Shown here piece after piece: positions 1 through 64,000 of a stretch of 64,000 nucleotides of DNA (the stretch's first letter is position 1; every line of letters begins with the position of its first letter). The position numbers and the translations under genes were made by a program. The stretch is from Nitrososphaerota archaeon (GTDB lineage Archaea > Thermoproteota > Nitrososphaeria > Nitrososphaerales > Gagatemarchaeaceae): the NCBI GenBank assembly GCA_029785085.1, contig JAFMAI010000004.1:1-64000 (forward strand), read 5' to 3'. Under the pieces are notes generated by a model that searched no databases, was not told the origin of the DNA, and saw only the letters and a program-made list of their open reading frames with translations.

Positions 1-207
1 GCTGACCCGCTCTTCCCCGTTTTCCTCGTAGTGCATCAGCTCTGCGCCAGGGGTGTCGAACGGCGTTGCGTTCTTGCTCTTCGCTACCTCCAACACCTTC
101 TCCTTGGGGACGAACAGGAACTCGGCCTGGGGGTCAACGAACCTCTTGATGACCCAGGGGCATGCGATCCTGTCCACTTTCGCCTTCTCTCTCGTTATCC
201 ACTTCAT
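1..207 (-). CDS. ChrB C-terminal-domain protein (chromate-resistance type), 3' end cut by window edge
   Basis: The gene reads leftwards from an ATG at 207 and runs off the window, giving 69 visible codons. The translation opens MKWITREKAKVDRIACPW and continues VIKRFVDPQAEFLFVP. This is the typical start of the ChrB C-terminal domain, whose relatives read KVDRIACPWLIRRFIDPEAEFLFVP. The family accompanies chromate-resistance genes and acts as a regulator or accessory protein; the biochemical role of the single-domain form is not settled. It is divergent from a PadR-type regulator, and two palindromes lie between the two starts, so PadR control is a reasonable inference. The C-terminal part and any chrA neighbour are outside the window. 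Confidence 0.8.
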   Translation of the reverse strand, partial: MKWITREKAKVDRIACPWVIKRFVDPQAEFLFVPKEKVLEVAKSKNATPFDTPGAELMHYEENGEERVS

Positions 208-247
208 AGTAGTTCTACTACGTAGGTAGATAATCTACTTATATAAA
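207..247. promoter_or_regulatory. Divergent promoter with two palindromes between chrB-like and PadR genes
   Basis: An inverted repeat TAGTAG-TT-CTACTA occupies 207-220 and a perfect odd palindrome GTAGAT-A-ATCTAC occupies 226-238. A TATA box (TTATATAA, 239-246) lies about 31 bases before the PadR ATG and about 35 bases before the chrB-like ATG on the other strand. The palindromes sit between the TATA box and the chrB-like start, where a bound repressor would block that gene. PadR binding is inferred from position. Confidence 0.65.
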
Positions 248-273
248 GGTTCGAGGGAGCATCGAAGTCAGGT

Positions 274-834
274 ATGTCAGGAGTATCGCCAAGAGGAATG
301 AAGGTAGGGGCCGTGTCGTTGTGGCTGCTTCTACTCCTAGCTGAGAGGCCTATGTACGGATATGAGATAATCAGGGAATTGGAGCAACGCTTCTCGGGCT
401 TCTGGAAGCCCAAGACGGGGACTATCTATCCCGCCTTGGAGAAGCTCGAAGGGAACAAGCTTGTCACGAGTAGGATAGAGTTCATGGAGGAGGTCCCCGA
501 CAGGAAGCACTACGCCTTAACTGACAAGGGAAGGGACGAGCTCACTCAGTCGATGACTTATTGGACAAGAATGACAGAGGTGCTGGAGAACTACCGTGAA
601 GTGCACGAGTCGATAGATAGGCATAAAGTGCAAGTCAGCAAGGACGAATTGGCAACAGTACTAACAAAGCTAGGCGCCTCTTTGCACGAAGGCGTTCTCG
701 AGGTGTCTGAACTGTTTCCGGGGAAGACTCCTTTGAAGATCAGACCTACCGAGCCCGTGACCTTCAAGTTCCTTTACGCCAAAGAAAACCACAAACTAGA
801 GATTCACATGGAAATTGAATGGTTCCCAAGATAG
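274..834 (+). CDS. PadR family transcriptional regulator
   Basis: This is a DNA-binding winged-helix repressor of the PadR family. The N-terminal domain (about residues 9-90) contains the family pattern: LLLLLAERPMYGYEIIRELE, then GTIYPALEKLEGNKLV and a wing ending HYALTDKGRDEL. The remaining 100 residues resemble the helical or ligand-sensing C-terminal region of larger PadR proteins, but I cannot name a ligand. The ATG at 274 fits the TATA box 31 bases upstream; a second ATG at 298 would also leave the complete HTH. The gene is divergent from the ChrB-type gene and probably controls it and itself through the intervening palindromes. The following 260 bases hold no recognisable gene. Confidence 0.85.
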   Translation: MSGVSPRGMKVGAVSLWLLLLLAERPMYGYEIIRELEQRFSGFWKPKTGTIYPALEKLEGNKLVTSRIEFMEEVPDRKHYALTDKGRDELTQSMTYWTRMTEVLENYREVHESIDRHKVQVSKDELATVLTKLGASLHEGVLEVSELFPGKTPLKIRPTEPVTFKFLYAKENHKLEIHMEIEWFPR

Positions 835-1094
835 AAGGAATTTCAGTCCACATATGTTCCCGGAAATCCCGGCGACCGCCCGCGTCAGGTCATCACGCTA
901 CATGCGCACGGAGTTGAATAGCAGAGGCGCGACAAAGAAGGGAAGTGATAGGGTTGGGGTATGCGCCAGCGGGGACATTGACAGGCAGGTGCCCGACGTT
1001 TACGTAAGTGCTTAGTCCCTATCCCAAAAATTGAACTTGATAGCCAAGCCCACTGATTTTATACAAAAGGAATGGATGCTAGCCGTCAGTCCCA

Positions 1095-1816
1095 TGATCG
1101 ATTACAATAGGATGGCATCCGAATATGCGAAAAATCGAGAGATTCATCCAAGAGTCTTCGAGTCTCTCACATCTCCGACGGGAAGATTGGGGGTTCTTCC
1201 AGCGTTCTTGAGGTTGGCTGCGGCACTGCGAATTACATAGGCCGACTCCACCAGCTGACCCACTGCCGGTCATACGGGATTGAACCCCTCACAGCGAATA
1301 CCATCCATTGCGGAAGAGAAATTTCCGTCGTTGGGCCTTTGGATAGGGAAGGCCGAGAAGCTTGGCTTCGAACCGGACTTGTTTGACCTGGTCTTCTCGG
1401 TGGACGTGATCCATCACATCACTGACAAGTTGTCACACTTCCGAGAAGCTTACCGGGCACTGAAGCCAGGTGGAAGGGTTTGCACGGTGACCGATTCTGA
1501 ATGGATAATTCGTAACCGTCAGCCGTTGTCTGTTTACTTCCCAGAGACAGTTGCGGCGGAGCTGACGAGGTACCCATCGATCAGCCAGATAACAGGCCTG
1601 ATGTAAGATGGTGGGTTTCACGAAATCAAGGATAAGATGGTCGAGTTTCCGTACGAGCTAACTGACGCGTCGGCTTACCGGAGCAAAGTGTTCTCCTCGC
1701 TTCAGCTGATCTCTGAGCAAGATTTCCAGAGAGGTTTGAAGCGGATGGAGGAACAGCTAGCCAAGGGGCCTATCTCTTGCATGTCGCGCTATTCCATTGT
1801 TTGGGGAAGCAAGTAA
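1095..1816 (+). pseudogene. SAM-dependent methyltransferase, broken by two frameshifts and a stop codon
   Basis: The pieces read in order as one class I methyltransferase. The N-terminus (MIDYNRMASEYAKNREIHP) begins at 1095. Motif I, VLEVGCGTANYIG, is in the next frame from about 1201. A third frame from about 1280 carries FDLVFSVDVIHHITD and REAYRALKPGGRVCTVTDSE. An in-frame TAA at 1604-1606 interrupts that frame, which continues unchanged as DGGFHEIKDKMVEFPYELTD to the normal end, IVWGSK, at 1816. Both frameshifts move in the same direction. A TATA-like TTTATACAA lies 30-38 bases before the ATG. Three independent lesions make sequencing error unlikely, so the gene is probably dead. Confidence 0.85.
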
Positions 1817-2382
1817 TGCGATTTTGGGATAGGCTCTTAGGCCCGCATCTGCAGGCCCGAGTCCAGGCCGGGGCATCCCTAGGCTCTATTTGGTAAAAGA
1901 AGTCCAACATGAGGCATCCATGGCGAGTGCAGGAAGATGGACGCCCACATTCCCCATCGCAGTACGCTTGTCGCGCCGGTCTCCGCCGCATCTTGGTCTA
2001 AGAAGTCAGTTCCGCCGAGTAATCGTCGGTGTAACCTTTGACGGCCTGTGTCTGGGATCTGTTGGTGGGACCGCTTGACACCCGAGCACGAGGTTGAGTG
2101 ATTCATGAGAATCGGACCAATTCCAGGCGTATATTGGGTTCGTTGCGCTTCCGTCGGGAAATGGCTAGTCCAAGCGTGAAGTAGAGCAGCCTCCAGCGCC
2201 GGAGAAGTTTGAAGAAGATCTATACGTCCACGTCCCTGCGCTTCGACGGCTGTTTCGAAGGGCCAAGTCACAATCTGTCTTGGCACAACCTAGTCCAAGA
2301 CCGTTCGCCGCTTGGTCCCGCGCCTTGGACGGGAACCAGCTTGATAAGGCGCGCCAAACGGTCCGACCGCAGGCGCTTTTCT
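1817..2382. other. Intergenic stretch without recognisable gene
   Basis: About 565 bases between the dead methyltransferase and the cation-efflux gene. Open frames on both strands give proteins of biased composition without a recognisable family. A short ATG frame at 2105-2179 encodes 24 residues and has no supporting evidence. The frame of the downstream gene extends back to 2209, but that extension has no family similarity and is better read as leader DNA. Confidence 0.4.
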
Positions 2383-3156
2383 ATGGCCGTGATTACCACC
2401 GCCTGCCAGTCGTGCGGCTGCACAGGGAACTCCTGTGAGAGCTGTACCGTTTCGGACCAGTGCGCCAACTGCGCCGGCTGCTGCTGCCCTGCGGGCCACA
2501 GAGAATGGAGAATGGGGAGGCTCCGCCGGGCGCTCTCAATAGAGCTCATCAGCTCGGCCTGGATGGCGGTCGAAATCGCCGGCTCGATAGGCATAGGGAT
2601 CCTTTCACGGAGCCCCGCCCTGCTTGCGTTCGGGGGGGACAGCGTGGTCGAGCTCTTCTCCGCGTTCGTGGTGCTCAACCACCTCAGAGGGGACGTGGCG
2701 GGCTCGGCCGGGTTGGGAAGGAGGACAGCCCTGGCGACGACTCTGATGCTCTTCTGCCTGGCCCCTGCAATCGGATTAGGTACAGCCTACTCATACGCGT
2801 CTGGTCTCAGGCCAGAAGGCTCGTTGCTGGGTGTGGCCATAGCCGCGGGGGCGGTCTTGGTCATGCCGTACTTCTGGCTGGAGAAAAGAAGGATAGGGAA
2901 GGAGACGAGGTGCCTCCCGCTCTCGGTCGACGCTATCGAGTCAGCGACGTGCTTCTTCATGTCCCTGGCGCTCCTGGCGGGCCTCCTGGCGGAATACCTG
3001 TTCGGGTTATGGTGGGCTGACTACCTGGCCACAGCTGTGATCTTAGTCTTTGTGGGGAAGGAGGCTTTGGAGTCGTACATGGAAGTGCGAGAGGGCTCCG
3101 TGCGTGCTCAGAGCATCGGTCTGGCCGCTGCGCGGGGACCAGTCAAGCAGGGCTGA
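2383..3156 (+). CDS. Cation-efflux-like membrane protein with a Cys-rich N-terminal tail
   Basis: This is a 257-residue membrane protein resembling the transmembrane part of cation diffusion facilitators. After a basic stretch it has about six hydrophobic segments, and the family-like sequence FGGDSVVELFSAFVVLNHLRG places acidic residues where CDF proteins bind metal. The first 35 residues contain ten cysteines at positions 8, 11, 13, 18, 21, 27, 30, 33, 34 and 35, arranged as CxxC and CCC groups, which suggests a metal-binding tail. I chose the ATG at 2383 because this tail begins there. No long cytoplasmic C-terminal CDF domain follows. Heavy-metal export is inferred and the substrate is unknown. 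The gene ends 14 bases inside the convergent acetyltransferase gene. Confidence 0.7.
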   Translation: MAVITTACQSCGCTGNSCESCTVSDQCANCAGCCCPAGHREWRMGRLRRALSIELISSAWMAVEIAGSIGIGILSRSPALLAFGGDSVVELFSAFVVLNHLRGDVAGSAGLGRRTALATTLMLFCLAPAIGLGTAYSYASGLRPEGSLLGVAIAAGAVLVMPYFWLEKRRIGKETRCLPLSVDAIESATCFFMSLALLAGLLAEYLFGLWWADYLATAVILVFVGKEALESYMEVREGSVRAQSIGLAAARGPVKQG

Positions 3157-3737
3157 CCGTCCGTCGCATCAGAACGATGTCCCTGCCGAGGTGGGCCACA
3201 AGTTCGAAACCTTCGCTCTTGAACATCGGCACCGTCCCACGATGCAGCGCCACTCCTCCTTGTCGCAGTATGGGATGTGCCTCCACCTCTCCTCCTCCGC
3301 TCTTCCGGATCGAGTCGACCGCGGCGTGCAGCCCCGTTCTCGCCGCCCCCTGTCGGCGATGCCTCTTGTCGACGCAGAAGCAGGTGGTCCTCCACGATGT
3401 GCCGCCGCTGCGAGGGGCCTTGCTGTATCCCGGGCTACGGTCGACCCGGGGGAGCTCATCGCTGCGGCCGTACTGGCACCATCCCATCGCTTCGCCGTCC
3501 GCATAGACGATGACTCCGTGGGACTCCCCGCTTTCCACGAGGCGTTTCTTGTCCTGGAAGTTCTTTTCGTTCCTGCGCTTCGCGCTCCAGAGCTGCTCTT
3601 CCCGCGGTCGCGGCCCACGGCGGTGGAACCACATGCACTGGCAGCTGCTCCACTCGCCGGGCTTCCGGAAGAGCCCAAGTCCCCCATGTCTTCGGCGACA
3701 GCTCGTCGGTGGAGCAGCTCGGTCCCCCAGAGGGCAT
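3143..3737 (-). pseudogene. GNAT-family acetyltransferase, apparently frameshifted near its N-terminus
   Basis: The C-terminal three quarters read as a GNAT N-acetyltransferase: GVIVYADGEAMGWCQYGRSD, then WRTTCFCVDKRHRRQGAART with the acetyl-CoA-binding RxxxxA pattern, and finally GTVPMFKSEGFELVAHLG. The expected N-terminus, MPSGGPSCSTDELSPKTWG, starts at 3737 in another frame. It joins the main frame at a run of five C residues at 3681-3685, so one inserted or deleted base explains the break. The substrate is unknown. Because the lesion lies in a homopolymer it could also be a sequencing error, which would make this an intact gene of about 195 codons. The 3' end overlaps the convergent cation-efflux gene by 14 bases. 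Confidence 0.65.
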
Positions 3738-3873
3738 CGGATTTCATGCCGGTTGTGTCTATCCAAGCATTGGCTGCGGCCGGGCCGACCGACGTGAGGG
3801 GAGCCATCGCCTCACAGGGTGCCCGGCAGGGCCTTCGCCCCGTCGCCGAGGCGACGTACGCCCTAGGTTCAAA

Positions 3874-3892
3874 TCGCCCCGAATTTGGGCGA
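3874..3892 (+). promoter_or_regulatory. Hairpin just upstream of the helicase gene
   Basis: TCGCCC (3874-3879) pairs with GGGCGA (3887-3892) around a 7-base loop, 12 bases before the helicase ATG. It may be a leader hairpin or an operator. There is no T-run and no gene on this strand immediately upstream to terminate. Confidence 0.3.
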
Positions 3893-3904
3893 GCCTGAGG
3901 CGGC

Positions 3905-5752
3905 ATGAGCGAGTCTGGAGTGGACGACACCTTCGAGTCGATCGTCCCGGAAGAGGCGGAAGAGGGAGGCCAGCTGCCGCGGCCCAAGGCCGCGCCCGAC
4001 CTGCCAATCTACCCCATCCTAGACTCCATCGACTTCTCGGACCACTTTGTGCTCCTCGGAGACGTGGGGACGGGGAAGAGCACCGTGGTCCCAATACACG
4101 AGTTCGAGAAGTCGGGGAGAGAACGTCAGATCATCATCAGGGAGCCTTCGAGGGCCTCGTGCAACGCGCTCTACTACTCCCTCGAAGCGCTGCACCCGGA
4201 GGTCAAGGAGCATCTGGCGATCATAACCAAGGACACCAAGGTCAACGTCGAGGGTCAGGTCAAGATCGTGACCGACGGCGTACTCATCAGAATGCTCGCA
4301 GACCGGTCCGTCACAGGCTCCTCGATCTACTTTGACGAGAGCCACCAGATGACCTCCCAGCTTGAGCTTTGCATGTCCCTGGCGAAGAAAGGCAAACAGG
4401 AAGCGAAGAACCTGTTCAGGGTGATGAGTGCCACCATCGACCCGGGAGAGTTCCTCCGTTTTCTGGGTATCATGAAACTACACTCGGTCAGCGGCAGGAG
4501 GTACCCGGTGCGCGTTGAGGTAGAGCTCGTCCGCAACCTGGACGCCATGTTCGACACCCTGTCGAGGTATCTGTACGCGCAGCCCAAAGGCGAGTCCTGG
4601 CTGGTCTTCCTGCCCACGAGGCGGCTAGTCGAGAAGTACGCGGGGATCTACGGCGGGGTGTACATCCACGGGGGGCTGGAGGGGTCGGAGGTGAACAAAA
4701 TCCAGCGTAGGGCAGAGCAGGACAGGAACCTGAGGATCTTCGCCACCAACGTCATCGCCTCGTCCGTGAACATCTACGTGGACAACGCGCTGATATTCAA
4801 CGACGTCATCAGCAGCAAGGACAACCTCGGGCAGAAGACGCTCAAGTACGGCAAGCTGGACAACAACTCCCTCCTGCAGATGATGGGGAGGGTCGGACGG
4901 TTCAAGCCTGGGCGGGCAGTCATTCTCACCAGCACGCCTGTCCCCAAGAAAATCGACCCGGCCCCCGTCCACAAGGACCTGGAGACAGAAACCCCATTCG
5001 ACCTTGTCCTCCTGATGGCCAAGTACGGCCTCGACCTCTCAAGTCTAGAGTTCATGTCGAGAGTGAACCACAAAGAGGTAGGCTTCGCCGAAGGCTGGTT
5101 GAGGGACATCGGCGCCATAACGCTCAGCCCGCGCGGCATCACCAGGAAGGGCCTGCTGATGAGCGAAATCCCCTACGACCCAGACTTCGCGCACATGATC
5201 TCAGACGCGCTCCTTTCGGACGACTACGACATGGCGGGGTTCTTTCTGGCCTGCGGAGCCTTCGGGGATTCGCTCAACCACGCCTACAAGGTCGACTTCG
5301 AGCGCCCTGCCCGGCAGTTCCTCTACAGGATGGACAGGTCCAACGAGCTCAACGTCAAGGCGCATCTCCTGAAGGGGTACTCGGAAGACACAGACGGCTC
5401 GTTCAAAGCAAAGCTGACGGCCAACGGCATATTCTCCCGGTTTGTCGAAGAGGCTTGGAAGAACTACGGCGCGGCGAGGGACTCGCTGAACGACCTTCTG
5501 CTATCTTCAAAGGGAGGCCCTCTCCCACTGGAGGTGACTGTCGACTCAGAACCTGACCATCTCGAGTCGTACCTGACGAATTCCCTCTCCTTCGAAAGAT
5601 ACGATTTCCGCGAGAAGAAAGACTACGACCTGAGAGGCGTGCTAATCGAAGACCGGTTCTATGCGAGGAGCGTGACAGTCAACTTCCGGAAGATACTGTT
5701 CGACGTAGTCGCTCTGGGCCGTCATCGGCGCCGCCACAACAGACTCCGGTGA
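3905..5752 (+). CDS. DEAH-type superfamily 2 helicase
   Basis: This 615-residue protein carries the ordered motifs of DEAH/RHA helicases. Motif I is GDVGTGKST (residues about 52-60), motif II is DESH, motif III is SAT, and motif VI is QMMGRVGR. After the two RecA-like domains, LRDIGAITLSPRGITRKGLL and the residues after it match the winged-helix/HA2 layout of HrpA/HrpB-like enzymes. These proteins use NTP to move along or remodel RNA, or sometimes DNA; the real substrate here is unknown. The first 40 residues are acidic and probably disordered, and the last 20 are very basic. The protein is shorter than bacterial HrpA or HrpB and lacks the long HrpA C-terminal region. It stands alone with no operon partner on its strand. 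Confidence 0.85.
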   Translation: MSESGVDDTFESIVPEEAEEGGQLPRPKAAPDLPIYPILDSIDFSDHFVLLGDVGTGKSTVVPIHEFEKSGRERQIIIREPSRASCNALYYSLEALHPEVKEHLAIITKDTKVNVEGQVKIVTDGVLIRMLADRSVTGSSIYFDESHQMTSQLELCMSLAKKGKQEAKNLFRVMSATIDPGEFLRFLGIMKLHSVSGRRYPVRVEVELVRNLDAMFDTLSRYLYAQPKGESWLVFLPTRRLVEKYAGIYGGVYIHGGLEGSEVNKIQRRAEQDRNLRIFATNVIASSVNIYVDNALIFNDVISSKDNLGQKTLKYGKLDNNSLLQMMGRVGRFKPGRAVILTSTPVPKKIDPAPVHKDLETETPFDLVLLMAKYGLDLSSLEFMSRVNHKEVGFAEGWLRDIGAITLSPRGITRKGLLMSEIPYDPDFAHMISDALLSDDYDMAGFFLACGAFGDSLNHAYKVDFERPARQFLYRMDRSNELNVKAHLLKGYSEDTDGSFKAKLTANGIFSRFVEEAWKNYGAARDSLNDLLLSSKGGPLPLEVTVDSEPDHLESYLTNSLSFERYDFREKKDYDLRGVLIEDRFYARSVTVNFRKILFDVVALGRHRRRHNRLR

Positions 5753-6407
5753 GCCGATCACGCGTCAAAGCAGCGCCCGGTGGAAAGCGGCTCACGACGG
5801 GCCAACCTAGGGCCGGGTCACTTATGCGCCACTGCCTGTGAATTGCGGACTTTTTGCGATTTCTGACTCTTGTCAGCCCAGCCGCCTTGTGTTATCTATC
5901 TTTGCCGGACGCGGCAGGCGTTTCTTACAGCCCGCAGGACCAATCCGGTTGCCTCCTGAATATGGTCTCGGGTTAATGTTGGCGGTTCCTAGCACTTCAG
6001 ACGAACGAGTAAGACGTTCGGTTCTGACGCTGTGGTGTTCACCTCTGTCGAGGAGCCTTGGCCTTGTGGACCTCTCCTTGGGCTTTGGGAGGGAGAGGAG
6101 GCTGATGAACATCCGCGACTCGTCGTGCGTCCAGTTTAGCTTCATAAGGCTCTGAACGCCAAGAACCAGCGCTCACCCCGAAATACTGTTGACTGCCGTG
6201 TTGGTGCTTTGCGACAGAAATCAGATTTTTCGCCCGACCACACACTTCCTTCTTAATTCTCAAAGACATCTCGGTTGGCACAGCTCACGGGCATGCAACT
6301 GAATTTCGATAGCTTTATCGAAAGATTCGCTGTCTGTTATGATGCAGAAGCGCGAATTTTGTCGCAAAGCCTCGTGTTGGCGTGCGTTTATATATCATGG
6401 GAAAGAA
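5753..6407. other. Long non-coding stretch before the permease gene
   Basis: About 650 bases, more AT-rich than the flanking genes. Open frames at 5838-6155 (+) and 5873-6145 (-) overlap each other on opposite strands and match nothing I recognise. I looked for tRNA, SRP RNA and RNase P RNA signatures and saw none. The last part holds a TATA box, TTTATATAT (6387-6395), for the permease gene. Confidence 0.5.
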
Positions 6408-8114
6408 ATGATTGGACGAACAAACAGAGTGTCCCAAGCCACTGAAGCCACGAGTGACAAGAAGCTAAGGCGTGCGCTATCAACGACTGACCTTTTGATG
6501 CTGAGCCTGGGCGCGATTATAGGGTCCGGCTGGCTCTTCGCTGCTGCGGCCGCATCGATACTTGCGGGGCCCGCGGCAATCTTGTCGTGGATTATCGGCG
6601 GGTCGATAGTACTCGTCATAGCATTGGTGTACGCAGAGCTGGGCGGGATGATTCCAAGGTCCGGTGCCATCGTAAGGTACGGCGCATACTCCCATGGTAG
6701 CTTTGCAGGCTACATGTTTGGATGGGCTTATTTTCTTTCGGCAGTTTCCGTACCGCCCATCGAAGCTGAGGCTGTGATAACATATGCTGGGACGTACATC
6801 AACGGCCTGGTTTCACCCAGCGGGGTACTGACGGGAGAAGGAATCATTCTCGCGATGTTGTTGACCGCCATCTTCTTCGTCTTGAACTACATGGGAGTCA
6901 AGGTAATGGGGAAGGCGAACACTGGAATCACGTGGTGGAAACTGATAATCCCTGCGGGGACTGTGGTCATATTGTTCGTTGCCGGCTTTAACGCATCAAA
7001 CTTCTCGCTGGCCACTGGATTTATCCCATATGGCTGGCCCGCCGTCTTCTCTTCGGTTTCCCTTGCCGGGATAATCTTCTCATTCCTGGGTTTCAGACAA
7101 GCTCTGGATTACGGCGGCGAGGCCAAGACCCCGCAAAGATCCGTGCCCTTGGCCACGGTGCTCTCGGTCCTGATAGGCATGGCCATTTACGTTCTGTTGC
7201 AGGTCGTGTTCATCGGCCACGTCACCTGGCCCGCAGGGGTGACTCCGGGTGACTGGTCGTCTCTCTCTGGCCCGATAGTGACGGCCCCGTTCGCCACGGC
7301 CGCGTCTGCAGCCGGTTTGGTCGCGCTAACATACATCTTGTACGCGGACGCGTACGTCTCGCCCTCTGGCACCCTTAACGTCTACCTTGGGACGTCACAG
7401 AGAACCCTCTACGGACTTGCGACCCTGAAGATGCTACCGAAATCGCTGACAAAGATCCATGAGAGGTTTAGGATTCCTGTCCTTCCACTTGTGATATCGA
7501 CGCTCGTGGGGTTCATCTTCTTTGCGCCTTTCCCGAGCTGGTACAAGCTCGTGGGTTTCATATCTAGTTCGACGGTATTCACCTACATCGTAGGTGGCTC
7601 GGCGTTGACGACGCTTAGGAAGTATGCACCAGAACTCAAGAGGCCCTTCAAACTCGGCGGTGCGAGTGTGATGGCGCCCGCCTCCTTCGTCGGGGCGTCT
7701 CTCGTAGTCTACTGGTCAGGTTGGCCCGTCGTGGGCTACGTAGCTGCCGCAATATTCCTCGGCCTCTTGGTCTACGGTGTCTTGGCCGCGGCAAACAGGA
7801 AGGATACAATCAACATCTTCACAGGACAGGCTCTGAAAGCAGGGGCCTGGGTTCCGGTCTACATCGTGACGCTTGTTGTGCTGTCCTACCTGGGCGAGAC
7901 GGACTACGGGGGAATTGGAGTCCTCCAGTTTCCCATAGACTTCGTGGTCGTTATAATCGTCGGATTGATCTTCTACGTATGGTCAGTGAAGTCGGGCTAT
8001 AGGACAACTGACATAGAGCAGATGGCTACCCTCGGAACCCAGTTCGTGGCGAGCGAGCTTCCTGAAAGTTCCCCTGCGAGTCAGAAGAGCGAAAAACAAA
8101 AAGCCGAAAAGTGA
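6408..8114 (+). CDS. APC-family amino acid permease
   Basis: This is a polytopic membrane protein of about 568 residues with roughly twelve to fourteen hydrophobic segments. TM1 contains LGAIIGSGWLFAAAAAS, the glycine-rich substrate-binding bend of the amino acid-polyamine-organocation superfamily. A later segment, GIIFSFLGFRQALDYGGEAK, matches the conserved TM6 to loop region. It should import amino acids or amines using an ion gradient; specificity cannot be read from sequence. A TATA box at 6387-6395 suggests transcription starts near 6416. That puts the ATG at 6408 slightly upstream of the predicted start site and makes the in-frame GTG at 6429 a serious alternative. The C-terminus is a charged tail of Ser, Glu and Lys. 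Confidence 0.85.
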   Translation: MIGRTNRVSQATEATSDKKLRRALSTTDLLMLSLGAIIGSGWLFAAAAASILAGPAAILSWIIGGSIVLVIALVYAELGGMIPRSGAIVRYGAYSHGSFAGYMFGWAYFLSAVSVPPIEAEAVITYAGTYINGLVSPSGVLTGEGIILAMLLTAIFFVLNYMGVKVMGKANTGITWWKLIIPAGTVVILFVAGFNASNFSLATGFIPYGWPAVFSSVSLAGIIFSFLGFRQALDYGGEAKTPQRSVPLATVLSVLIGMAIYVLLQVVFIGHVTWPAGVTPGDWSSLSGPIVTAPFATAASAAGLVALTYILYADAYVSPSGTLNVYLGTSQRTLYGLATLKMLPKSLTKIHERFRIPVLPLVISTLVGFIFFAPFPSWYKLVGFISSSTVFTYIVGGSALTTLRKYAPELKRPFKLGGASVMAPASFVGASLVVYWSGWPVVGYVAAAIFLGLLVYGVLAAANRKDTINIFTGQALKAGAWVPVYIVTLVVLSYLGETDYGGIGVLQFPIDFVVVIIVGLIFYVWSVKSGYRTTDIEQMATLGTQFVASELPESSPASQKSEKQKAEK

Positions 8115-8136
8115 GAGGCCTCTTCGGCCTTCAGTT

Positions 8137-8274
8137 AGGTACAGCGTTAAGAGGTTCTTCGGCCGGCTGGAAGATTACATGAAGGTCGTGGTCAGGTATG
8201 AGCTGCTCCCGGATGCATTCCTGGGGCTGGTCAGGCTCGCCTGCGGCTTGACTCTACGAACGGTTCTGACATAG
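8137..8274 (+). mobile_element. Transposase remnant (C-terminal end, DDE type, IS5-like)
   Basis: In one open frame the DNA encodes RYSVKRFFGRLEDY followed by MKVVVRYELLPDAFLGLVRL and ACGL, then a stop at 8272-8274. This matches the C-terminal end of IS5/IS4-type DDE transposases, whose consensus is close to R-x-x-VERFFGRLK...RYE...FLG-x-x-x-LA. Only about 45 residues remain. I see no terminal inverted repeats or target duplication. It lies between the permease and a broken transporter gene, so an old insertion may have helped inactivate that gene. Confidence 0.65.
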
Positions 8275-8291
8275 GTTCTTTGTGAATCATT

Positions 8292-9760
8292 TTGGAATAC
8301 AAGTGGAAGGCTCTGTAGGTCACCTCCACAGGCGCCATGATGGCGGCGGTGGACAGCACCGTCGTCCTGCTCGCCCTATTCCCCATGGCTGCCGACCTGA
8401 AGTCAGACTTGACCATGGCTTGGGTGGTCGTCGCTTACCTTGTGGTGAACACAGCCATGGTGCTGAGCCTGGGGCGGCTCGCCGACATGTACGGACGGAA
8501 GTCACTCTACAACATCGGGTTCGCCATCTTCACGGTCGGCTCGGCCCTCTGTGGTTTTGCTTCCAGCGGGCTGCCTCTTGTGGCTTTCAGGGTGATCCAG
8601 GGCATCGGGGCCGCCCTACTCACCTCAAACTCCTTCGCCATCCTTTCAGAGGCCTTCCCACGAAGCGAGACCGGTCGGGCGTTCGGCCTGCAGTCGATTG
8701 TGTAGGGGCTCGGCAACATAGTGGGAATAATCCTAGGCGGAGTGATCATAACCTATACCACATGGCGTTGGATATTCCTCATCAACATTCCCATAGGCAT
8801 CTTCGGGACCGTCTGGGGATACAGGACTCTAAGGACGGTCAAGCCGGAGGGCGGCGAGGGTCGTTCGATATCCCGGCGGCCGTGTCGTTCACGATGGGCC
8901 TGCTCTTACTTCTGGTGGGGGTGACCTGGGGCCTGCTCTACTCCTGGCGAGACTCAACCACGATTGCGGCTCTGGTGCTCTCTCCGGCGTTCTTTGTCGC
9001 CTTCGCCATATGGGAGGACAGGTACAGCGTGGATCCAATCCTCGACTTCGACTTCTTCAGGAACAGAGTCTTCACCTTCTCTATCATGGCCGCGATGCTC
9101 CAGTTCGTCGCGCTCTTCAGCGTCAACTTCCTTCTAATCTTCTACCTGGAAGGCATCACCGGGCTCTCCGCTCTGACCGCTTCCTACCTCATCATCCCTT
9201 TCGCAGTGGCGAACGCTACCCTCGGCCCCATAGGGGGCTTGCTATCCGACAAGTTCGGCTTCAGGAGTGTCTCCGCCGTGGGCACCCTGGTGCTTCTGGG
9301 CGCCCTACTGCTCTTCAGCCAACTGACCGTGAGCACGACCCTGCTGCAGATAGGAGGAATCGAGGCGGCCTCTGGGATAGGCCTCGCCTTCTTCTGGCCC
9401 GCGAACACCTCCGCCATCATGTCATCGACGCCCCCGGCGAGGTACGGGGTGGGATCAGGGGCAATGAACACCTTCAGGAACACCGGGATGGTCCTGAGCT
9501 TTGCGCTTTCGCTCACCGCGGCCACCTCAGTGATCCCTACGGGCGTGGTGTACGAGCTCTTCATAGGGAACCTGTCGGGCAGGCTTCCCCCGAGCCTCGC
9601 CATCTCCTATCTGTCCGGCCAACGCTTCGCGTTTGAGATCTCTGCCGCCCTGCTCGCGGTAGCTTTCGTCTTCGTCCTGATTGCAGGGGGAAGACCGCCC
9701 CGCGAGGCTCGCCCGTCCCCTCAGGTGCCCCCTGAGGAAGCGCCAGCGCCTGACGCTTGA
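8292..9760 (+). pseudogene. MFS drug-efflux transporter (DHA2/EmrB-like), multiply broken
   Basis: The frames join into a 14-segment drug:proton antiporter very like the intact gene at 52865-54334. The start TTG-GAA-TAC (8292) is followed by an in-frame TAG at 8316-8318. The same frame goes on as STGAMMAAVDSTVVLLALFP, LGRLADMYGRKSLYNIGFAI and FRVIQGIGAALLTSNSFAIL up to a second TAG at 8703-8705. It resumes as [20 protein letters not shown], then shifts frame near 8865 to finish as a long intact C-terminal half. With two stops and one frameshift a working product is unlikely. The C-terminal reading frame is still open for nearly 300 codons, so decay is recent. Confidence 0.85.
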
Positions 9761-9796
9761 GCGCTCGAGACAGTTAAATCGGCACTCGAATCCGTC

Positions 9797-10795
9797 ATGG
9801 CCATGGTGGTGGACCTCCACGAGGACATCGGCTACTACTACCTGATGGGCGGGTCCAGGCAGTTCTCGGAAGACGCGCGCGGTCGACAGGCAGACATCCC
9901 GAAGTGGAGGAGGGCCGACATGACCCTGGTCCTCGGCTCCATCTTTCCGCTCCTCGGGAGCCTCAATCCTAGGAAGATAGCCGCCATGGAGAAGATGTAT
10001 GGGCGCTGGTCCGCTTCTTCAGCCCTCGTATCCCCAAGGGACGTCGCCATCGAACTCGTCAAGATATACTACGCCCTGGAGAAGATGCACCCGAAGGACA
10101 TCAAGATAGTCAGGACCAGGGAAGACATCGAGTCCCTCGGCAGGCGGGTCGGTGTCGTCCTCCACATAGAAGGGTGCGAGGCACTGGGGGAGCCTGAAGA
10201 CCTCGAGGTCTTCTTCAATCTAGGGGTGCGCTCCATCGGTCTCACTTGGAACTACGACAACAAGTTTGCGGCGTCATGCCTTTCGTCCAAGGACTACGGG
10301 CTCACAGGCGAAGGCGAGGCACTCGTCGCGGCAGCTGACAAGCTCGGCGTGATGGTCGACCTCTCACACGCCTCCCCCAGAACGGCGGCGGACACCCTGG
10401 GCTCGTCCGAGCTCTCCCCATTCTTCAGCCACTCTGACGCCGCAGGGGTCCAGCCCAATCTGAGGAACATCTCGGATGAGCTGATACGCGAGACGGGGCG
10501 GAGGGGTGGAATAGTGGGACTCACCTTCATCCGGAGCTGCATCGGCCGCCCGTTCACGCCTGCCAGGCTCGCCGACCATGCCAAGCGCTTCATCAAGGTG
10601 GGCGGCCCGGCAGCGCCTGCCCTGGGGACAGACTTCCTGGGGATGTCAAGCGCTCCCGAGGAAATCGGTGACGTCTCCAAGGTGGGTAAGCTCAGGAAGG
10701 CACTGGTAGGTGCTGGACTTACCCCAGATCGGGCGGACGGGGTCATGCACGGTAACGCCTACCGGTACATCCTCGAGCGTTCGTCGCACTGGTGA
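9797..10795 (+). CDS. Peptidase M19 family dipeptidase
   Basis: This zinc dipeptidase belongs to the renal (membrane) dipeptidase family and would cleave dipeptides or related amides in the cytoplasm. The metal ligands appear in order: HED in VVDLHEDIGY near the N-terminus, the bridging glutamate in HIEGCEAL, then DLSHAS and FSHSDA, and the distal aspartate in LGTDFLGM. At 332 residues it is of normal length and has no signal peptide. A box TTAAAT about 25 bases upstream supports the ATG at 9797. The stop overlaps a possible GTG start of the next hydrolase by four bases, so the two genes may be co-transcribed. Confidence 0.88.
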   Translation: MAMVVDLHEDIGYYYLMGGSRQFSEDARGRQADIPKWRRADMTLVLGSIFPLLGSLNPRKIAAMEKMYGRWSASSALVSPRDVAIELVKIYYALEKMHPKDIKIVRTREDIESLGRRVGVVLHIEGCEALGEPEDLEVFFNLGVRSIGLTWNYDNKFAASCLSSKDYGLTGEGEALVAAADKLGVMVDLSHASPRTAADTLGSSELSPFFSHSDAAGVQPNLRNISDELIRETGRRGGIVGLTFIRSCIGRPFTPARLADHAKRFIKVGGPAAPALGTDFLGMSSAPEEIGDVSKVGKLRKALVGAGLTPDRADGVMHGNAYRYILERSSHW

Positions 10796-10842
10796 AGCAC
10801 GTTCATGGCATCTCTTTTAACCGGCGACCGGCGACTCCTCCT

Positions 10843-12234
10843 GTGGTAGCTTTCGACGCGCAGAGATTCGACGACCTGGTCTTCGCGAGAATGAGCGAGA
10901 CCAAGATCCCCAGCGTTTCAGCGGCAGTCATCGAGGATGGGAAGGTCGTGCATATGAGAGGCTTCGGTTGGAAGGACGCCGGGGCCGCCAGCCCGGCGAC
11001 GCCGCAGACACTCTATGGGATCGGCTCGATCACGAAGTCATTCGTCGCCCTCGCGGTCGGCAAGCTCGTGGAGTCAGGCAAGATGGACTTCCACGACCAG
11101 GTCACCAAGTACATCCCTCTCAAGCAGAAAGCCTTCCAAGGGGTCGAGGTACACCACCTGCTTTCCCACACGAGCGGGATCCCGGGCCTAGGCTCGCTGG
11201 AGGTGATCCTGTTCAGCGCGTTCAGAGAGTACCATCACTGGCTCCCCATAGCAAGCCTCGACGACATGTCCTCTTTCTTGGACGGGGTGGACGACTGGAC
11301 CGTGTCGAAGCCGGGGGCGAGGCTCCACTATCTCAACGAGGGATTCGTCCTCCTTGGAGAGATAGTCTCGAAGGTGAGCGGCGGCCACTGGTTCGACTAT
11401 CTCAGAGCCGAGGTCCTTGCGCCGCTGGCCATGAAGAGGACCTTCCTCGCGAGGTCTGACATCTCCACCGATATTGACGTCGCCACCCCATACGCCATAA
11501 GGGGCGCGAAGGTGACGCCCACCCCCATCCCATACGGGAGCGGCGCGGCGGGAGGGATCATGAGCTGCGCCGCAGACCTTTCAAACTACGTGACCATGCT
11601 GATCAACGGCGGAGAGTTCGAGGGGAAGAGGGTGGTCTCCTGGGACATCCTTTCCAAGATGGAGACCCCCTACGCGAAGTGGTCCGCCGAAAACTACGGG
11701 GGGGACTCCTATGGATACGGCTTGATGATAATCCCAGACTTCCACGGGCACAAGGTCGTTCGCCACGGCGGCTCGGTGGACGTCTATACCTCAGACATGG
11801 AGTACGTCCGTGACATCAGGTCCGGGGTAGTCTTGCTGTCCAACGGCACCGGCTACAGCATGGGGCTGCTCGGGATGTCTGCCGTGTCCCTCCTTGCGGG
11901 AGCCGACCCTGAGGAGCTACGGGCGGTCAGGCTGGAGCGGCTGCTGAGGAGGCTCGAGGGCCAGTACACGACGTACAAGGACACGCTGGTCGCCGAGGTC
12001 AAGAAGGCCGGTAGCTTCCTGATGCTCTCGGGGGAGGACATAGGCAACAACATCGTACTTGTCCCAGATGGCGGGGAGGGTGAAGAGGCGCGCTTCTTCA
12101 CCCTAGAAGGGGCCGCTCGGCTGGAGGTCGTCTTCAAGTTCGACCAGCACGGAGTGGAGTTGTTCTTTGAAAGATACAGGTACCGGAGGGCCGGTCCCTC
12201 TCCTCTGCGCACAGAGACCACATGGCCGAGTTGA
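10843..12234 (+). CDS. Beta-lactamase-fold serine hydrolase (class C / PBP4* type)
   Basis: The enzyme has the three active-site motifs of the serine beta-lactamase/esterase/D-aminopeptidase superfamily: the nucleophile SITK in LYGIGSITKSFVALAVG, the tyrosine YLN in ARLHYLNEGF, and HGG in VVRHGGSVD. LLSHTSGIPG is also typical. It probably hydrolyses an ester, peptide or D-amino-acid amide, and there is no reason to call it an antibiotic resistance enzyme. I prefer the GTG at 10843, 25 bases after TTTTAA (10815-10820), as a leaderless start. The frame also contains a GTG at 10792 overlapping the dipeptidase stop, but the added 17 residues look non-coding. The last 120 residues form a separate lipocalin-like or unknown tail. 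Confidence 0.82.
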   Translation: MVAFDAQRFDDLVFARMSETKIPSVSAAVIEDGKVVHMRGFGWKDAGAASPATPQTLYGIGSITKSFVALAVGKLVESGKMDFHDQVTKYIPLKQKAFQGVEVHHLLSHTSGIPGLGSLEVILFSAFREYHHWLPIASLDDMSSFLDGVDDWTVSKPGARLHYLNEGFVLLGEIVSKVSGGHWFDYLRAEVLAPLAMKRTFLARSDISTDIDVATPYAIRGAKVTPTPIPYGSGAAGGIMSCAADLSNYVTMLINGGEFEGKRVVSWDILSKMETPYAKWSAENYGGDSYGYGLMIIPDFHGHKVVRHGGSVDVYTSDMEYVRDIRSGVVLLSNGTGYSMGLLGMSAVSLLAGADPEELRAVRLERLLRRLEGQYTTYKDTLVAEVKKAGSFLMLSGEDIGNNIVLVPDGGEGEEARFFTLEGAARLEVVFKFDQHGVELFFERYRYRRAGPSPLRTETTWPS

Positions 12235-13094
12235 GATTGACCAGGGTGGTGGTAACCGGCGGCAGCGGGAAGGCGGGCAGGGCATGCATCAGGGACCTGA
12301 AGGAGCACGGCTACGAGGTGTTCAACGTGGACAAGAAGAAGCCGGCGGAAGAGCTCTGCCCTTCCATACAGGCCGACCTCGCTGACTACGGCCAGGCCAT
12401 GGACTCCCTGGCGGCGGTCGAGCGCGGCCCCCACGGCGTCGACGGGGTGGTGCACCTGGCAGCGATCCCTGACTCAAGGCTGTTCACCAACTCGGTGACG
12501 TTCGAGAACAACGTCATGAGCACCTACAACGTGTTCGAGGCATCGGCCCGGCTCGCGATCAAGAACCTCGTGTGGGCGTCCAGCGAGACAGTCCTGGGCC
12601 TCCCTTTCGACATCCCGCCCCCCTACCTCCCGGTGGACGAGGAGTATGCCGGGCGACCCGAGAGCACCTACTCGCTGAGCAAGATCATGGGGGAGAGGAT
12701 GGCCGAACAGTACTGCAGGTGGGACCCTGACCTGAAGATAGTGGCGCTGCGATTCTCTAACATAATGGAGCCCAACGACTACGAGAAGTTCGGAGCTTTC
12801 CAGGGTGACCCGAATATCCGCAAGTGGAACCTTTGGGGGTACATCGACGCCAGAGACGCAGCCCAGGCTGTGCGAAGGGCGCTCGAAGTGAAAATCAAGG
12901 GCGCGGAGGTTTTCATCATCGCAAACTCGGACACGGTTATGGCCGCGAGCGACGAGGAGCTCCTGGCCTCTGCCTTCCCACAGGTCCCAGTGAAGAAGAG
13001 TCTCGGCAGGAACGAGACACTGCTCTCCATAGACAAGGCGAGGAGGATGCTCGGCTACGAACCGGAGCACAGCTGGCGACGCCAGCAAAGCTAG
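12222..13094 (+). CDS. NAD(P)-dependent epimerase/dehydratase (extended SDR)
   Basis: This 290-residue protein has the N-terminal Rossmann motif VVVTGGSGKAGRA, with the TGxxGxxG pattern of extended short-chain dehydrogenases, and the active-site pair YSLSK (YxxxK). VVHLAAIPDS and WASSETVLG are also typical of the family. Substrates are usually nucleotide sugars, but no specificity is readable. The gene starts 13 bases inside the preceding hydrolase gene, so it belongs to the same transcript. Its TAG stop is followed in the same frame by the 3'-phosphoesterase coding sequence. Confidence 0.85.
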   Translation: MAELRLTRVVVTGGSGKAGRACIRDLKEHGYEVFNVDKKKPAEELCPSIQADLADYGQAMDSLAAVERGPHGVDGVVHLAAIPDSRLFTNSVTFENNVMSTYNVFEASARLAIKNLVWASSETVLGLPFDIPPPYLPVDEEYAGRPESTYSLSKIMGERMAEQYCRWDPDLKIVALRFSNIMEPNDYEKFGAFQGDPNIRKWNLWGYIDARDAAQAVRRALEVKIKGAEVFIIANSDTVMAASDEELLASAFPQVPVKKSLGRNETLLSIDKARRMLGYEPEHSWRRQQS

Positions 13095-13136
13095 CCTGGC
13101 GAAGTCAGCACGGACAGGGGCCCTCTCCTCTTCGTC

Positions 13137-13676
13137 GTGCACAAGCACAGGGCCAGGTCTCTCCACTATGACCTGAGGTTGGAGGCGCACGGAGTGATGC
13201 CGTCATGGTCTGTCCCAAAGGGGCCTTCCCTGGACCCCTCTGCGAGGAGGCTCGCCATACCGGCCGGACCTCATGAGCTAGAATACAGGCGGTTCGAGGG
13301 GGTGATCCCAGGGGGCAGCTACGGGGCGAGCGCCGTCATGATTTGGGACCAGGGAACCTACGCTCCCGAAGTCGAAACCTCAGGAACGCGCCGCGCAGTC
13401 AAGGACAGGGACGAAGCGGACGAAGTGGCCGTCTCGGGGCTGCGCGAGGGTAACCTGAAGTTCGTCCTATTCGGCCAGAAGCTAAAGGGCTCCTTCGCCC
13501 TCGTGCGGACCAAAGGGCTGGGTCCCTCGAGGGAGGCATGGCTTGTCATCAAGTACAGGGACTCCTATTGCAGGGCGGGATACGACGCGAACGATTACGA
13601 CCTCTCGGCCGAGACGGGCCGCTCTCCCACCAAGATTCTCCAGGCGGGGCTAGATCGAACTCAAGGCTATCTGTAG
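13137..13676 (+). CDS. Stand-alone 3'-phosphoesterase domain protein (LigD PE-type)
   Basis: The protein is equivalent to the PE domain of bacterial LigD, which trims 3'-phosphate and ribonucleotide ends during end joining. The catalytic sequence HKHRARSLHYDLRLE holds the two histidines, the aspartate and the glutamate of the metal site. SWSVPKGPSLDPSARR, HELEYRRFEGVIPGGSYGA and MIWDQGTY follow as in the family. There is no ligase or polymerase domain and none is encoded nearby; free PE proteins are known in archaea. The only possible start is the GTG at 13137, which removes the few residues usually found before HKH. The frame is open back to the TAG stop of the SDR gene 42 bases upstream, so initiation or read-through here is unusual. 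Confidence 0.82.
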   Translation: MHKHRARSLHYDLRLEAHGVMPSWSVPKGPSLDPSARRLAIPAGPHELEYRRFEGVIPGGSYGASAVMIWDQGTYAPEVETSGTRRAVKDRDEADEVAVSGLREGNLKFVLFGQKLKGSFALVRTKGLGPSREAWLVIKYRDSYCRAGYDANDYDLSAETGRSPTKILQAGLDRTQGYL

Positions 13677-13717
13677 GATTTTTTAAGCTCCGGGTCACTG
13701 ATTTCGGACGTGCAGAT

Positions 13718-15394
13718 ATGGCCCGGTTCGTGCTTGTATCAGACACGACCCTCTCTCGCAGCTACAGAAGCGTCCCACTGCTCGATTTCCTAGCCAGCGC
13801 GCCCACGAGCGCCTTCCCTGGCGCCATCTATTCATTCCTCAAGGGTCCCGCTCCTCCCGACGCCGATGGGAGGGCAGCGCTCGCCCCCTACGCCATCAGG
13901 AAGCTGGAGGCGTCCCTGCTAAAGGAGTTCACCAGCGACGAGGTGGTCGTGGCTCACGAGGACCATATCTCAGAGTTCGTAGACGACGATACGGAGGTGA
14001 TCGGCGTCTCGACCATGGACCCCCTAGGCCTTGGGCCGCTGACCATGTCATACGCGGTTTTCTTCGAGACCAGGGCGCGCGCCTACGTCCAGAGGGACTT
14101 CGAAGCCCTGCTCGCGCGGGTGAACAAAGCGAGGGCGGGGAAGAAGGCGAAACTTCTCGTCGGCGGGCCCGGGGTCTGGGAGCTGACCGTCCGGCCAGAG
14201 GAACTCGACAAGAACCGGATTGACTTCGCTTTCCAGGGCGAAGCTGACGATATAGCCGGTGACCTCTTCCGGTACCTCTCCGACGACTCTACAGAGAAGA
14301 CAGAGTTCTTCAGGGGGTATCAGACCTTCGACGCAAACTTCAGGAAGGAGTGGGAGCCCAATTCCAAGTTCGTAAGTCGGTACCAGTTCTCGAAGCAGTT
14401 CCCGTCTCTCGACGATATCCCTGACATAGTCCACCCCTCTGTGAAGGGGATGACAGAAATCATGCGCGGGTGCGGCATAGGCTGCGACTTCTGCGAGGTC
14501 ACGCTCAGGCCTCTACGCTACTATTCGCCTGAAAAAGCGAGGCGCGAAATCGAAGTCAACGTCCGCTCTGGCCAGAGCAGTGCCTGGCTCCACACAGACG
14601 AAGTCTTCGCCTACCAGCACGGGCGCAACTACGTCCCCAACGAGGACGCGATCCTAGACCTGATGAGGGCTGTCATGGCCATTCCGGGTATCACCCACAC
14701 CAATCCGACCCACGGCAGGATCTCGATTCCAGCTGCCTATCCAGACCTGATGCGCAAGATGTCCTCGGTCATGAGGGCTGGGAGAAACAACTGGATCGGC
14801 CTGCAGGTCGGCATCGAGACGGGGAGCGACCGCCTGGCGAGGATGCACATGCCCAACAAGACGCTTCCACTCAAAGTCGGCCCGGACGGGTCGTGGTCCG
14901 ACATCGTCTGGAGGGGGACCTATGTCATGAACAAATACTACTGGAGGCCTGCTTTCACGGTCCAGGTGGGGCAGGCGGCCGAAACCCCCGAAGACAACTG
15001 GGACACGGTGGGTCTGATCAACAGGATGAGCAACTCTGTCCTCGACAACGGGCTCCCGTTCGAATTCACCGTCACCCCCATGCAGCACGTCCCGCTTGGG
15101 CTCCTCAAGAGCAGGGATTTCGCGTCTTTGAAACTGGACCAGTCACAGCTGGCCGTGTACTTCGCTGCCTACAGGCATCTGGCTAAGATAGCCGCCCGGG
15201 ACGCGACCAGCGCTTCGAGCGACGCCAGCCTGGCCGCGAGGTACGTCACCGGGGCCATGGTCGGACTGGGCGGCTGGGTGATGTTCCGCCAGGTGAAGTC
15301 AATCTGCAAGAAGCGAGGTCTGGACCTTGAAAAGGCTACCAGGTACGGCCTTTCGGAGCGCCGCCAGATCCCCTCGCTCCTAGTCGCACGCTGA
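13718..15394 (+). CDS. Radical SAM protein with N-terminal B12-binding-like domain
   Basis: The protein has 558 residues. The 4Fe-4S motif is IMRGCGIGCDFCEV (CxxxCxxC), followed by a radical SAM barrel with LQVGIETGSDRLARMHMPNK. The region before it (DTEVIGVSTMDPLGLGPLT, LLVGGPGVWELT) looks like the Rossmann-like B12-binding domain of this subfamily, but I see no clear DxHxxG cobalamin ligand. It resembles uncharacterised archaeal proteins of the Ta0216 type, and the reaction is unknown. The ATG at 13718 lies about 35 bases after TTTTTTAAG, so upstream codons in the same frame are unlikely to be translated. It is in tandem with, but probably transcribed separately from, the phosphoesterase gene. 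Confidence 0.8.
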   Translation: MARFVLVSDTTLSRSYRSVPLLDFLASAPTSAFPGAIYSFLKGPAPPDADGRAALAPYAIRKLEASLLKEFTSDEVVVAHEDHISEFVDDDTEVIGVSTMDPLGLGPLTMSYAVFFETRARAYVQRDFEALLARVNKARAGKKAKLLVGGPGVWELTVRPEELDKNRIDFAFQGEADDIAGDLFRYLSDDSTEKTEFFRGYQTFDANFRKEWEPNSKFVSRYQFSKQFPSLDDIPDIVHPSVKGMTEIMRGCGIGCDFCEVTLRPLRYYSPEKARREIEVNVRSGQSSAWLHTDEVFAYQHGRNYVPNEDAILDLMRAVMAIPGITHTNPTHGRISIPAAYPDLMRKMSSVMRAGRNNWIGLQVGIETGSDRLARMHMPNKTLPLKVGPDGSWSDIVWRGTYVMNKYYWRPAFTVQVGQAAETPEDNWDTVGLINRMSNSVLDNGLPFEFTVTPMQHVPLGLLKSRDFASLKLDQSQLAVYFAAYRHLAKIAARDATSASSDASLAARYVTGAMVGLGGWVMFRQVKSICKKRGLDLEKATRYGLSERRQIPSLLVAR

Positions 15395-15484
15395 CTACGG
15401 CCGCCCGTAGACGTGCAGCCAAAGGTCGACAAGGACTCACCCTTTGAAAACGCGTAATTACCATCATTATGGGGAGCGGCTCGT

Positions 15485-16321
15485 TTGCTCATAGTCGAGC
15501 TCCTCATCATAATGTTCCTCGTCTCGATCGCCGCTGGTCTAGTCGGCTCCCTGGTGGGCCTGGGTGGCGGCGTCGTAGTCATCCCGATACTCACCATCGG
15601 TCTCGGGGTGGACATCCACTATGCGATAGGCGCGAGCATAGTATCTGTCATAGCGACTTCGAGCGGCGCCGCGGCGACCTACGTCAGGGACAAGATGACG
15701 AACCTCAGGGTCGGCATGTTCCTTGAGCTCGGAACGACCTCCGGGGCCATAGTCGGGGCCCTGATAGCGGCTTACGCCAACTCCGTCATCCTCGAGCTGG
15801 TCTTCGGCGTCATCCTCCTGGCCTCTCTCCTCCCGCTCATCCGCCAGATAGGCGAGGACGTCCCTGAGAACCCCGAGCTTTCAGGGCTGTCGAAGAAGCT
15901 CAAGCTCACCGGGTCCTATGTCGAGACCGACGGCTCGACCGTAGATTACAACGCGACTCGCCCAGTCGAGGGGCTCGCCGGCATGGTGGTGGCGGGGCTG
16001 ATTTCGGGGCTCCTCGGTATAGGGAGCGGGACGTTCAAGGTTCTCTCCATGGACTTGGCGATGAAGCTCCCCATGAAGGTGTCGACCACCACGTCCAACT
16101 TCATGATTGGGGTGACCGCGGCCGCCAGCGCCGGCATCTACTTCGTCAGAGGGGACGTCAACCCCGTCATCGTCGCCCCCGTGGCCCTGGGGATACTGAT
16201 AGGCGCCTTCGTGGGGGCGAGGTTGCTCACAAGGGCGAGGAACCCCACCGTCAGGAAGCTGTTCGCTATAGTCCTGGCCCTCGCGGGCGCAGAGATGGTG
16301 CTGAGGGCCCTTGGCATCTGA
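15485..16321 (+). CDS. TauE/SafE-family membrane transporter
   Basis: This 278-residue polytopic membrane protein has the two repeats of the sulfite exporter TauE/SafE (DUF81) family: LVGSLVGLGGGVVVIPILTI in the first half and AGLISGLLGIGSGTFKVLSM in the second, joined by a charged loop. Relatives move sulfur oxyanions or organosulfonates, usually outward; the substrate here is not known. The likely start is the TTG at 15485, with a GGGGAG ribosome-binding sequence at 15471-15476. Its partner is the DUF1634 membrane protein 24 bases downstream, an association common in bacteria and archaea. Confidence 0.85.
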   Translation: MLIVELLIIMFLVSIAAGLVGSLVGLGGGVVVIPILTIGLGVDIHYAIGASIVSVIATSSGAAATYVRDKMTNLRVGMFLELGTTSGAIVGALIAAYANSVILELVFGVILLASLLPLIRQIGEDVPENPELSGLSKKLKLTGSYVETDGSTVDYNATRPVEGLAGMVVAGLISGLLGIGSGTFKVLSMDLAMKLPMKVSTTTSNFMIGVTAAASAGIYFVRGDVNPVIVAPVALGILIGAFVGARLLTRARNPTVRKLFAIVLALAGAEMVLRALGI

Positions 16322-16345
16322 GATTCTAGGCCCCTCGAAGGAGGC

Positions 16346-16762
16346 GTGGCCATGACGCCGAGCGACCCAGATTCGATGAACGCGATCATCAGCAAGGTCC
16401 TGAGGTACGGAGTCGTACTCTCGTCTGCTGTCATCGCGCTGGGCGTAGTCCTCCTCGTCGCCCACGACGGCTTCTCCCAGGTCGCTGCGTTCCTGTCGTA
16501 CAATCCTAGCCAGATTCCCCACGGCTCTTTTCCTGTCTCCTTCGACGGACTTGCCGCAAGTCTCGCGAAAGGGTCACCGATAGCCGTAATAGAACTCGGG
16601 GTCCTCGTCCTGCTCGCCACACCCGTGTCCAGGGTGCTCTTCTCTATATTCCTCTTCGCGGCAGAGCACAACAGGACCTACGTCTACATCACGCTGACAG
16701 TCTTCATACTGCTGCTGTTCAGCATGCTCGTGACCCCCTACATACCCATCTTCGGCGGGTAG
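16346..16762 (+). CDS. DUF1634 membrane protein
   Basis: This small protein of about 138 residues has three hydrophobic segments and matches the DUF1634 pattern: a first membrane helix after ISKVLRYGVVLSSAVIALG, then AVIELGVLVLLATPVSRVLF, and a C-terminal helix. The family has no proven function but is repeatedly encoded beside TauE/SafE transporters, so it may be a subunit or accessory factor. GTG at 16346 and ATG at 16352 are equally possible starts. It follows the TauE gene closely and is surely in its operon. Confidence 0.8.
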   Translation: MAMTPSDPDSMNAIISKVLRYGVVLSSAVIALGVVLLVAHDGFSQVAAFLSYNPSQIPHGSFPVSFDGLAASLAKGSPIAVIELGVLVLLATPVSRVLFSIFLFAAEHNRTYVYITLTVFILLLFSMLVTPYIPIFGG

Positions 16763-17283
16763 GCCGACCAGCAGCCGCGGGCATGCGTGGGCTGATTTCG
16801 CGCACTACGTTGTTCGTTCTGCGAGGATAGGCGAAGAGTTCACGCCGAGGCTTCTTGTGGCCGACGGGTCGCTAGAGCGGGCGACCGCTGATGACGTTTG
16901 TTCGCATCCACTGATCGAACCCACAGGCATTTGCGCTCAAATACGCATCCCGTCGTGACCCTGGGGTTGACGATGCAAAGCTTGCCGGATTTGATACCAC
17001 GCCCTGGAAGGCTGCCGTGCGAGTCTGGGCAGTGAGCCCATGTGGCTCTGATTTCAGGGGTCTTCTTGCCGGAGCTGTCTTCTATGATGCTCATCGGGTT
17101 CGTGGGGACCTCCCTTCTGAACGAGGGGATGCCCCAGACCCTGCTCCTTACAGCCGCGGGCGCCAGCGCTAGGAGTCGGCAGAACCTCGACGTGGGCCCC
17201 AGGCACCAGTGGGGGCGCCTTGCGCGCGTACCAAAGTTAGTTAAATCACCCAGCGAAGGACAGTAGGCAAGAGGGCCCGGGCC
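16763..17283. other. Intergenic stretch, no clear gene
   Basis: About 520 bases. A 74-codon frame at 17042-17266 contains a short hydrophobic run but has no recognisable family and no upstream TATA box at the right distance. The right end has an archaeal TATA-like sequence, AGTTAAATC near 17240, for the antiporter gene. Confidence 0.4.
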
Positions 17284-18933
17284 TTGGCGATTCTTTCCGG
17301 ACTGCCTGTTGACGTGGCCTCGCTGGCGTACCTCGGGATACTCCTGGTCGGGGCCAAGCTTGGGGAGGAGGCGTTCCGCAAGTTGGGCCTCATCCCCTTC
17401 GTTGGCGCGATACTCTTCGGCATCCTGATTGGGCCGGGAGTCTTCGGCGTGGTCGACGCGCTCCCGACCATCGCCCTCTTCGTGACCATCGGGATAGACT
17501 TCCTTCTCTTCGTGAGCGGGGCAGAGGAGTTCGAGGCGGACAGGCTAAGGAGCGTGCTGGCGAAGAAGAAGTCTCTAGCCGTCCCCCTCGCGCAGTTCAC
17601 CATCCGGTTCCTGGCGGTCGCCGCGGTCTCATACTTCGCATTCCATCAGCTCACGGAGGCGGTGGTGATTGGGATAGTGGTCGGGATGAGCAGCGCCGGC
17701 CCGCTGTCGAGGCTGCTCACAGACACGGGCCTTGCAAGGACCGCCGAGGGGACCACGATTTTCTCGCAGGTCCTCGTGATAGAGGTCGCCGCCGTGGTCC
17801 TCTACTCATTCGTCTTTGACCTTGCCGGGAGGGCCGTGACGCTGATGTCAGTGGCGCTGACGGCTGGGGAGCTCTGTGCAGCCATACTCGGCATCGTGGC
17901 CTTCGGGAGGTACGTGATGATCCCGTTGCTCGAGAGGGTCGAGGCCAGGTTCAAGAGCAGAGAGGCGGTCTTCGCGACGATAATATCCATCTTGCTGATA
18001 GCGGGCTTCATCGGCCAGCTCGCAGGGTTCAACGCGGCCATAGTGGCTCTCTTCCTGGGGCTGCTGATGCAGAAGTTCCTCGCGGCCAGGCCCGTCTTGA
18101 TGGAGAAGCTGCGGTCGTTCACCTACGGGTTTTTCGAGCCGATGTTCTTCGCAGGGCTGGGGCTGTACTTCGTGCGAGTCACCCCCGTCCTCATAGTGGC
18201 TGGACTGGGGATATTCGGCGTCGCCCTGGCGTCTGGGGTTCTGGTGGGAGGGGTGTCTGCGGGTTTCTTACGGATCGACAGGTGGCGCTATGCCTTCGGT
18301 ACCACGGTCAAAGGAGGGGTCGACGCAGCCCTTCTGGTCTCCGCCCTCGCCGCGGGGGCGGTGCTCATCGGCGGGTTCGTGTACTCCTCCACGGCCATAG
18401 CAATCGCCCTCCTTTCGCTCGCGGCTCCTCTGCTCTTCAAGGGACGCGCCCCTCTCGTCTCCATAGACCACGAGGCAGGTACCGAGAAGAAGGTTGTCAT
18501 GGAGCGGCTCCGGTCAATGACAGCCGCCGAGATTTGCAGGACCCTGCCCACGGTGACCGTCCGCTATGACGACCTCGCCCGGGAGGCCATTAGGAAGCTC
18601 TCAGTCCTCAACGCCAGGGCAGCGGTGGTGGTAGATGGGGAAGACAAGCCCGTGGCGACCCTGCTGATGCATGACATCATCGGCCTCTCCGCGCGGGAGA
18701 TGTCCACGATGGACGTCTCAGAGATCCCGCTGGCAGACGTGGTGAGGGTTCGGGAGAGCGAGCCCGGACTCAACCTCACGACCACCTTCAGGGAGACCAA
18801 CGTCCCCATAGTCGCCGTCGTCGACGCAAATGGGAAGATGCTGGGAACGATACTCGAGCGAGAGATACTGCGAAAGCTGGTCGAATCGCTGGGAGAGGAG
18901 GAAGGCAAAGAGGCCGGTCCAACTGAGCAGTAA
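17284..18933 (+). CDS. CPA2-type cation/proton antiporter with C-terminal CBS domain pair
   Basis: The first 385 residues are a twelve-helix monovalent cation:proton antiporter of the Kef/CPA2 type. Characteristic stretches are LGEEAFRKLGLIPFVGAILF, IGIVVGMSSAGPLSRLLTDT and IGQLAGFNAAIVALFLGLLM. From about residue 405 there is a CBS pair (MTAAEICRTLPTVTVRYDDL, AVVVDGEDKPVATLLMHDII, then NVPIVAVVDANGKMLGTILE). CBS domains bind adenine nucleotides, so transport may be gated by energy state. It would exchange Na+ or K+ for protons at the membrane. The TTG at 17284 follows a TATA-like box by about 40 bases. It stands alone. Confidence 0.85.
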   Translation: MAILSGLPVDVASLAYLGILLVGAKLGEEAFRKLGLIPFVGAILFGILIGPGVFGVVDALPTIALFVTIGIDFLLFVSGAEEFEADRLRSVLAKKKSLAVPLAQFTIRFLAVAAVSYFAFHQLTEAVVIGIVVGMSSAGPLSRLLTDTGLARTAEGTTIFSQVLVIEVAAVVLYSFVFDLAGRAVTLMSVALTAGELCAAILGIVAFGRYVMIPLLERVEARFKSREAVFATIISILLIAGFIGQLAGFNAAIVALFLGLLMQKFLAARPVLMEKLRSFTYGFFEPMFFAGLGLYFVRVTPVLIVAGLGIFGVALASGVLVGGVSAGFLRIDRWRYAFGTTVKGGVDAALLVSALAAGAVLIGGFVYSSTAIAIALLSLAAPLLFKGRAPLVSIDHEAGTEKKVVMERLRSMTAAEICRTLPTVTVRYDDLAREAIRKLSVLNARAAVVVDGEDKPVATLLMHDIIGLSAREMSTMDVSEIPLADVVRVRESEPGLNLTTTFRETNVPIVAVVDANGKMLGTILEREILRKLVESLGEEEGKEAGPTEQ

Positions 18934-19089
18934 CAAGCGGCCACTTTCTGCGAGCCTTCGGCCTGCATCTGGTCTGGAGCCTCTGCGGCCACGCCTGCCC
19001 CATCCTCTACGCCAGGGACCACATCTCCTCCCCGAGAGGCTATGCACGCACAGACGAGAGGTATCGAGCCGGAGGATGCTTCGCGCTAT

Positions 19090-19992
19090 TCAGCCACCCT
19101 TCTCGAGATAGTGCAAGATCCCCATCACCGAGGTCCTCACTGACACCCTCGCATAGACCGGAAGGCCCTCTACCCCGGCGTCAGCAGCCACGGTCTTCTC
19201 CATGGACTCGGCCGCCTGGTCAAGGCCGACGTTCTGTTTCCTCATGCGGCTAACTTGGCGGACCCATGACTCGACCAGCTCCGCCGTCCTGTCGAAAACC
19301 CACTCGACGTCCTTCCTGGCCGCGAAGTGCGGGAGGAGCAGCTCTGCAGGAGAGGTCTGCCGCAGCGTGGCGACGGTGGCTACAAGCTGCGACGGGTCGA
19401 AGCTCGGGGGAGGGGTCGTAGGTATCAGCGCCTTAAGGTCAGGATAGACGATGCCCACCGCGTCGGCGGTCAGCAGCGACCTGGCCCCGTCCACAAGGAC
19501 AGAGATTTGGTGGGGCGCATGTCCCGGGCTGTGCATCAAGGTGACGGTCAAGCCGTCCCCGAGGTCGAGGTGTGCCTCCGCGCCGACCCCCGTCACCCTT
19601 TCCGCGGCTATAGGCTCAGGAAGGCCATACAGCGCCATAATCGACTCTCCGAAGACCCTCGTCGAGCTCTCGACCAGCTTCGTAGGGTCGATCAGGTGGG
19701 GGACGCCTCTCTCGTGGGCTAGCACTTCTGCGTTGGGCATCTCTCTCAGAAGCCTCCCCGCGGCCCCCGCATGGTCCAGGTGGACGTGGGTGGGGATGAT
19801 GTACCTCACATCCGAGGGCATGACCCCGACCTCAGCCAGGCCCTTCAGCACGGCCTCGTAAGATGAAGCGTATCCGCAGTCGACGAGGGCTGGCTTCGGG
19901 CCCTTCAAGAGGTATGCGCCCACCGTCCCGGGGATCCCGAGGGCGTAGGTGTCCAGCAGGTAGATTTTTTCAGAGATCCTCTTCGCGTACAT
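19090..19992 (-). CDS. Metallo-beta-lactamase-fold hydrolase
   Basis: This 300-residue protein has the MBL metal motif THVHLDHAG (HxHxDH), a second histidine in HSPGHAPHQ, a central aspartate in LLTADAVGIV, and a final histidine in LLPHFAARKD. That is a complete di-metal site. The layout is of the glyoxalase II-like subgroup with a helical C-terminus; the substrate may be a thioester or lactone but cannot be named. It starts seven bases after the M20 amidohydrolase stop on the same strand, so the two form an operon. Confidence 0.85.
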   Translation of the reverse strand: MYAKRISEKIYLLDTYALGIPGTVGAYLLKGPKPALVDCGYASSYEAVLKGLAEVGVMPSDVRYIIPTHVHLDHAGAAGRLLREMPNAEVLAHERGVPHLIDPTKLVESSTRVFGESIMALYGLPEPIAAERVTGVGAEAHLDLGDGLTVTLMHSPGHAPHQISVLVDGARSLLTADAVGIVYPDLKALIPTTPPPSFDPSQLVATVATLRQTSPAELLLPHFAARKDVEWVFDRTAELVESWVRQVSRMRKQNVGLDQAAESMEKTVAADAGVEGLPVYARVSVRTSVMGILHYLEKGG

Positions 19993-19998
19993 GCAGGG

Positions 19999-21189
19999 TC
20001 ACTTCGGCGTGCTCATCTTGCCAAACTCGGAGGCGAGCAGGGCGAGCGACGCGGCTCCGAATTTGAGAGTGTCTTCGTCGACCTTGAACCTCGAGCTGTG
20101 GTTCGGGTACACGCACCCCTTGGCCGTGTTGGCCGCCCCCAGAAAGTAGAACATGCCAGGCGCTTTCTGCAAGAACCTCGAGAAGTCCTCACCGCCGAGA
20201 ATCGGCTCCATCCTCCTCACCCTGGCGCCGCGGATCTTGCGGAGCAGCTTCACTGCTTGCTCCGTCGCCCTGGGGTCGTTCACTGTCACCGGATATGCGT
20301 CCCGCTCGAACTCGACCTCGGCCGACCCTCCATAGGACCTGCAGATCCCCTCGACGACCCTCGCCACCCTCCTCTTGGCCGCTTTCCTTGTCTCCTCGTC
20401 GAGTGTCCTTATGGTCCCATTAAGCTCGGCGTAGTCAGGGATGATGTTCTCTTTGGTCCCTGAGTGGACCGACCCGACTGTAATCACGAAGGGACGGACA
20501 GGGTCCATCATCCTGGAAGAGATGCCCTGCAGGCCCAGAATCACGTTGGCCGCGATATAGACCGGGTCGACTGTCTTGTGGGGGGCAGAACCGTGCCCTC
20601 CCCTCCCCTTGATCCTGATCCTGAACGAGTCTGGGGCCGCCATCACCGGTCCTTCCCTCACCCCGAACTCGCCGGCCTTCCTGTCGCCGTCGATGTGCAG
20701 GCCGAACACGTAGTCGACCTTCGGGTCGAGCATGACTCCGTCCTCTATCATAGGGAGCGCACCCCCCCGCCCTCCGTGCTCCTCGGCAGGTTGGAAGAAG
20801 AACTTCACCGTGCCGTACAGCTCATCCTTGGCCCGGACCAGGATCTCGGCAGCGCCCAGCAGCATCGCCATGTGGGTGTCATGCCCGCACGCATGCATCA
20901 CCCCGTCGACCTTCGACTTGAAGTCTACGTCGGCGGCCTCGGTGACAGGCAGGGCGTCCATGTCCGCCCTCAGTGCCACGACGCTGCCTTCAGCGCTTCC
21001 CTTCAGGATGCCAACCACTCCGTTCCCCCCGACCCCCCTCTTCACGCTGATCCCGAGCGCCTCCAACCTGTCGGCGACGAACTTCGAAGTCCATGTCTCG
21101 CGGTACGAAAGCTCGGGGTGCTGGTGCAGGGTCCTCCTGGTCCTGATCAGCTCAGGTTCGATCCTCTTCGCCTCCGCCAGGAAGTCCAC
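19999..21189 (-). CDS. M20-family amidohydrolase (IAA-amino acid hydrolase type)
   Basis: This metal-dependent hydrolase removes an acyl or carbamoyl group from an amino acid. The family's ordered motifs are present: RRTLHQHPELSYRE, VVALRADMDALPV, MHACGHDTHMAMLLGAA, FFFQPAEEHGGRGGA and GGEDFSRFLQKAPG. I place the start at a GTG at 21189. This is 25 bases after TTTTATC (21217-21211) and gives the usual N-terminus DFLAEAKRIEPELIRTRRTL. The frame extends to 21252 with ATGs at 21252 and 21228, but those residues do not look like the family. Precise substrates are not readable. It is first in an operon with the MBL hydrolase. Confidence 0.85.
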   Translation of the reverse strand: MDFLAEAKRIEPELIRTRRTLHQHPELSYRETWTSKFVADRLEALGISVKRGVGGNGVVGILKGSAEGSVVALRADMDALPVTEAADVDFKSKVDGVMHACGHDTHMAMLLGAAEILVRAKDELYGTVKFFFQPAEEHGGRGGALPMIEDGVMLDPKVDYVFGLHIDGDRKAGEFGVREGPVMAAPDSFRIRIKGRGGHGSAPHKTVDPVYIAANVILGLQGISSRMMDPVRPFVITVGSVHSGTKENIIPDYAELNGTIRTLDEETRKAAKRRVARVVEGICRSYGGSAEVEFERDAYPVTVNDPRATEQAVKLLRKIRGARVRRMEPILGGEDFSRFLQKAPGMFYFLGAANTAKGCVYPNHSSRFKVDEDTLKFGAASLALLASEFGKMSTPK

Positions 21190-21284
21190 GGCTGGCGTGC
21201 CGCAGGGACGGATAAAAGGAGTCGACATCCAACTCGTCCCCGAAGCTTCCATTAGGGCTCATCCTTTTAGCACACCCTGAGGCC

Positions 21285-21923
21285 TTGGTCGCGTTGGCAC
21301 TGTCCAACGCCTCGAAGGCAGGTACAGCAATCTTTCTGGGGGCAGCCCAGTTCACCGTCTGCCTAGTGCTTGCAGAAATCATGTTCCCGAACTACAACGT
21401 CTCCACCAATTACATCAGTGACCTGGGAGCCTTCTGCCCTTCGGTAGGGCCGTGCATCATCGAGCCCTCGGCCGACATCTTCAACGGGTCTATCATCCTC
21501 CTTGGGTTGCTCATACTCCTGGGTGCCTATTACCTCCGACGGGCCTTCCGTTCGACCCCCACTGCTATAGTCGTCGCTCTTGCCGGAGTAGGCGCCATGG
21601 GCGTCGGCCTGTTCCCAGAGACGACAGGGATATGGCACAGCGTGTTCTCCCTCATCGTCTTCCTCTTCGCGGGGCTTTCGGCGATTCTGACGTTCAGATA
21701 CCAGAAGAGGCCGATGTCATACTTCTCGGTCGTCCTCGGCGCGATGACCCTCGCCGCCCTCGTCCTCTTCATCGGAGGCGAGTACTTCGGCCTCGGCGCG
21801 GGGGGGATGGAGAGGATGGTGGTCTATCCGTCCCTAATCTGGTCGCTGGGGTTCGGCGGGCACATGATGTCGACTGATGACCCCGCGAGGCCACAGCCGC
21901 AGGCGCCGAGCTCGAGTCCCTGA
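21285..21923 (+). CDS. DUF998 membrane protein
   Basis: A membrane protein of about 212 residues with six hydrophobic segments. The motifs YNVSTNYISDLGAF near the first helix and MGVGLFPETTGIWHSVFSLI in the middle are those of the DUF998 family, common in archaea and actinobacteria. Function is unknown. TTG at 21285 or TTG at 21294 may be the start; a TATA-like sequence, CCTTTTAG, lies at about 21261-21268. The gene is divergent from the M20 gene and ends in a proline- and serine-rich tail. Confidence 0.75.
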   Translation: MVALALSNASKAGTAIFLGAAQFTVCLVLAEIMFPNYNVSTNYISDLGAFCPSVGPCIIEPSADIFNGSIILLGLLILLGAYYLRRAFRSTPTAIVVALAGVGAMGVGLFPETTGIWHSVFSLIVFLFAGLSAILTFRYQKRPMSYFSVVLGAMTLAALVLFIGGEYFGLGAGGMERMVVYPSLIWSLGFGGHMMSTDDPARPQPQAPSSSP

Positions 21924-21979
21924 GACGCGCGCAGCCCTCCCCTGCCCCCCACACCACAGACTGCGTTGGAGAGGAGAGG

Positions 21980-24016
21980 CTACGCAGATTGTATCTGCTT
22001 CCTGATGGCGTCGACCACGTCCGGGTTCGCCAGGGTGGTGATGTCTCCGTAGTCCTTCCCGTCCGAAATGGCCACGAGGACACGTCTCATGATCTTCCCT
22101 GACCTGGTCTTGGGGAGATCGGGGACGACGTGGACAGACCTCGGCCTCGCTATGGGACCAAGCTGCTTCACCACGTTCTCCTTGATGGCCTCCTCCAACG
22201 CCTTCGGGGAGGTGCCTGGCCCTCCTGGTTTAAGCACCACATACACGACAGGGACGTGACCACGGATCTCGTCCGACATTGCTATCGCCGCGGCCTCGGC
22301 AACCTCAGGGGTGGTCAGGACAGCGTTCTCCAGCTCCTTGGTCCCCAGCCTGTGGCCGGCCACCTTGATCACGTCGTCCACCCTGCCGAGGATGCGGAAG
22401 TATCCGTCGGAAGCCAGCACCGCTCCATCTCCGGCGAAGTAGGGCCAGTCGTGCCAGTCCTTGCTCCCCCTGTCCCTATTGTACTTCGAGTAGTACGTCC
22501 TGACGAATCTGTCGGGGTCCCCCCAGATGGTCTGCATGATGCCTGGCCAGGGGTTCCTGATGCACAGGTTCCCTGCCTTGTTCTCCCCGGCAGGGACCAC
22601 GGCGCCGTCCTCGTCATAGATCACCGGATAGATGCCAGGCATCCCGGGACCGGCACTCCCGGGCTTCATGGGGCTGATTGCAGGCAGAGTCGAGCAGAGG
22701 AACCCTCCTGTCTCAGTCTGCCACCAGGTGTCAGTGATCACAGCCTCCTTCTTTCCGACCACGTCATGGAACCACCTCCAGGTCTCTGGCTCTATGGGCT
22801 CGCCCACCGTGGTCATGGCCTTGAAGTGATAGTCATACTTCAGAGGTTCTTCCGGCCCCGACTTCCTCAGCATCCTGATGGTCGTAGGCGCTGTATGGAA
22901 GATGTTCACTCTCAGCCTTTCAGCTATCCTCCAGGGCCTCCCCGCGTCCGGATATAGGGGCACCCCCTCATACATCACTGTAGTGGCAGCAAGCGCCAGG
23001 GGTCCGTACACTATGTAGGAGTGACCGGTGATCCACCCGATGTCAGCGAAGCACCAATAGACGTCTTCTGGGTGTATGTCTTGGACGTACTTCGAGGTGG
23101 CGGCAACGTACGCCAGGTAACCACCGGTCCGGTGCTGGGCGCCCTTGGGCTTCCCAGTGGAGCCGCTGGTGTACATCAGGAACAGCGGCGCCTCCGAGTC
23201 CATGGACACAGGGGCCACAGTCTTCCCCCGGAACCGCGCTTCCAGACTGTCTACGAAGAAGTCCCGACCCTCGACCATGGGTGCCGCCGAAATGTATCTC
23301 CCGGGATGGCGCCTCCACACGAGAACTTTCTCGACCTGGGCGCCGAGCTTCCCTGCCTCCTCTACCACGACGTCGGCCTCCTTCTTCTTGTCGATGACGC
23401 CCCCGTTCCTGTAGTATCCGTCGATGGTCACCAGCACCCGGCTTCTCGAGTCTTCGACCCGCTCGGCGCAAGCCCTGGCGCTGAATCCGCCGAAGACCTG
23501 GTTGTGGATGATGCCGAGCCTGGCGCAGGCCAGCATGGAGATTGGGAGCTCGGGGGTCATTGGGAGGTGGAAGGTGACCCTGTCCCCAGCCTTCAGCCCC
23601 AGGCTCTGGAGCACGAGCGCGAACTCGTTGACCCTCCTGTAGAGCTCCCGGTAGGTGACCACCCCGTGGGCCTCGTCCTCGGGTTCTGGAACCCAGACGA
23701 TGGCAGCCTTGTTGCCGTACTTCTGTAGGTGCCGGTCAACACAGTTGTATGCCACGTTGAGCCTCCCCCCGACGAACCACTTCCAGAATGGCGGGTTGGA
23801 CGCGTCGAGGGTGGTGTGCCAGCCCTTATCCCATGTCAGTAGGCTCGCGTACTCTCTGAAACACTCGGGAAAGTTCTCCTCAGAGAAGCGCTCGAAGATG
23901 CCCCTGTCGCGCATGTTCGCCTGGGTGGCAAAGGCAGCTGGCGGGTCGACGAGATGCTCCTCTTTCCAGTGCACCGCTATCTGCGTCTCGGCTACATCCG
24001 AGTCTGCTCCGGCCAT
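21980..24016 (-). CDS. acsA: Acetyl-CoA synthetase (AMP-forming)
   Basis: This 678-residue enzyme makes acetyl-CoA from acetate, ATP and CoA through acetyl-AMP. It has the AMP-binding loop YTSGSTGKPKGAQH, the ACS-specific TDTWWQTETGG region and the terminal catalytic lysine in KTRSGKIMRRVL. The N-terminal HWKEEHLVDPPAAFATQANM and WHTTLDASNPPFWKWFVGG are typical of true acetyl-CoA synthetases. Length is normal. The ATG at 24016 is 27 bases after a TTAAAT box. The C-terminal lysine is where acetylation often controls this enzyme. It would supply acetyl-CoA to the citrate synthase at 34511. Confidence 0.93.
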   Translation of the reverse strand: MAGADSDVAETQIAVHWKEEHLVDPPAAFATQANMRDRGIFERFSEENFPECFREYASLLTWDKGWHTTLDASNPPFWKWFVGGRLNVAYNCVDRHLQKYGNKAAIVWVPEPEDEAHGVVTYRELYRRVNEFALVLQSLGLKAGDRVTFHLPMTPELPISMLACARLGIIHNQVFGGFSARACAERVEDSRSRVLVTIDGYYRNGGVIDKKKEADVVVEEAGKLGAQVEKVLVWRRHPGRYISAAPMVEGRDFFVDSLEARFRGKTVAPVSMDSEAPLFLMYTSGSTGKPKGAQHRTGGYLAYVAATSKYVQDIHPEDVYWCFADIGWITGHSYIVYGPLALAATTVMYEGVPLYPDAGRPWRIAERLRVNIFHTAPTTIRMLRKSGPEEPLKYDYHFKAMTTVGEPIEPETWRWFHDVVGKKEAVITDTWWQTETGGFLCSTLPAISPMKPGSAGPGMPGIYPVIYDEDGAVVPAGENKAGNLCIRNPWPGIMQTIWGDPDRFVRTYYSKYNRDRGSKDWHDWPYFAGDGAVLASDGYFRILGRVDDVIKVAGHRLGTKELENAVLTTPEVAEAAAIAMSDEIRGHVPVVYVVLKPGGPGTSPKALEEAIKENVVKQLGPIARPRSVHVVPDLPKTRSGKIMRRVLVAISDGKDYGDITTLANPDVVDAIRKQIQSA

Positions 24017-24092
24017 CCTTTGCCGTCTCCTCTCCCCGGAGATTTAAGATTGGTCGAGCCGTTGGAAGCCCGGGGGCAATCCTCAGGCAGTC

Positions 24093-24350
24093 ATGAGGGT
24101 TCCCGGCGTCCGGAAGGCTGCGGACGACCTGGAGTCCAAAGGGGTCAGCCTGGCACAGGAGCCCCGGGAGTACGCCTGGGCCGTCTTTGTCACCTTCGCC
24201 GACCCTGGCGGCAACTTGTTCTCCATCAACAGCCTCCGAAGCCGTCTTCCTAGGAGTCCGGTGGGACGATGCCGAGCAACGTGGTGTTCGCTGCCGTCTC
24301 CAATCCAGAGCGGAGGAGGATCCTGGACATGCTGCGGGAGAGCGAAATGA
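24093..24350 (+). pseudogene. Glyoxalase/VOC-domain fragment
   Basis: Only the last third of a vicinal-oxygen-chelate domain is present: RVPGVRKAADDLESKGVSLA, then WAVFVTFADPGGNLFSINS. Intact relatives are about 120 residues and end shortly after this motif. Here the N-terminal metal-binding half is missing, and the frame runs on past the normal end into the ArsR gene. It is probably a truncated remnant. Its ordering just before an ArsR gene is typical of functional VOC-ArsR pairs. Confidence 0.6.
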
Positions 24351-24607
24351 CGGCGGGAGGTCTTGGGGCGGCCCTCCCCGGACTGGCGCAGCCTGCGGTT
24401 TCCAGGCATCTCAGGGCCCTCCGCGAGGCAGGGTTGGTCAGCGTCTCCCCAATGGGCCAGCAGAGGGTCTACGCCCCGGCGCCGGGCGGGCTCAAGGAAC
24501 TTGACGCCTAGATCTCCGCCTACAGGGGGTTCCGGTCGGGACGGCTCGCACAGCTGTCAGCGCGCGTGGACGAGCCCTCCAAGCCGAAGAGGGTGCCTCG
24601 ACAGTGA
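24269..24607 (+). pseudogene. ArsR-type regulator interrupted by an in-frame TAG
   Basis: The first 80 codons encode a standard ArsR winged helix: FAAVSNPERRRILDMLRESE, then GLAQPAVSRHLRALREAGLV and QQRVYAPAPGGLKELDA. A TAG at 24509-24511 follows. The same frame continues ISAYRGFRSGRLAQLSARVD to a TGA at 24605-24607. In intact homologues the C-terminal helix reads like DAWLxxYRxFWxxRLDxL, so the TAG replaces the conserved tryptophan or its neighbour. The truncated protein would still have its DNA-binding domain, so residual function is possible. Confidence 0.7.
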
Positions 24608-24777
24608 CCTCGCCTCCGCTCCGGGGACGTGCATTCCTGGACCGGCTAGGGGCCCATCTAGGCCGCAAGCCTCGTCAAAACTGGCAGAGGCGTTGCCAGG
24701 AAGTTACGCGCGGGCCCCCTCTATCTTGGGTTTCAAGGAGCGGGTTCAAACCCAGGACGGACTCCGAGTCCTAGGGA

Positions 24778-24877
24778 TGCGGGGGATGGGATTCGAACCC
24801 ATGAACCCCTAAGGGAGGGGATCTCTGCGAACGCCCGCTTAAGTCCCCTGCTTTTGGCCAAGCTTAGCTACCCCCGC
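24778..24877 (-). tRNA. tRNA-Leu (anticodon UAA) with a 15-base intron
   Basis: A complete type II tRNA. The acceptor strands are GCGGGGG (24877-24871) and CCCCCGC (24785-24779) with A73 at 24778. The D arm is GCT/AGC, the anticodon stem GGGGA/TCCCC, the variable arm is long (CCCT-TA-GGGG), and the T arm is ATGGG-TTCGAAT-CCCAT. The anticodon loop CTTAAG-A is split after position 37 by an intron at 24823-24837, the canonical archaeal site. Anticodon UAA is at 24841-24839. CCA is not encoded. A TATA-like GTTAATAAC lies about 30 bases upstream at 24903-24911. Confidence 0.93.
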
Positions 24878-24920
24878 AGGGGTCGAGCGGGAATCTTGCG
24901 TTATTAACATTGGAAAGACG

Positions 24921-26609
24921 CTAGCCGAGGAGCTCCAAGAAGTCGCGGAGCTCTCTGGTGTTCGCGACATCTCCGGCCTCCAGCCAGGCCCTCCGGGCGA
25001 TAGCCACCCCATAGGCAGCGTTGTCCAGCCCGCCCACGGAGTGCGCGTCGGAGTCCACCACCACGGGCACTCCCTCTTCCATGGCCTTCCTCGCCCACAC
25101 CTCGTCGAGGTCCAGCCTGTCAGGTTCCCCATCTATCTCGAGCATCTTGCCGTTCCTCTTCGCTGCCTCTATGACCTTCGAGAGGTCTATGGGGTTCCCC
25201 TCCCTCCTGCCGATCAGCCTGTTTGTTGGGTGGCACAGGAAGTTCACTGAGGGGTGGGCGAGCGCGCTGAGCGCCCTTTCAGTCAGCTTCTCGGGGCTCT
25301 GCCTGAAACTCTGGTGAAGAGAGGCTCCGACGATGTCGAACTCGTCGAGGAAGCCCTCGTCGAAGTCGAGCGACCCGTCGCTCTTGATCTCCACTTCGAC
25401 CCCCTTCAGTATCCTGAACGGCGCCAGCTCTTCGTTCAGCCTGTCGATCTCCTTCCATTGCCGCCTGAACCGCTCTTCGGAAAGACCGTGGGCCACCCTC
25501 ACGGACACCGAGTGGTCGGTGAACGCGATGTACTCATGTCCTCGCGCCTTGGCCGCCTCTGCCATCAGGTCCATCTCAGCGGTCCCGTCGCTCCAGGTCG
25601 AGTGCATCTGCAAATCCCCTTTGATGTCGTCGAAGGAGATGAGGTCGGGGAGCTTGCCACTGAGCGATGCAGCCACCTCACCTCTGTTCTCCCTCAGTTC
25701 AGGGGGTATGTACTGCATGCCGAGTTCGTGATAGATTCCCTCTTCGCTCTCTCCCGCGATCCTCTCTCCGTCTTTCCTGAAGAGGCCGTATTCGTTGAGC
25801 TTCCACCCCTTCTCGATTGCCAGGTTCCTCAGTGCTATGTTGTGGTCTTTCGAGCCCGTGAAGTACACCAGCGCGGCTCCGCACTCTTCGGGTGCGAACG
25901 CCCTGGCGTCTACCTGCACTCCGTTCTCAAGCTTCACGCTCGCCCTCCTGGGGCCTCTCTCCAGGACCTGGGCTACGCCGGGGCACCTGGAGATGGCGTC
26001 GATGAATCTCGGGTCAGTGGAGAGGAGGTCGATGTCTCCGACGGTGTCCTTTCCGCGCCGCAGGCTGCCCGCCATCCTAACCTCGATGCCCAGGGCAGCG
26101 AAGTAGGACGCCAGCTTCTGGAACTCAGCCTCCGCCTCCGGGACTAGCATCCGCTTTTCGAAACTGGCTAGCTTCTCGATTCCCATCCGGAACGCCTCCC
26201 TGACGGTGGGGCCGAACTCAGGGTCTAGCCTTCCTGACTCCAGCGCTGACTTCAGGTCCTCGACGCTCGAAATCCCTAGGTCGTGGGAAAGACGGTAGGC
26301 CGTCCTAGGCCCTATCCCCTGGACACTCATGAGTTTCGGCACGCCTGGAGGCGTCTTCGCCTTCATCCTCTCCAGGAGTTCGAGCCTCCCCGTCCTGAGA
26401 TACTCGTCAATCTTCCGGGCTATGCCTGCGCCCACGTACCTGACGTCTTCCAGCTGCTTCCTATTCCAGAGCGCTTCAACGTCTTCGTTCAGATTCCTGA
26501 TGCTGGTGGCCGCCCTATGATATGCGATCACCTTGAACCTGTCTTCCCCGTTGGTTTCCGCCACGTCTCCCAGGCTGTCCAGGACGTCGGCAACCTCGGC
26601 GTTCCTCAA
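24921..26609 (-). CDS. polX: DNA polymerase X family protein with PHP domain (PolX)
   Basis: This 562-residue protein has the bacterial/archaeal PolX layout. A helix-hairpin-helix domain comes first (DRFKVIAYHRAATSIRNL, then SVQGIGPRTAYRL). The X-family polymerase palm follows (MAGSLRRGKDTVGDIDLL, with the catalytic aspartate pair). A C-terminal PHP domain contains DLQMHSTWSDGT, FTDHS, GVEVEIK and VVDSDAHS. It fills short gaps in base-excision repair, and the PHP domain gives 3'-5' exonuclease or end-trimming activity. The start is a TTG at 26609, 26 bases from a TTTTAAAA box shared with the divergent AsnC-type gene. The tRNA-Leu gene follows after 43 bases. Confidence 0.93.
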   Translation of the reverse strand: MRNAEVADVLDSLGDVAETNGEDRFKVIAYHRAATSIRNLNEDVEALWNRKQLEDVRYVGAGIARKIDEYLRTGRLELLERMKAKTPPGVPKLMSVQGIGPRTAYRLSHDLGISSVEDLKSALESGRLDPEFGPTVREAFRMGIEKLASFEKRMLVPEAEAEFQKLASYFAALGIEVRMAGSLRRGKDTVGDIDLLSTDPRFIDAISRCPGVAQVLERGPRRASVKLENGVQVDARAFAPEECGAALVYFTGSKDHNIALRNLAIEKGWKLNEYGLFRKDGERIAGESEEGIYHELGMQYIPPELRENRGEVAASLSGKLPDLISFDDIKGDLQMHSTWSDGTAEMDLMAEAAKARGHEYIAFTDHSVSVRVAHGLSEERFRRQWKEIDRLNEELAPFRILKGVEVEIKSDGSLDFDEGFLDEFDIVGASLHQSFRQSPEKLTERALSALAHPSVNFLCHPTNRLIGRREGNPIDLSKVIEAAKRNGKMLEIDGEPDRLDLDEVWARKAMEEGVPVVVDSDAHSVGGLDNAAYGVAIARRAWLEAGDVANTRELRDFLELLG

Positions 26610-26630
26610 TACGGTGATTTGACGGCGATT

Positions 26631-26640
26631 CGTTTTAAAA
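26631..26640. promoter_or_regulatory. Shared symmetrical TATA box for polX and the AsnC-type gene
   Basis: The symmetric core TTTTAAAA is centred near 26635. The polX TTG (26609) lies about 26 bases away on one side, and the ATG at 26658 of the opposite gene lies about 23 bases away on the other. One box thus appears to serve both directions with leaderless transcripts. Confidence 0.6.
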
Positions 26641-26645
26641 GCAGT

Positions 26646-26942
26646 ATGGCTGACCAGATGAATCGTTTGCCAGTCTTTCAGAAGGCGTTCATCTTACTCA
26701 AGGTCTCCCCGGGCCATGAAGAGGAAGTCATAGACAACCTCATGAAGGTCCCCGAGGTAGTAGAGGCGCACATAATCCCTGGCGACTGGGATGTCATGGT
26801 GGTGCTCAACGCCCAGAAGGAGGTTCTCGTCCCCAGCGACGAGAAGGTGTACCGGCTGGTCATGAACAAGGTCCAGAAGGTAAAGTACGTGGAGGATACC
26901 AACACAATGGTGTCACAGTTCTCTCGGATCAAGCAGGGCTAG
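26646..26942 (+). CDS. AsnC/Lrp-type ligand-binding (RAM) domain protein without HTH
   Basis: This is a 98-residue protein made only of the effector domain of Lrp/AsnC regulators. QKAFILLKVSPGHEEEVIDN, LMKVPEVVEAHIIPGDWDVM and VVLNAQKE follow the beta-alpha-beta-beta-alpha-beta pattern. These stand-alone RAM proteins form dimers and rings, bind amino acids, and probably act by associating with full regulators. No DNA-binding part is present upstream. ATG at 26646 or 26658 may be used; the second fits the TATA distance better. The stop overlaps the convergent M24 peptidase gene by four bases. Confidence 0.82.
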   Translation: MADQMNRLPVFQKAFILLKVSPGHEEEVIDNLMKVPEVVEAHIIPGDWDVMVVLNAQKEVLVPSDEKVYRLVMNKVQKVKYVEDTNTMVSQFSRIKQG

Positions 26943-28039
26943 CTCCACCAGCCGAATTCCTTGGGAACGTCGGTGATTTGCACCCCCCTCCCGCCTTCTA
27001 TCAGGAGGTCGTCCTCTATCCTGACCCCGAGCTTCCCTCGGATGTACGCACCAGGCTCTACGGTGAAGCACATGCCTGGGCCCAGGCGCTCTTTCCCGCC
27101 GTCCACTATGTAGGGCGCTTCATGGATTTCCAGCCCCAGGCCATGGCCCGTCCGGTGGAAGAAGTACCTCCCCATCCCCGCGCTCTCGAGCATCCCCCTG
27201 GCAGCGGCATCCACCTCCCCCACTTCCGTCCCTGCCTTGGACGCAGCCACCGCTGCTTCCTGGGCCTCGAGGACCTTGGAGTACACCCTTTCGACGGCGG
27301 GGGACCGGCCGACGCAGAAAGTCCTGGTGACGTCGGCGTAGTAGCCGCCGTAGGTCGACCCGACGTCCACCACTATGCTCTCGCCCCGGTTCACCCTCCT
27401 GGTTGACGGGAGGTGGTGCGGGTCGGCCGCCATCTGACCCGCCTGGACGAGCATGTCGTCGACCTTCTCGGCCCCCTGGGCGTATATCGCGTCTGTCATG
27501 GCCCTGGCTAATTCGAGCTCGGTGGCTCCCTCCTTGATGAGCCCGGGGAAGCCGCTGAAGGCCCGGCTCAGAGCCCGCGCCGACTTCTTCAGCAGTCCGA
27601 CTTCGGTGTTGTCCTTCGACTCCCTCAGCTTTTGGAGGATCGGTTCTGCGCTGACGAGCTTCAAGTGGCCCCCCTTCGCCAGCTTGTCCGTATACTGGAA
27701 CGGCGCCCTACCTTCGACGCCCCACTGTCCCTCAGCCCCTGCTCGCTTCGTCGCGTCCCTTATCGCCCCCCCAGGCCCCTCTGAGTCGGTCCACGCGTGG
27801 ACTCCGAGAGAGAATGGCGCACTCACGTAGGGCCCCGACTCCAGGGCAGGGGCAATCAGCTGAGGCTCGCCCGCAAGGGGGACGAGCAGCATGAACGGGC
27901 GCTCCAGCATCAGCGACGTCCCGCCTGTAAGGTAGCGCAGGTTCGGACCAGGCACGACGACCACGCCCTTCAGCCCCGAGCTGGCGAGCCCGGCCCTCAG
28001 CCGCTTCAGCCTCGTCGCATGGAGCGCCTCGCGAGACAT
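26939..28039 (-). CDS. M24-family aminopeptidase (Xaa-Pro type)
   Basis: This 366-residue metallopeptidase has the pita-bread fold. An N-terminal creatinase-like domain (GLKGVVVVPGPNLRYLTGGT) is followed by the catalytic domain. The five metal ligands are in VVDVGSTYGGYYADVTRT (two aspartates), FHRTGHGLGLEIHEAPYI, CFTVEPGAY and GVRIEDDLLIEGG. Proteins of this type remove an N-terminal residue before proline. It lies back to back with proline dehydrogenase across a 38-base gap, an arrangement that suggests joint use of proline-containing peptides. Confidence 0.9.
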   Translation of the reverse strand: MSREALHATRLKRLRAGLASSGLKGVVVVPGPNLRYLTGGTSLMLERPFMLLVPLAGEPQLIAPALESGPYVSAPFSLGVHAWTDSEGPGGAIRDATKRAGAEGQWGVEGRAPFQYTDKLAKGGHLKLVSAEPILQKLRESKDNTEVGLLKKSARALSRAFSGFPGLIKEGATELELARAMTDAIYAQGAEKVDDMLVQAGQMAADPHHLPSTRRVNRGESIVVDVGSTYGGYYADVTRTFCVGRSPAVERVYSKVLEAQEAAVAASKAGTEVGEVDAAARGMLESAGMGRYFFHRTGHGLGLEIHEAPYIVDGGKERLGPGMCFTVEPGAYIRGKLGVRIEDDLLIEGGRGVQITDVPKEFGWWS

Positions 28040-28077
28040 TCTAACAGTTGATTCTCGTATGCACTGTTAATATGTAG

Positions 28078-28944
28078 TTGCTCCGGCGCGGCGATGCCTT
28101 GGGCATCAAAGAAAAGGTCGTCCTGCCGGTGGCGAAGAGATGGATTTCAGGTGTGGACCTGAACGCTGCCCTAGAGGACGCGAAGGGGACGAACTCGAGG
28201 GGGATGGGGGTCGTCATGAACTTCCTCGGAGAGGAGATCACCGACCAGGGTGCCGCAGACGCCCAGGTGGATGAGTACCTCCGACTCCAGCAGGCTCTCG
28301 CCGACGGCGCTGTCAGGGGGTTCGCATCGGTGAAGCTCACCCAACTGGGCATGGACTCGGACGAGCAGGCGATGCGGCGGAGGTTCGACAAGATCCTGGC
28401 GAGCGCTGAAAAGCTCACGCAGCTACTCTGGATCGACATGGAGAGCTCCTCGTCCACAGAAAGGACGGTGTCCACCTACCTCGACGCCCACAGCAGCCAC
28501 CCTGGCCTCGGCGTGGCGATCCAAGCCTACGCCAGGCGGAGCGAGGCGGACATGAAGGCGATTCTGGACCAGGGGGGGAAGGTGAGGCTCGTCAAAGGCG
28601 CCTACAGAGAGGGCCCGGACTTCGCCTTCCCCACGAAAGCCGAGGTCAACAAGAGCTACGAGCGCCTGATGACGTCCCTCTTCGAGAGGGGGGATGGGTT
28701 CGCCATCGCCACCCACGACGGAGCGCTCGTAGAGCGCGCGAAGGCGCTCGCGGAGTCAAGCCACGCGAAGTTCAGGTTCGAGTTCCTCAAAGGGATCAGA
28801 GACGAGCTGAAGGCCGACCTGGTCAAGTCGGGGTACGCTGTCTCGGAGTATCTCCCCTACGGGGACCGATGGTGGGCGTACTCGAAGCGGAGGATAACCG
28901 AGCACCCGAGCAACGTCTGGCTCCTCCTCCGTTCGGTTGTCTAG
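28078..28944 (+). CDS. Proline dehydrogenase
   Basis: A FAD-dependent barrel enzyme that oxidises proline to pyrroline-5-carboxylate and passes electrons to a quinone. The family marks are FASVKLTQLGMD, LLWIDMESSS, GVAIQAYARRSEADM, VRLVKGAYREG, FAIATHDGALVE and the C-terminal VSEYLPYGDRWWAYSKRRIT. At 288 residues it is the compact form, and no P5C dehydrogenase gene adjoins it. The frame opens with a TTG at 28078; a TTG at 28099 lies 29 bases after the TTAATATG box (28066-28073) and may be the real start. It is divergent from the M24 aminopeptidase. Confidence 0.92.
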   Translation: MLRRGDALGIKEKVVLPVAKRWISGVDLNAALEDAKGTNSRGMGVVMNFLGEEITDQGAADAQVDEYLRLQQALADGAVRGFASVKLTQLGMDSDEQAMRRRFDKILASAEKLTQLLWIDMESSSSTERTVSTYLDAHSSHPGLGVAIQAYARRSEADMKAILDQGGKVRLVKGAYREGPDFAFPTKAEVNKSYERLMTSLFERGDGFAIATHDGALVERAKALAESSHAKFRFEFLKGIRDELKADLVKSGYAVSEYLPYGDRWWAYSKRRITEHPSNVWLLLRSVV

Positions 28945-29044
28945 GGTCCGCTTCAGCGGTAGCCGCCGTTGATTACTGGCTCAAATAACATAGACTCCCC
29001 CCGCAAAATACCGAATTGGGCCTGAACGAAGCAGGTCAGACAAA

Positions 29045-29221
29045 ATGGCCGAATATCAAAAAGGGCAAGTCTGGGGCGCCCTCCGCAAGGCGTGGAAGGG
29101 CTACCGCATAGCTAAGGTCCAGGGCGACAACGCCCGGATGAGGGAGTATGCCACGCGCATAAAGACCCTCCAGGGCCAGCTAGGCGTCCCTCAGGCGAGC
29201 TTTCCAAACCTGGGAATGTAG
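29045..29221 (+). CDS. Small basic protein of unknown function (58 residues)
   Basis: An ATG frame of 59 codons starts MAEYQKGQVWGALRKAWKGY and ends QASFPNLGM before a TAG at 29219-29221. It is rich in Lys, Arg and Gln, predicted to be helical in the middle (NARMREYATRIKTLQGQLG), and has no membrane segment. I do not recognise the family. A clean hairpin terminator begins at the stop codon, and an AT-rich sequence (AAAATACC) lies 35 bases upstream. Together these support a real transcribed gene. The basic content and tryptophans would suit a nucleic-acid- or ribosome-associated protein, but that is a guess. Confidence 0.65.
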   Translation: MAEYQKGQVWGALRKAWKGYRIAKVQGDNARMREYATRIKTLQGQLGVPQASFPNLGM

Positions 29222-29249
29222 AGGAGCTCCGCTCCTCTTTCCTTTTTTA
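29221..29249 (+). terminator. Hairpin plus T-run after the small basic protein gene
   Basis: GAGGAGC (29221-29227) pairs perfectly with GCTCCTC (29231-29237) around TCC, followed by a T-rich tract to 29249. It overlaps the end of the convergent regulator gene and may end both transcripts. Confidence 0.7.
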
Positions 29250-29915
29250 ATCCAAGCTCCTGATTTCTTTCTCTATCTCTTCCAGAATGTCGCAGACTAC
29301 CTGCTTCTCCAGGCCCAACGAGGAGCAGATGGCTTCTACGCCGTCACCCTCCTCCCTCATGAGATACCTGACGACCCTCTTGCGGTCGGCCATGGGGAGT
29401 GACGTCCCTATGCGCGCGGCTTCTCTCAGAGCAAGGCTCCTGATATAAAGGAGGACCGCCCTCTCTTCTTCCATCGCCTTCAGCTTCCTGTCGACCTCGG
29501 CGACCACATGGGTGAGCGGGTGTATGCGCGACGCGCCGTCGGGGTATCTGAGCACCCCGCTGATCTGGGTCATCATCTGGGCGTGCTCATCCGTCTCCGC
29601 GACCCCGGGCAAAGCACCGAAGGAGAAGATCCTCGTCCTGAAGAGGTTGGGAGCCAGGTCCACGGTGACCGAGAAGCTGCTCTTCAGCATGTACTCCTTC
29701 CTCTGGGGGCCCCGGGGGCTGTCCTGGGAGACTGTGCTCACCAGCCCTGCCCTCTCCATGGTCATTAGGTGCTTCGCTACGAGTTGCTGGCTGATCTTCA
29801 ACTCCTTCGACAGCTGAAGCTGATAGTTGGGCTCCTCGCTAATCCTGGAAATTATCATCCTCCGAATCGGGTTCTCCACGGTCCCCAACACGGCGTCGAG
29901 CTCAGCCTGGCTCAC
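29247..29915 (-). CDS. ArsR-like winged-helix regulator with a C-terminal helical domain
   Basis: The N-terminal 75 residues are a winged helix: VENPIRRMIISRISEEPNYQ, then LSKELKISQQLVAKHLMTME and RAGLV, ending with a wing of KEYMLKSSF. The remaining 145 residues are mostly helical, contain AMEEERAVLLYIRSLALREA and end in an acidic helix (VVCDILEEIEKEIRSLD). This layout is common among archaeal regulators with no known ligand. The start is a GTG at 29915, 22 bases from a GTATAC box on this strand. It is divergent from the gamma-glutamyltransferase gene and may control it through the shared promoter. Confidence 0.78.
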   Translation of the reverse strand: MSQAELDAVLGTVENPIRRMIISRISEEPNYQLQLSKELKISQQLVAKHLMTMERAGLVSTVSQDSPRGPQRKEYMLKSSFSVTVDLAPNLFRTRIFSFGALPGVAETDEHAQMMTQISGVLRYPDGASRIHPLTHVVAEVDRKLKAMEEERAVLLYIRSLALREAARIGTSLPMADRKRVVRYLMREEGDGVEAICSSLGLEKQVVCDILEEIEKEIRSLD

Positions 29916-29929
29916 TGGTTATCGACCAA

Positions 29930-29985
29930 TGGTTGTATACACCTGGTTTGTTGTATAAATAGGTTCTCGAACGCTCCCAAGCGTT
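29930..29985. promoter_or_regulatory. Divergent promoter and inverted repeat between regulator and ggt
   Basis: TTGTATA occurs at 29933-29939 and again at 29951-29957; the second reads TTGTATAAAT and is the TATA box for ggt, while GTATAC (29935-29940) can serve the regulator. AACGCT (29970-29975) and AGCGTT (29980-29985) form a perfect inverted repeat around CCCA, right where ggt transcription should begin, so it is a likely operator. Confidence 0.55.
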
Positions 29986-30027
29986 GGACTGTCTCTGGGT
30001 CGTTTCTCTGGAAGAGAAGGGAGCTGA

Positions 30028-31536
30028 ATGGCACTGAGCAGGACTCTGATTGGCGAGCACGCTGCGGTGGCTAGCGAGCAGCCTCTCGCTTCGATGGTCG
30101 GCTACGACGTCCTCCGGAGAGGAGGGAACGCGTTCGACGCCGCAGCTGCGACAAGCTTCGCCCTCGCCGTGACCTTCCACCCCGCCGGAGGGATGGGCGG
30201 CGACTTCTTCGGCATGTTCTACGAAGCGAAGACGGGCCGGACACACTGCCTCAACGCCAGCGGTTGGGCGCCGTCGGGACTCACGCTTGACCTGGTCAGA
30301 GAACGGGCCGGCGGCAGGCTCCCCCTGTATGGACCCTTGACCTGCGTCGTGCCGGGGCTCACGGCCGGGGTGTGGGAGATGCACAGGAAGTTCGGCGTCC
30401 TAGAGTTCAAAGGGCTCCTGGGCCCAGCCGCCAGGCTCGCTTCCGACGGTTTCCCTGCCGGCGCCGCCATGTGCAGATCCATCGCCGGGGCGTACTCTGA
30501 CTTCTCAGACGACGCCAAGAAGGTCTTCGCTCCCAGCGGAACGCTTCCCACCCCGGGGGAGCGCATCAGGCAGGAAGCCCTGGGCAGGGTGATATCAGAA
30601 GTAGCCGAGGGGGGGCCGGACGCGTTCTATTCTGGGTGGCCTGCGGAGAAGATCGCGTCTACCCTCGAGTCCCTCGGGGTCCCGTGCACCAAGAGCGACT
30701 TCTCGGAGTTCAAACCGGAGTGGGTCGAGCCGCTGACCCTCGACTACAGGGGAACCACGGTCTATGAGGTCCCACCCAACAGCATGGGCGCGACAAGCCT
30801 GCTGATCCTGAAACAGCTGGCAGAAACCGACCTCTCAGCAACAGGGCCTCTTTCTCGGGACCGGATCGAGAAGACGATGAAGGCGGTCCTCGTCGCCTAC
30901 GGCCGCAGGGACGAGATGCTCGGAGACCCGCGCTTCGGCCCCATCGACATGGAGGCCTTCATGTCGACCAAGAAGGGTGGGCCCACGGGGCCAGCGGTGG
31001 TCAGGAAAGGGGACACCACCGCTTTCTCCATCGCGGACGCCGAGGGAAACATGGTGTCGGGGATCCAAAGCCTGTTCCATCACTTCGGGTCGCGCGTGTT
31101 CGTAGAGGAGTGCGGCATAGCCCTGAGCAACAGGGCGTCTGCCTTCCGCGCAGACGGCCCGAACAAGGTCGAGCCTCGCAAGCGGCCTCTGCACACCCTC
31201 TCTTCGCTCATCCTGGAGCGTCAGGGCCGACCCTACCTCGCCATAGGGGCTAGCGGAGCGGACTATCGTCCCCTTCAGCACGCGCTCTTCGTGACGAACT
31301 CTGTGGACTATTCCATGCCAGCGGAAGAGAACGTCGCACACCCCAGGTTCCTCTGGGGCGGAGGTAAGAAACTGCTGGTGGAGGAAGGCTATGCGCTACC
31401 TCCGAAAGGTGACTACGAAATCGAGCGGCTCCCGCTGCCTGGACGGACCGGCGTCTGTCAGGCGGTCGAGGTGTCGGGAGGATACAGGAAGGCCGTATGC
31501 GACGTGCGCGGAGACGGCATCCCCTCAGGGTTCTAG
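30028..31536 (+). CDS. ggt: Gamma-glutamyltransferase family protein
   Basis: This 502-residue Ntn-hydrolase precursor resembles gamma-glutamyl transpeptidase. The start GEHAAVASEQPLASMVGYDV and GGNAFDAAAATSFALAVTFH are the family N-terminus, with HPAGGMGGDFFGMFYEA after it. The self-cleavage and catalytic threonine should lie in KGDTTAFSIADAEGNMVSGI, equivalent to HTTHFSVVD. No signal peptide is visible, so it would act inside the cell, unlike bacterial periplasmic GGT. The substrate may be a gamma-glutamyl peptide or another amide. A GGGAG ribosome-binding sequence precedes the ATG and the promoter has a likely operator. Confidence 0.88.
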   Translation: MALSRTLIGEHAAVASEQPLASMVGYDVLRRGGNAFDAAAATSFALAVTFHPAGGMGGDFFGMFYEAKTGRTHCLNASGWAPSGLTLDLVRERAGGRLPLYGPLTCVVPGLTAGVWEMHRKFGVLEFKGLLGPAARLASDGFPAGAAMCRSIAGAYSDFSDDAKKVFAPSGTLPTPGERIRQEALGRVISEVAEGGPDAFYSGWPAEKIASTLESLGVPCTKSDFSEFKPEWVEPLTLDYRGTTVYEVPPNSMGATSLLILKQLAETDLSATGPLSRDRIEKTMKAVLVAYGRRDEMLGDPRFGPIDMEAFMSTKKGGPTGPAVVRKGDTTAFSIADAEGNMVSGIQSLFHHFGSRVFVEECGIALSNRASAFRADGPNKVEPRKRPLHTLSSLILERQGRPYLAIGASGADYRPLQHALFVTNSVDYSMPAEENVAHPRFLWGGGKKLLVEEGYALPPKGDYEIERLPLPGRTGVCQAVEVSGGYRKAVCDVRGDGIPSGF

Positions 31537-31595
31537 GGACTAGGTTCAGGCAGCGAAAAAACATGGGAGGTCGAGGGCCGAGCGGCCCCCGACGC

Positions 31596-32396
31596 CTAGG
31601 TTGTGCTCGAGGTCGAGTTCTCGGATTCGGTGACTGTGGCTTCAGCCGTCTGCGTTCCTCTCGATCCAGTGCTGACCGCGGTCACGTGGACTACAGGACT
31701 GAGTACAGAAGCTTGACCGGGACTGACGTGTATGTCTCCCGGCGAGATGCTCAGGGTGAGGTCTGTGGAGCCGCTTGACTGGACGGTGAAGTGCACGTTG
31801 ATCATCAGCTTCCCATCCGCCACCACTCTGAGCTGAGTGGACGTCCCATCGGCCCAGAAGGCCTTGGCTCCGGTGATGTGGAGGACGACGCCTGTCACGT
31901 TCCCGGAGGGGATGCTAGTGGTCCCCAAGAGGAGGGAGCTGCCCTGGAGCTTGGTGAGGTTTACGTTATCCCCCACGCTAGCTGATACGTTGTAGACGTA
32001 CCGGTTCACGAACCCGGACCGGATGGTGGAAGAGCTGGTGGAAGAAGACGTGCTCAGGGAGTGTGAAGTAAGAGAGCTGGTGCTCGTGCTACTGCTGGTG
32101 CTGCTAGTGGTATTCGTAGTCGTGCTCAAGCTGACGGCGCTCGAAGTTGACCCCGAGGTGGTGACTGCCGTGACGTTGGAGGAGTACTTGATGGTGACGC
32201 TCGTCACATTGACGAGGAGATAGCTGAGGTTGGGGCTGCTAGGCGGTGGGTCTGACAGGTAGATGCTCAGCGAGCTGGAGCCGGGCCCAGCTTGGGAGCT
32301 GTTGGAGATGCTTGGGAGGTAGACGGTGTAGGCGTACGCTGAAAACCCGAGGGTTGCCAGCAACACCACTGCTGAAATGGCTACGGCTTTGTTCAT
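31596..32396 (-). CDS. Secreted or surface DUF4382 protein with a Ser/Thr-rich insertion
   Basis: This 266-residue protein begins with one hydrophobic segment (AVAISAVVLLATLGFSAYAY), a signal peptide or membrane anchor. DUF4382 is recognisable in two parts: SLSIYLSDPPPSSPNLSYLL and VNVTSVTIKYS, then LTKLQGSSLLLGTTSIPSGN and VTGVVLHITGAKA. Between them, about residues 80-128, lies a run made almost only of Ser and Thr, the kind of linker that is heavily O-glycosylated on archaeal surfaces. The C-terminus is again Ser/Thr-rich. The function of the family is unknown. It is expressed alone, convergent with ggt. Confidence 0.8.
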   Translation of the reverse strand: MNKAVAISAVVLLATLGFSAYAYTVYLPSISNSSQAGPGSSSLSIYLSDPPPSSPNLSYLLVNVTSVTIKYSSNVTAVTTSGSTSSAVSLSTTTNTTSSTSSSTSTSSLTSHSLSTSSSTSSSTIRSGFVNRYVYNVSASVGDNVNLTKLQGSSLLLGTTSIPSGNVTGVVLHITGAKAFWADGTSTQLRVVADGKLMINVHFTVQSSGSTDLTLSISPGDIHVSPGQASVLSPVVHVTAVSTGSRGTQTAEATVTESENSTSSTT

Positions 32397-32778
32397 TCTT
32401 AGAAGGGGGATCCTAGAGCGCCGACTTAATCCTGTGGTGTTGAACAGCCAGGAAAGAGCCTTGAAAGCTGCTCCGCGAGACCAGGGACCCTGGTCCGGAA
32501 CGGTCTAGTCACAGGTGCGCCCGCGGCCGAGCACACGGCGGCCTGTCCGCGCCTCAAAGAGGAGAGGCTGTTCTACCCCTCCTTGGGCTCCTTCAGGCTT
32601 CCAGTAACCCTTCGACTCTGGCCACCGGGCTTCCAGGCTTGGAGAACAGCACAGGTGGCTACCGTCACTAGGGCAGCGTCCCTTCCACCCGTCACCCCGT
32701 AGAACACGCTGACGCCGTTTACGCGTCGTCGGCTGCTTCTCATGCTCGGCCGAATGCGGATAGAAACCGTTGAATTCA
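32397..32778. other. Intergenic stretch before tRNA-Arg
   Basis: About 380 bases containing only short overlapping frames on one strand without recognisable family. It holds the downstream region of tRNA-Arg and the promoter region of the DUF4382 gene. I see no further RNA gene in it. Confidence 0.4.
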
Positions 32779-32885
32779 CGGGCCCGGTGCGATTTGAACG
32801 CACGACCTACAGCTCGCTCCACGACGTGTAGGAGGCTGCCGCGCTATCCGTATTTCGCTCAAGCATGGATCTGCGCTACGGGCCC
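32779..32885 (-). tRNA. tRNA-Arg (anticodon CCU) with two introns
   Basis: The acceptor strands are GGGCCCG (32885-32879) and CGGGCCC (32786-32780), with G73 at 32779. The T arm is GTGCG-TTCAAAT-CGCAC and the variable loop AGGTC. The anticodon stem GCAGC/GCTGT encloses CTCCTA-A, interrupted after position 37 by a 14-base intron at 32815-32828. Anticodon CCU is at 32832-32830. The D stem GCGC/GCGC encloses 28 bases instead of about 10; it ends in the normal GGATA, so an insertion of about 18 bases, probably a second, non-canonical intron, lies within 32850-32870. A TATA-like GGTAATATCC is at 32908-32917. CCA is not encoded. Confidence 0.88.
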
Positions 32886-32926
32886 AGCCATGGCCCGAAA
32901 AGAACCAGGATATTACCTGTTCCTGT

Positions 32927-33379
32927 TCACTCCACGAGGTCGAACTCCAGTTCGAGTTCCCCTTTGGAGTGCCTGAAACGGGGCTTCCCGAGCCTGATCT
33001 CCCCTACTTGGATGGTGTTGTCGACGTGGGGCTCGTTGCAGCAGTTGATGCTCCAGTCGGGAATCCTAACGATCTTCAGCAGCGTCACTTCGGGCGGGAC
33101 CGGGAACAGGTCGTAGATGGCGTCCCCGAAGTGCCCCTCGGCCTCCTGTCGCTCCATCTCAAACTCCAGCAACTCGACCCCTTCCGAGACCTTCTCGTTT
33201 GTCAGCCGCTCTATCTTGGACAGTTCCTCGGCAGTTGGCTCCCTGTCGAACTTGACGGTCAGCCTCCCGTGACTCCCTGAAACGTGCACCGAGGCCGTCC
33301 ACTTCGCGCCCAGCACCCCCTGTACGGCCCCTTTGAGGACGTGGACTGCGGAATGAGTCTTGAGTTCTTCGGCGCTCAA
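32927..33379 (-). CDS. AlaX-type alanyl-tRNA editing protein
   Basis: This 150-residue protein is a free-standing version of the editing domain of alanyl-tRNA synthetase, which removes serine (or glycine) wrongly attached to tRNA-Ala. The zinc motif is split as in the family: HSAVH (HxxxH) near residue 9 and CCNEPHVDNT (CxxxH) near residue 108. LTVKFDREPTAEELSKIERL is also typical. The TTG start directly follows the stop of the reductase gene with no gap, so the two are translated from one message. The very short N-terminus makes this the small AlaX type. Confidence 0.88.
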   Translation of the reverse strand: MSAEELKTHSAVHVLKGAVQGVLGAKWTASVHVSGSHGRLTVKFDREPTAEELSKIERLTNEKVSEGVELLEFEMERQEAEGHFGDAIYDLFPVPPEVTLLKIVRIPDWSINCCNEPHVDNTIQVGEIRLGKPRFRHSKGELELEFDLVE

Positions 33380-34402
33380 CTAGAGCCTCGTGATGACTTT
33401 GAAGAAGTCGTTGAACCTGGTCTGAAGGCCGAAGCGCCTCTCGTTCCCCCTCATGTACATGTAGACAGACAGGAGCGAGGGCCACATCTTCATCAGGCTG
33501 AACTTGTCCTCCACTTTGGCCTTGATGAACCTGTAGACCTTGGCGTACTCGGAGTAGTGGTCCAGGACCGCCTTCCTGTACCCTTCCCTGTCGCCCAGGT
33601 GGTCCACGAACAGATTGACGCACTGCATGCTGGGGATTATCCCTTCTCCCAGCATCGGGTAGACCGTGCCGATGGATTCGCCCACCCCTGTGACCTTTCC
33701 GTCGAAGAAGGGCTCCATGTACTTGGGAGGCGTCACTCTCACAGGCCTCCCTATCTTCCTGACGACCTCGCAGTGGTACTTCTTCACGAACTCGTCGAGG
33801 TCGCCCTGATACCTATGGTGAAGGTCGCCGCCCCCAACATGGGCCATGCCGTCCCCCAGGGGGAAGTACCACCAATAGCCCGCGAGGCCTGGATAAGGCT
33901 TGATCACGAAGTCGTCGTAGGGGAGGTCCTTGGACTTCACCTGGTACTCGAGCGCAGGGATCAGCAGGTCGTCCTGGACCTTCGGGAGGAGAGACCTGTG
34001 CAGACCTGTGGCGTCCACTACGTGGTCGAAGCCCCGGAAGTCCCCGTTGGCCTCCTTGACGTGCGCCCCCCAGTGCACCTTCTTTCCCTTCAGCATGTCC
34101 TCCGTCAGCCTGTGCTTATCGTAGGTGACCAGTCCTCTGAGGGGTATGGTGACCTCCTCGTCTCCGAGGTCGACGCGCATCTTCTTTCCCCTGTGGAGGA
34201 TGTAGTCGTCGAAGTTGAACCCTGCCTGTTTCACCAGGTCAGAGATGAAGGGCTGACTAGTCCCCCAGGCGCACACCGTGTACCAGTTCTTCTCCGTCCG
34301 CATCTCGAAAGCCTCTGCCTCCACGTCGGCCGGAAGGCGGTTGAGCAGATACGCCCCTGCCACCCCGGTGCCCACGACAGCGATTCGAGTCAGAGAAGAC
34401 AC
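33380..34402 (-). CDS. FAD-dependent reductase of the geranylgeranyl reductase family
   Basis: This 340-residue flavoprotein has an N-terminal dinucleotide-binding motif, IAVVGTGVAGAYLLNRLP, followed by DHVVDATGLHRSLLP and YPGLAGYWWYFPLGDGMAHV. The last of these is typical of the geranylgeranyl reductase group that saturates isoprenoid chains of archaeal lipids or quinones. It is shorter than the main archaeal enzymes (about 400-450 residues), and its substrate is not certain. The GTG at 34402 is about 30 bases after a GGTAAAAAGG box. It is the first gene of a two-gene message with alaX and diverges from the citrate synthase gene. Confidence 0.8.
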   Translation of the reverse strand: MSSLTRIAVVGTGVAGAYLLNRLPADVEAEAFEMRTEKNWYTVCAWGTSQPFISDLVKQAGFNFDDYILHRGKKMRVDLGDEEVTIPLRGLVTYDKHRLTEDMLKGKKVHWGAHVKEANGDFRGFDHVVDATGLHRSLLPKVQDDLLIPALEYQVKSKDLPYDDFVIKPYPGLAGYWWYFPLGDGMAHVGGGDLHHRYQGDLDEFVKKYHCEVVRKIGRPVRVTPPKYMEPFFDGKVTGVGESIGTVYPMLGEGIIPSMQCVNLFVDHLGDREGYRKAVLDHYSEYAKVYRFIKAKVEDKFSLMKMWPSLLSVYMYMRGNERRFGLQTRFNDFFKVITRL

Positions 34403-34510
34403 CGTCTCTTCCCTTACATGGGTGCCCTTTTTACCTGTCGGCCCTAATCGGGTTCGCCCTCGCAGTCTACCAAAACCTAATATACCAAAGATATTGATTA
34501 TATTGCCGTC

Positions 34511-35758
34511 ATGCCGATGCCCAAGAACCCAGAATCAGATTCTACGACCGTGAAGCTGTCGAGGGATACCTACTCCAAGCTCGCATCGCTCGGCAAATAT
34601 TCTGAGACCATGGACCAGATCATCCAGCGCCTGACCACCCAGGCGAAGGGGCTCGAGGACGTCGTCGCCGGGAAGAGCTCCATCACCTTCATCGACGGCC
34701 ACGAGGGACGCCTGCTCTACCGCGGCTACGACATAGCAGACCTGACGACTCACTCCAATTACGAGGAAACGGCGTTCCTCCTCTGGAACGGCCATCTCCC
34801 GACCGTGAACGAGCTCAAAGGCTTCAGCGAGGAGCTCGATTCTAAGCGCGCGATACCGCGCGAGCTGGTGTCGATCCTCACCACCCTCCCTCAGAACTGC
34901 GACACCATGGACGCGCTGAGGGTCGGGGTTGCTGCCCTCGGGGTCTTTGACGACCCGATGTACTCGCAGCAGGAGAAAGCCATGTCCATTGCGGCGAAGA
35001 TGGGGACGATGGTGGCGGCGATCCACAGGCACAAGCACGACCAGGAGGTGGTCGCCCCGCGCGAAGACCTCTCCTTCGCGGCCAATTTCCTCTATATGTT
35101 GTCAGGCAAGGTCCCATCCGAAGAGGATTCGAGGCTGATGGACGTCCTACTGATCCTCCATGCGGACCACGAGTTTAACGCTTCGACCTTCACCGCCCGG
35201 GTCATAGCTTCGACCCTCTCGGACATCTATTCGGCCGTCACCGGAGCCGTGGGGGCTCTCAAGGGCCCGCTCCACGGCGGGGCCAACGAGAAGGTGGTCG
35301 AGATGACCGCAGAAATCGGCTCCCCGGCCAAGGTGGACGCCTACATCCGCGGGAAGCTGGCCAGCAAGGCGAAGATCAACGGCTTCGGTCACAGGGTCTA
35401 CAAGACCATGGACCCGCGGGCGAAGATCCTGAGCGACATGGCAGAGCACTTCGTGCGGACTCCGAAGGAGAAGGAGTCGCTGGAGATCATCCAGCGGATC
35501 GAGGCCATACTCCTGAAGGAGAAGAACCTATACCCCAACGTCGACCTCTTCTCCGGACTGGCCTTGAACCACATGGGAGTGCCTGCGTATCTGTTCACCC
35601 CGGTGTTCGCCATAGGCCGTGCTCCCGGATGGCTCGCCCACGTCCTGGAACAGTACGCCGACAACAGGATAATCAGGCCTATCTCGGACTACGTCGGTCC
35701 GCAACTCATGACCTACACCTCCATAGAAGGTCGAACCTCCAAGGGGCTGAGGCCTTGA
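34511..35758 (+). CDS. gltA: Citrate synthase with an RHH/antitoxin-like N-terminal extension
   Basis: Residues from about 46 on are an archaeal-type citrate synthase joining acetyl-CoA and oxaloacetate. Catalytic residues are in GPLHGGANEKV, GFGHRVYKT and NVDLFSG, and ITFIDGHEGRLLYRGYDIAD is the usual start of the domain. The first 45 residues are additional. TTVKLSRDTYSKLASLGKYS followed by ETMDQIIQRL has the strand-helix-helix pattern and sequence of archaeal VapB/DUF7557-type ribbon-helix-helix proteins. A TATA box (AATATACC, about 34476-34484) lies 31 bases before the ATG at 34511, which supports translation of the extension. Its job is unknown: DNA binding or oligomerisation are possible. 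The CBS-domain gene overlaps its stop codon. Confidence 0.92.
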   Translation: MPMPKNPESDSTTVKLSRDTYSKLASLGKYSETMDQIIQRLTTQAKGLEDVVAGKSSITFIDGHEGRLLYRGYDIADLTTHSNYEETAFLLWNGHLPTVNELKGFSEELDSKRAIPRELVSILTTLPQNCDTMDALRVGVAALGVFDDPMYSQQEKAMSIAAKMGTMVAAIHRHKHDQEVVAPREDLSFAANFLYMLSGKVPSEEDSRLMDVLLILHADHEFNASTFTARVIASTLSDIYSAVTGAVGALKGPLHGGANEKVVEMTAEIGSPAKVDAYIRGKLASKAKINGFGHRVYKTMDPRAKILSDMAEHFVRTPKEKESLEIIQRIEAILLKEKNLYPNVDLFSGLALNHMGVPAYLFTPVFAIGRAPGWLAHVLEQYADNRIIRPISDYVGPQLMTYTSIEGRTSKGLRP

Positions 35759-36180
35759 GGGTCGAGGCCCTGGTCAAGCGCAGGCCGGTTACCATAAGCC
35801 CAGGGGCGACCATAAAACAGGCCGCAGAAGTCTTCGCCCGGGAGAAGATCGGCCTCCTGGTGGTAGCGCCCTCTGTGAGCCCGGTGAAGGCAGAGGCCGT
35901 GCTCTCCGAAAGGGACGTGGTCAGGGCCGTGGCGAAGGGGGTGGCCCTCTCGGGGCGGCTGGACGCCGTGTCGACAAAGAAGCTGATCAGCGTCAAGCGG
36001 TCTGACAGAGCCTCCACGGCGGTCAGGCTCATGGCGGACAACGGTATAAGGCACCTGGTGGTGGAGAACGACGACGGGACCCTGTTCGGGGTCCTCTCCA
36101 TCAAAGACTTCTTCCGCGAGGGAAAGCTGCTCAACTCGTTCCTCAGGGAAGAAGACCAAGAGGTCCACGGCGTCGATTAG
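35755..36180 (+). CDS. CBS-domain-pair protein
   Basis: This 141-residue protein consists of two CBS domains: KRRPVTISPGATIKQAAEVF and LLVVAPS...AVLSERDVVRAVA, then KLISVKRSDRASTAVRLMAD and RHLVVENDDGTLFGVLSIKD. Such Bateman modules bind AMP, ADP, ATP or similar ligands and usually regulate a partner. The TTG start (35755-35757) overlaps the TGA of citrate synthase, so expression is coupled. Energy-dependent control of citrate synthase by this protein is a natural but untested inference. No catalytic domain is attached. Confidence 0.85.
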   Translation: MRVEALVKRRPVTISPGATIKQAAEVFAREKIGLLVVAPSVSPVKAEAVLSERDVVRAVAKGVALSGRLDAVSTKKLISVKRSDRASTAVRLMADNGIRHLVVENDDGTLFGVLSIKDFFREGKLLNSFLREEDQEVHGVD

Positions 36181-36468
36181 GCCGTCGAGGGCGTGGTCCG
36201 TCGCCTGGGGTCCAAAGTCCAGATAGCGTCTCGCTCGCTGTAGTGAGCGTCTAGCGTGTCGTCTTAGAAGACTCTCCGCTGGACTTCAGGGTGGAGAAAC
36301 AGGCTTATGCGCCGATTGGCTCGCATCGGTGCGTTCCTAGGTTCCACCGTCGTGTGGACCTTCCTTGGCTTGAACGAGAGACGTAGGTACGTGCTTCCCT
36401 TGCACCTTCGCACCCTGAGTATTTGCCCACCGTAGCAGATTATCTTAAATAACGTAAGAGGCCTCTGG
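36181..36468. other. Intergenic region upstream of nuoA
   Basis: About 290 bases without a gene I can support. The right end contains the TATA box TTAAATAA near 36445-36452, about 20-25 bases before the nuoA start. Confidence 0.45.
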
Positions 36469-36849
36469 ATGCTGAGAATGGCTCTTTTCGGCGACATCGG
36501 GATAATCTTCGTCATGGCCCTCGTCGCGGTGGGGCTCACGGGGCTGGTCATGATAATCCCGCGCCTATTCGCGCCCAGGCGGCCCAACCCGATCAAGAAC
36601 CTCCCCTTCGAGGCAGGCCAAGTCCCCCAGGGCGCCGGCAAGATGCACTTCATGATGCAGTACTACGCCTACCTCCTCATGTTCATAGTGTTCGACGTCC
36701 TCTCTATGTTCCTCTACGCCTGGGCGTCGGCCTACAAGCCACTCGCCCTAGGGCTGTCTTCCGACTGGACGGTGACGCTCTTCATGGGGATGCTCTTCAT
36801 CCCAATGGGCTTCGCCCTGTTCCTCGCGGGGAAGAGAGAGCTATGGTAG
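36469..36849 (+). CDS. nuoA: NADH-quinone oxidoreductase subunit A (complex I)
   Basis: This 126-residue membrane subunit of complex I has three transmembrane helices. The conserved loop after helix 1 reads NPIKNLPFEAGQVPQGAG, corresponding to the K-x-x-x-YECG-x-P region, but Ala-Gly replaces the Cys-Gly seen in many bacterial subunits. QYYAYLLMFIVFDVLSMFLY is the second helix with its conserved acidic residue. ATG at 36469 or 36478 may be the start, given the TATA box at about 36448. First gene of nuoABCD; each following gene overlaps or abuts the previous one. Confidence 0.9.
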   Translation: MLRMALFGDIGIIFVMALVAVGLTGLVMIIPRLFAPRRPNPIKNLPFEAGQVPQGAGKMHFMMQYYAYLLMFIVFDVLSMFLYAWASAYKPLALGLSSDWTVTLFMGMLFIPMGFALFLAGKRELW

Positions 36850-37370
36850 TCGCCCAGCAGCAGAAGGCGGGGACTTTCCAGGTCCTCGTAGGCAAGATAG
36901 ACGACGTCCTTCAGTACGCCATAGGTGACCCCCTGCGCTACCTGGCAAACTGGGGACGCCTCTATTCGCTCTGGCCCGTCCATCTAGAGACAGCCTGCTG
37001 CTCAGTCGAGGTAGGTGCCGCCGCGGGGTCCCGTTTCGACATAGAGCGTTTCGGCACGCTAGAGGCATTCGGCTCTCTCCGCGCCTGCGACCTCATAATA
37101 GTCATGGGGACGGTGACCAGGAAGCTGGCCCCTAGGCTGAAGCTCATCTACGACCAGATGGCAGAGCCGAAGTGGGTCATCGCCATGGGAGCGTGCTCCA
37201 TAACGGGCGGGCTCTACTTCGACTCCTATAACGTCCTCAGGGGCATCGACGACATCATACCGGTGGACGTGTATGTCCCGGGCTGCCCTCCGAGGGCCGA
37301 GGCGCTGATCCAAGGGATAGTCCTACTGCAGGAGAAGATCCGAAGGATGCCCACGCTCAGCGGCCGGTGA
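36843..37370 (+). CDS. nuoB: NADH-quinone oxidoreductase subunit B (complex I)
   Basis: This 175-residue subunit carries iron-sulfur cluster N2, the last electron carrier before quinone. The cysteine ligands are in LETACCSVEVGAA, MGACSITGG and YVPGCPPRAEALIQG, which is the complete pattern CC...C...C. The ATG at 36843 overlaps the end of nuoA by seven bases. As in other archaeal complexes of this kind, the electron donor may be a ferredoxin or F420 unit rather than NADH; no NADH-binding subunits (NuoEFG) occur in the window. Confidence 0.94.
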   Translation: MVVAQQQKAGTFQVLVGKIDDVLQYAIGDPLRYLANWGRLYSLWPVHLETACCSVEVGAAAGSRFDIERFGTLEAFGSLRACDLIIVMGTVTRKLAPRLKLIYDQMAEPKWVIAMGACSITGGLYFDSYNVLRGIDDIIPVDVYVPGCPPRAEALIQGIVLLQEKIRRMPTLSGR

Positions 37371-37957
37371 CGATACCCATGAGCAAGGCCAGTCAGCCAG
37401 CCAATCCCGCTCCTTCCCCGGCCGTGGCTCCGCCGCAGCCGGCCAATGCTCCGCCCAGCTCTGCCCCGGCGGCCGCCCCTGCTGCAAATCCGGACTTGGA
37501 CAGGGCAAAGGCCATCGCCGACAAGATAACGTCGAAGCACCCAGGGACGAAGCTGGAGTGGGTCAAGCCGCGCCGGCTGAAGGTCTCCGCCCCGGCGAGC
37601 ATGATCAAGGACGTGGCGCTCTTCGCCAGGGACTCGCTCGGGTTCGACCACATCAGCACGGTAAGCGGGGTCGACTGGATTGCGAAGAACGCGCTTGAAG
37701 TCGTCTACTTCGTTGGCTCCACGGTCCCAGGCCAGGAGGGGTTCGTCCTGGCCCTCTCCGAGAGGGTGCCCAGGGACAATCCGGTCGTCTCAACCCTGAT
37801 TGGGGTATGGAGGGGCGCGGAGTACCACGAGCGCGAGACGCACGAGATGTTCGGGCTCAACTTCCAGGGCCACCCCGACCAGAGCCACCTCTTTCTCCCG
37901 GAGGACTGGAACGACCTGCCGCCCCTCCGTAAAGACTACGTTTCGCCAGGTAGATGA
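37367..37957 (+). CDS. nuoC: NADH-quinone oxidoreductase subunit C (complex I)
   Basis: The core of this 196-residue protein is the 30-kDa subunit of complex I: DHISTVSGVDWIAKNALEVV, ALSERVPRDNPVVSTLIGVW, HERETHEMFGLNFQGHPD and FLPEDWNDLPPLRKDY. It forms part of the peripheral arm with NuoB and NuoD. The first 45 residues are an unusual Pro/Ala-rich tail before the conserved domain. GTG at 37367 overlaps nuoB; ATG at 37379 is an alternative. It overlaps nuoD by four bases. Confidence 0.93.
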   Translation: MTIPMSKASQPANPAPSPAVAPPQPANAPPSSAPAAAPAANPDLDRAKAIADKITSKHPGTKLEWVKPRRLKVSAPASMIKDVALFARDSLGFDHISTVSGVDWIAKNALEVVYFVGSTVPGQEGFVLALSERVPRDNPVVSTLIGVWRGAEYHERETHEMFGLNFQGHPDQSHLFLPEDWNDLPPLRKDYVSPGR

Positions 37958-39078
37958 GAATGACCCTCGAAAGCGAGTACTCGCCAGACGCCGACCGGAT
38001 CATGGCCGTCTCACTCGGCCCTCAGCACCCGGGAGCCGGCCACTTCCGCATCAGGCTCTGGCTAGACGGCGACTACGTCGTCAAGGCCCTCCCCGACGCG
38101 GGCTACGTCCACAGGGGCGAGGAGAAGATGGGGGAGTACAGGAACTACACCCAGAATGTCCCGCACCTGGAGAGGCCGGTGATACTAGACAGCTCGAACA
38201 TACTCTTCGCCTACTCCTTGGGGGTCGACGAGCTCATGAACAGCAAGGTCCCCCCCAGAGCGCAGTACCTCCGGGTCATCATGTCTGAGATCAACCGCAT
38301 CATCTCGCACATGTACTTCATCGCCATCCAGGGGCTCTTCCTGGGCCACACCACGATGATCACCTGGTGCATGGGCGACAGGGACTTCTGGATTGACCTC
38401 GGCGAGAGGATAGCGGGCGCGAGGGTGACCTTCGCCTACATCATCCCTGGCGGAGTGAGGAACGACATCCCGGAGTTCGCCATCGAGAAAGGGCTCAAGA
38501 CCTGTGACTGGTTCGAGAAGCGCATGGGCGAGTACGAGAAGATATTCTACGACAACCCCATGGTCCACCAGAGATCGGACGGCGTCGGCGTCCTGTCCAG
38601 GGATGACGCCATCGCCTTCGGCGCAACGGGGACCGTCGCCAGAGCCTCCGGGCTCGCGCTCGACGTAAGGAAGGACGAACCCTATAGCTCATACTCGGAC
38701 TTCGAGTTCAAGACGCCGGTGCTCACCCAGGGGGATTCCTGGGCTCGCGCCTACGTCGCGCTGCTCGACATGCGCGAGTCGATCAAGATAATCAGGCAGG
38801 CGCTCAAAGGCCTCCCACAGGGCCCGGTGCGCCTCAAGCTCGGCCCACAGCCGAGGGTCCCCGCGGGGGAGGTGTACTCCAGGACAGAGGCTGCCAGGGG
38901 GGAGATGTCGTACCACATAGTCAGCGACGGCTCGCCGCGCCCCTACCGTCTGAAGATCGGGGTGCCTTCGGCGAAGAACCTCAGGGCCCTGCCGCACCTT
39001 CTGAAGAACGTCCACATAGCAGACATCCCTGTGATCTACTGGAGCCTGAACTACTGGCCGGTCGAAGCGGACCGATAA
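37954..39078 (+). CDS. nuoD: NADH-quinone oxidoreductase subunit D (complex I)
   Basis: This 374-residue 49-kDa subunit helps form the quinone pocket. SLGPQHPGAGHFRIRLWLDG, GYVHRGEEKMGEYRNYTQNV and PRAQYLRVIMSEINRIISHM are the family hallmarks, and the end DIPVIYWSLNYWPVEADR is at the usual place. Relative to hydrogenases the nickel cysteines are absent, as expected for complex I. The operon stops here: the next gene is on the other strand, so nuoHIJKLMN must lie elsewhere if complex I is whole. Confidence 0.94.
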   Translation: MRMTLESEYSPDADRIMAVSLGPQHPGAGHFRIRLWLDGDYVVKALPDAGYVHRGEEKMGEYRNYTQNVPHLERPVILDSSNILFAYSLGVDELMNSKVPPRAQYLRVIMSEINRIISHMYFIAIQGLFLGHTTMITWCMGDRDFWIDLGERIAGARVTFAYIIPGGVRNDIPEFAIEKGLKTCDWFEKRMGEYEKIFYDNPMVHQRSDGVGVLSRDDAIAFGATGTVARASGLALDVRKDEPYSSYSDFEFKTPVLTQGDSWARAYVALLDMRESIKIIRQALKGLPQGPVRLKLGPQPRVPAGEVYSRTEAARGEMSYHIVSDGSPRPYRLKIGVPSAKNLRALPHLLKNVHIADIPVIYWSLNYWPVEADR

Positions 39079-39172
39079 GCCGCCCTCTTCTTGGGCTGTA
39101 AGCGCAGGTCAGCCCAGGAAAAGCACCCTCTGCTTCCGGGTCGTCCCGCGGCAACGCTACCCTTCGGCAATG

Positions 39173-40093
39173 TCACAGTTCCCCCACCGCTACTACGAAG
39201 GGCTCGGCCTCCGGGGTCTTCTCGCCCCTCCTGAGGAGATAGACGCCCAGCATGATCAGTGCTCCCCCGAAGACCTGGACCGCTGTGATCTGCTCCCCGA
39301 GTACCGTGAGCCCGAAGAATGCGCCGAACACCGTGGACGTGGACCATACGAGCAGCATCCTGATCGCCCCCAGTCGTTTGACCGCGGCTATGAACAAAAT
39401 CGTTGCGCCGGAGACCGTGAGCGCCAAGAGGAGCATCACGGCGGAGGAGTAGGCAGAGAATCCGAACGGGAAGCCTCCGACGAGGAAGATGGCGGTCAGG
39501 ATGCATCCCCCGATGAGGTTGCGGAACTTGCTCAGAAGTGCCGTGTCGAACCTCTTCGTGGCGAGCACGATTATGTTGTTCTCGATCGCCCACCCTGCCC
39601 CGGAGCCAAGAATCAGCAGGTTCCCGGCCAGTCCCTGGAGGAACGCTATGTGGGAGAGGTCAAGGTTGGTAGAGACCACCAGGAGCCCTGCCACGATGAG
39701 CAGCCCCCTGGCGGCCTGTCCACGCCCCAGTCTCTCTCCGAATATCGCGAAGGCGATTACGGTGGTAAACAGGACCTCGCCGTTGGCCAGGAGGGAGGCG
39801 TTCACGACTGTAGTCTGGTTCAGGCCCAGGGTGTACATCAGCGGAGCGAGGCCCGCCCCCACGAGCCCGAAGAAGACGAGGTACCTGTAGCTCCCGGGCT
39901 GAGGCTTCCTCCTGGGCTGATACAGCAGCAGGATGAGCCCGGAAAGGAGGAATGTTACCCCTGTGACCACGAGCGGCCCGTTCCTGGCGAGCGAGATCTT
40001 TGTCAGCGCCGACACAGAGCCGGCGCAGACTGATCCAAGGATGGCGTAGAGGTAGCCCTGCCTGGTCTCAGAGTCCCGTCTGTTTCCTCCCAT
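39173..40093 (-). CDS. EamA/DMT-family transporter
   Basis: A 306-residue membrane protein with ten hydrophobic segments in two EamA repeats. Repeat 1 begins YLYAILGSVCAGSVSALTKI; repeat 2 begins LAGNLLILGSGAGWAIENNI and contains TVFGAFFGLTVLGEQITAVQ near its end. Such drug/metabolite transporters export amino acids, nucleosides or drugs. The substrate is not known. It faces the nuo operon and is read from a promoter near 40130 on the minus strand. Confidence 0.85.
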   Translation of the reverse strand: MGGNRRDSETRQGYLYAILGSVCAGSVSALTKISLARNGPLVVTGVTFLLSGLILLLYQPRRKPQPGSYRYLVFFGLVGAGLAPLMYTLGLNQTTVVNASLLANGEVLFTTVIAFAIFGERLGRGQAARGLLIVAGLLVVSTNLDLSHIAFLQGLAGNLLILGSGAGWAIENNIIVLATKRFDTALLSKFRNLIGGCILTAIFLVGGFPFGFSAYSSAVMLLLALTVSGATILFIAAVKRLGAIRMLLVWSTSTVFGAFFGLTVLGEQITAVQVFGGALIMLGVYLLRRGEKTPEAEPFVVAVGEL

Positions 40094-40224
40094 CAGTGCC
40101 CCGGTGCAAGGGCTGTGATGTTCTGGAATTAACCGTAAGTCCGCTTGGTGCTCCCGCTTCGGCCGCAGGACGCACCGTGCGCCGGGAGCTAACGCTTAAG
40201 CCGGCAGAAAGCGCCGATTCTGCG

Positions 40225-40614
40225 ATGTCCTCCGACAAGGAGATCATCGCCGAACTTCAGAAAATAAGGGAGCTCCTCACACCCAAGCCAGCCCCTCCCG
40301 CCCCGCCACCCCCCAAGGGTCTCGCCGCTGAGTTCAAGGCATTCCTCACCAATTACAAGGTCCTCGGCCTCGCCGTGGCCTTCATCCTCGGCGTCTACCT
40401 CGGGAGCCTGGTCCAGGCCCTGGTCACCGACCTGATACTTCCAGCCATCGGCATACCACTGAGCGGCATAGGGAACCTAAGCACCTATGCCGTGACATAT
40501 GCGGAACAGGACTTCCAAATCGGCGCCTTCCTCATAGCCGTCATCACCTTCATCATTGTCGCCTTCGTGGTCTTCCTTATAGTCAAGGTCGCCACCCGAT
40601 ACAAGATACAGTAG
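40225..40614 (+). CDS. mscL: Large-conductance mechanosensitive channel (MscL-like)
   Basis: This 129-residue protein has two transmembrane helices. EFKAFLTNYKVLGLAVAFIL followed by GVYLGSLVQALVTDLILPAI matches MscL TM1, in which the gate residues face the pore. DFQIGAFLIAVITFIIVAFV is TM2. It opens at high membrane tension and protects cells from osmotic downshock. The N-terminus is charged with a proline-rich stretch. I chose the ATG at 40225 because a TTAAG box lies 28 bases upstream; the open frame further upstream has no family similarity. The short C-terminal helix of bacterial MscL is missing. Confidence 0.85.
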   Translation: MSSDKEIIAELQKIRELLTPKPAPPAPPPPKGLAAEFKAFLTNYKVLGLAVAFILGVYLGSLVQALVTDLILPAIGIPLSGIGNLSTYAVTYAEQDFQIGAFLIAVITFIIVAFVVFLIVKVATRYKIQ

Positions 40615-40730
40615 CGAGCTCCCTCAGGTTTTTTCGCCCGACCCATGTGTGAATCGTTGAGCATAGTGTCAATGCTAATTGCCTGGGTCAGTCATGTCGT
40701 CAGCCCGCGACATCGGGTCTGGGTCGAAGG

Positions 40731-41375
40731 TTGAGCAACAAATTCGAAAAGGGCTGGAAGACACAGGAGAAGGAGCCATTCGGGAAGATGGTCCGCGAGA
40801 CGGTCCGCGGGCCCCAGCCTATGCGCCCCCAGATTCAGAAAGCAGCCGATCAGCTGACCAAGGAGGTCGGCCGCCTGGACCAGGCCATGGGCAGGCTCAA
40901 GCTGCGGGAGAGCGCGATATTCAAGAAGACGGTCACCGCCGTCCAGGCGCACGACCAGGAGTCGAGCAAGGCATACTCCAACGAGCTCGCAGAGGTCCGC
41001 AAGATGGAGAAGATTGTCACTCAGTCGAGGATAGCTCTGGAGCAGATCAACACCCGGCTCCAGACAGTAACAGAGATCGGTGACTTCGCATCCACCATCG
41101 CCCCCGCCATCGGAGTGATCAAGAACGTCCGGGCCACGCTAGGCGAGGCGATGCCAGACGCCCAGGGGACCCTGGGGGAGATAGGCGCGCAGCTTAACTC
41201 GGTAATGGTGGATGTCGGCCAGATCACGGGGACGACCTTCTACCAGGCGGAGAACAGCGAAGAAGCCAACAGGATCCTCGCAGAAGCCTCAGCGGTCGCG
41301 GAGAAGCGCATGGCTGACTCGCTCCCAGAGGTCCCGAGCACCAGCGCGGACCAGTCGATCTTCACCAGCGAGTAG
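40731..41375 (+). CDS. CdvB-like ESCRT-III family protein
   Basis: This 214-residue coiled-coil protein of the Snf7/CdvB type polymerises on membranes to drive division or vesicle budding in TACK and Asgard archaea. The helical core reads PQIQKAADQLTKEVGRLDQA, AIFKKTVTAVQAHDQESSKA and YSNELAEVRKMEKIVTQSRI, then ALEQINTRLQTVTEIGD, as in CdvB paralogues. The short C-terminal tail has no clear MIM2 motif or winged helix, so it is a CdvB1/B2/B3-type paralogue rather than full CdvB. The start is a TTG at 40731. cdvA and cdvC are not beside it. Confidence 0.86.
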   Translation: MSNKFEKGWKTQEKEPFGKMVRETVRGPQPMRPQIQKAADQLTKEVGRLDQAMGRLKLRESAIFKKTVTAVQAHDQESSKAYSNELAEVRKMEKIVTQSRIALEQINTRLQTVTEIGDFASTIAPAIGVIKNVRATLGEAMPDAQGTLGEIGAQLNSVMVDVGQITGTTFYQAENSEEANRILAEASAVAEKRMADSLPEVPSTSADQSIFTSE

Positions 41376-41416
41376 GAAGACTCCGCCTATAGTCGGCGGG
41401 CCGCCCGACCGAGGCG

Positions 41417-42115
41417 CTATGCCGGGGAAGAGGTGCTCCACAGAAGCTCAAGGAACTGCTTGAAGTGGCTCGCCACGGCCGGGCTGTCTATCCATCCACA
41501 GGCCGAGTGGTCAGGCAGGCCGATCAGCGCCACCTTGTCGTCCACGAGCAGGTCGAAGGCCACCTGATTCCCCGTCCTGATGTCCACTCCGGGCGGCAGG
41601 AGCCCGACCCCTCCGTCGTCGCATATCGCCCTCACGCTCACCCCCCTTTGCACCGCCCCAGACAGGAGCTCCATGGTCTTCGCGTCTTCCAGTCCCATGG
41701 CTGGCGCCACAAGGATCGCAGTCTCCTTCGCCTCCCTGAGCAGCTCGTACACCTTGGCCCGGACCTTCTCGCTCCCCCTGACGGTGTAGACCAGTTCGGC
41801 CTCCTGGGCGGGCTGGGGGCTGTACAGCTTCTCCAGGGCGTCGAACGTCTCTTCGACTTTCGATTCCACCATCGTCCTGATGCTTGACGGCGCCTTCGCC
41901 CTGTACGTCGCCGGCTTCTTCACCACCAGGTCTGCCCATCCTTTTGAAGCCAGGACCCTCAGCGCAGTGTAAGCGCTCGGTTTCGGGATATCTGCGTCGT
42001 CGGCCACCCGAGCCGGGTCGGCCGGCCCCAGTGACGCCAGAGAGACGTAACACCTGGCCTCGTAGCTGGTGAGTCCCAGGTCTTGCAGCTCACCGATGAC
42101 GTCGCTCCTGTGCAT
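41417..42115 (-). CDS. TrmB-family transcriptional regulator
   Basis: This 232-residue archaeal regulator has an N-terminal winged helix (LGLTSYEARCYVSLASLGPA, IPKPSAYTALRVLASKGWAD) and a C-terminal phospholipase D-like sensor region (VRAKVYELLREAKETAILVA, VSVRAICDDGG). TrmB proteins usually respond to sugars, though some respond to other signals. I put the start at the ATG at 42115, 30 bases after TATATA (42143-42148); the open frame continues to 42136. It diverges from the reductase gene at 42176, and an inverted repeat next to their shared TATA box suggests control of both genes. Confidence 0.85.
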   Translation of the reverse strand: MHRSDVIGELQDLGLTSYEARCYVSLASLGPADPARVADDADIPKPSAYTALRVLASKGWADLVVKKPATYRAKAPSSIRTMVESKVEETFDALEKLYSPQPAQEAELVYTVRGSEKVRAKVYELLREAKETAILVAPAMGLEDAKTMELLSGAVQRGVSVRAICDDGGVGLLPPGVDIRTGNQVAFDLLVDDKVALIGLPDHSACGWIDSPAVASHFKQFLELLWSTSSPA

Positions 42116-42139
42116 AACAGGCCGAAAGGACGGCAAAGC

Positions 42140-42175
42140 TCTTATATAGGATTTTAGTAGCGTTCACGACTACTA
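42140..42175. promoter_or_regulatory. Shared TATA box and operator between TrmB and reductase genes
   Basis: CTTATATAG (42141-42149) is about 30 bases from both the TrmB ATG (42115) and the reductase TTG (42176). The inverted repeat TAGTAG-N9-CTACTA fills 42155-42175, right up to the TTG start. A bound protein there would block transcription of the reductase gene. The same half-sites occur in the PadR promoter at 207-220. Confidence 0.6.
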
Positions 42176-43651
42176 TTGCAAGGGAACCCTGACTACGACG
42201 TCATCATAGCGGGCGGCGGGATGGCCGGCTTGATCACCGCGGCCTCCATAGGGCACCACTCAAAGGGGAAGGCGCAGATACTCGTCATAGACAGGAACAA
42301 GCAGGACGAGCCGGGCAAGAAGACCAACAACGGCTGGACCTGCGGCGACGCCACCAGCAAGCGTTCGTTGGACTATCTTGCGGAGCACATAGGGATCCGG
42401 TACGGCTCCCCTGAGCTCGAGCACCCCGTCAAAGGGGTCTATGTCTACTCCCCTGACCGGCAGACGAAGGTCCTCTTCGAAGGCGAGGGGTACCTCTTCA
42501 ACCGCAAACTTGCGCCGAGGAGGCAGGTCAGCGACGCCAGGAAGAACGGCGCAGAGCTCATGTTCGGGGCGACAGCCGAGCGACTGCTGGCAGATGACGG
42601 GAGGATCACAGGGGTCTCGGGGAGGAAGGCCGACGGGTCTGCTTTCACCCTGACTGCCAAGGTCGTCATCGACGCCACCGGCTCCTCCTCAACGCTGAGG
42701 CGTTTCATGCCAATACCTACGAAGATCGAAAAGGAGATCGATCCGGACGACGTGGTCGGGACGGGCAGGTACATCCTAGACTTCGAGCCCGCGGCCGACC
42801 AGCCCTCGTTCTTCTCCCCCGACTACTGCATCATACATCTCGACCAGTTCATCGCCCCGGCAGGGTACGCCTGGGTGTTCCCAAAGGGAAAGAAGAAGGT
42901 GAACATCGGTCTCGGGGTCTCACACTCGGGGCTCGCCAGGCGGAATAGGCGCTTCGGCCTCAACGACAACCTCCAGAGTCTCATCGACAAGTACCTCGCG
43001 GAGAACCCGGTCATCAAGAACTACGGACAGCCCTCAGACGACGCCAACTCAGGGAACACGAAGGGGAACTGGCAGGTCCCGGTGAGGCGCCACAACGACT
43101 GTATGGTGGCCAACGGGTTCGCCGTGGTGGGCGACGCCGCCTGGATGCCGCGGCCCATCGACGCCGGAGGGATCAGCCCGTCGATTTACGGAGGTACGAT
43201 ACTTGGGAAGGTGGTGGCCGAGGCCCTGGAGGCTGGGGACACCAGCGAGGCCGGCCTCTGGAAATATAACGTGGAGTACATGAACACCCACGGGTATCCC
43301 ATGGCGAGTTTCGAGGTCCTCAGGAGGTATCTTCAGACAGTCACCAACGACCAGATCAACTACGGTATGAAGCACTTCCTTTCGGAAGAGGACGTGACCG
43401 CAATCACCGAGAGGAAGCACCCTGCGTTCAACCAGGCGCGGTTCATGAACCCCGCCATGTGGTACCGTGTCATGGGGCAGCTTTCCCTGGCCAGAGGCCT
43501 GAGGTATACGGTGAAGAAGAGCGCGGTCCTCGTGGAGATAAACCTGGCCTACCCATCTGCCCCGCAGGGGTTCGAGGAGTGGCAGAAACGTCTCGGAGCA
43601 GAGCTCAGGGAGACCGTCGAGAGGTTCAAGCCCCTCGACATCGCGAACTAG
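42176..43651 (+). CDS. Geranylgeranyl reductase family flavoprotein (lipid saturation type)
   Basis: This FAD-dependent enzyme of 491 residues has YDVIIAGGGMAGLITAASIG at the N-terminus, the GGR-type cysteine motif NNGWTCGDATSKRSLDYLA, VVIDATGSSSTLRRFMP and YAWVFPKGKKKVNIGLGVS. FAVVGDAAWMPRPIDAGGIS is the second FAD-binding motif. It probably reduces double bonds of isoprenoid chains in membrane lipids or a quinone. It is likely the main archaeol-type reductase of the two in this window. The TTG start lies 31 bases after the TATA box shared with TrmB. The PNPOx-like gene follows after 26 bases. Confidence 0.86.
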   Translation: MQGNPDYDVIIAGGGMAGLITAASIGHHSKGKAQILVIDRNKQDEPGKKTNNGWTCGDATSKRSLDYLAEHIGIRYGSPELEHPVKGVYVYSPDRQTKVLFEGEGYLFNRKLAPRRQVSDARKNGAELMFGATAERLLADDGRITGVSGRKADGSAFTLTAKVVIDATGSSSTLRRFMPIPTKIEKEIDPDDVVGTGRYILDFEPAADQPSFFSPDYCIIHLDQFIAPAGYAWVFPKGKKKVNIGLGVSHSGLARRNRRFGLNDNLQSLIDKYLAENPVIKNYGQPSDDANSGNTKGNWQVPVRRHNDCMVANGFAVVGDAAWMPRPIDAGGISPSIYGGTILGKVVAEALEAGDTSEAGLWKYNVEYMNTHGYPMASFEVLRRYLQTVTNDQINYGMKHFLSEEDVTAITERKHPAFNQARFMNPAMWYRVMGQLSLARGLRYTVKKSAVLVEINLAYPSAPQGFEEWQKRLGAELRETVERFKPLDIAN

Positions 43652-43677
43652 ATAAGGGGGCAGGCAGACTGGCGCCC

Positions 43678-44076
43678 GTGGGCGTGCTCACCCCCCGGGT
43701 CAGGAAGTTCCTCGACGGAAAGCGGATTGGCAAGCTGGCCACAGTGATGGAAGACGGTTGGCCCCACGTCACCCCAATCTGGTACATGCGAGAGGGAGAC
43801 AGGCTGGTGATCAACACCACCACTACCAGGGTGAAGTACCGCAACGTGAAGCGCGACGGCAGGGTCTGCTTCTTGGTAGACGACGACTATCCCTATGTGG
43901 TCATCTTCGGGACTGCGAGAATCGCGGGGGAGCGGGACAGGATGAAGGACATCGAGAAGCTGGCCATCAGGTACACAGGCAAGGAGGCGGGTACCAAGGC
44001 AGCCAGGACGCGGTTTTGGAAGGAGCCCCGTGCGTCAATAGAGATAACCCCAGAGCGGGTGGTCGTGGAGCTCTAG
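43678..44076 (+). CDS. Pyridoxamine 5'-phosphate oxidase-like (split beta-barrel) protein
   Basis: This 132-residue split-barrel flavin or F420 protein contains VRKFLDGKRIGKLATVMEDG and WPHVTPIWYMREGDRLVINT, TTRVKYRNVKRDGRVCFLVD and YVVIFGTARIAGE. The family includes F420-dependent reductases and FMN-binding oxidases; the exact cofactor cannot be decided. The GTG at 43678 gives the usual N-terminus VGVLTPRVRKFL. It probably shares a transcript with the upstream reductase. Its stop codon and the stop of the convergent TetR gene touch with no gap. Confidence 0.8.
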   Translation: MGVLTPRVRKFLDGKRIGKLATVMEDGWPHVTPIWYMREGDRLVINTTTTRVKYRNVKRDGRVCFLVDDDYPYVVIFGTARIAGERDRMKDIEKLAIRYTGKEAGTKAARTRFWKEPRASIEITPERVVVEL

Positions 44077-44661
44077 TCACTTCATCGCGCGAAAGAAGAA
44101 GTCAGTCACGAACCTGGTGTACGCTTCCCTGTCGAGGCTCTTCGCGAAGTGGATGTGCTGGAAGATCACCCGGTTAAGCATCCCCAGCAGGCAGTCGACG
44201 GCTGAATCCGCGTCAGTCTTGCGGAAGAGCCCCTTGGCCATCGACCTCTCGACCATCGTGGTGGCGATCCCTTTGATTTTCTCCAGGTCCTCGGATACCC
44301 TCTCGGCGCTCTGCTTGTCGAGCGTCGCCGAGTCACGCATGTAGAGGCCCATGTCGAAGGTGTGCTCCGGGAATGTGGTCAGGTACGTCACAATGAACGA
44401 CTCCAGCCCGTCCCTGGGGTCGGCGGCCTTCGACGCCTGCGACAGCTTCCCGATGAAGCCCTGCATGGAAATCTGCCTACGGACCACCGCATCGAAGAGC
44501 CCCTTCTTGCTCCCGAAATAGTAGTAAATCACAGGGGCAGTGGTCTCGGCTTTCTTGCAGATGTCCCTGACTGAGACGTTGGCGAAACCTCTCGCCGCGA
44601 ACATGCGTGAAGCGGCTTGGAGTATCTTCTCCGCTGTCGCGGTGTGCTCCTCGGCCTGCAT
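44077..44661 (-). CDS. TetR-family transcriptional regulator
   Basis: The 194-residue protein has the TetR DNA-binding domain: AEKILQAASRMFAARGFANV, SVRDICKKAETTAPVIYYYF and GSKKGLFDAVVRRQ. Its ligand domain is all-helical and unspecific in sequence. TetR regulators are less common in archaea than in bacteria, so past transfer is possible. It may regulate the neighbouring reductase and PNPOx genes or itself. The gene lies convergent to the PNPOx-like gene and 50 bases upstream of the thermosome stop on the same strand, so it has its own promoter. Confidence 0.85.
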   Translation of the reverse strand: MQAEEHTATAEKILQAASRMFAARGFANVSVRDICKKAETTAPVIYYYFGSKKGLFDAVVRRQISMQGFIGKLSQASKAADPRDGLESFIVTYLTTFPEHTFDMGLYMRDSATLDKQSAERVSEDLEKIKGIATTMVERSMAKGLFRKTDADSAVDCLLGMLNRVIFQHIHFAKSLDREAYTRFVTDFFFRAMK

Positions 44662-44710
44662 CGTCTCCCGAATGACCAGGTTCGACTATTAAGGGTTGGC
44701 GAGGTTACGC

Positions 44711-46381
44711 CTAGTCGAAGTCGCCGCCTTCGCCGCCCATCCCTCCGGCACCGCCTGGGGGACCGGCAGGGGCCTTCGACTTCCCTGAGGCTATGACGTC
44801 GTCGATCCTCAGTATCATCGAAGCAGCCTCAGTGGCCGACCTGATGATCTGGACCTTGACCGCCAGAGGCTCGAAGACCTGGCGCTGGTACATGTCCTTG
44901 ATCTTTGCGTCTGCCGCTTCTATGCCGTACCACTTGCCGTTCTCGGTGGCGTGCTTGGCTCTGAACTCCACCTGCGCGTCGATCGGGTCCATCCCCGCGT
45001 TGAGCGCGAGGGCCAGTGGAATGGCTTCGAGGGCCTCGGCGAACTTCTGCGCGGCCAACTGCTCCCTTCCTGACAGCTTGTCAGCCCACTTCAGGACCTG
45101 CGAAGCGGCCTCCGCCTCGGCGGCGCCGCCGCCAGCCACGATGGCCGGCCTCTCGATGACGTCCTTCGTCACCATCAGCGCGTCGTGAAGGGACCTTTCG
45201 CCTTCGTCCACTATGCGTTGGGTGCCTCCTCTCACCAAGATGGTCACCGCCTTTGGGTTCTTCGCCTCTTCGATGAACACCCACTTGTCCTCCTCGACCT
45301 TCCTTTCCTCAACGTGGCCAGCGTGGCCCAGATCCGCAGCCGAGAGGTCTTCGAAGTTGTTCACCACCCTTCCGCCTGTGGCCTTCGCCAGCTTGGTCAT
45401 GTCCGACTCCTTCGCCCTCCTCACTGCCAGAATCCCTGCCTTGGAGAGGTAGTGCTGGGCGATGTCATCGATGCCCTTCTGGCAGACCACGACGTTGGCC
45501 CCCGCCGCTGCTACCTTGTCGACCATCCCCTTCAGCATCTTAGTCTCCTCGTCCAGGAACTTCTTCATCATGGTTGGGTCGTTGATGTTGAGCTTCGCAT
45601 CGAACTCGGTCTTCTCTATCTCGAAGGGTGCGCTCACCAGCGCGATCTTCGCCTTCTCGACCACCTTCGGCATCCCGGAATGGACTATCTCCTTGTCGAG
45701 GACGATTCCCTTTATCAGCCTGGTGTCTTTGAGTGATCCTCCTGGCTTCTTCTCTACTTTGATGTTGTCGATGTCGACGCGGTATCCCTTCTCGACCTTC
45801 TCTGCGACAGAGAGAGTGGCGTCAACCACCAGCTCGGCCAGGTCCTGCGCCTCCTTGGAGACCAGCTTGGTCTGCATGCTGGTCCGCGCGACCTTCGTGA
45901 GCCACTCCTTGTTGTCTGGAGTGACCTTCTCAGCGACTGCCTCGAGCGCCTCTATCGCCTTCCGCGACGCCTTCGAGTATCCGTCGACAATCACGGTAGG
46001 ATGGACGTCCTTGTCCAGGAGTTCTTCCGCCTTCTCAAGGAGCGCCCCAGCAAGCACGACAGCGGAGGTCGTGCCGTCGCCCACCTCGTTGTCGGTGGTC
46101 TTCGAGACCTCTACGAGCATCTTGGCGGCCGGATGCTGCACGTCTATCTCCTTGAGCATGGTCGCTCCGTCGTTGGTTATGGTGACGTCTCCCAGCGAAT
46201 CCACGAGCATCTTGTCCATGCCCCGTGGTCCTATGGATGTCCTCACAATCTCTGAGATCAGCTTGGCGGCGGCGATGTTGTTCCGCTGCGCGTCTCTTCC
46301 TCTGCTCTGGCTAGACCCCTCCTTAAGAATCAGGACGGGCTGCCCCGACTGGGTAACGGCTGGTATAGCGGTCGTTGACAT
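44711..46381 (-). CDS. thsA: Thermosome subunit (group II chaperonin)
   Basis: This 556-residue subunit forms the double-ring ATP-driven folding machine of archaea. Diagnostic sequences are TSIGPRGMDKMLVDSLGDVT, ITNDGATMLKEIDVQHPAAK, NEVGDGTTSAVVLAGALLEK with the nucleotide-binding GDGTT, and GGGAAEAEAASQVLKWAD. The flexible end GGAGGMGGEGGDFD is typical. I start at the ATG at 46381, whose TATA box (CTAATATACC, about 46410-46419) is 33 bases upstream; the ORF has another ATG at 46405 that lies upstream of the expected transcription start. A palindrome at 46395-46409 between the TATA box and the start may mediate heat-shock control. Confidence 0.96.
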   Translation of the reverse strand: MSTTAIPAVTQSGQPVLILKEGSSQSRGRDAQRNNIAAAKLISEIVRTSIGPRGMDKMLVDSLGDVTITNDGATMLKEIDVQHPAAKMLVEVSKTTDNEVGDGTTSAVVLAGALLEKAEELLDKDVHPTVIVDGYSKASRKAIEALEAVAEKVTPDNKEWLTKVARTSMQTKLVSKEAQDLAELVVDATLSVAEKVEKGYRVDIDNIKVEKKPGGSLKDTRLIKGIVLDKEIVHSGMPKVVEKAKIALVSAPFEIEKTEFDAKLNINDPTMMKKFLDEETKMLKGMVDKVAAAGANVVVCQKGIDDIAQHYLSKAGILAVRRAKESDMTKLAKATGGRVVNNFEDLSAADLGHAGHVEERKVEEDKWVFIEEAKNPKAVTILVRGGTQRIVDEGERSLHDALMVTKDVIERPAIVAGGGAAEAEAASQVLKWADKLSGREQLAAQKFAEALEAIPLALALNAGMDPIDAQVEFRAKHATENGKWYGIEAADAKIKDMYQRQVFEPLAVKVQIIRSATEAASMILRIDDVIASGKSKAPAGPPGGAGGMGGEGGDFD

Positions 46382-46394
46382 ATGGAATCTTGAG

Positions 46395-46419
46395 CCGGTA
46401 TACAACCGGTGGTATATTA
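46395..46419 (-). promoter_or_regulatory. Thermosome promoter with palindromic operator
   Basis: A TATA-like sequence (CTAATATACC on the minus strand, 46419-46410) is followed by the inverted repeat CCGGT-ATACA-ACCGG (46395-46409) just before the start site. A repressor bound there would stop initiation, as known for archaeal heat-shock genes; the regulator here is not identified. Confidence 0.55.
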
Positions 46420-46460
46420 GAATTACTTGAAGTGCTCCCTACTCGGAGAGGGTCCTCTGG

Positions 46461-46784
46461 CTATCTGCTTCGTGTGCGTCGTTTCGTCGGTCTGACGCCG
46501 GCACGCGCCACCTTCTCTATTGCCGTGGCGAGCCCGAAATCCCACGCGGTGACGCCTCCTGCGGAGTGGGTCTGAAGGGCCAGGGTGACTTTGGTGTATC
46601 GCAGGTGGATGTCCGGATGGTGCTCCTGCTCTTCGGCCACCCTCGCGACCTCTCCGATGAATGCGATGCCATCCATGAACTCCTCGAACTCGTAGGTCTT
46701 CGTGATGAATCTCCCTTCCTTCTTCCAGCCGTCGAGCCTTTTCAGCTCGGTGTCGACTTCGGACTTGTCCAGGCGCCTCGGCAC
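46461..46784 (-). CDS. Pterin-4a-carbinolamine dehydratase
   Basis: This 107-residue enzyme dehydrates 4a-hydroxytetrahydropterin during pterin recycling. EEQEHHPDIHLRYTKVTLAL followed by QTHSAGGVTAWDFGLATAIE is the family signature with its catalytic histidines. LKRLDGWKKEGRFITKTYEF is the usual N-terminal part. Archaeal homologues may serve molybdopterin or another pterin pathway, since no aromatic amino acid hydroxylase is visible here. The start is an ATG or GTG near 46784. Confidence 0.9.
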   Translation of the reverse strand: MPRRLDKSEVDTELKRLDGWKKEGRFITKTYEFEEFMDGIAFIGEVARVAEEQEHHPDIHLRYTKVTLALQTHSAGGVTAWDFGLATAIEKVARAGVRPTKRRTRSR

Positions 46785-46845
46785 GCGTGCCTATGGCCCG
46801 CCCATGGTCTTTAATTTAGCGAACCGGCAAGGTGATTTGACAACG

Positions 46846-46857
46846 TGCGTTAACGCA
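46846..46857. promoter_or_regulatory. 12-bp palindrome before the small membrane protein gene
   Basis: TGCGTTAACGCA is a perfect palindrome whose TTAA core lies about 31 bases before the TTG at 46883, where a TATA box would be expected. It could be the box itself, an operator over it, or both. Confidence 0.4.
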
Positions 46858-46882
46858 TCCTCCCTCGAACACACGTGCCGTA

Positions 46883-47203
46883 TTGCAGGACAAGAAGGTG
46901 CTACAAAGCGCTGCCGAGTCCCTCGTGCGAGTCGCAGAGACGAAGTCCGACGTAGCGGGGAAGACAGAAACGTCCGCCCTGGCCCGGCATGTGGAAGGGC
47001 TCACAAAGCCGAAGTCGCCTTCGTCGACGATGAAGAAAGCCGGGGTCGCGCTAATCGCCGCCCCAGATCCAGTGACGGGCGTGGCAGGGGTGGCGCTCCT
47101 CGCTTCGTCGTTCGCCCTCAAGAACAAAGAGCCCGCGAAGATCGCCGACATCGCGGCAGAGACCAGGAAGATTCTCCGCGAAATCCAGTCCTTTAGGATT
47201 TAA
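46883..47203 (+). CDS. Small protein of unknown function with a hydrophobic segment
   Basis: I do not recognise this 106-residue protein. A charged N-terminal half (QDKKVLQSAAESLVRVAETK) is followed by one or two hydrophobic segments (AGVALIAAPDPVTGVAGVAL, LASSFAL) and a basic C-terminus (AETRKILREIQSFRI). A membrane anchor is likely. The TTG start is 31 bases after the centre of a palindromic TTAA-containing box. The next two genes lie close behind on the same strand, so a three-gene cluster of unknowns is possible, although the following gene has its own TATA-like box. Confidence 0.6.
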   Translation: MQDKKVLQSAAESLVRVAETKSDVAGKTETSALARHVEGLTKPKSPSSTMKKAGVALIAAPDPVTGVAGVALLASSFALKNKEPAKIADIAAETRKILREIQSFRI

Positions 47204-47228
47204 GTAGCCGCGGCTCCCCGCGCCGCTG

Positions 47229-47522
47229 ATGGAGCTGAAGCCGTCGAAGGGGCTCAAGGTCAATGTCAACGCCCAGCGCGAAGCGATTTTCGGGGACGAG
47301 TCCGTCAATGTCCAGAAGGTAACCATAGGCAACGGCGCCAGGACAGGCGTCATGACCGGTCGGGCTCTCGTCGGGTTCTGCGAGGTCGAGATGAAGAAAC
47401 TCGATGGTGGCAACCACTGGTACCCCATCGAGGATCTTACGGGCGAGAACGGCGAGAAGATAGTGGAGGAAGAGATACCAGTTGAGCTCGACGAAGGCGA
47501 AGGGCCCGAAGAAGAATCCTAG
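47229..47522 (+). CDS. Unknown acidic protein (97 residues)
   Basis: Not recognised. The first 75 residues look like a compact beta-rich domain (LKPSKGLKVNVNAQREAIFG, NVQKVTIGNGARTGVMTGRA), and the last 25 are strongly acidic (EEEIPVELDEGEGPEEES). The ATG at 47229 lies 28 bases after a TTTAAGT box, as expected for a leaderless archaeal gene. It overlaps the next gene by 41 bases, so co-expression is likely. Confidence 0.6.
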   Translation: MELKPSKGLKVNVNAQREAIFGDESVNVQKVTIGNGARTGVMTGRALVGFCEVEMKKLDGGNHWYPIEDLTGENGEKIVEEEIPVELDEGEGPEEES

Positions 47523-47859
47523 CAGCGTGCCGGCTGCGGGCGGGGCCGAGCTGGTCTTCGTCATCGACGTGTCATCGTTTACCGAGAACGGCTTCGTGGG
47601 CGTCACGCCATACCAGGGGAAGAGGGTGAATCTGGAGTTCGACGACAAAGGCGAAGGGGTCTTTCTGACGCCTGAGATGGCGGCCCGCCTCCAGGTGCGC
47701 GAAGGCTCTAGGCTGACCCTGATGCTCGAGGACGGCTCGAGCGGAGCGGTGGAGTTGACGGTCGCCGGGGTGGGCAGCAAGTTGAGAATCTCCGACCCCA
47801 GAGCCTACTATGGCGTCGGGAGGGAGGGGGGCGCGGTCCTCAGGCTCAGGAGAGCCTAG
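47482..47859 (+). CDS. Unknown small protein (125 residues)
   Basis: No family recognised. It opens with a basic, flexible stretch (SSTKAKGPKKNPSSVPAAGG) and continues as an apparently beta-rich fold (AELVFVIDVSSFTENGFVGV, KGEGVFLTPEMAARLQVREG). The LTPEMAARLQVREG-SRLTLML region recalls small swapped-hairpin barrels, but the match is weak. The start may be a TTG at 47482 or slightly later. It ends three bases before the convergent nucleotidyltransferase-fold gene. Confidence 0.55.
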   Translation: MSSTKAKGPKKNPSSVPAAGGAELVFVIDVSSFTENGFVGVTPYQGKRVNLEFDDKGEGVFLTPEMAARLQVREGSRLTLMLEDGSSGAVELTVAGVGSKLRISDPRAYYGVGREGGAVLRLRRA

Positions 47860-47861
47860 AC

Positions 47862-48626
47862 TTACTTCAGCACCGCGTCGCCGTCGGAGTCAGGGAGGTC
47901 GTACCACTTGGTCCTCTCGCCTACCCTCGCCCGCATCTTCCATCCGAAACTCTTCGGGGCGGCTTCCATCATGGACATTAGCTTCCGGACCCGCGAGCGG
48001 ACCATGTCGCTCTCTTCTCCAGCCAACTCAGGCGCCCTGGCCATCACGGCCTCGAGGGTCTTCCAGAACGTCGTGTAGACGCCCCAATCCTTGGAACATA
48101 ATTCGGCTATCTCGTCCCCTCTGATGCCGTCCGGTCCAGACGTCACATCGAAGTCGCGGAAAGCTACTACCATGTCCTTGTACTCCTTGTCGGTCTTTTC
48201 CACGACCTGCAGCTTGGTCATCAGAAGCTGCGTGACAGGGAGGGTGTAAGTGCCAGCCAGGATGTTCTCCTTGAAGTTGAACTTGTGGCACATGACGAAC
48301 TCATCCAGGAAGAGGTCTACCCTCCTCTTGTTCGTCATGTCGTAGTAAATCAGCCTCTGTCCCATGTTCAGCTTGTTGAAGAGCTCCCGGGGCTTGTAGC
48401 CTAGGCCTTCCAGGATCTTCATTATCGCGCGGGAGTCCTCTCTCTTCCCCATCAGGTCGATATCCTTGTTCTCCCTGAAGTAGCGCGGGTCTCTGGAGCT
48501 TGCGCAGAGCTTCTTGAACGCAAGGCCTCCGAGGAGCCTGAGACGGACGCCCTTGGACTCTGCTTCGTCGATGATTTGCGTCGCCGCCTCCAGGGCGTCA
48601 GTCGGGAGCAAGACTAAACTCTCCAT
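47862..48626 (-). CDS. Nucleotidyltransferase-fold protein (AbiEii-like)
   Basis: This 254-residue protein shows the nucleotidyltransferase pattern. RLRLLGGLAFKKLCA gives the GG-x-A-like loop, NKDIDLMGK the first acidic pair, and RRVDLFLDEF the third acidic strand. The middle resembles MNT/AbiEii-type enzymes, used both in toxin-antitoxin or phage-defence systems and in unrelated roles. No antitoxin-like partner gene is adjacent on its strand, so I make no defence claim. The C-terminal helical part (SKDWGVYTTFWKTLEAVMAR) is not classified. Confidence 0.65.
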   Translation of the reverse strand: MESLVLLPTDALEAATQIIDEAESKGVRLRLLGGLAFKKLCASSRDPRYFRENKDIDLMGKREDSRAIMKILEGLGYKPRELFNKLNMGQRLIYYDMTNKRRVDLFLDEFVMCHKFNFKENILAGTYTLPVTQLLMTKLQVVEKTDKEYKDMVVAFRDFDVTSGPDGIRGDEIAELCSKDWGVYTTFWKTLEAVMARAPELAGEESDMVRSRVRKLMSMMEAAPKSFGWKMRARVGERTKWYDLPDSDGDAVLK

Positions 48627-48790
48627 GCAGGTGTCGAACAGGGGCCTTTCGGATTTAAGATGTCTTTTACATCATCATGTTGAACGCGACCAGAAATGGG
48701 AAGCCTCAGCAGGCGTCCAGGCTCAGCCAGGCCTCCCCGAAGGGGCTCCGAAGGGGAGCCCCGCGAAACCCGTCCCGTCTTCCCGGCCCC

Positions 48791-49099
48791 CTAGTCCTTC
48801 CTCTTGCGCGTACTCTCGAGGGTCCAGTGGGGTCTATCCCAGAGTTCTTCATAGCCCGCGGAGTCTCTGATCAGAATCCTTCCTCCGTCTGAGTCCAGCA
48901 GTTCCACGGCTGGGACCTGGGCCCTGAACCGCGCGTACTCCGGGTCGGTCATGCCGACGCTCTTCTTCTTCCCAATGGTCGCGTGCCAGTCGGCGCTCGT
49001 GCCATCCAGCGAGAAGTGGACCGACGTGGGGCCCGCCTGGAAGTAGAACCTCGCGTACCTTAGCCTTCTGGGAAGTTTGTGCTCGAGCATGAACTTCAT
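48791..49099 (-). CDS. Small protein of unknown function (102 residues)
   Basis: I do not recognise it. The start is the ATG at 49099, exactly 25 bases after a CTTATTG box on this strand. The residues encoded further upstream in the same frame (SGGIEPP) are the usual false translation of a tRNA-like T arm and should not be included. The protein is a mixed-charge soluble domain (KLPRRLRYARFYFQAGPTSV, then GRILIRDSAGYEELWDRPHW) with a basic end. It is divergent from nurA. Confidence 0.6.
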   Translation of the reverse strand: MKFMLEHKLPRRLRYARFYFQAGPTSVHFSLDGTSADWHATIGKKKSVGMTDPEYARFRAQVPAVELLDSDGGRILIRDSAGYEELWDRPHWTLESTRKRKD

Positions 49100-49123
49100 T
49101 GGCGGTTCGATTCCGCCACTCCC
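49100..49123 (+). other. Orphan tRNA T-arm-like sequence
   Basis: GGCGG (49100-49104), TTCGATT (49105-49111) and CCGCC (49112-49116) form a perfect T stem and loop with consensus TTCRANY, followed by ACTCCCA as if an acceptor strand. No matching 5' acceptor (TGGGAGT), D arm or anticodon arm exists within 100 bases on either side. It may be a tRNA 3' remnant such as an old attachment site, or a chance hairpin. Confidence 0.4.
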
Positions 49124-49216
49124 AATAAGGGTTGCCTCGTCACTTTCGCAGGCGGACTTTCTCTGTTCCCGGACCTCCTTCCAAAGTTTAAACTCCTTAC
49201 ACTCCACGCGGAGTCG

Positions 49217-51040
49217 TTGCCTGAGGTCGACACTTCTGGAGCTGAATCCCGGACCATCGCCGGTGTGCAGGCGTCCACCCGCTTCCTGCTCAACACCTTC
49301 AAGGCCAAGATGCGTGCGCTCGAGGAATGCGGCCCTGAAATCAAGGCGCTGCTCAGGTTCGGGGTGGACCTCAGGGGAGCCGCGTCGACGGCCGGACGAT
49401 TCTTCGGCGCGGACACGGTAAGCTACCTGGCCATCGACGGGACCAACTCCGTGGACCAGCAGCTCGACCTCATCGTGTTTTACGTGGGCGCCTTCGCCTA
49501 CTCCGGGACGGTGACCTTCCGCGAAGGCGGGGTCGCGGTGGGAGCTCCGCGGGCCACGGACGACGGCCTCTCGGCGTCTGCGGCTATCCCTCTGTCGGAA
49601 GAGGACGCCGCACAGGTGTTCGGCCAGAAACGAGAATCAGGCGTGGAGGTCGACCCGGAGCGACTGCCGAACGCCCTGATGCACATGGCAGAATACTATC
49701 TCGCCTTCCGAGGTGTCTCGGAGGACCCAGAGAGGAAGATCGTCCTACTGGACAGGACCCTGGCGGGGGATGTCGCCCACCTGGTCTGGAGTACCAGGGA
49801 CCTCATAAAAGACAGGCGATGTGTCCTAGAGGGGCTGGACACACCCTCTGGCAAGGTCACCGCGCTTGACCTCGAGTTGGCCAGGATGCTCCTCCCCAAC
49901 GAGCAGCTTGCCACCCCCACGCCGAGGAGCCAGCTGCTGAAGTTCGCGGCCGTCCTCGCGCTCTTTGCCGGGGAACCGCTGACCTCCAGCGAGCTCATCG
50001 CCCGCATGGGCGCAGACCTCGAATGGACCGACAAGCTGGGCGAGGACCTCCTCGAGCTCGACGACCAGTTCAGCGGCTTCGAGCAGACTTCCCCCGCCTT
50101 CAGGCTCAGGCCCGGAGCCTCGGCCTATTGGGACCGGGTACTCGCGGCTACGCTCGCCGTCGCCAGCCATGTGTTCGCTCCGGCGGGGGGGCATCCGCTC
50201 CGCGTGAAGGGCGGGGGCTCCGAGCGCTGGGTCACCGCGGACGACCTTGACTTCATGGTCCTTGTCCTGATCAGGGCGCTCACCAGGAAGGCCTGGTCCG
50301 ACGGAGTCCTCCCGATCGGGTTCATCAAGGACACCAACGCCTTCGAACTGGTCAACGCGGTCGTCCCCATCCTCGGCTATGCCGGGCTGGTCACTTCGGA
50401 GGGGAGGTTCCCCAACTTCAACAGCGACAAGATGCTCCTCCAGACGAACAGCGTGGTCAACGCCGCAACCATCCCGACCCCCTGGTATACACCAGAGATC
50501 GACGCTTCCTTCAGGACAATGGCGCCCAGAGACGATCCCAGTCTGGCAGCCGGGAAGGCTCGCGTGAACGGCGCCTTTGAGAACGTCATCTATCCCGAGA
50601 GGGTCTACCTGAAGTCCTATGTCCAGCTGTGGAGCAGCGAGTCGACTCCCAGCGTGAGGAGCCACGTCTTCACCTACGACCGACCCGTGTACCCGGGCTA
50701 CGACCACTGGGACGAGGTCACCCTGCTCAACAAGGACGGCCCCGCCGACGTCAGAATACACCCGGTGCTCCACTTCAGGAGAGGCTCCGATCTGACCAAC
50801 ATGGTGATGGCCATGCTGACTGAGATGGGGAAGGAGGTAATCCCCGAAGCCCTGGGTCATAACTACCCGCTCTTCCTCGCCGATAAGAAGGCAAAGTCGG
50901 TCTTAGAAGAGACGAGACAAGCCTACCTGAGCGCGGTGGCCATAGAGATGGCAAAGTCGGACCTCGACCAGCAGGTGCTCTTCTCCCGCAGGTTCAGAGA
51001 CTACCGCAGCCAAATAGAGGGACGACGGAGGGGGGGCTGA
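49217..51040 (+). CDS. NurA-domain nuclease, enlarged form
   Basis: NurA is the 5'-3' nuclease that works with HerA in archaeal end resection. The catalytic strand reads SYLAIDGTNSVDQQLDLIVF, with a second acidic motif KIVLLDRTLAGDVAHLVW and a late RVYLKSYVQLW as in the family. At 607 residues it is far longer than typical NurA (roughly 300-450). About 200 extra residues between the second and third motifs include PRSQLLKFAAVLALFAGEPL and GFIKDTNAFELVNAVVPILG, of unknown role. I start at the TTG at 49217, 27 bases after AGTTTAAACT; the ORF can extend to 49079, but that part translates the tRNA-like hairpin. HerA follows after two bases. Confidence 0.82.
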   Translation: MPEVDTSGAESRTIAGVQASTRFLLNTFKAKMRALEECGPEIKALLRFGVDLRGAASTAGRFFGADTVSYLAIDGTNSVDQQLDLIVFYVGAFAYSGTVTFREGGVAVGAPRATDDGLSASAAIPLSEEDAAQVFGQKRESGVEVDPERLPNALMHMAEYYLAFRGVSEDPERKIVLLDRTLAGDVAHLVWSTRDLIKDRRCVLEGLDTPSGKVTALDLELARMLLPNEQLATPTPRSQLLKFAAVLALFAGEPLTSSELIARMGADLEWTDKLGEDLLELDDQFSGFEQTSPAFRLRPGASAYWDRVLAATLAVASHVFAPAGGHPLRVKGGGSERWVTADDLDFMVLVLIRALTRKAWSDGVLPIGFIKDTNAFELVNAVVPILGYAGLVTSEGRFPNFNSDKMLLQTNSVVNAATIPTPWYTPEIDASFRTMAPRDDPSLAAGKARVNGAFENVIYPERVYLKSYVQLWSSESTPSVRSHVFTYDRPVYPGYDHWDEVTLLNKDGPADVRIHPVLHFRRGSDLTNMVMAMLTEMGKEVIPEALGHNYPLFLADKKAKSVLEETRQAYLSAVAIEMAKSDLDQQVLFSRRFRDYRSQIEGRRRGG

Positions 51041-51042
51041 CG

Positions 51043-52842
51043 ATGCAGCCCTTCGACGACCTCGATGGCGAGTTCAAAGCCCGGCTCCGTGAGATTGCGA
51101 CCACCACACGCTCCACGGTGGACAACTCGACTGTCACCTTCCGTACCGCAAGGGTCGACTGCGAATACACCCCCAACGTGATCAAGCGGCTGGCAATGGG
51201 GCAGCTGATCGCCATCCCCAACGTCCAGGCGCTGGGGGCCAACAGCTCGTACTCGCTCTACGAGATAGCAGACGTCTATCCAATGCACTACTCGATGCTC
51301 ACTCTCGACCGCTCTCAGCCTGCGGCCATCAGGACTGAGTTCATGGATCTCATCCAGAAAGAATGGGAGAAGGGATCGAAGAGCACCTGGATAGAGATAG
51401 TCGCCGCGCCCATAGGTCACGTGATGAAGACGGCGGCTGACGGCGTCTCTTATGAGAGGAGGGCGATGGCCCCGCTCACAGGCAGCCAGGTGAAGCTACT
51501 CAGCAAAGAGGCGATAGAAGAGCTCATCTGCTTCAAGCCGCAGGGGCGCGACGCGGACGACTACTCGCTGGGGAAGCTCCTAGGCTTCACCGACGGCTCC
51601 ATAGCGTTCTCGGTCAACCTGGAGCAGCTGATACATTACATGAGCGGGACGTTCGCCTTCACAGGCAGCGGCAAGTCCAACCTCACTGCAACCGTCATAC
51701 GCAAGGCGCTCCACGCCATACCTGACCTCAAGGTGGTCATCTTCGACGTCTCGGCAGAGTACGGGATACACATACTCGACGTCCTCAACCGCCTTCCGAG
51801 CCGCGTGCTTTTCACTGATTCGTTCAAGGACAGCAAGAGCCCCGAGGCCGAATACTTCAAGCGCCACGCCACTCCCGAAGCGCTTACCGGAAGAGAGAAG
51901 GACTTCTACCCCAAGATAGCCCAGCTGTTCGCGGCAGGGAAGGTCGAGTTCCTCCAGACCAGGATGGCCGGGGAGGAGGATGCAGCGAGGTTCAGCACCT
52001 ATGAGGGAATCGTCGAGGTACTGTCCAACACCCTCAACGAGAAGTATGGGCCCGTCCAACAGAAGATACTCGTCCCCCAGGTGATAGAACTCATCAAGGG
52101 GTTCCTCCGCGAGAACAAGCTCGACATCGAGGCCAGGTTTGACGCCAAGACCATGGACCTCATCCGAAAGATACAGCCGCTGCTAGCAGACCTCCCGGCG
52201 AACAGCGCGCTGAAGAAGGCATTCGACAGCCTCGCCCGGATAGTGGAGTCCATCCCGGAAATCGAAGAGGAGGAAGAAGGTTACAGCTGGAGTAGGCTCT
52301 CGGAGGAGATACTCTCTACAGACAAGGGCTCGCCTAGGGTGTTCGTCGTCAACCTCCCGGAGGCCGAGGACGCCAGACTCGAGACCGCCAACGTCATCAA
52401 CGAGGTCTTCAGGAGGCGCAAGCGGAGCTTCACCCTCTCTCCCCGCGTGCTGTTCGTAATCGACGAAGCGCAGGAGTTCATCCCCCAGAACACCAGGAAG
52501 GAGGACGGCACGGACCAGTCGAGCAGGGCTCTGGAGCGGCTCCTCAGGCACGGCAGGAAATACCATCTCAACTGCTGGGTCGGCACCCAGAGGGTCGCCC
52601 ACCTGAACACCAACGCCCTTCAGCAGCTTCACACCTACTTCGTGTCGACGATGCCGAGACCCTATGACCGACAGCTCATCTCGGACACCTTCGCCATAGA
52701 CGACGCCTTCATGGAAAGGACGCTGGCCTTCCAGAACGGAGACTGGCTCCTGACCAGTTTCAAGGCCACGGCCACTCAGAACATCCCTGTTTTCTTTCAC
52801 GCGGAGAACAACGAAGAGATCCTGGACAAGTACCTGAAGTAA
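51043..52842 (+). CDS. herA: HerA-type hexameric DNA-pumping ATPase
   Basis: A 599-residue FtsK/HerA ATPase that forms a ring and feeds DNA to NurA. It has an N-terminal HAS-like barrel, Walker A AFTGSGKSN (about residues 205-213; the first position is Ala rather than the usual Gly), Walker B RVLFVIDEAQEF, and the HerA sensor region RHGRKYHLNCWVGTQRVAHL. The C-terminal FVSTMPRPYDRQLISDTFAI is also typical. It follows nurA by two bases, so the pair are one operon. Mre11 and Rad50 genes, which often share this operon in other archaea, are not here. Confidence 0.9.
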   Translation: MQPFDDLDGEFKARLREIATTTRSTVDNSTVTFRTARVDCEYTPNVIKRLAMGQLIAIPNVQALGANSSYSLYEIADVYPMHYSMLTLDRSQPAAIRTEFMDLIQKEWEKGSKSTWIEIVAAPIGHVMKTAADGVSYERRAMAPLTGSQVKLLSKEAIEELICFKPQGRDADDYSLGKLLGFTDGSIAFSVNLEQLIHYMSGTFAFTGSGKSNLTATVIRKALHAIPDLKVVIFDVSAEYGIHILDVLNRLPSRVLFTDSFKDSKSPEAEYFKRHATPEALTGREKDFYPKIAQLFAAGKVEFLQTRMAGEEDAARFSTYEGIVEVLSNTLNEKYGPVQQKILVPQVIELIKGFLRENKLDIEARFDAKTMDLIRKIQPLLADLPANSALKKAFDSLARIVESIPEIEEEEEGYSWSRLSEEILSTDKGSPRVFVVNLPEAEDARLETANVINEVFRRRKRSFTLSPRVLFVIDEAQEFIPQNTRKEDGTDQSSRALERLLRHGRKYHLNCWVGTQRVAHLNTNALQQLHTYFVSTMPRPYDRQLISDTFAIDDAFMERTLAFQNGDWLLTSFKATATQNIPVFFHAENNEEILDKYLK

Positions 52843-52864
52843 TGTCCCGTCGTCTCGCCGGTGG

Positions 52865-54334
52865 TCACTCAGAGGGGGCGGCCGGTCCAGGGTGGTAGTC
52901 AGCCTTCTGCTTCTTCGTCATGTACGCCGGCACGGCGCCGAACAAGCTGATGAATCCCATTATCAGAAACACGCTGTGCAACGACCCCACGAACCGCTCC
53001 AAGACCGCGCAGGCCCCGGCCGGGGGGCAGATGGATGAGGCGGTCCCGGCGAAGATGCCCTGGAGGACCGTGGTAGGGACGCTGGCCGCCATCACTGCGA
53101 ACGCGAGTCCGAGGCTGAGCAGGAACCCCGTGTTCACCAGGGTCGAGTTCATCCCTGACGCTATTCCCCTCCGCGCCGCCGGGGTCGCATTCATCACCGA
53201 CGCCACGTTCGGCGCCACGAACATGCCACCGCCCGCCCCCGCCAGCACCATGGGCACGAGCAGCTCGATGTAGTCAGACGAGTTCCCGAAGGGGAACAGA
53301 CCGAACCAGAACAGCGCCACCGAGGTGACGAGCAGCCCTGCCGTCGACAACCCTCTGGATCCGACCTTGTCCGAGAGGTACCCGCTCAGGGGGCCGAGTG
53401 TCACGAAGGCGACCGAAAACGGGATGAGCCAGAGCCCCGCTGTGAAGGCGTCAAGCAGGAGCACCCCCTGGAAGTAGAAGACCAGGACAAGCGACACCCC
53501 TCCCCTGGCGACGGAGGCGAGAAGGTTGCTCGCCATCCCAGTGGCGAACGCCTTGATCCTGAACAGGGACAGGTCCATCAGGGGATACCGCACCCTCGCC
53601 TCGGTGATCACGAAGCCTGCTACCATGGCTATCCCGACCGTCATCACCCCCAGGTAGGCAGGGGCCCAGCCGATCAGGGCGCCGAGCATCAGGCCGACGA
53701 GGAAGACCGTCAGCCCCCCCGAAAACAGCACGTTCCCCAGAAGGTCCAGCTTCTCGGTCCGGCGCGGCTCAGAGAGCTCCCTGAGCTTGAAGTAAGCCCA
53801 GATGGTGGCGAAAGACCCAAAGGGGACGTTGATCCAAAATATCGACCTCCAGCCGAGGAACGAGCCCGCCAGTATCCCCCCCAGCGCCAAGCCAATGACC
53901 GACCCGACGGTCCCGGCGACCTGGTTGAGCCCCAGAGCCCTCCCCCGTTCAGTGGCAGGGAACGCGTCGGTGAGGAGCGCGGCGGCGTTGGAGAAGATCA
54001 ACGCTCCGCCAGACCCTTGCACGAGCCTGAACCCCACCAGGGCCAACCCGTTCGGCGCGATGCTGCACAGGGCGGAGCCGACGGTGAACAGGGCAAAACC
54101 GAGGTTGTAGAGCTTCACCCGCCCGAAGATGTCAGAGAGCCTCCCAAAGGTCATCAGAAGGGAGGCGGTCACCAGGATATACCCCATTATGATCCAGACT
54201 GCCTCGAAGGGGGTCGCGTGGAGGTCCTTGGTTATGGTCGGGAGGGCTATGAGCACGATGTTGGAGTCGAGGACCGCCATGAAGGCGCCGATGGTGGTAT
54301 TGATGAGGACGACGTACTTGTATGCGAGTGGCAA
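52865..54334 (-). CDS. MFS drug-efflux transporter (DHA2/EmrB-like)
   Basis: A 489-residue drug:proton antiporter with about fourteen transmembrane helices. The conserved motif of helix 1, FMAVLDSNIVLIALPTITKD, and motif A, GRLSDIFGRVKLYNLGFALF, are present, with LVGFRLVQGSGGALIFSNAA and ERGRALGLNQVAGTVGSVIG after them. The protein closely resembles the broken pump at 8292-9760 and probably shares an ancestor with it. It should export hydrophobic toxic compounds. It ends 23 bases after the convergent herA stop. Confidence 0.88.
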   Translation of the reverse strand: MPLAYKYVVLINTTIGAFMAVLDSNIVLIALPTITKDLHATPFEAVWIIMGYILVTASLLMTFGRLSDIFGRVKLYNLGFALFTVGSALCSIAPNGLALVGFRLVQGSGGALIFSNAAALLTDAFPATERGRALGLNQVAGTVGSVIGLALGGILAGSFLGWRSIFWINVPFGSFATIWAYFKLRELSEPRRTEKLDLLGNVLFSGGLTVFLVGLMLGALIGWAPAYLGVMTVGIAMVAGFVITEARVRYPLMDLSLFRIKAFATGMASNLLASVARGGVSLVLVFYFQGVLLLDAFTAGLWLIPFSVAFVTLGPLSGYLSDKVGSRGLSTAGLLVTSVALFWFGLFPFGNSSDYIELLVPMVLAGAGGGMFVAPNVASVMNATPAARRGIASGMNSTLVNTGFLLSLGLAFAVMAASVPTTVLQGIFAGTASSICPPAGACAVLERFVGSLHSVFLIMGFISLFGAVPAYMTKKQKADYHPGPAAPSE

Positions 54335-54504
54335 CTTTTGCGCGTCCTATAGGGGGTTCGGATAAGTCTGTCTCACGCTGTGCGCCGGCAGCCACCGCAA
54401 TGACGGACTCAAGAGATCTGGGTCGGACAGCATGAGCGTGGCGTCGAATGGGAACCGAGAACGGGTCCCATGCTAGAAGGATGTATGTCCTGCTCCCTCA
54501 AGCG

Positions 54505-54894
54505 TCAGCTGGGTGCAAGGCCCGGACCGCCATAATTCAGACCTCCTGGACCGGCTGTGTCGTATGCGAAGATCTTCCCGATGGTTATCGAACCCGGAGC
54601 CACCCAGGCGCCAATGACCAGTCCGTCACGCGAACTGGTCACGATGCACTCGCAGACGAGATAGGTCGTTCCGTTGTTGCCGAAGCTTACAGTGCCATCG
54701 GAGAAGTCATACGGGTTTCCGCACGTGGAGTAAAGCCCTCCATAGGGCCTCAGTTCGGAGACCGAGTAGCCGTTGGAAGCCAACCGCGAACTCACGGCCG
54801 GCAGGTGCAGTATGGTCGAGTTCATCGCGTATTCCTGGAAGGGGAACGAGTCGTTCTGCCACAGCTCACCTCCTGCCAGCTTGCACGAGTAGGT
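54505..54894 (-). pseudogene. Remnant of an unidentified, possibly secreted, protein
   Basis: An open frame of 129 codons, bounded upstream by a TAG at 54895-54897, reads YSCKLAGGELWQNDSFPFQE, then AMNSTILHLPAVSSRLASNG and GGLYSTCGNPYDFSDGTVSF. The composition (Gly, Ser, Asn, paired Cys) is like a surface or secreted protein and unlike a shadow frame. An ATG at 54825 could be a start, but conserved-looking sequence continues upstream of it without a start codon, so the N-terminus has probably been lost. I do not recognise the family. Confidence 0.35.
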
Positions 54895-54954
54895 CTACCC
54901 GTACGAGCCTGCACTTCTCGTACTGGATGCGCCTTTGGGACCCTAGGCAGAGGT

Positions 54955-55122
54955 GGCAACGCCGAGGTCCGGGGGGACCAGAGATACGGGGAATCGCTAC
55001 ATGGCGAGTTCGCAGGGCTGTTCAAGCTCAGGGTCGGCGACTACAGGATAATCTACGCCCTGACTGGATCAGATGCCCTGATGCTCAGGATTCGACACCG
55101 CGGAAAGGCCACGAATGGATTG
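54955..55122 (+). pseudogene. RelE/ParE-type toxin remnant
   Basis: The frame encodes GNAEVRGDQRYGESLHGEFA and GLFKLRVGDYRIIYALTGSD, then LMLRIRHRGK. This matches the C-terminal half of RelE/ParE toxins (consensus like DPRYGKPLKGELKGLWKLRVGDYRVIY...IGHRGKVY). The N-terminal helices are absent, and the frame before it is unrelated. There is no antitoxin gene. The frame also runs on beyond the normal toxin end. It appears to be a dead fragment. Confidence 0.6.
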
Positions 55123-55300
55123 CGTCAGAAGCGTCTCGGCCGAAGGCCCTGTTGGACGGCACGACGTGGCGAGTCGCCCCTTGAAGGGCGCCCCTGGCTA
55201 CTCCACGGAGCTGTAACAAGCTAGGCAGTATCGGCGAGGCTCCAGGACGACGCCGAAGCGGCTGTCTGCCCGCAGTCAGGGAAAGCGGCGCGCCGGTCTC

Positions 55301-55741
55301 TCACTTCCACCCGACCATGACCCGGTGTTCCACCCTCATGCACTTGTCCATCACATAGTCTATCTTCGCCTCGGACAGAATCTTCTTCGCCTCCTCGTTC
55401 TCCAGCCCTAGCTGCCCCCAGAAGACGAAGGGCCGTCCGGTGTTCTTCTTCATCTCAGCCACTTGCCTGGCGACCTCGGGGAACTCTTCCGAGGGCCTGA
55501 ACACGTCGACCACCTCCACCTTCTCCGCCACCTCCTTGGGGATACCGGCGAGGGTCGGGTACGCCTTGCTCCCGTTCACCACGTCTGCGGTAGGGTTGAC
55601 GGGGATGATGGTGTATCCCTGCGCCTGGAGGTACGCAGGGACGGTGAACGCCTCCTTCTCCGGGTTCTTCGAGGCGCCGACCACCGCTATCGTCCGGTAC
55701 TGCCTCATCACTTCGACTGGATTGACTGTGAACTTCTCCAT
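55301..55741 (-). CDS. CoA-binding domain protein (YccU-like)
   Basis: This 146-residue single-domain Rossmann protein contains YRTIAVVGASKNPEKEAFTV, QAQGYTIIPVNPTADVVNGS and FVFWGQLGLENEEAKKILSE. This is the small CoA-binding family related to the N-terminal domain of succinyl-CoA synthetase alpha. The role in the cell is unknown, perhaps CoA sensing. It is read on the minus strand from its own promoter near 55770 and is separate from the HxlR gene upstream. Confidence 0.85.
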   Translation of the reverse strand: MEKFTVNPVEVMRQYRTIAVVGASKNPEKEAFTVPAYLQAQGYTIIPVNPTADVVNGSKAYPTLAGIPKEVAEKVEVVDVFRPSEEFPEVARQVAEMKKNTGRPFVFWGQLGLENEEAKKILSEAKIDYVMDKCMRVEHRVMVGWK

Positions 55742-55817
55742 AATGACCGCACTCCTCAGCCACTTAATACGACTGTCGGGGTCTGGCCTCGCCCAGGGGC
55801 GACCGCGAGCCCTTCCG

Positions 55818-56201
55818 TCACTTCGGAACCAGGAACTCTCTGCTGTTCGGCTCTTTGCCGGCCCAGCGCTTCGACCACGAAGCCAGTTCGAGGAGTATCT
55901 TGTAGATCTCGTGCCCCTTCACGGTGAGCGAGTACTCTATCTTCGGCTTCTCCTCGGCATAGACCTTCCTCTGCACCACGCCGAACTTCTCCAGCTGGGC
56001 GAGGCGCTCGGCCAGGGATGTGGCGCTTATCCCGACTATGTGCCGTTTCAGCTCGTTGAACCTGGTGGGCTCTATCTGCCCCAGCATGTGGATGGTCGGT
56101 AGGGTCCAGGTCCTGGTGATCTCGTTCCACGTCTGGTGCACGACCGCGCACGAGTCCAGAACCTTCCGGTCGAGCTGTTCCGACTTGGCTAGGCTAGCCA
56201 T
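55818..56201 (-). CDS. HxlR-family transcriptional regulator
   Basis: This 127-residue winged-helix protein has the HxlR pattern: WTLPTIHMLGQIEPTRFNEL, KRHIVGISATSLAERLAQLE and KFGVVQRKVYAEEKPKIEYS, then LTVKGHEIYKILLELASWSK. These dimeric regulators often respond to reactive small molecules or redox state. The ATG at 56201 follows a CTTTAAAG box by 28 bases, and the box is symmetrical. The gene is divergent from the protease gene, which it may regulate. Its own target is not known. Confidence 0.85.
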   Translation of the reverse strand: MASLAKSEQLDRKVLDSCAVVHQTWNEITRTWTLPTIHMLGQIEPTRFNELKRHIVGISATSLAERLAQLEKFGVVQRKVYAEEKPKIEYSLTVKGHEIYKILLELASWSKRWAGKEPNSREFLVPK

Positions 56202-56314
56202 GGCTGCCCGTGACCGGGGGCGCTTGCTTTAAAGTGTAGCTGGGCGCTCTCCAGACGGCGCGCCAAGGCGATGGGCGCGGCAGACGCCTTATCACATGCC
56301 AGGGTGTGAGCGAC

Positions 56315-57322
56315 ATGCGCGCGAAGCCACTCAACAATAGGGGGCGGAAGCCGGGGCTGGCCATGGCACTTTCAGGATTCGAGAGCCAGGTGGTCGGAGC
56401 GGTGGAGAAGGTCAGCGAAAGCATCGTCAGCGTATCCAGCATGAGGCTGGAGCGGCGGTTCTTCGGGTTGGTCCCCCTCGAAGGCCAGGGGTCAGGGATC
56501 GTCCTGGACAGGGGCGGGCTCATCGTCACGAACAACCACGTCATCGACGGGGCCAGCCAGGTCCATGTAAGCCTCAAGGACGGCCGGACCTTCACAGGGA
56601 AAGTGGTCGGCTCAGACGACGCCACCGATGTCGCCGTCATCAGGGTAGACGCGTCGGAGCTCCCGGCGGCAGACCTGGGTGACTCTGAGTCGGTCCAGGT
56701 GGGGCAGTTTGTCCTCGCCATCGGCAACGCGCTTGCGCTCCCCGGCGGACCCACCGTCTCGATGGGCGTGCTGAGCGCGAAAGGGAGGCCGCTCCCGGGG
56801 ACTGACTTCATCTTCGAAGGGCTCCTGCAGACAGACGCGGCTGTCAACCCAGGCAACAGCGGAGGGCCCCTGGCAGATCTTGGGGGGAATGTCATCGGGA
56901 TGACCACCATGATGATCCCTTATGCCCAGGGGATGGGGTTCGCCATCCCGATCAACACTGTCAAGAAGATCGCCCAGGAGATACTCGAAAACGGCAGGGT
57001 CAGCCGGCGCTGGATCGGCATCTCGGGTGTCGACGTGACCCCCCAATTGGCTCGCAGGTACAACCTGCAGGCCGACCGGGGGCTCCTGGTCGCCGAGGTC
57101 GTCCCCCGCAGTCCGGCCCACTACGCAGGGCTCAGGAGCGGGGACGTCATAGTAGGCGCCGACGGTGCTGCGGTCAAACAGACCAAAGACCTCCTTCTGG
57201 CGGTCTCCAAGTCCCCCGCAGGTGGCCTCGTGAGGCTCGATGTCAACAGGCTCGGACGGACCGGGCCGCTTGACGTCACCCCGACCGACGCGCCGTCTTT
57301 CCAACAGGTCCGGGAGAGGTAG
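56315..57322 (+). CDS. HtrA/DegP-like serine protease with PDZ domain, no signal peptide
   Basis: The trypsin-fold triad is intact: His in LIVTNNHVIDG, Asp in SDDATDVAVIRVD, and Ser in QTDAAVNPGNSGGPLADLGG. A single PDZ domain follows (RRYNLQADRGLLVAEVVPRS, PAHYAGLRSGDVIVGADGAA). It would degrade damaged proteins. Unlike bacterial DegP or HtrA there is no signal peptide or membrane anchor: the first 20 residues are basic and polar (RAKPLNNRGRKPG), so it should be cytoplasmic. The ATG at 56315 is 25 bases after a CTTATCAC box; a GTG at 56306 is less likely. Confidence 0.9.
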   Translation: MRAKPLNNRGRKPGLAMALSGFESQVVGAVEKVSESIVSVSSMRLERRFFGLVPLEGQGSGIVLDRGGLIVTNNHVIDGASQVHVSLKDGRTFTGKVVGSDDATDVAVIRVDASELPAADLGDSESVQVGQFVLAIGNALALPGGPTVSMGVLSAKGRPLPGTDFIFEGLLQTDAAVNPGNSGGPLADLGGNVIGMTTMMIPYAQGMGFAIPINTVKKIAQEILENGRVSRRWIGISGVDVTPQLARRYNLQADRGLLVAEVVPRSPAHYAGLRSGDVIVGADGAAVKQTKDLLLAVSKSPAGGLVRLDVNRLGRTGPLDVTPTDAPSFQQVRER

Positions 57323-57472
57323 GGCGGGCCGACAGCTCCGAAGCAGAAGCGGCTCCGCGGTCACGGCTTCTCCATGCGGCCGTCCCAGGCAGCCAAGCCC
57401 GGCACGTCACCTGCCTAGGTGGCGCTGACCGCGCCACCAACGGTTTATACCGAATGCCCCGCGGGGACTACC

Positions 57473-58216
57473 ATGCACCGAGTCACTCAGGCCGCCATCC
57501 TATGCGGCGGAAGGGGGGAACGGCTGAAGCCTCTCACAGACTACTTTCAGAAGGTCATGATACCAATCGGGCCGAAGAAGCTGCCGCTCCTCGCCTACAC
57601 CATAGCGATCATGAAGCGCCATGGAGTCACGAACATCGCCCTGCTCACCGGATATAGGTCCGAGGACATCAGACGGTACTTCGGCGACGGGTCGCAACAC
57701 GGCGTGAAGCTGTCCTACTCCGAGGACCAGAGGGGGCTCAAGGGGAGCCTGAACGCAGTAGCCCACGCATTGCGAGACGGCGCCATAGCCTGCGGCGAGC
57801 TCCTGATCTACTACGGAGACATCCTGGCAGACCTGGAGGTGACCCAGCTTCTAGAGACCCATCGCAGGACCAAGGCAGACCTCACGCTAGTCCTTGACAG
57901 GGGTTACTCCCTCCCGGTGGGGGTGGCAGACGTGGACGACGGGCTGGTGACGTCCTTTAGGGAGAAGCCGAGGCTCGACCTGACCGTGACCACCGGCCCC
58001 ATGGTCGTCGGCCCGAAAGGCATGACCCTGATGGGCAAGTTGGCCGGCCGCAAGAGGCCAGACCTGATGACCGACTTCGTCCCTGAGATGATCCACAGGG
58101 GCGGGAGGGTGAGCGCTTTCTACACCGAGAAGGAGTGGTTCGACGTCGGCACTGTCTCGACCTTCATGAAGCTCGACGAGGAACTCGCCAGGCACCCCCT
58201 CAACTACGTCGTCTGA
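57473..58216 (+). CDS. Sugar-phosphate nucleotidyltransferase
   Basis: This 247-residue enzyme transfers a nucleotide from NTP to a sugar phosphate. AAILCGGRGERLKPLTDYFQ is the nucleotide-binding signature, with the PK-type residues just after it, and LLIYYGDILADLEVTQLLET holds the metal-binding aspartate. The C-terminal EKEWFDVGTVSTFMKLDEEL closes the fold. It resembles glucose-1-phosphate nucleotidyltransferases and is probably used for surface glycans. The ATG at 57473 is 26 bases after GTTTATACC, so the frame's upstream part (from 57419) is not coding. No glycosyltransferase genes adjoin. Confidence 0.88.
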   Translation: MHRVTQAAILCGGRGERLKPLTDYFQKVMIPIGPKKLPLLAYTIAIMKRHGVTNIALLTGYRSEDIRRYFGDGSQHGVKLSYSEDQRGLKGSLNAVAHALRDGAIACGELLIYYGDILADLEVTQLLETHRRTKADLTLVLDRGYSLPVGVADVDDGLVTSFREKPRLDLTVTTGPMVVGPKGMTLMGKLAGRKRPDLMTDFVPEMIHRGGRVSAFYTEKEWFDVGTVSTFMKLDEELARHPLNYVV

Positions 58217-58229
58217 CGCGAGGACCAGG

Positions 58230-59357
58230 TCAGTCTTCGCGCCAGCGGAAGAACCTCACAGCCAGGGCGAAGACCACCACCGAGATGCCCAGGAGGACCG
58301 CCATGTCGAAGTAGGCGGCGCCGAAGTTACCATAGATCATCACCTCGTTCAACCCGTCGATCATGTAGTAGAGAGGCAGGACATGGGCGATCCCTTGGAG
58401 ATACTTGGGCATAGAGCTCACTGGGAAGAACGTCCCCGAGAGGAACATCATGGGGAACGTGACAAGGTTGCCTACGACCGAGGCGGCCTCGGGGGTGTTG
58501 GAGACGCTCCCCACCAGCATCCCCAGGGAGACGAAGAAGAACGGCCCCAGCACCAAGAATATGCCTATCCCCCAGTTCAGCGCTATGTGGGCGCCGAACG
58601 CATAGACGCCGACGGCGGCCATCAGCATGAATGAGACCGCGGTGGTGCCGACGTACCAGATTATCTTCGACAGCAGCCACTCTGTCTTGGTGAGCGGCGT
58701 AAGTGAAAGGAGCTTGAACACCTTGTCGCGCCGATAGGTGGAACTGATGTTGACCATGGCGAACATGGGGCTGGTGAGGGCTGCGAAGCCTACGAGGCCG
58801 GGGACCAGGAAGTCGATGTACTTGTAGTTCGATGACACGGCGGTGCGCGGCGTTATCCCCACCTGGTGCACGCCGGTGGCGCCGTGCAGGTTGAATCCGT
58901 TGACCACCTCTGCGACTATCCCTGAAACCACGGCGCTGGCGGTCGACGAGGGGTTTCCAAAGACGGTCACATTCACCTTCTGACCTGACTCGAAGGCGAG
59001 GCTGAAGTTGGCAGGGATGATTATCCCATCCGAGGCCGACTTCGAAGAGAGATACTGGGAGAAGTTCAGGTCTGCCGGGACGGGCCTCATGCACAGGCCG
59101 GCGCCGCTGCTGGTGCTGCAGTAGTTGGACGTGCTGTTCAGGGCAGAGATGAAGGTCGCCCCCACCGGGCCTGTGTCATGGTTCTGCACGTAGACCGTGG
59201 ACTGGCTGGCCCCTCCCCCGGAGAAGATGGCCCCAAAGAGCAGGATGAGTATGATTGGGAATACCAGTGTGAAGAAGAAGCCCTCCCTGCTCCTGAGGCT
59301 CGACTTGCCGTAGATTTTCAGGTCAGAGACCATCCTGCTCAGGCTGAACCCCATCAC
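58230..59357 (-). CDS. ABC-2 type transporter permease
   Basis: This 375-residue membrane protein has one N-terminal helix, a large external domain (about residues 55-170), then five more helices, the layout of ABC-2/YhgE-type permeases. SREGFFFTLVFPIILILLFG is the first helix, and SSTYRRDKVFKLLSLTPLTK is the cytoplasmic coupling region. With the ATPase encoded just upstream it forms an exporter, probably for drugs or lipids. The start overlaps the ATPase stop by four bases, so translation is coupled. Confidence 0.88.
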   Translation of the reverse strand: MMGFSLSRMVSDLKIYGKSSLRSREGFFFTLVFPIILILLFGAIFSGGGASQSTVYVQNHDTGPVGATFISALNSTSNYCSTSSGAGLCMRPVPADLNFSQYLSSKSASDGIIIPANFSLAFESGQKVNVTVFGNPSSTASAVVSGIVAEVVNGFNLHGATGVHQVGITPRTAVSSNYKYIDFLVPGLVGFAALTSPMFAMVNISSTYRRDKVFKLLSLTPLTKTEWLLSKIIWYVGTTAVSFMLMAAVGVYAFGAHIALNWGIGIFLVLGPFFFVSLGMLVGSVSNTPEAASVVGNLVTFPMMFLSGTFFPVSSMPKYLQGIAHVLPLYYMIDGLNEVMIYGNFGAAYFDMAVLLGISVVVFALAVRFFRWRED

Positions 59358-60283
59358 TCGACCCCCTTCTCGATGCTCCCGCCCTCTCCGACCAGCTTGA
59401 GGAAGACGTCTTCCAGGCTGTCCCTCCTGACCGTGAGGTCTTCCCAGGCCGCGCCGGACTCCTCAATGGCGCCGAGCGCCACCATCGCGTCCGACTTGTC
59501 CCTTAGGAAGATGGTGATGCTCCCCGCGCCCCCTTCAGCATGCAGCCTGGTGCTCTCTCTGAGATACTTCAGCAGGTCGTCGCCTCCCTTCACCACCATC
59601 CGCTGCCCTGACCCGAACTTGGACTCTATCTCCGCGGTGGTCCCCATCGCCACAATCTTCCCATGCTTCATTATCGCCACCCTGTCGGCGAGCTCTTCGG
59701 CCTCTTCGAGGTAGTGGGTGGTCAGCATCACTGTCCTCCCTTCGTCCTTGAGCTTCCTGACCACCTCCCAGACCGCCCTTCGCGCCTGGGGGTCGAGGCC
59801 CGTCGTCGGCTCGTCCAGGAACACGACCTGGGGGTCGTTGACCAGCGAAAGCGCCATGCCAAGCTTCTGCTTCTGACCCCCGGAGAGGTTCTGGAACCAG
59901 ACGTTGGACGCGTCGTCAAGGATCACCCTCCTCAGCAGCTCATCTGGGTCCACCTTTCTCCCAAAGAGCGCGCCGTAATAGGAGAGGGCTTCCCTGGGCG
60001 TGGGATAGTCTAGGAACTTGAACCCCTGGGGGATCACCCCTATTCTCTTGTGCAGCTCGTACCCTGATTCCCATGGGTCGAGCCCCAGGACCTTGGCGGT
60101 CCCCGAGTCTTTGTTCCTCAGCCCCTCGAGAATCTCGATGGTGGTTGTCTTGCCCGCCCCGTTCGGCCCCAGAAGGGAGAAGACCTCGCCTTCATCCACT
60201 GAGAACGAAGTCCCATCGACGGCCTGGATGTCCCCGTACTTCTTCTTCAGACCGCTCACTTCGATGGCGGGCACTTGGGCCAC
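59354..60283 (-). CDS. ABC transporter ATP-binding protein
   Basis: This 309-residue ATPase belongs to the multidrug/CcmA-type class. Walker A is SLLGPNGAGKTTTIEILEG, the signature is LSGGQKQKLGMALSLVNDPQ, Walker B is VVFLDEPTTGLDPQARR, and the H-loop is MLTTHYLEEAEELADRVAIM. A C-terminal helper domain of about 80 residues follows, as in the DrrA-like group. Its partner is the ABC-2 permease gene immediately downstream. The ATG at 60283 has a TATA-like ATAAATG region nearby. Confidence 0.92.
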   Translation of the reverse strand: MAQVPAIEVSGLKKKYGDIQAVDGTSFSVDEGEVFSLLGPNGAGKTTTIEILEGLRNKDSGTAKVLGLDPWESGYELHKRIGVIPQGFKFLDYPTPREALSYYGALFGRKVDPDELLRRVILDDASNVWFQNLSGGQKQKLGMALSLVNDPQVVFLDEPTTGLDPQARRAVWEVVRKLKDEGRTVMLTTHYLEEAEELADRVAIMKHGKIVAMGTTAEIESKFGSGQRMVVKGGDDLLKYLRESTRLHAEGGAGSITIFLRDKSDAMVALGAIEESGAAWEDLTVRRDSLEDVFLKLVGEGGSIEKGVE

Positions 60284-60316
60284 GGCTCGGTTTTGGGTAT
60301 AAATGGAGTCCGTCCT

Positions 60317-60538
60317 TCAGTAGTCTACCAGGCGCGTCCAGCCCCACGTACCGCGGCGCCAGAAGCGTTTCCCGAACAGGAGCAGGGCGACTCCTCCGAG
60401 CACGAGGATCACGCCCACCACCACCGCGAGGAGCTGCAGAATGAACATGATGATGCTCAACACGAAGCCGGCCAGAAGGACGAGTATGGCCGCCCCGAGG
60501 ATGATCATCAGCAGCCCAGCTACCTGGGACCTGTGCAT
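60317..60538 (-). CDS. Small membrane protein (73 residues)
   Basis: The protein has two long hydrophobic segments (LLMIILGAAILVLLAGFVLS and LLAVVVGVILVLGGVALLLF) and a basic, tryptophan-rich end (RFWRRGTWGWTRLVDY). I do not recognise the family; such two-helix proteins are often membrane-stress or accessory factors. The ATG at 60538 is 24 bases after a GATAAATAG box, typical for a leaderless archaeal gene. It is divergent from the arginase gene. Confidence 0.65.
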   Translation of the reverse strand: MHRSQVAGLLMIILGAAILVLLAGFVLSIIMFILQLLAVVVGVILVLGGVALLLFGKRFWRRGTWGWTRLVDY

Positions 60539-60625
60539 GGGATGATACCCGGCCGGTGCTATTTATCCTGTGGAGCATGGCCCGCCAGACCGATTATTAA
60601 CCGGGTCGAGCCGGAAGCGGGCGGC

Positions 60626-61522
60626 TTGAACATCGGCATCATCGGCGCCCCAGTCGATCTGGGGCAGCAGCGGCGGGGGGTGGACATGGGTCCGAGCGCG
60701 ATCAGGATAGCCAACTTGGAGGCGCGACTCGAAGCCCTAGGGCACAAGGTGAAAGACTACGGCAACGTCCCCGTGGCAGACATGGCCACGGCGCACATGG
60801 GAGACAGGAAGGCCAGATACCTCGTCGACGTCGTGAGGCAGTGCGGTCTCCTGGCCGACAAGGTTTCGACCTGCCTGAGGCAGGGGTCCTTTCCTCTGGT
60901 GCTCGGTGGCGACCAGAGCGTGTCCGTCGGCACCCTCGCAGGGCTGGCCCGGACAGGGAGTGAGCGGGGGATAGTCTGGCTGGACGCCCACGGCGACTTC
61001 AACACGCCGAAGTCGACGCCGTCGGGGAACATCCATGGGATGGCGCTCGCAGCCATCCTGGGATACGGGGACCCCAAGCTGGCGAGGCTAGGCGGCGTCT
61101 CCCCGAAGGCGACGGAGAAGAACACCGTCCTGGTCGGGTGCCGTGACTTCGACCGGGAAGAGGCCAAGGCGATAGCCCGCTCGAAGATGACGGTCTTCAC
61201 CATGAAGGAGATCGACGAACTCGGCATGACGTCGGTCATGCGGGAGGCCATCCGGATAGCCGGGACAGGCCTGGATCAGGTCCACCTCAGCTTCGACGTG
61301 GACGCGGTGGACCCGAGAGAAGCGCCGGGGACCGGGACCCAGGTGAGGGGAGGCCTCACCTATCGCGAGGCGCAGCTGGCGATGGAGATGCTGTTCGAGT
61401 CAGGGCAAGTGACCTCAGCCGAATTCGTAGAGGTGAACCCCATCCTCGACGTTGCCAACCAGACTGCCGAGCTCGCTGTCGAGCTCGCTCTCTCCCTCTT
61501 TGGCAAGAGGATAATCGGATAG
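60626..61522 (+). CDS. Arginase-family ureohydrolase
   Basis: The 298-residue enzyme of the ureohydrolase fold should split arginine into ornithine and urea, as its loop WLDAHGDFNTPKSTPSGNIH is the arginase form (the agmatinase form differs after DxHxD). IIGAPVDLGQQRRGVDMGPS and SFDVDAVDP (third metal motif) are as in the family. The first metal motif is unusual: GGDQS in place of GGDHS, so Gln takes the place of a manganese-binding His. It may work with altered metal affinity or have another substrate. The TTG at 60626 is 29 bases after ATTATTAACC; the longer frame upstream is not coding. Confidence 0.88.
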   Translation: MNIGIIGAPVDLGQQRRGVDMGPSAIRIANLEARLEALGHKVKDYGNVPVADMATAHMGDRKARYLVDVVRQCGLLADKVSTCLRQGSFPLVLGGDQSVSVGTLAGLARTGSERGIVWLDAHGDFNTPKSTPSGNIHGMALAAILGYGDPKLARLGGVSPKATEKNTVLVGCRDFDREEAKAIARSKMTVFTMKEIDELGMTSVMREAIRIAGTGLDQVHLSFDVDAVDPREAPGTGTQVRGGLTYREAQLAMEMLFESGQVTSAEFVEVNPILDVANQTAELAVELALSLFGKRIIG

Positions 61523-61598
61523 CCCTCCCCGCTGGCCTCCGCCGGGCCCTCGGGCGTCAGGGCATTTTATAACGAACCCAAAATGGGGGCTGCGAAAG

Positions 61599-63059
61599 AT
61601 GCAGTCGCAACCGACCGGCGCGCCACAGCCTGGGGCCTCTCCAGAGGCGACTTCCCATCAGCTCAGGGCGCTCCTTGGCATGGTCGGGGTGGCGCTGCTC
61701 CTGAACTACGTCGAGACGATGATCATCCCTGGAATCCTCACCATCCAGACCTTCTTTTCGACCACCGAAGGGACCGTGGCCTGGGTCACGTCGGCCTTCC
61801 TGATCGTGGGTTCGGCCGTATCGCCTCTGTTCGGGAAGTGGGGGGACAGCTACGGCAAGAAGAAGATGTTCCTGATCGCCCTGGTCTTCTACACCGCCGG
61901 GGTGGGGATGGCGGGCTTCTCGCCTTCAATCTACTTCCTCATAGCTGCCAGGGCAGTCCAGGGTATCGGGTTCGCCATAGTCCCGCTGGCGCTCGCTATC
62001 ATAGCGGAGACCTTCCCCAACGAGCGCATCGCCACCGCCCAGGGGGTTGTCAGCGCGACGTTCGCCATCGGGGCTGCGGCCGGGCTCATAGGAGGGTCGT
62101 ACATCATACAGGACTTCGGCTGGCAGTGGGCTTTCCACTCAGCCTTCATCCTCAGCCTCGTCCTCTTTGCCGTAGTCGCCAAGTTCCTCCCGCGGGGGAG
62201 CCCTGGGACAGGCCTCAAGGTGGGCTATGGGACCGTGGTCCTGCTCATGACGGGGGTGTCGCTCGTGCTCCTCTACCTGACCGAAGGGCCCTATGATGGA
62301 TGGTACTCCGCCTACGGGCTGGCGGCACTGGCTACGGGAATCGCCCTGACCGCCGGCTTCTTCGTCGCAGAAAGCAGGAAGTCCAGCCCTCTGATTCAGC
62401 TCAGCTTGCTCCGCATAAGGAACGTCCTGGTGGCCAACGGCATCGGCGTAATCTCCGGGATCGGCCTCTTCATGCTCTTCTTCGCCGTCACCTTCTACGC
62501 CGAGGACCCCAAGCCGCTTGGGCTGGGCCTCGACCCCATCTCGGCAGGGCTCACCATAGGGCCCGCCGCCGTCCTCATGCTCATCGCGGGCCCGCTCATA
62601 GGCAGGCTCGTCACCAAAGCAGGGCCCAAACCAGCACTGGTGGTCGGGGGGGCCGTGGCCATAGTCGGCTTCTCGCTTTTCGTCCTCAACAGGGCGACGG
62701 CCACCGACATGGTCATCGCGACTTCGATATCGATGGTCGGGGCCGTGGCCGTCATCATCCCCATAGTCAACATGATCAGCGTCTCGCTTCCGAGAGAGAC
62801 GGTGGCCACGGGGCTGGGACTCAACACGATGCTCAGGAACATCGGAGGGGCCATCGGGCCGGTGGTCGCTACGTCCATCATGAGCACCTACACCGCCACA
62901 GTCTCCATCCCGCATGGCGGGGTCCTGGTCCCGGCGTCCTTCCCGAACGCCACCGCGTTCGATTACGTGTTCTATCTGGGCATAGTAGCCATGTTCGTGG
63001 CCATCCTCTTCTCTCTGGCCTCCAAGAACTACGTCTTCAGGAAGCAGCCTCAGCGCTAG
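61599..63059 (+). CDS. MFS transporter (DHA2-like)
   Basis: A 486-residue transporter of the major facilitator superfamily with about fourteen helices. The motif A region reads GKWGDSYGKKKMFLIALVFY, and RAVQGIGFAIVPLALAIIAE and TAQGVVSATFAIGAAAGLIG follow. It is only distantly like the two other MFS pumps of this window, starting with a polar 25-residue tail. Export of drugs or metabolites is inferred. The ATG at 61599 is 32 bases after a TTTTATAAC box, and the gene appears to be transcribed alone. Confidence 0.88.
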   Translation: MQSQPTGAPQPGASPEATSHQLRALLGMVGVALLLNYVETMIIPGILTIQTFFSTTEGTVAWVTSAFLIVGSAVSPLFGKWGDSYGKKKMFLIALVFYTAGVGMAGFSPSIYFLIAARAVQGIGFAIVPLALAIIAETFPNERIATAQGVVSATFAIGAAAGLIGGSYIIQDFGWQWAFHSAFILSLVLFAVVAKFLPRGSPGTGLKVGYGTVVLLMTGVSLVLLYLTEGPYDGWYSAYGLAALATGIALTAGFFVAESRKSSPLIQLSLLRIRNVLVANGIGVISGIGLFMLFFAVTFYAEDPKPLGLGLDPISAGLTIGPAAVLMLIAGPLIGRLVTKAGPKPALVVGGAVAIVGFSLFVLNRATATDMVIATSISMVGAVAVIIPIVNMISVSLPRETVATGLGLNTMLRNIGGAIGPVVATSIMSTYTATVSIPHGGVLVPASFPNATAFDYVFYLGIVAMFVAILFSLASKNYVFRKQPQR

Positions 63060-63152
63060 CCGGGCAGATCCCTTCACGCCGCCAATGGCGCCCTTCCCCC
63101 CTGTGCTCTCCTTCGCCTTAGCCGCGCAAGCACACCTCCAGCGGTCGCGTGA

Positions 63153-63557
63153 CTAATCTGGCGGAACCGAAGATGTCCCCTGCCTCTGTCCCCCTAGCCC
63201 ATACTTCTTGGCGGTCTCCGACTGAAGCTTCCTCACCTCCCTGATCCTCTCAGCCAGCCTCCTTTCGAACAGAAGGTTCCTCGCCCCTGCATAGCACCAG
63301 AGGATCGAGACTGCGAGGCTCAGGATCCCCACAGCCACCAGGCCCGGGGCCACCAGGTCCACAGTCTGGCTCGTGACCCCAAGCCCGTAGGGGACGACAA
63401 CCAGTTGGACGAAGTAGCTGACAGCGAAGTAGGCGCCCGTGACAGTGGCGACGAGGGCGAGCATCCTGATCTTCTTTCCTCCTCGTTCCATGTGCCTGAT
63501 GAACTCCTCCTGGAGCTCGATCATGGACACGCCGGGGTCCTTGTCCTCGGGCATCAT
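63153..63557 (-). CDS. Small membrane protein of unknown function
   Basis: A 134-residue protein with two hydrophobic segments (MLALVATVTGAYFAVSYFVQ and VAPGLVAVGILSLAVSILWC) and charged cytoplasmic ends, the second a coiled-coil-like basic helix (RRLAERIREVRKLQSETAKK). No family recognised. The ATG at 63557 is 25 bases after a TTATAA box (63579-63584); a GTG at 63572 is an alternative. A CAACTTGT half-site lies just upstream of that box and also forms the operator of the adjacent regulator, so it is probably under that regulator's control. Confidence 0.65.
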   Translation of the reverse strand: MMPEDKDPGVSMIELQEEFIRHMERGGKKIRMLALVATVTGAYFAVSYFVQLVVVPYGLGVTSQTVDLVAPGLVAVGILSLAVSILWCYAGARNLLFERRLAERIREVRKLQSETAKKYGLGGQRQGTSSVPPD

Positions 63558-63602
63558 CTGTCTCAGGCCCACCGCTGCTTATAACGCAAGCTCACAACTT
63601 GT

Positions 63603-63866
63603 TCACTCCAGGGCGGAGAAGAGCATCTTCAGGCCGCTGTCCAGCCTGCCGAGGACCTCCATCCCCTTCGGCGTCACCGAGTACCTCTCATGACCATCGG
63701 AGGCATCAGCTTTCACGAACCCATTCGTGGTCAGGAACTCCAGGTACTCCCCGAGCCTGTTGTACGGGATGTTGGTGGTCCGGGCCAGCCTGGTCGGGAG
63801 TTGGGGGCCCGATGCCATGGTCCTGAGAAGCTCCCAGTAGATCACCGTCGTGTCCCGGTTCCTCAA
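63603..63866 (-). CDS. Small winged-helix regulator (HTH_45/ArnR-like)
   Basis: An 87-residue single winged helix: RNRDTTVIYWELLRTMASGP, TRLARTTNIPYNRLGEYLEF and LTTNGFVKADASDGHERYSV, with a short C-terminal dimerisation helix. It matches the small archaeal HTH_45 type. I place the start at the TTG at 63866, 25 bases from a TCATATCA box (63889-63897) on this strand; the ORF can extend to 63947, but that part overlaps the operator DNA. Its stop is 46 bases before the membrane protein start, and both have CAACTTGT sites. Confidence 0.72.
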   Translation of the reverse strand: MRNRDTTVIYWELLRTMASGPQLPTRLARTTNIPYNRLGEYLEFLTTNGFVKADASDGHERYSVTPKGMEVLGRLDSGLKMLFSALE

Positions 63867-63888
63867 CCGGCCCCCGGACGGACCCAGC

Positions 63889-63938
63889 CTGATATGAACA
63901 AGTTGTGCTCTCAACTTGTGCGTCAGTGCCTTAAGTAA
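63889..63938. promoter_or_regulatory. Divergent promoter with an 8-bp inverted repeat operator
   Basis: ACAAGTTG (63898-63905) and CAACTTGT (63912-63919) form a perfect inverted repeat around TGCTCT. It sits between the TATA-like boxes of the HTH gene (63889-63897, minus strand) and of the rightward gene (TTAAGTAA, 63931-63938). A further CAACTTGT half-site occurs at 63595-63602 in front of the membrane protein promoter. This fits autoregulation by the small winged-helix protein. Confidence 0.6.
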
Positions 63939-63958
63939 ACCATGCACCCGCTGACCCG

Positions 63959-64000
63959 TTGAGCGCGAAAGGAGACGGATGGCTCGGCTACTCCCTCGAC
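63959..64000 (+). CDS. Start of an unidentified gene, cut by window edge
   Basis: A TTG codon at 63959 opens a frame reading SAKGDGWLGYSLD after the start and continuing beyond the window. It lies 25 bases after the centre of TTAAGTAA, the spacing seen for leaderless genes throughout this region. Only 14 codons are visible, so no function can be assigned. Confidence 0.4.
   Translation, partial: MSAKGDGWLGYSLD

Follow-up and report, generated by a model that had tools for sequence, protein, structure and literature searches.

To our knowledge, few enzymes are repressors of their own genes; PutA and BirA are the classic bacterial examples. Among ribbon-helix-helix (RHH) proteins with tandem operators, MetJ reads 8-bp boxes. 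Citrate synthase is a dimer. Trifunctional PutA is also dimeric, carries an N-terminal RHH domain on a metabolic enzyme and acts as an autogenous transcriptional repressor (PMC5293562). The RHH protein omega/ParB of pSM19035 reads tandem 7-bp heptads (PMC9499535), and vapBC operons are autoregulated by VapBC complexes (PMC4803016). No function is described for the DUF7557 family (PF24434), on which a literature search found no paper, and no description of a citrate synthase-RHH fusion was found in the literature either. Here we describe such a fusion in an archaeal genome. We propose that the enzyme is an autorepressor of its own operon, as PutA is but in a different enzyme; the probability of this reading is roughly 80%, with binding and repression both inferred.

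The window, i.e. the whole stretch of DNA analysed, comprises bases 1 to 64000 of contig C16 and belongs to an incomplete 0.9-Mb genome. The features of the locus are collected in Table 1. The enzyme exceeded the curated TIGR01800 cut-off (470 bits for a threshold of 421). Citrate_synt was the sole Pfam domain of the enzyme body, the proline dehydrogenase and P5C dehydrogenase domains of PutA being absent. H255, H294 and D345, which we take to be the expected catalytic residues, were conserved in the citrate synthase alignment. Judged from these matches, the protein is a type II citrate synthase that looks catalytically intact. The Citrate_synt domain started at residue 47 (Pfam) and TIGR01800 at residue 46 (NCBIfam), in agreement with the initial annotation, which had noted that citrate synthases usually begin near residue 46 of this protein; residues 1-45 are therefore extra. 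Relatives with the same gene were Nitrososphaerota/Thaumarchaeota MAGs, including SubAcS15-15 and SubAcS15-57. Their family (f1), of uncultured archaea from soil and acid water, is apparently the Gagatemarchaeaceae (Group I.1c), as inferred from the MAG names, which resemble those of genomes from an acidic-soil study of the Gagatemarchaeaceae (PMC10640624).

Table 1. Coordinates of the features of the citrate synthase locus in the window and the evidence for each.
Feature	Coordinates	Strand	Details
Citrate synthase ORF	34511-35758	+	ATG at 34511, stop 35756-35758, 415 aa
RHH/DUF7557-like extension, residues 1-45	34511..34645	+	Pfam DUF7557 E=1.3e-5; AF2 model; Foldseek; conserved in g1-g5
Layout of the extension			Flexible tail 1-10, strand 12-17, helix A 18-27, helix B 34-45
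Citrate synthase body (type II / TIGR01800), residues 46-415 + stop	34646..35758	+	Pfam Citrate_synt E=1.2e-135; TIGR01800 470 bits
Putative operator unit 1, CCTAATATA	34476..34484	+	Overlaps TATA box; joint optimisation over 23 fused promoters
Putative operator unit 2, CCAAAGATA	34485..34493	+	9-bp self-match, joint optimisation, model R2
Putative operator unit 3, TTGATTATA	34494..34502	+	Followed by ttgccgtc before ATG; self-match, joint optimisation, R2
CBS-domain protein, two CBS repeats	35755..36180	+	TTG start 35755 overlaps citrate synthase TGA stop; Pfam CBS E=2e-18, 2 stretches

The extension was assigned by profile search and structure prediction. When scanned as an isolated 47-aa sequence, it matched DUF7557 over residues 12-41 with 25.0 bits (E=1.3e-5), exactly at the curated gathering cut-off of 25; in a full-length scan of the protein, the score was 21.6, below the cut-off. 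In the relatives, 18 of 19 extensions matched DUF7557 and six matched VAPB_antitox. An NCBIfam scan of the extension gave no match, and a search of its profile against the PDB matched the MazE7 antitoxin at E=0.036. In an AF2 model of the domain as a monomer, built from a 30-row alignment, helices were found at residues 18-27 and 34-45 with a mean pLDDT of 80; the strand-like TTVKLS that precedes them was itself left unassigned. The best Foldseek match of this model in the PDB was the SeqA N-domain (probability 0.93, query TM 0.68); DNA-binding domains of plant TCP proteins came next, and both are RHH-type folds. The Foldseek E-values were weak (0.9), as expected because the query has 47 residues and models an obligate dimer as a monomer. 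The full-length AF2 model was of low confidence at residues 44-64, leaving the linker and the dimer geometry unsupported. Altogether, profiles, AF2 and Foldseek place a domain with a DNA-binding fold on the enzyme, predicted to be of the RHH-type beta-alpha-alpha kind with an alternating strand pattern and a conserved core.

The extension was present in all examined fused genes of genera g1-g5, with conserved start-codon positions, and is therefore not due to chance. In several of these genes (e.g. in G005, G026, G032 and G034), the start ATG lay directly before the strand, MSKVVKVSEETHSKL. Residues K15, S17, T20, L24, K29 and D35 were invariant in the fused extensions, and pooled pN/pS values of 0.18 for the domain and 0.19 for the enzyme body indicate equal purifying selection. 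Start positions and selection mark the extension as translated and retained. In the proposal of the initial annotation, the domain added to citrate synthase is an RHH domain of the VapB/DUF7557 type; the profile searches did not refute this proposal, and it is backed by family profiles, predicted fold, conservation and selection alike.

Among 398 sampled genomes of the phylum and 201 of the order, strong matches to the extension within long frames were confined to family f1, and elsewhere the extension profile found short standalone ORFs. Several standalone matches within the family were VapB-like proteins (MESTTVKVSKDT...), each followed by a PIN-domain gene that overlaps it. The extension is shared by related archaea in genera g1-g5 but absent in g6 and g7, where the orthologues start at MSKGLEDV. 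In a tree of the enzyme, the unfused g6/g7 proteins were nested inside the fused group and G034 branched first, which suggests, as the simplest apparent history, a single gain by the ancestor of the family followed by a single loss of domain and operator together. The outgroups were long-branched, making the root less sure. Some genomes held further copies. In G033 (C9:43218-46089), another citrate synthase, without the fusion and 38% identical, is divergently transcribed about 0.5 kb from the fused one. Two fused citrate synthases were found in each of the MAGs G009, G018 and G030, either as mixed bins or as real duplicates, and the paired copies of G009 and G030 differ in RHH and operator types.

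The CBS-domain protein had been described by the initial annotation as translationally coupled behind citrate synthase. This arrangement stands, and the coupling was conserved downstream of the fused genes. It was also found behind the unfused G035 orthologue, and we therefore rejected it as part of the novelty. The CBS-domain protein is possibly a nucleotide-sensing partner. It takes the place where a VapBC module would have a PIN toxin, so that the fused gene and its neighbour do not qualify as such a module, whereas the standalone VapB-like relatives of the extension do have PIN neighbours. Further downstream of the citrate synthase-CBS pair, a same-strand run (window 36469-39078) resembles NADH dehydrogenase (complex I) subunits, as judged by eye from the translations.

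Upstream of the fused genes, three boxes with the partly palindromic consensus GTATACC recurred every 9 bp between the TATA box and the start codon, examples being GTTTACCgaGTAAACCaaGTATACC in G026 and GTTTACCgtGTATACC in G034. The periodicity was quantified over the last 36 nt of 23 fused promoters, near-identical copies having been removed. Self-match at a 9-bp shift was 0.525, versus 0.27 in shuffled sequences (z=14.5), the 18-bp harmonic reached z=8.1, and no other period from 4 to 18 was raised; these z-values treat related sequences as independent. A control block of the fused promoters, from -120 to -84, gave no periodic signal. Joint optimisation yielded three 9-bp units, CCNARTATA; unit 1 falls on the TATA box, and unit 3 stops 2-10 nt short of the start codon. 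In the subclade of the window, the array was more degenerate (ATATACC/AGATATT/TTATATT) than in other genera. Model R2, whose training set included the window sequence, matched the window at 34476-34505 (E=2e-8). The g6/g7 orthologues had ordinary TATA promoters and no array. The window gene thus has an operator-like array in its promoter, a feature of the sequence for which there are no binding data.

The occurrence of such arrays was assayed over 46 genomes of the family with models R1 and R2, built from 12 and 7 promoters. R1 matched fused citrate synthase promoters, among them the G181 promoter, on which it had not been trained; its sole other match in the 46 genomes lay immediately before a CopG-type RHH gene of G035 (E=0.44). 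R2 matched window-type promoters (E=1.5e-8 to 3.6e-6) and otherwise three weak places in G034 (E 0.03-1.1). Triple TATAC arrays, defined as three boxes at 7-9 bp by a pattern blind to RHH genes, occurred at 13 places. Twelve lay directly upstream of RHH genes (six VapB-type, three CopG-type with RHH_1 confirmed by Pfam, and three fused citrate synthases), and the thirteenth was intragenic. Such arrays therefore mark RHH genes in this family, and by this comparison citrate synthase has one where the RHH domain is carried. With its first unit on the TATA box, the 9-bp repeat might be a mere core-promoter feature of the lineage, the extension having an unrelated role. We give this explanation hardly any credence. 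Indeed, the array models found almost nothing else in the 46 genomes, unfused orthologues with the same neighbours have a TATA box without the repeat, and all but one of the triple arrays belong to RHH genes.

A stricter two-box pattern, GTWWACCNNGTWWACC, was found in seven genomes, in five of them at the start of the fused citrate synthase. The two other GTWWACC tandem sites (G164 and G181) lay away from any recognisable regulated gene start and were set aside as chance. A global regulator was not supported, the array models and tandem-box patterns giving no convincing second target in any genome; the stricter filters of Infernal may miss weak sites, and single boxes were not covered. A 9-bp period was absent from the promoters of the standalone relatives when all were pooled, and those of the same family had a 7-8-bp spacing by eye. 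VapBC operons with three TATAC(C/T) boxes, 7-8 bp apart between TATA and ATG, were observed at L094, L096, L098 and L100-L106; these arrays are candidate VapB operators on the basis of their position and sequence. A CopG-type RHH family with a longer C-terminal region (L181, L182 and L169, in G033, G164 and G035) also has TATAC arrays at its promoters, with a spacing of about 8-9 bp.

Operator and domain were then compared across the fused genes. With body distance held constant, operator distance correlated with RHH distance (partial Mantel r=0.56, 0/5000 permutations; 0.44 without G008); with RHH distance held constant, its correlation with body distance was -0.11. In these alignments, operator divergence tracks RHH divergence, not enzyme divergence. 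Because the operator and the RHH coding sequence are adjacent, linkage or recombination can inflate this covariation. In G008 (L008), about 420 bp, roughly from -330 to +88 around the citrate synthase start, have been replaced. The block holds the operator, the strand and helix A, all changed to the GTAAACC/GTTTACC type, with a breakpoint inside the domain, and the enzyme body is still about 90% identical to that of the window. The G008 lineage has exchanged operator and RHH part together, in a natural specificity swap.

These data bear on two other explanations. The SeqA N-domain oligomerises, and another SeqA domain reads DNA. The extension could be a pure oligomerisation module of this kind, forming larger assemblies, with the promoter boxes belonging to another factor. 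The best Foldseek matches were SeqA N-domain chains, and RHH domains mediate PutA dimerisation (PMC5293562). However, such a module accounts neither for the restriction of the array to genes with the domain, nor for the covariation of operator and domain, nor for similar arrays at other RHH genes, and we consider it unlikely. Alternatively, a separate RHH protein, such as a VapB antitoxin, might bind the boxes, the extension having lost DNA binding. Standalone VapB relatives with similar TATAC(C/T) arrays do occur in many of the same genomes. Yet their arrays are spaced by 8+7 or 8+8 bp, against 9+9 for citrate synthase, and g7 keeps vapB (G145) while its citrate synthase lacks both domain and array. 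Moreover, the operator type follows the fused RHH, in which K15 and S17, outward strand positions by the RHH register, are invariant. A separate binder is thus very improbable. The initial annotation had left it undecided whether the domain binds DNA or alters assembly. The putative tandem operator at the gene's own promoter, which that annotation had not noted, makes DNA binding, itself inferred, more likely than a role in assembly alone; beside DNA binding, a part in assembly like that of SeqA is not excluded.

For the autorepressor, we propose the following mechanism. The citrate synthase dimer would present a pair of RHH arms able to form one RHH2 unit. Such units would bind the three tandem 9-bp boxes of the citrate synthase-CBS operon, which run from its TATA box towards its start codon. 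Once bound, they would block TBP, TFB or RNA polymerase and so repress transcription initiation, and this self-repression would hold the enzyme level constant. DNA binding itself, repression as the sign of the regulation and the dimer geometry are all inferred; there are no direct DNA-binding data, and the evidence is only indirect, from the operator array and the covariation. On 27 bp, space may be short for three citrate synthase dimers, which are bulky. The enzyme might be released from DNA by substrate binding or domain closure, which is speculation by analogy with the release of PutA on proline binding. In a more specific form, which we hold as a tentative idea, more doubtful than probable, binding of oxaloacetate or acetyl-CoA (domain closure) would toggle the enzyme between catalysis and promoter binding, the DNA-reading domain and its operator having been inherited from a toxin-antitoxin module. 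If true, this metabolite-sensing autorepressor would directly control the flux into the citric acid cycle.

The enzyme that opens the citric acid cycle thus appears to have become an autorepressor in one lineage of archaea through capture of an antitoxin-type DNA-binding domain, illustrating a route for the domestication of toxin-antitoxin parts. Since the operator is visible by comparison, a single protein and a single 60-bp DNA would be enough to test this claim immediately. The operator-plus-domain swap of G008 would be useful for studying RHH specificity, and the candidate VapBC operators of the family can be read directly from sequence.

Among solved structures, the SeqA N-terminal domain (PDB 1xrx, 3fmt) has the closest fold to the extension model. 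Like omega/ParB and MetJ, the fused enzyme would use short contiguous tandem boxes read by RHH dimers, but its array has a 9-bp period and an unrelated box sequence. The extension shares with VapB antitoxins a homologous strand and helix A (STTVKVSKDT), and in this archaeal family both have TATAC(C/T) arrays in the corresponding position. It differs from VapB in having no toxin partner, in sitting on an enzyme, in the spacing of its boxes (9 bp versus 7-8 bp) and in a helix B that resembles the DUF7557 type. As in PutA, an N-terminal RHH-like domain is fused to a metabolic enzyme. Unlike PutA, citrate synthase is already dimeric without the RHH, is archaeal and lacks a membrane-binding domain, and its regulation is inferred from a three-box 9-bp array between TATA and ATG.
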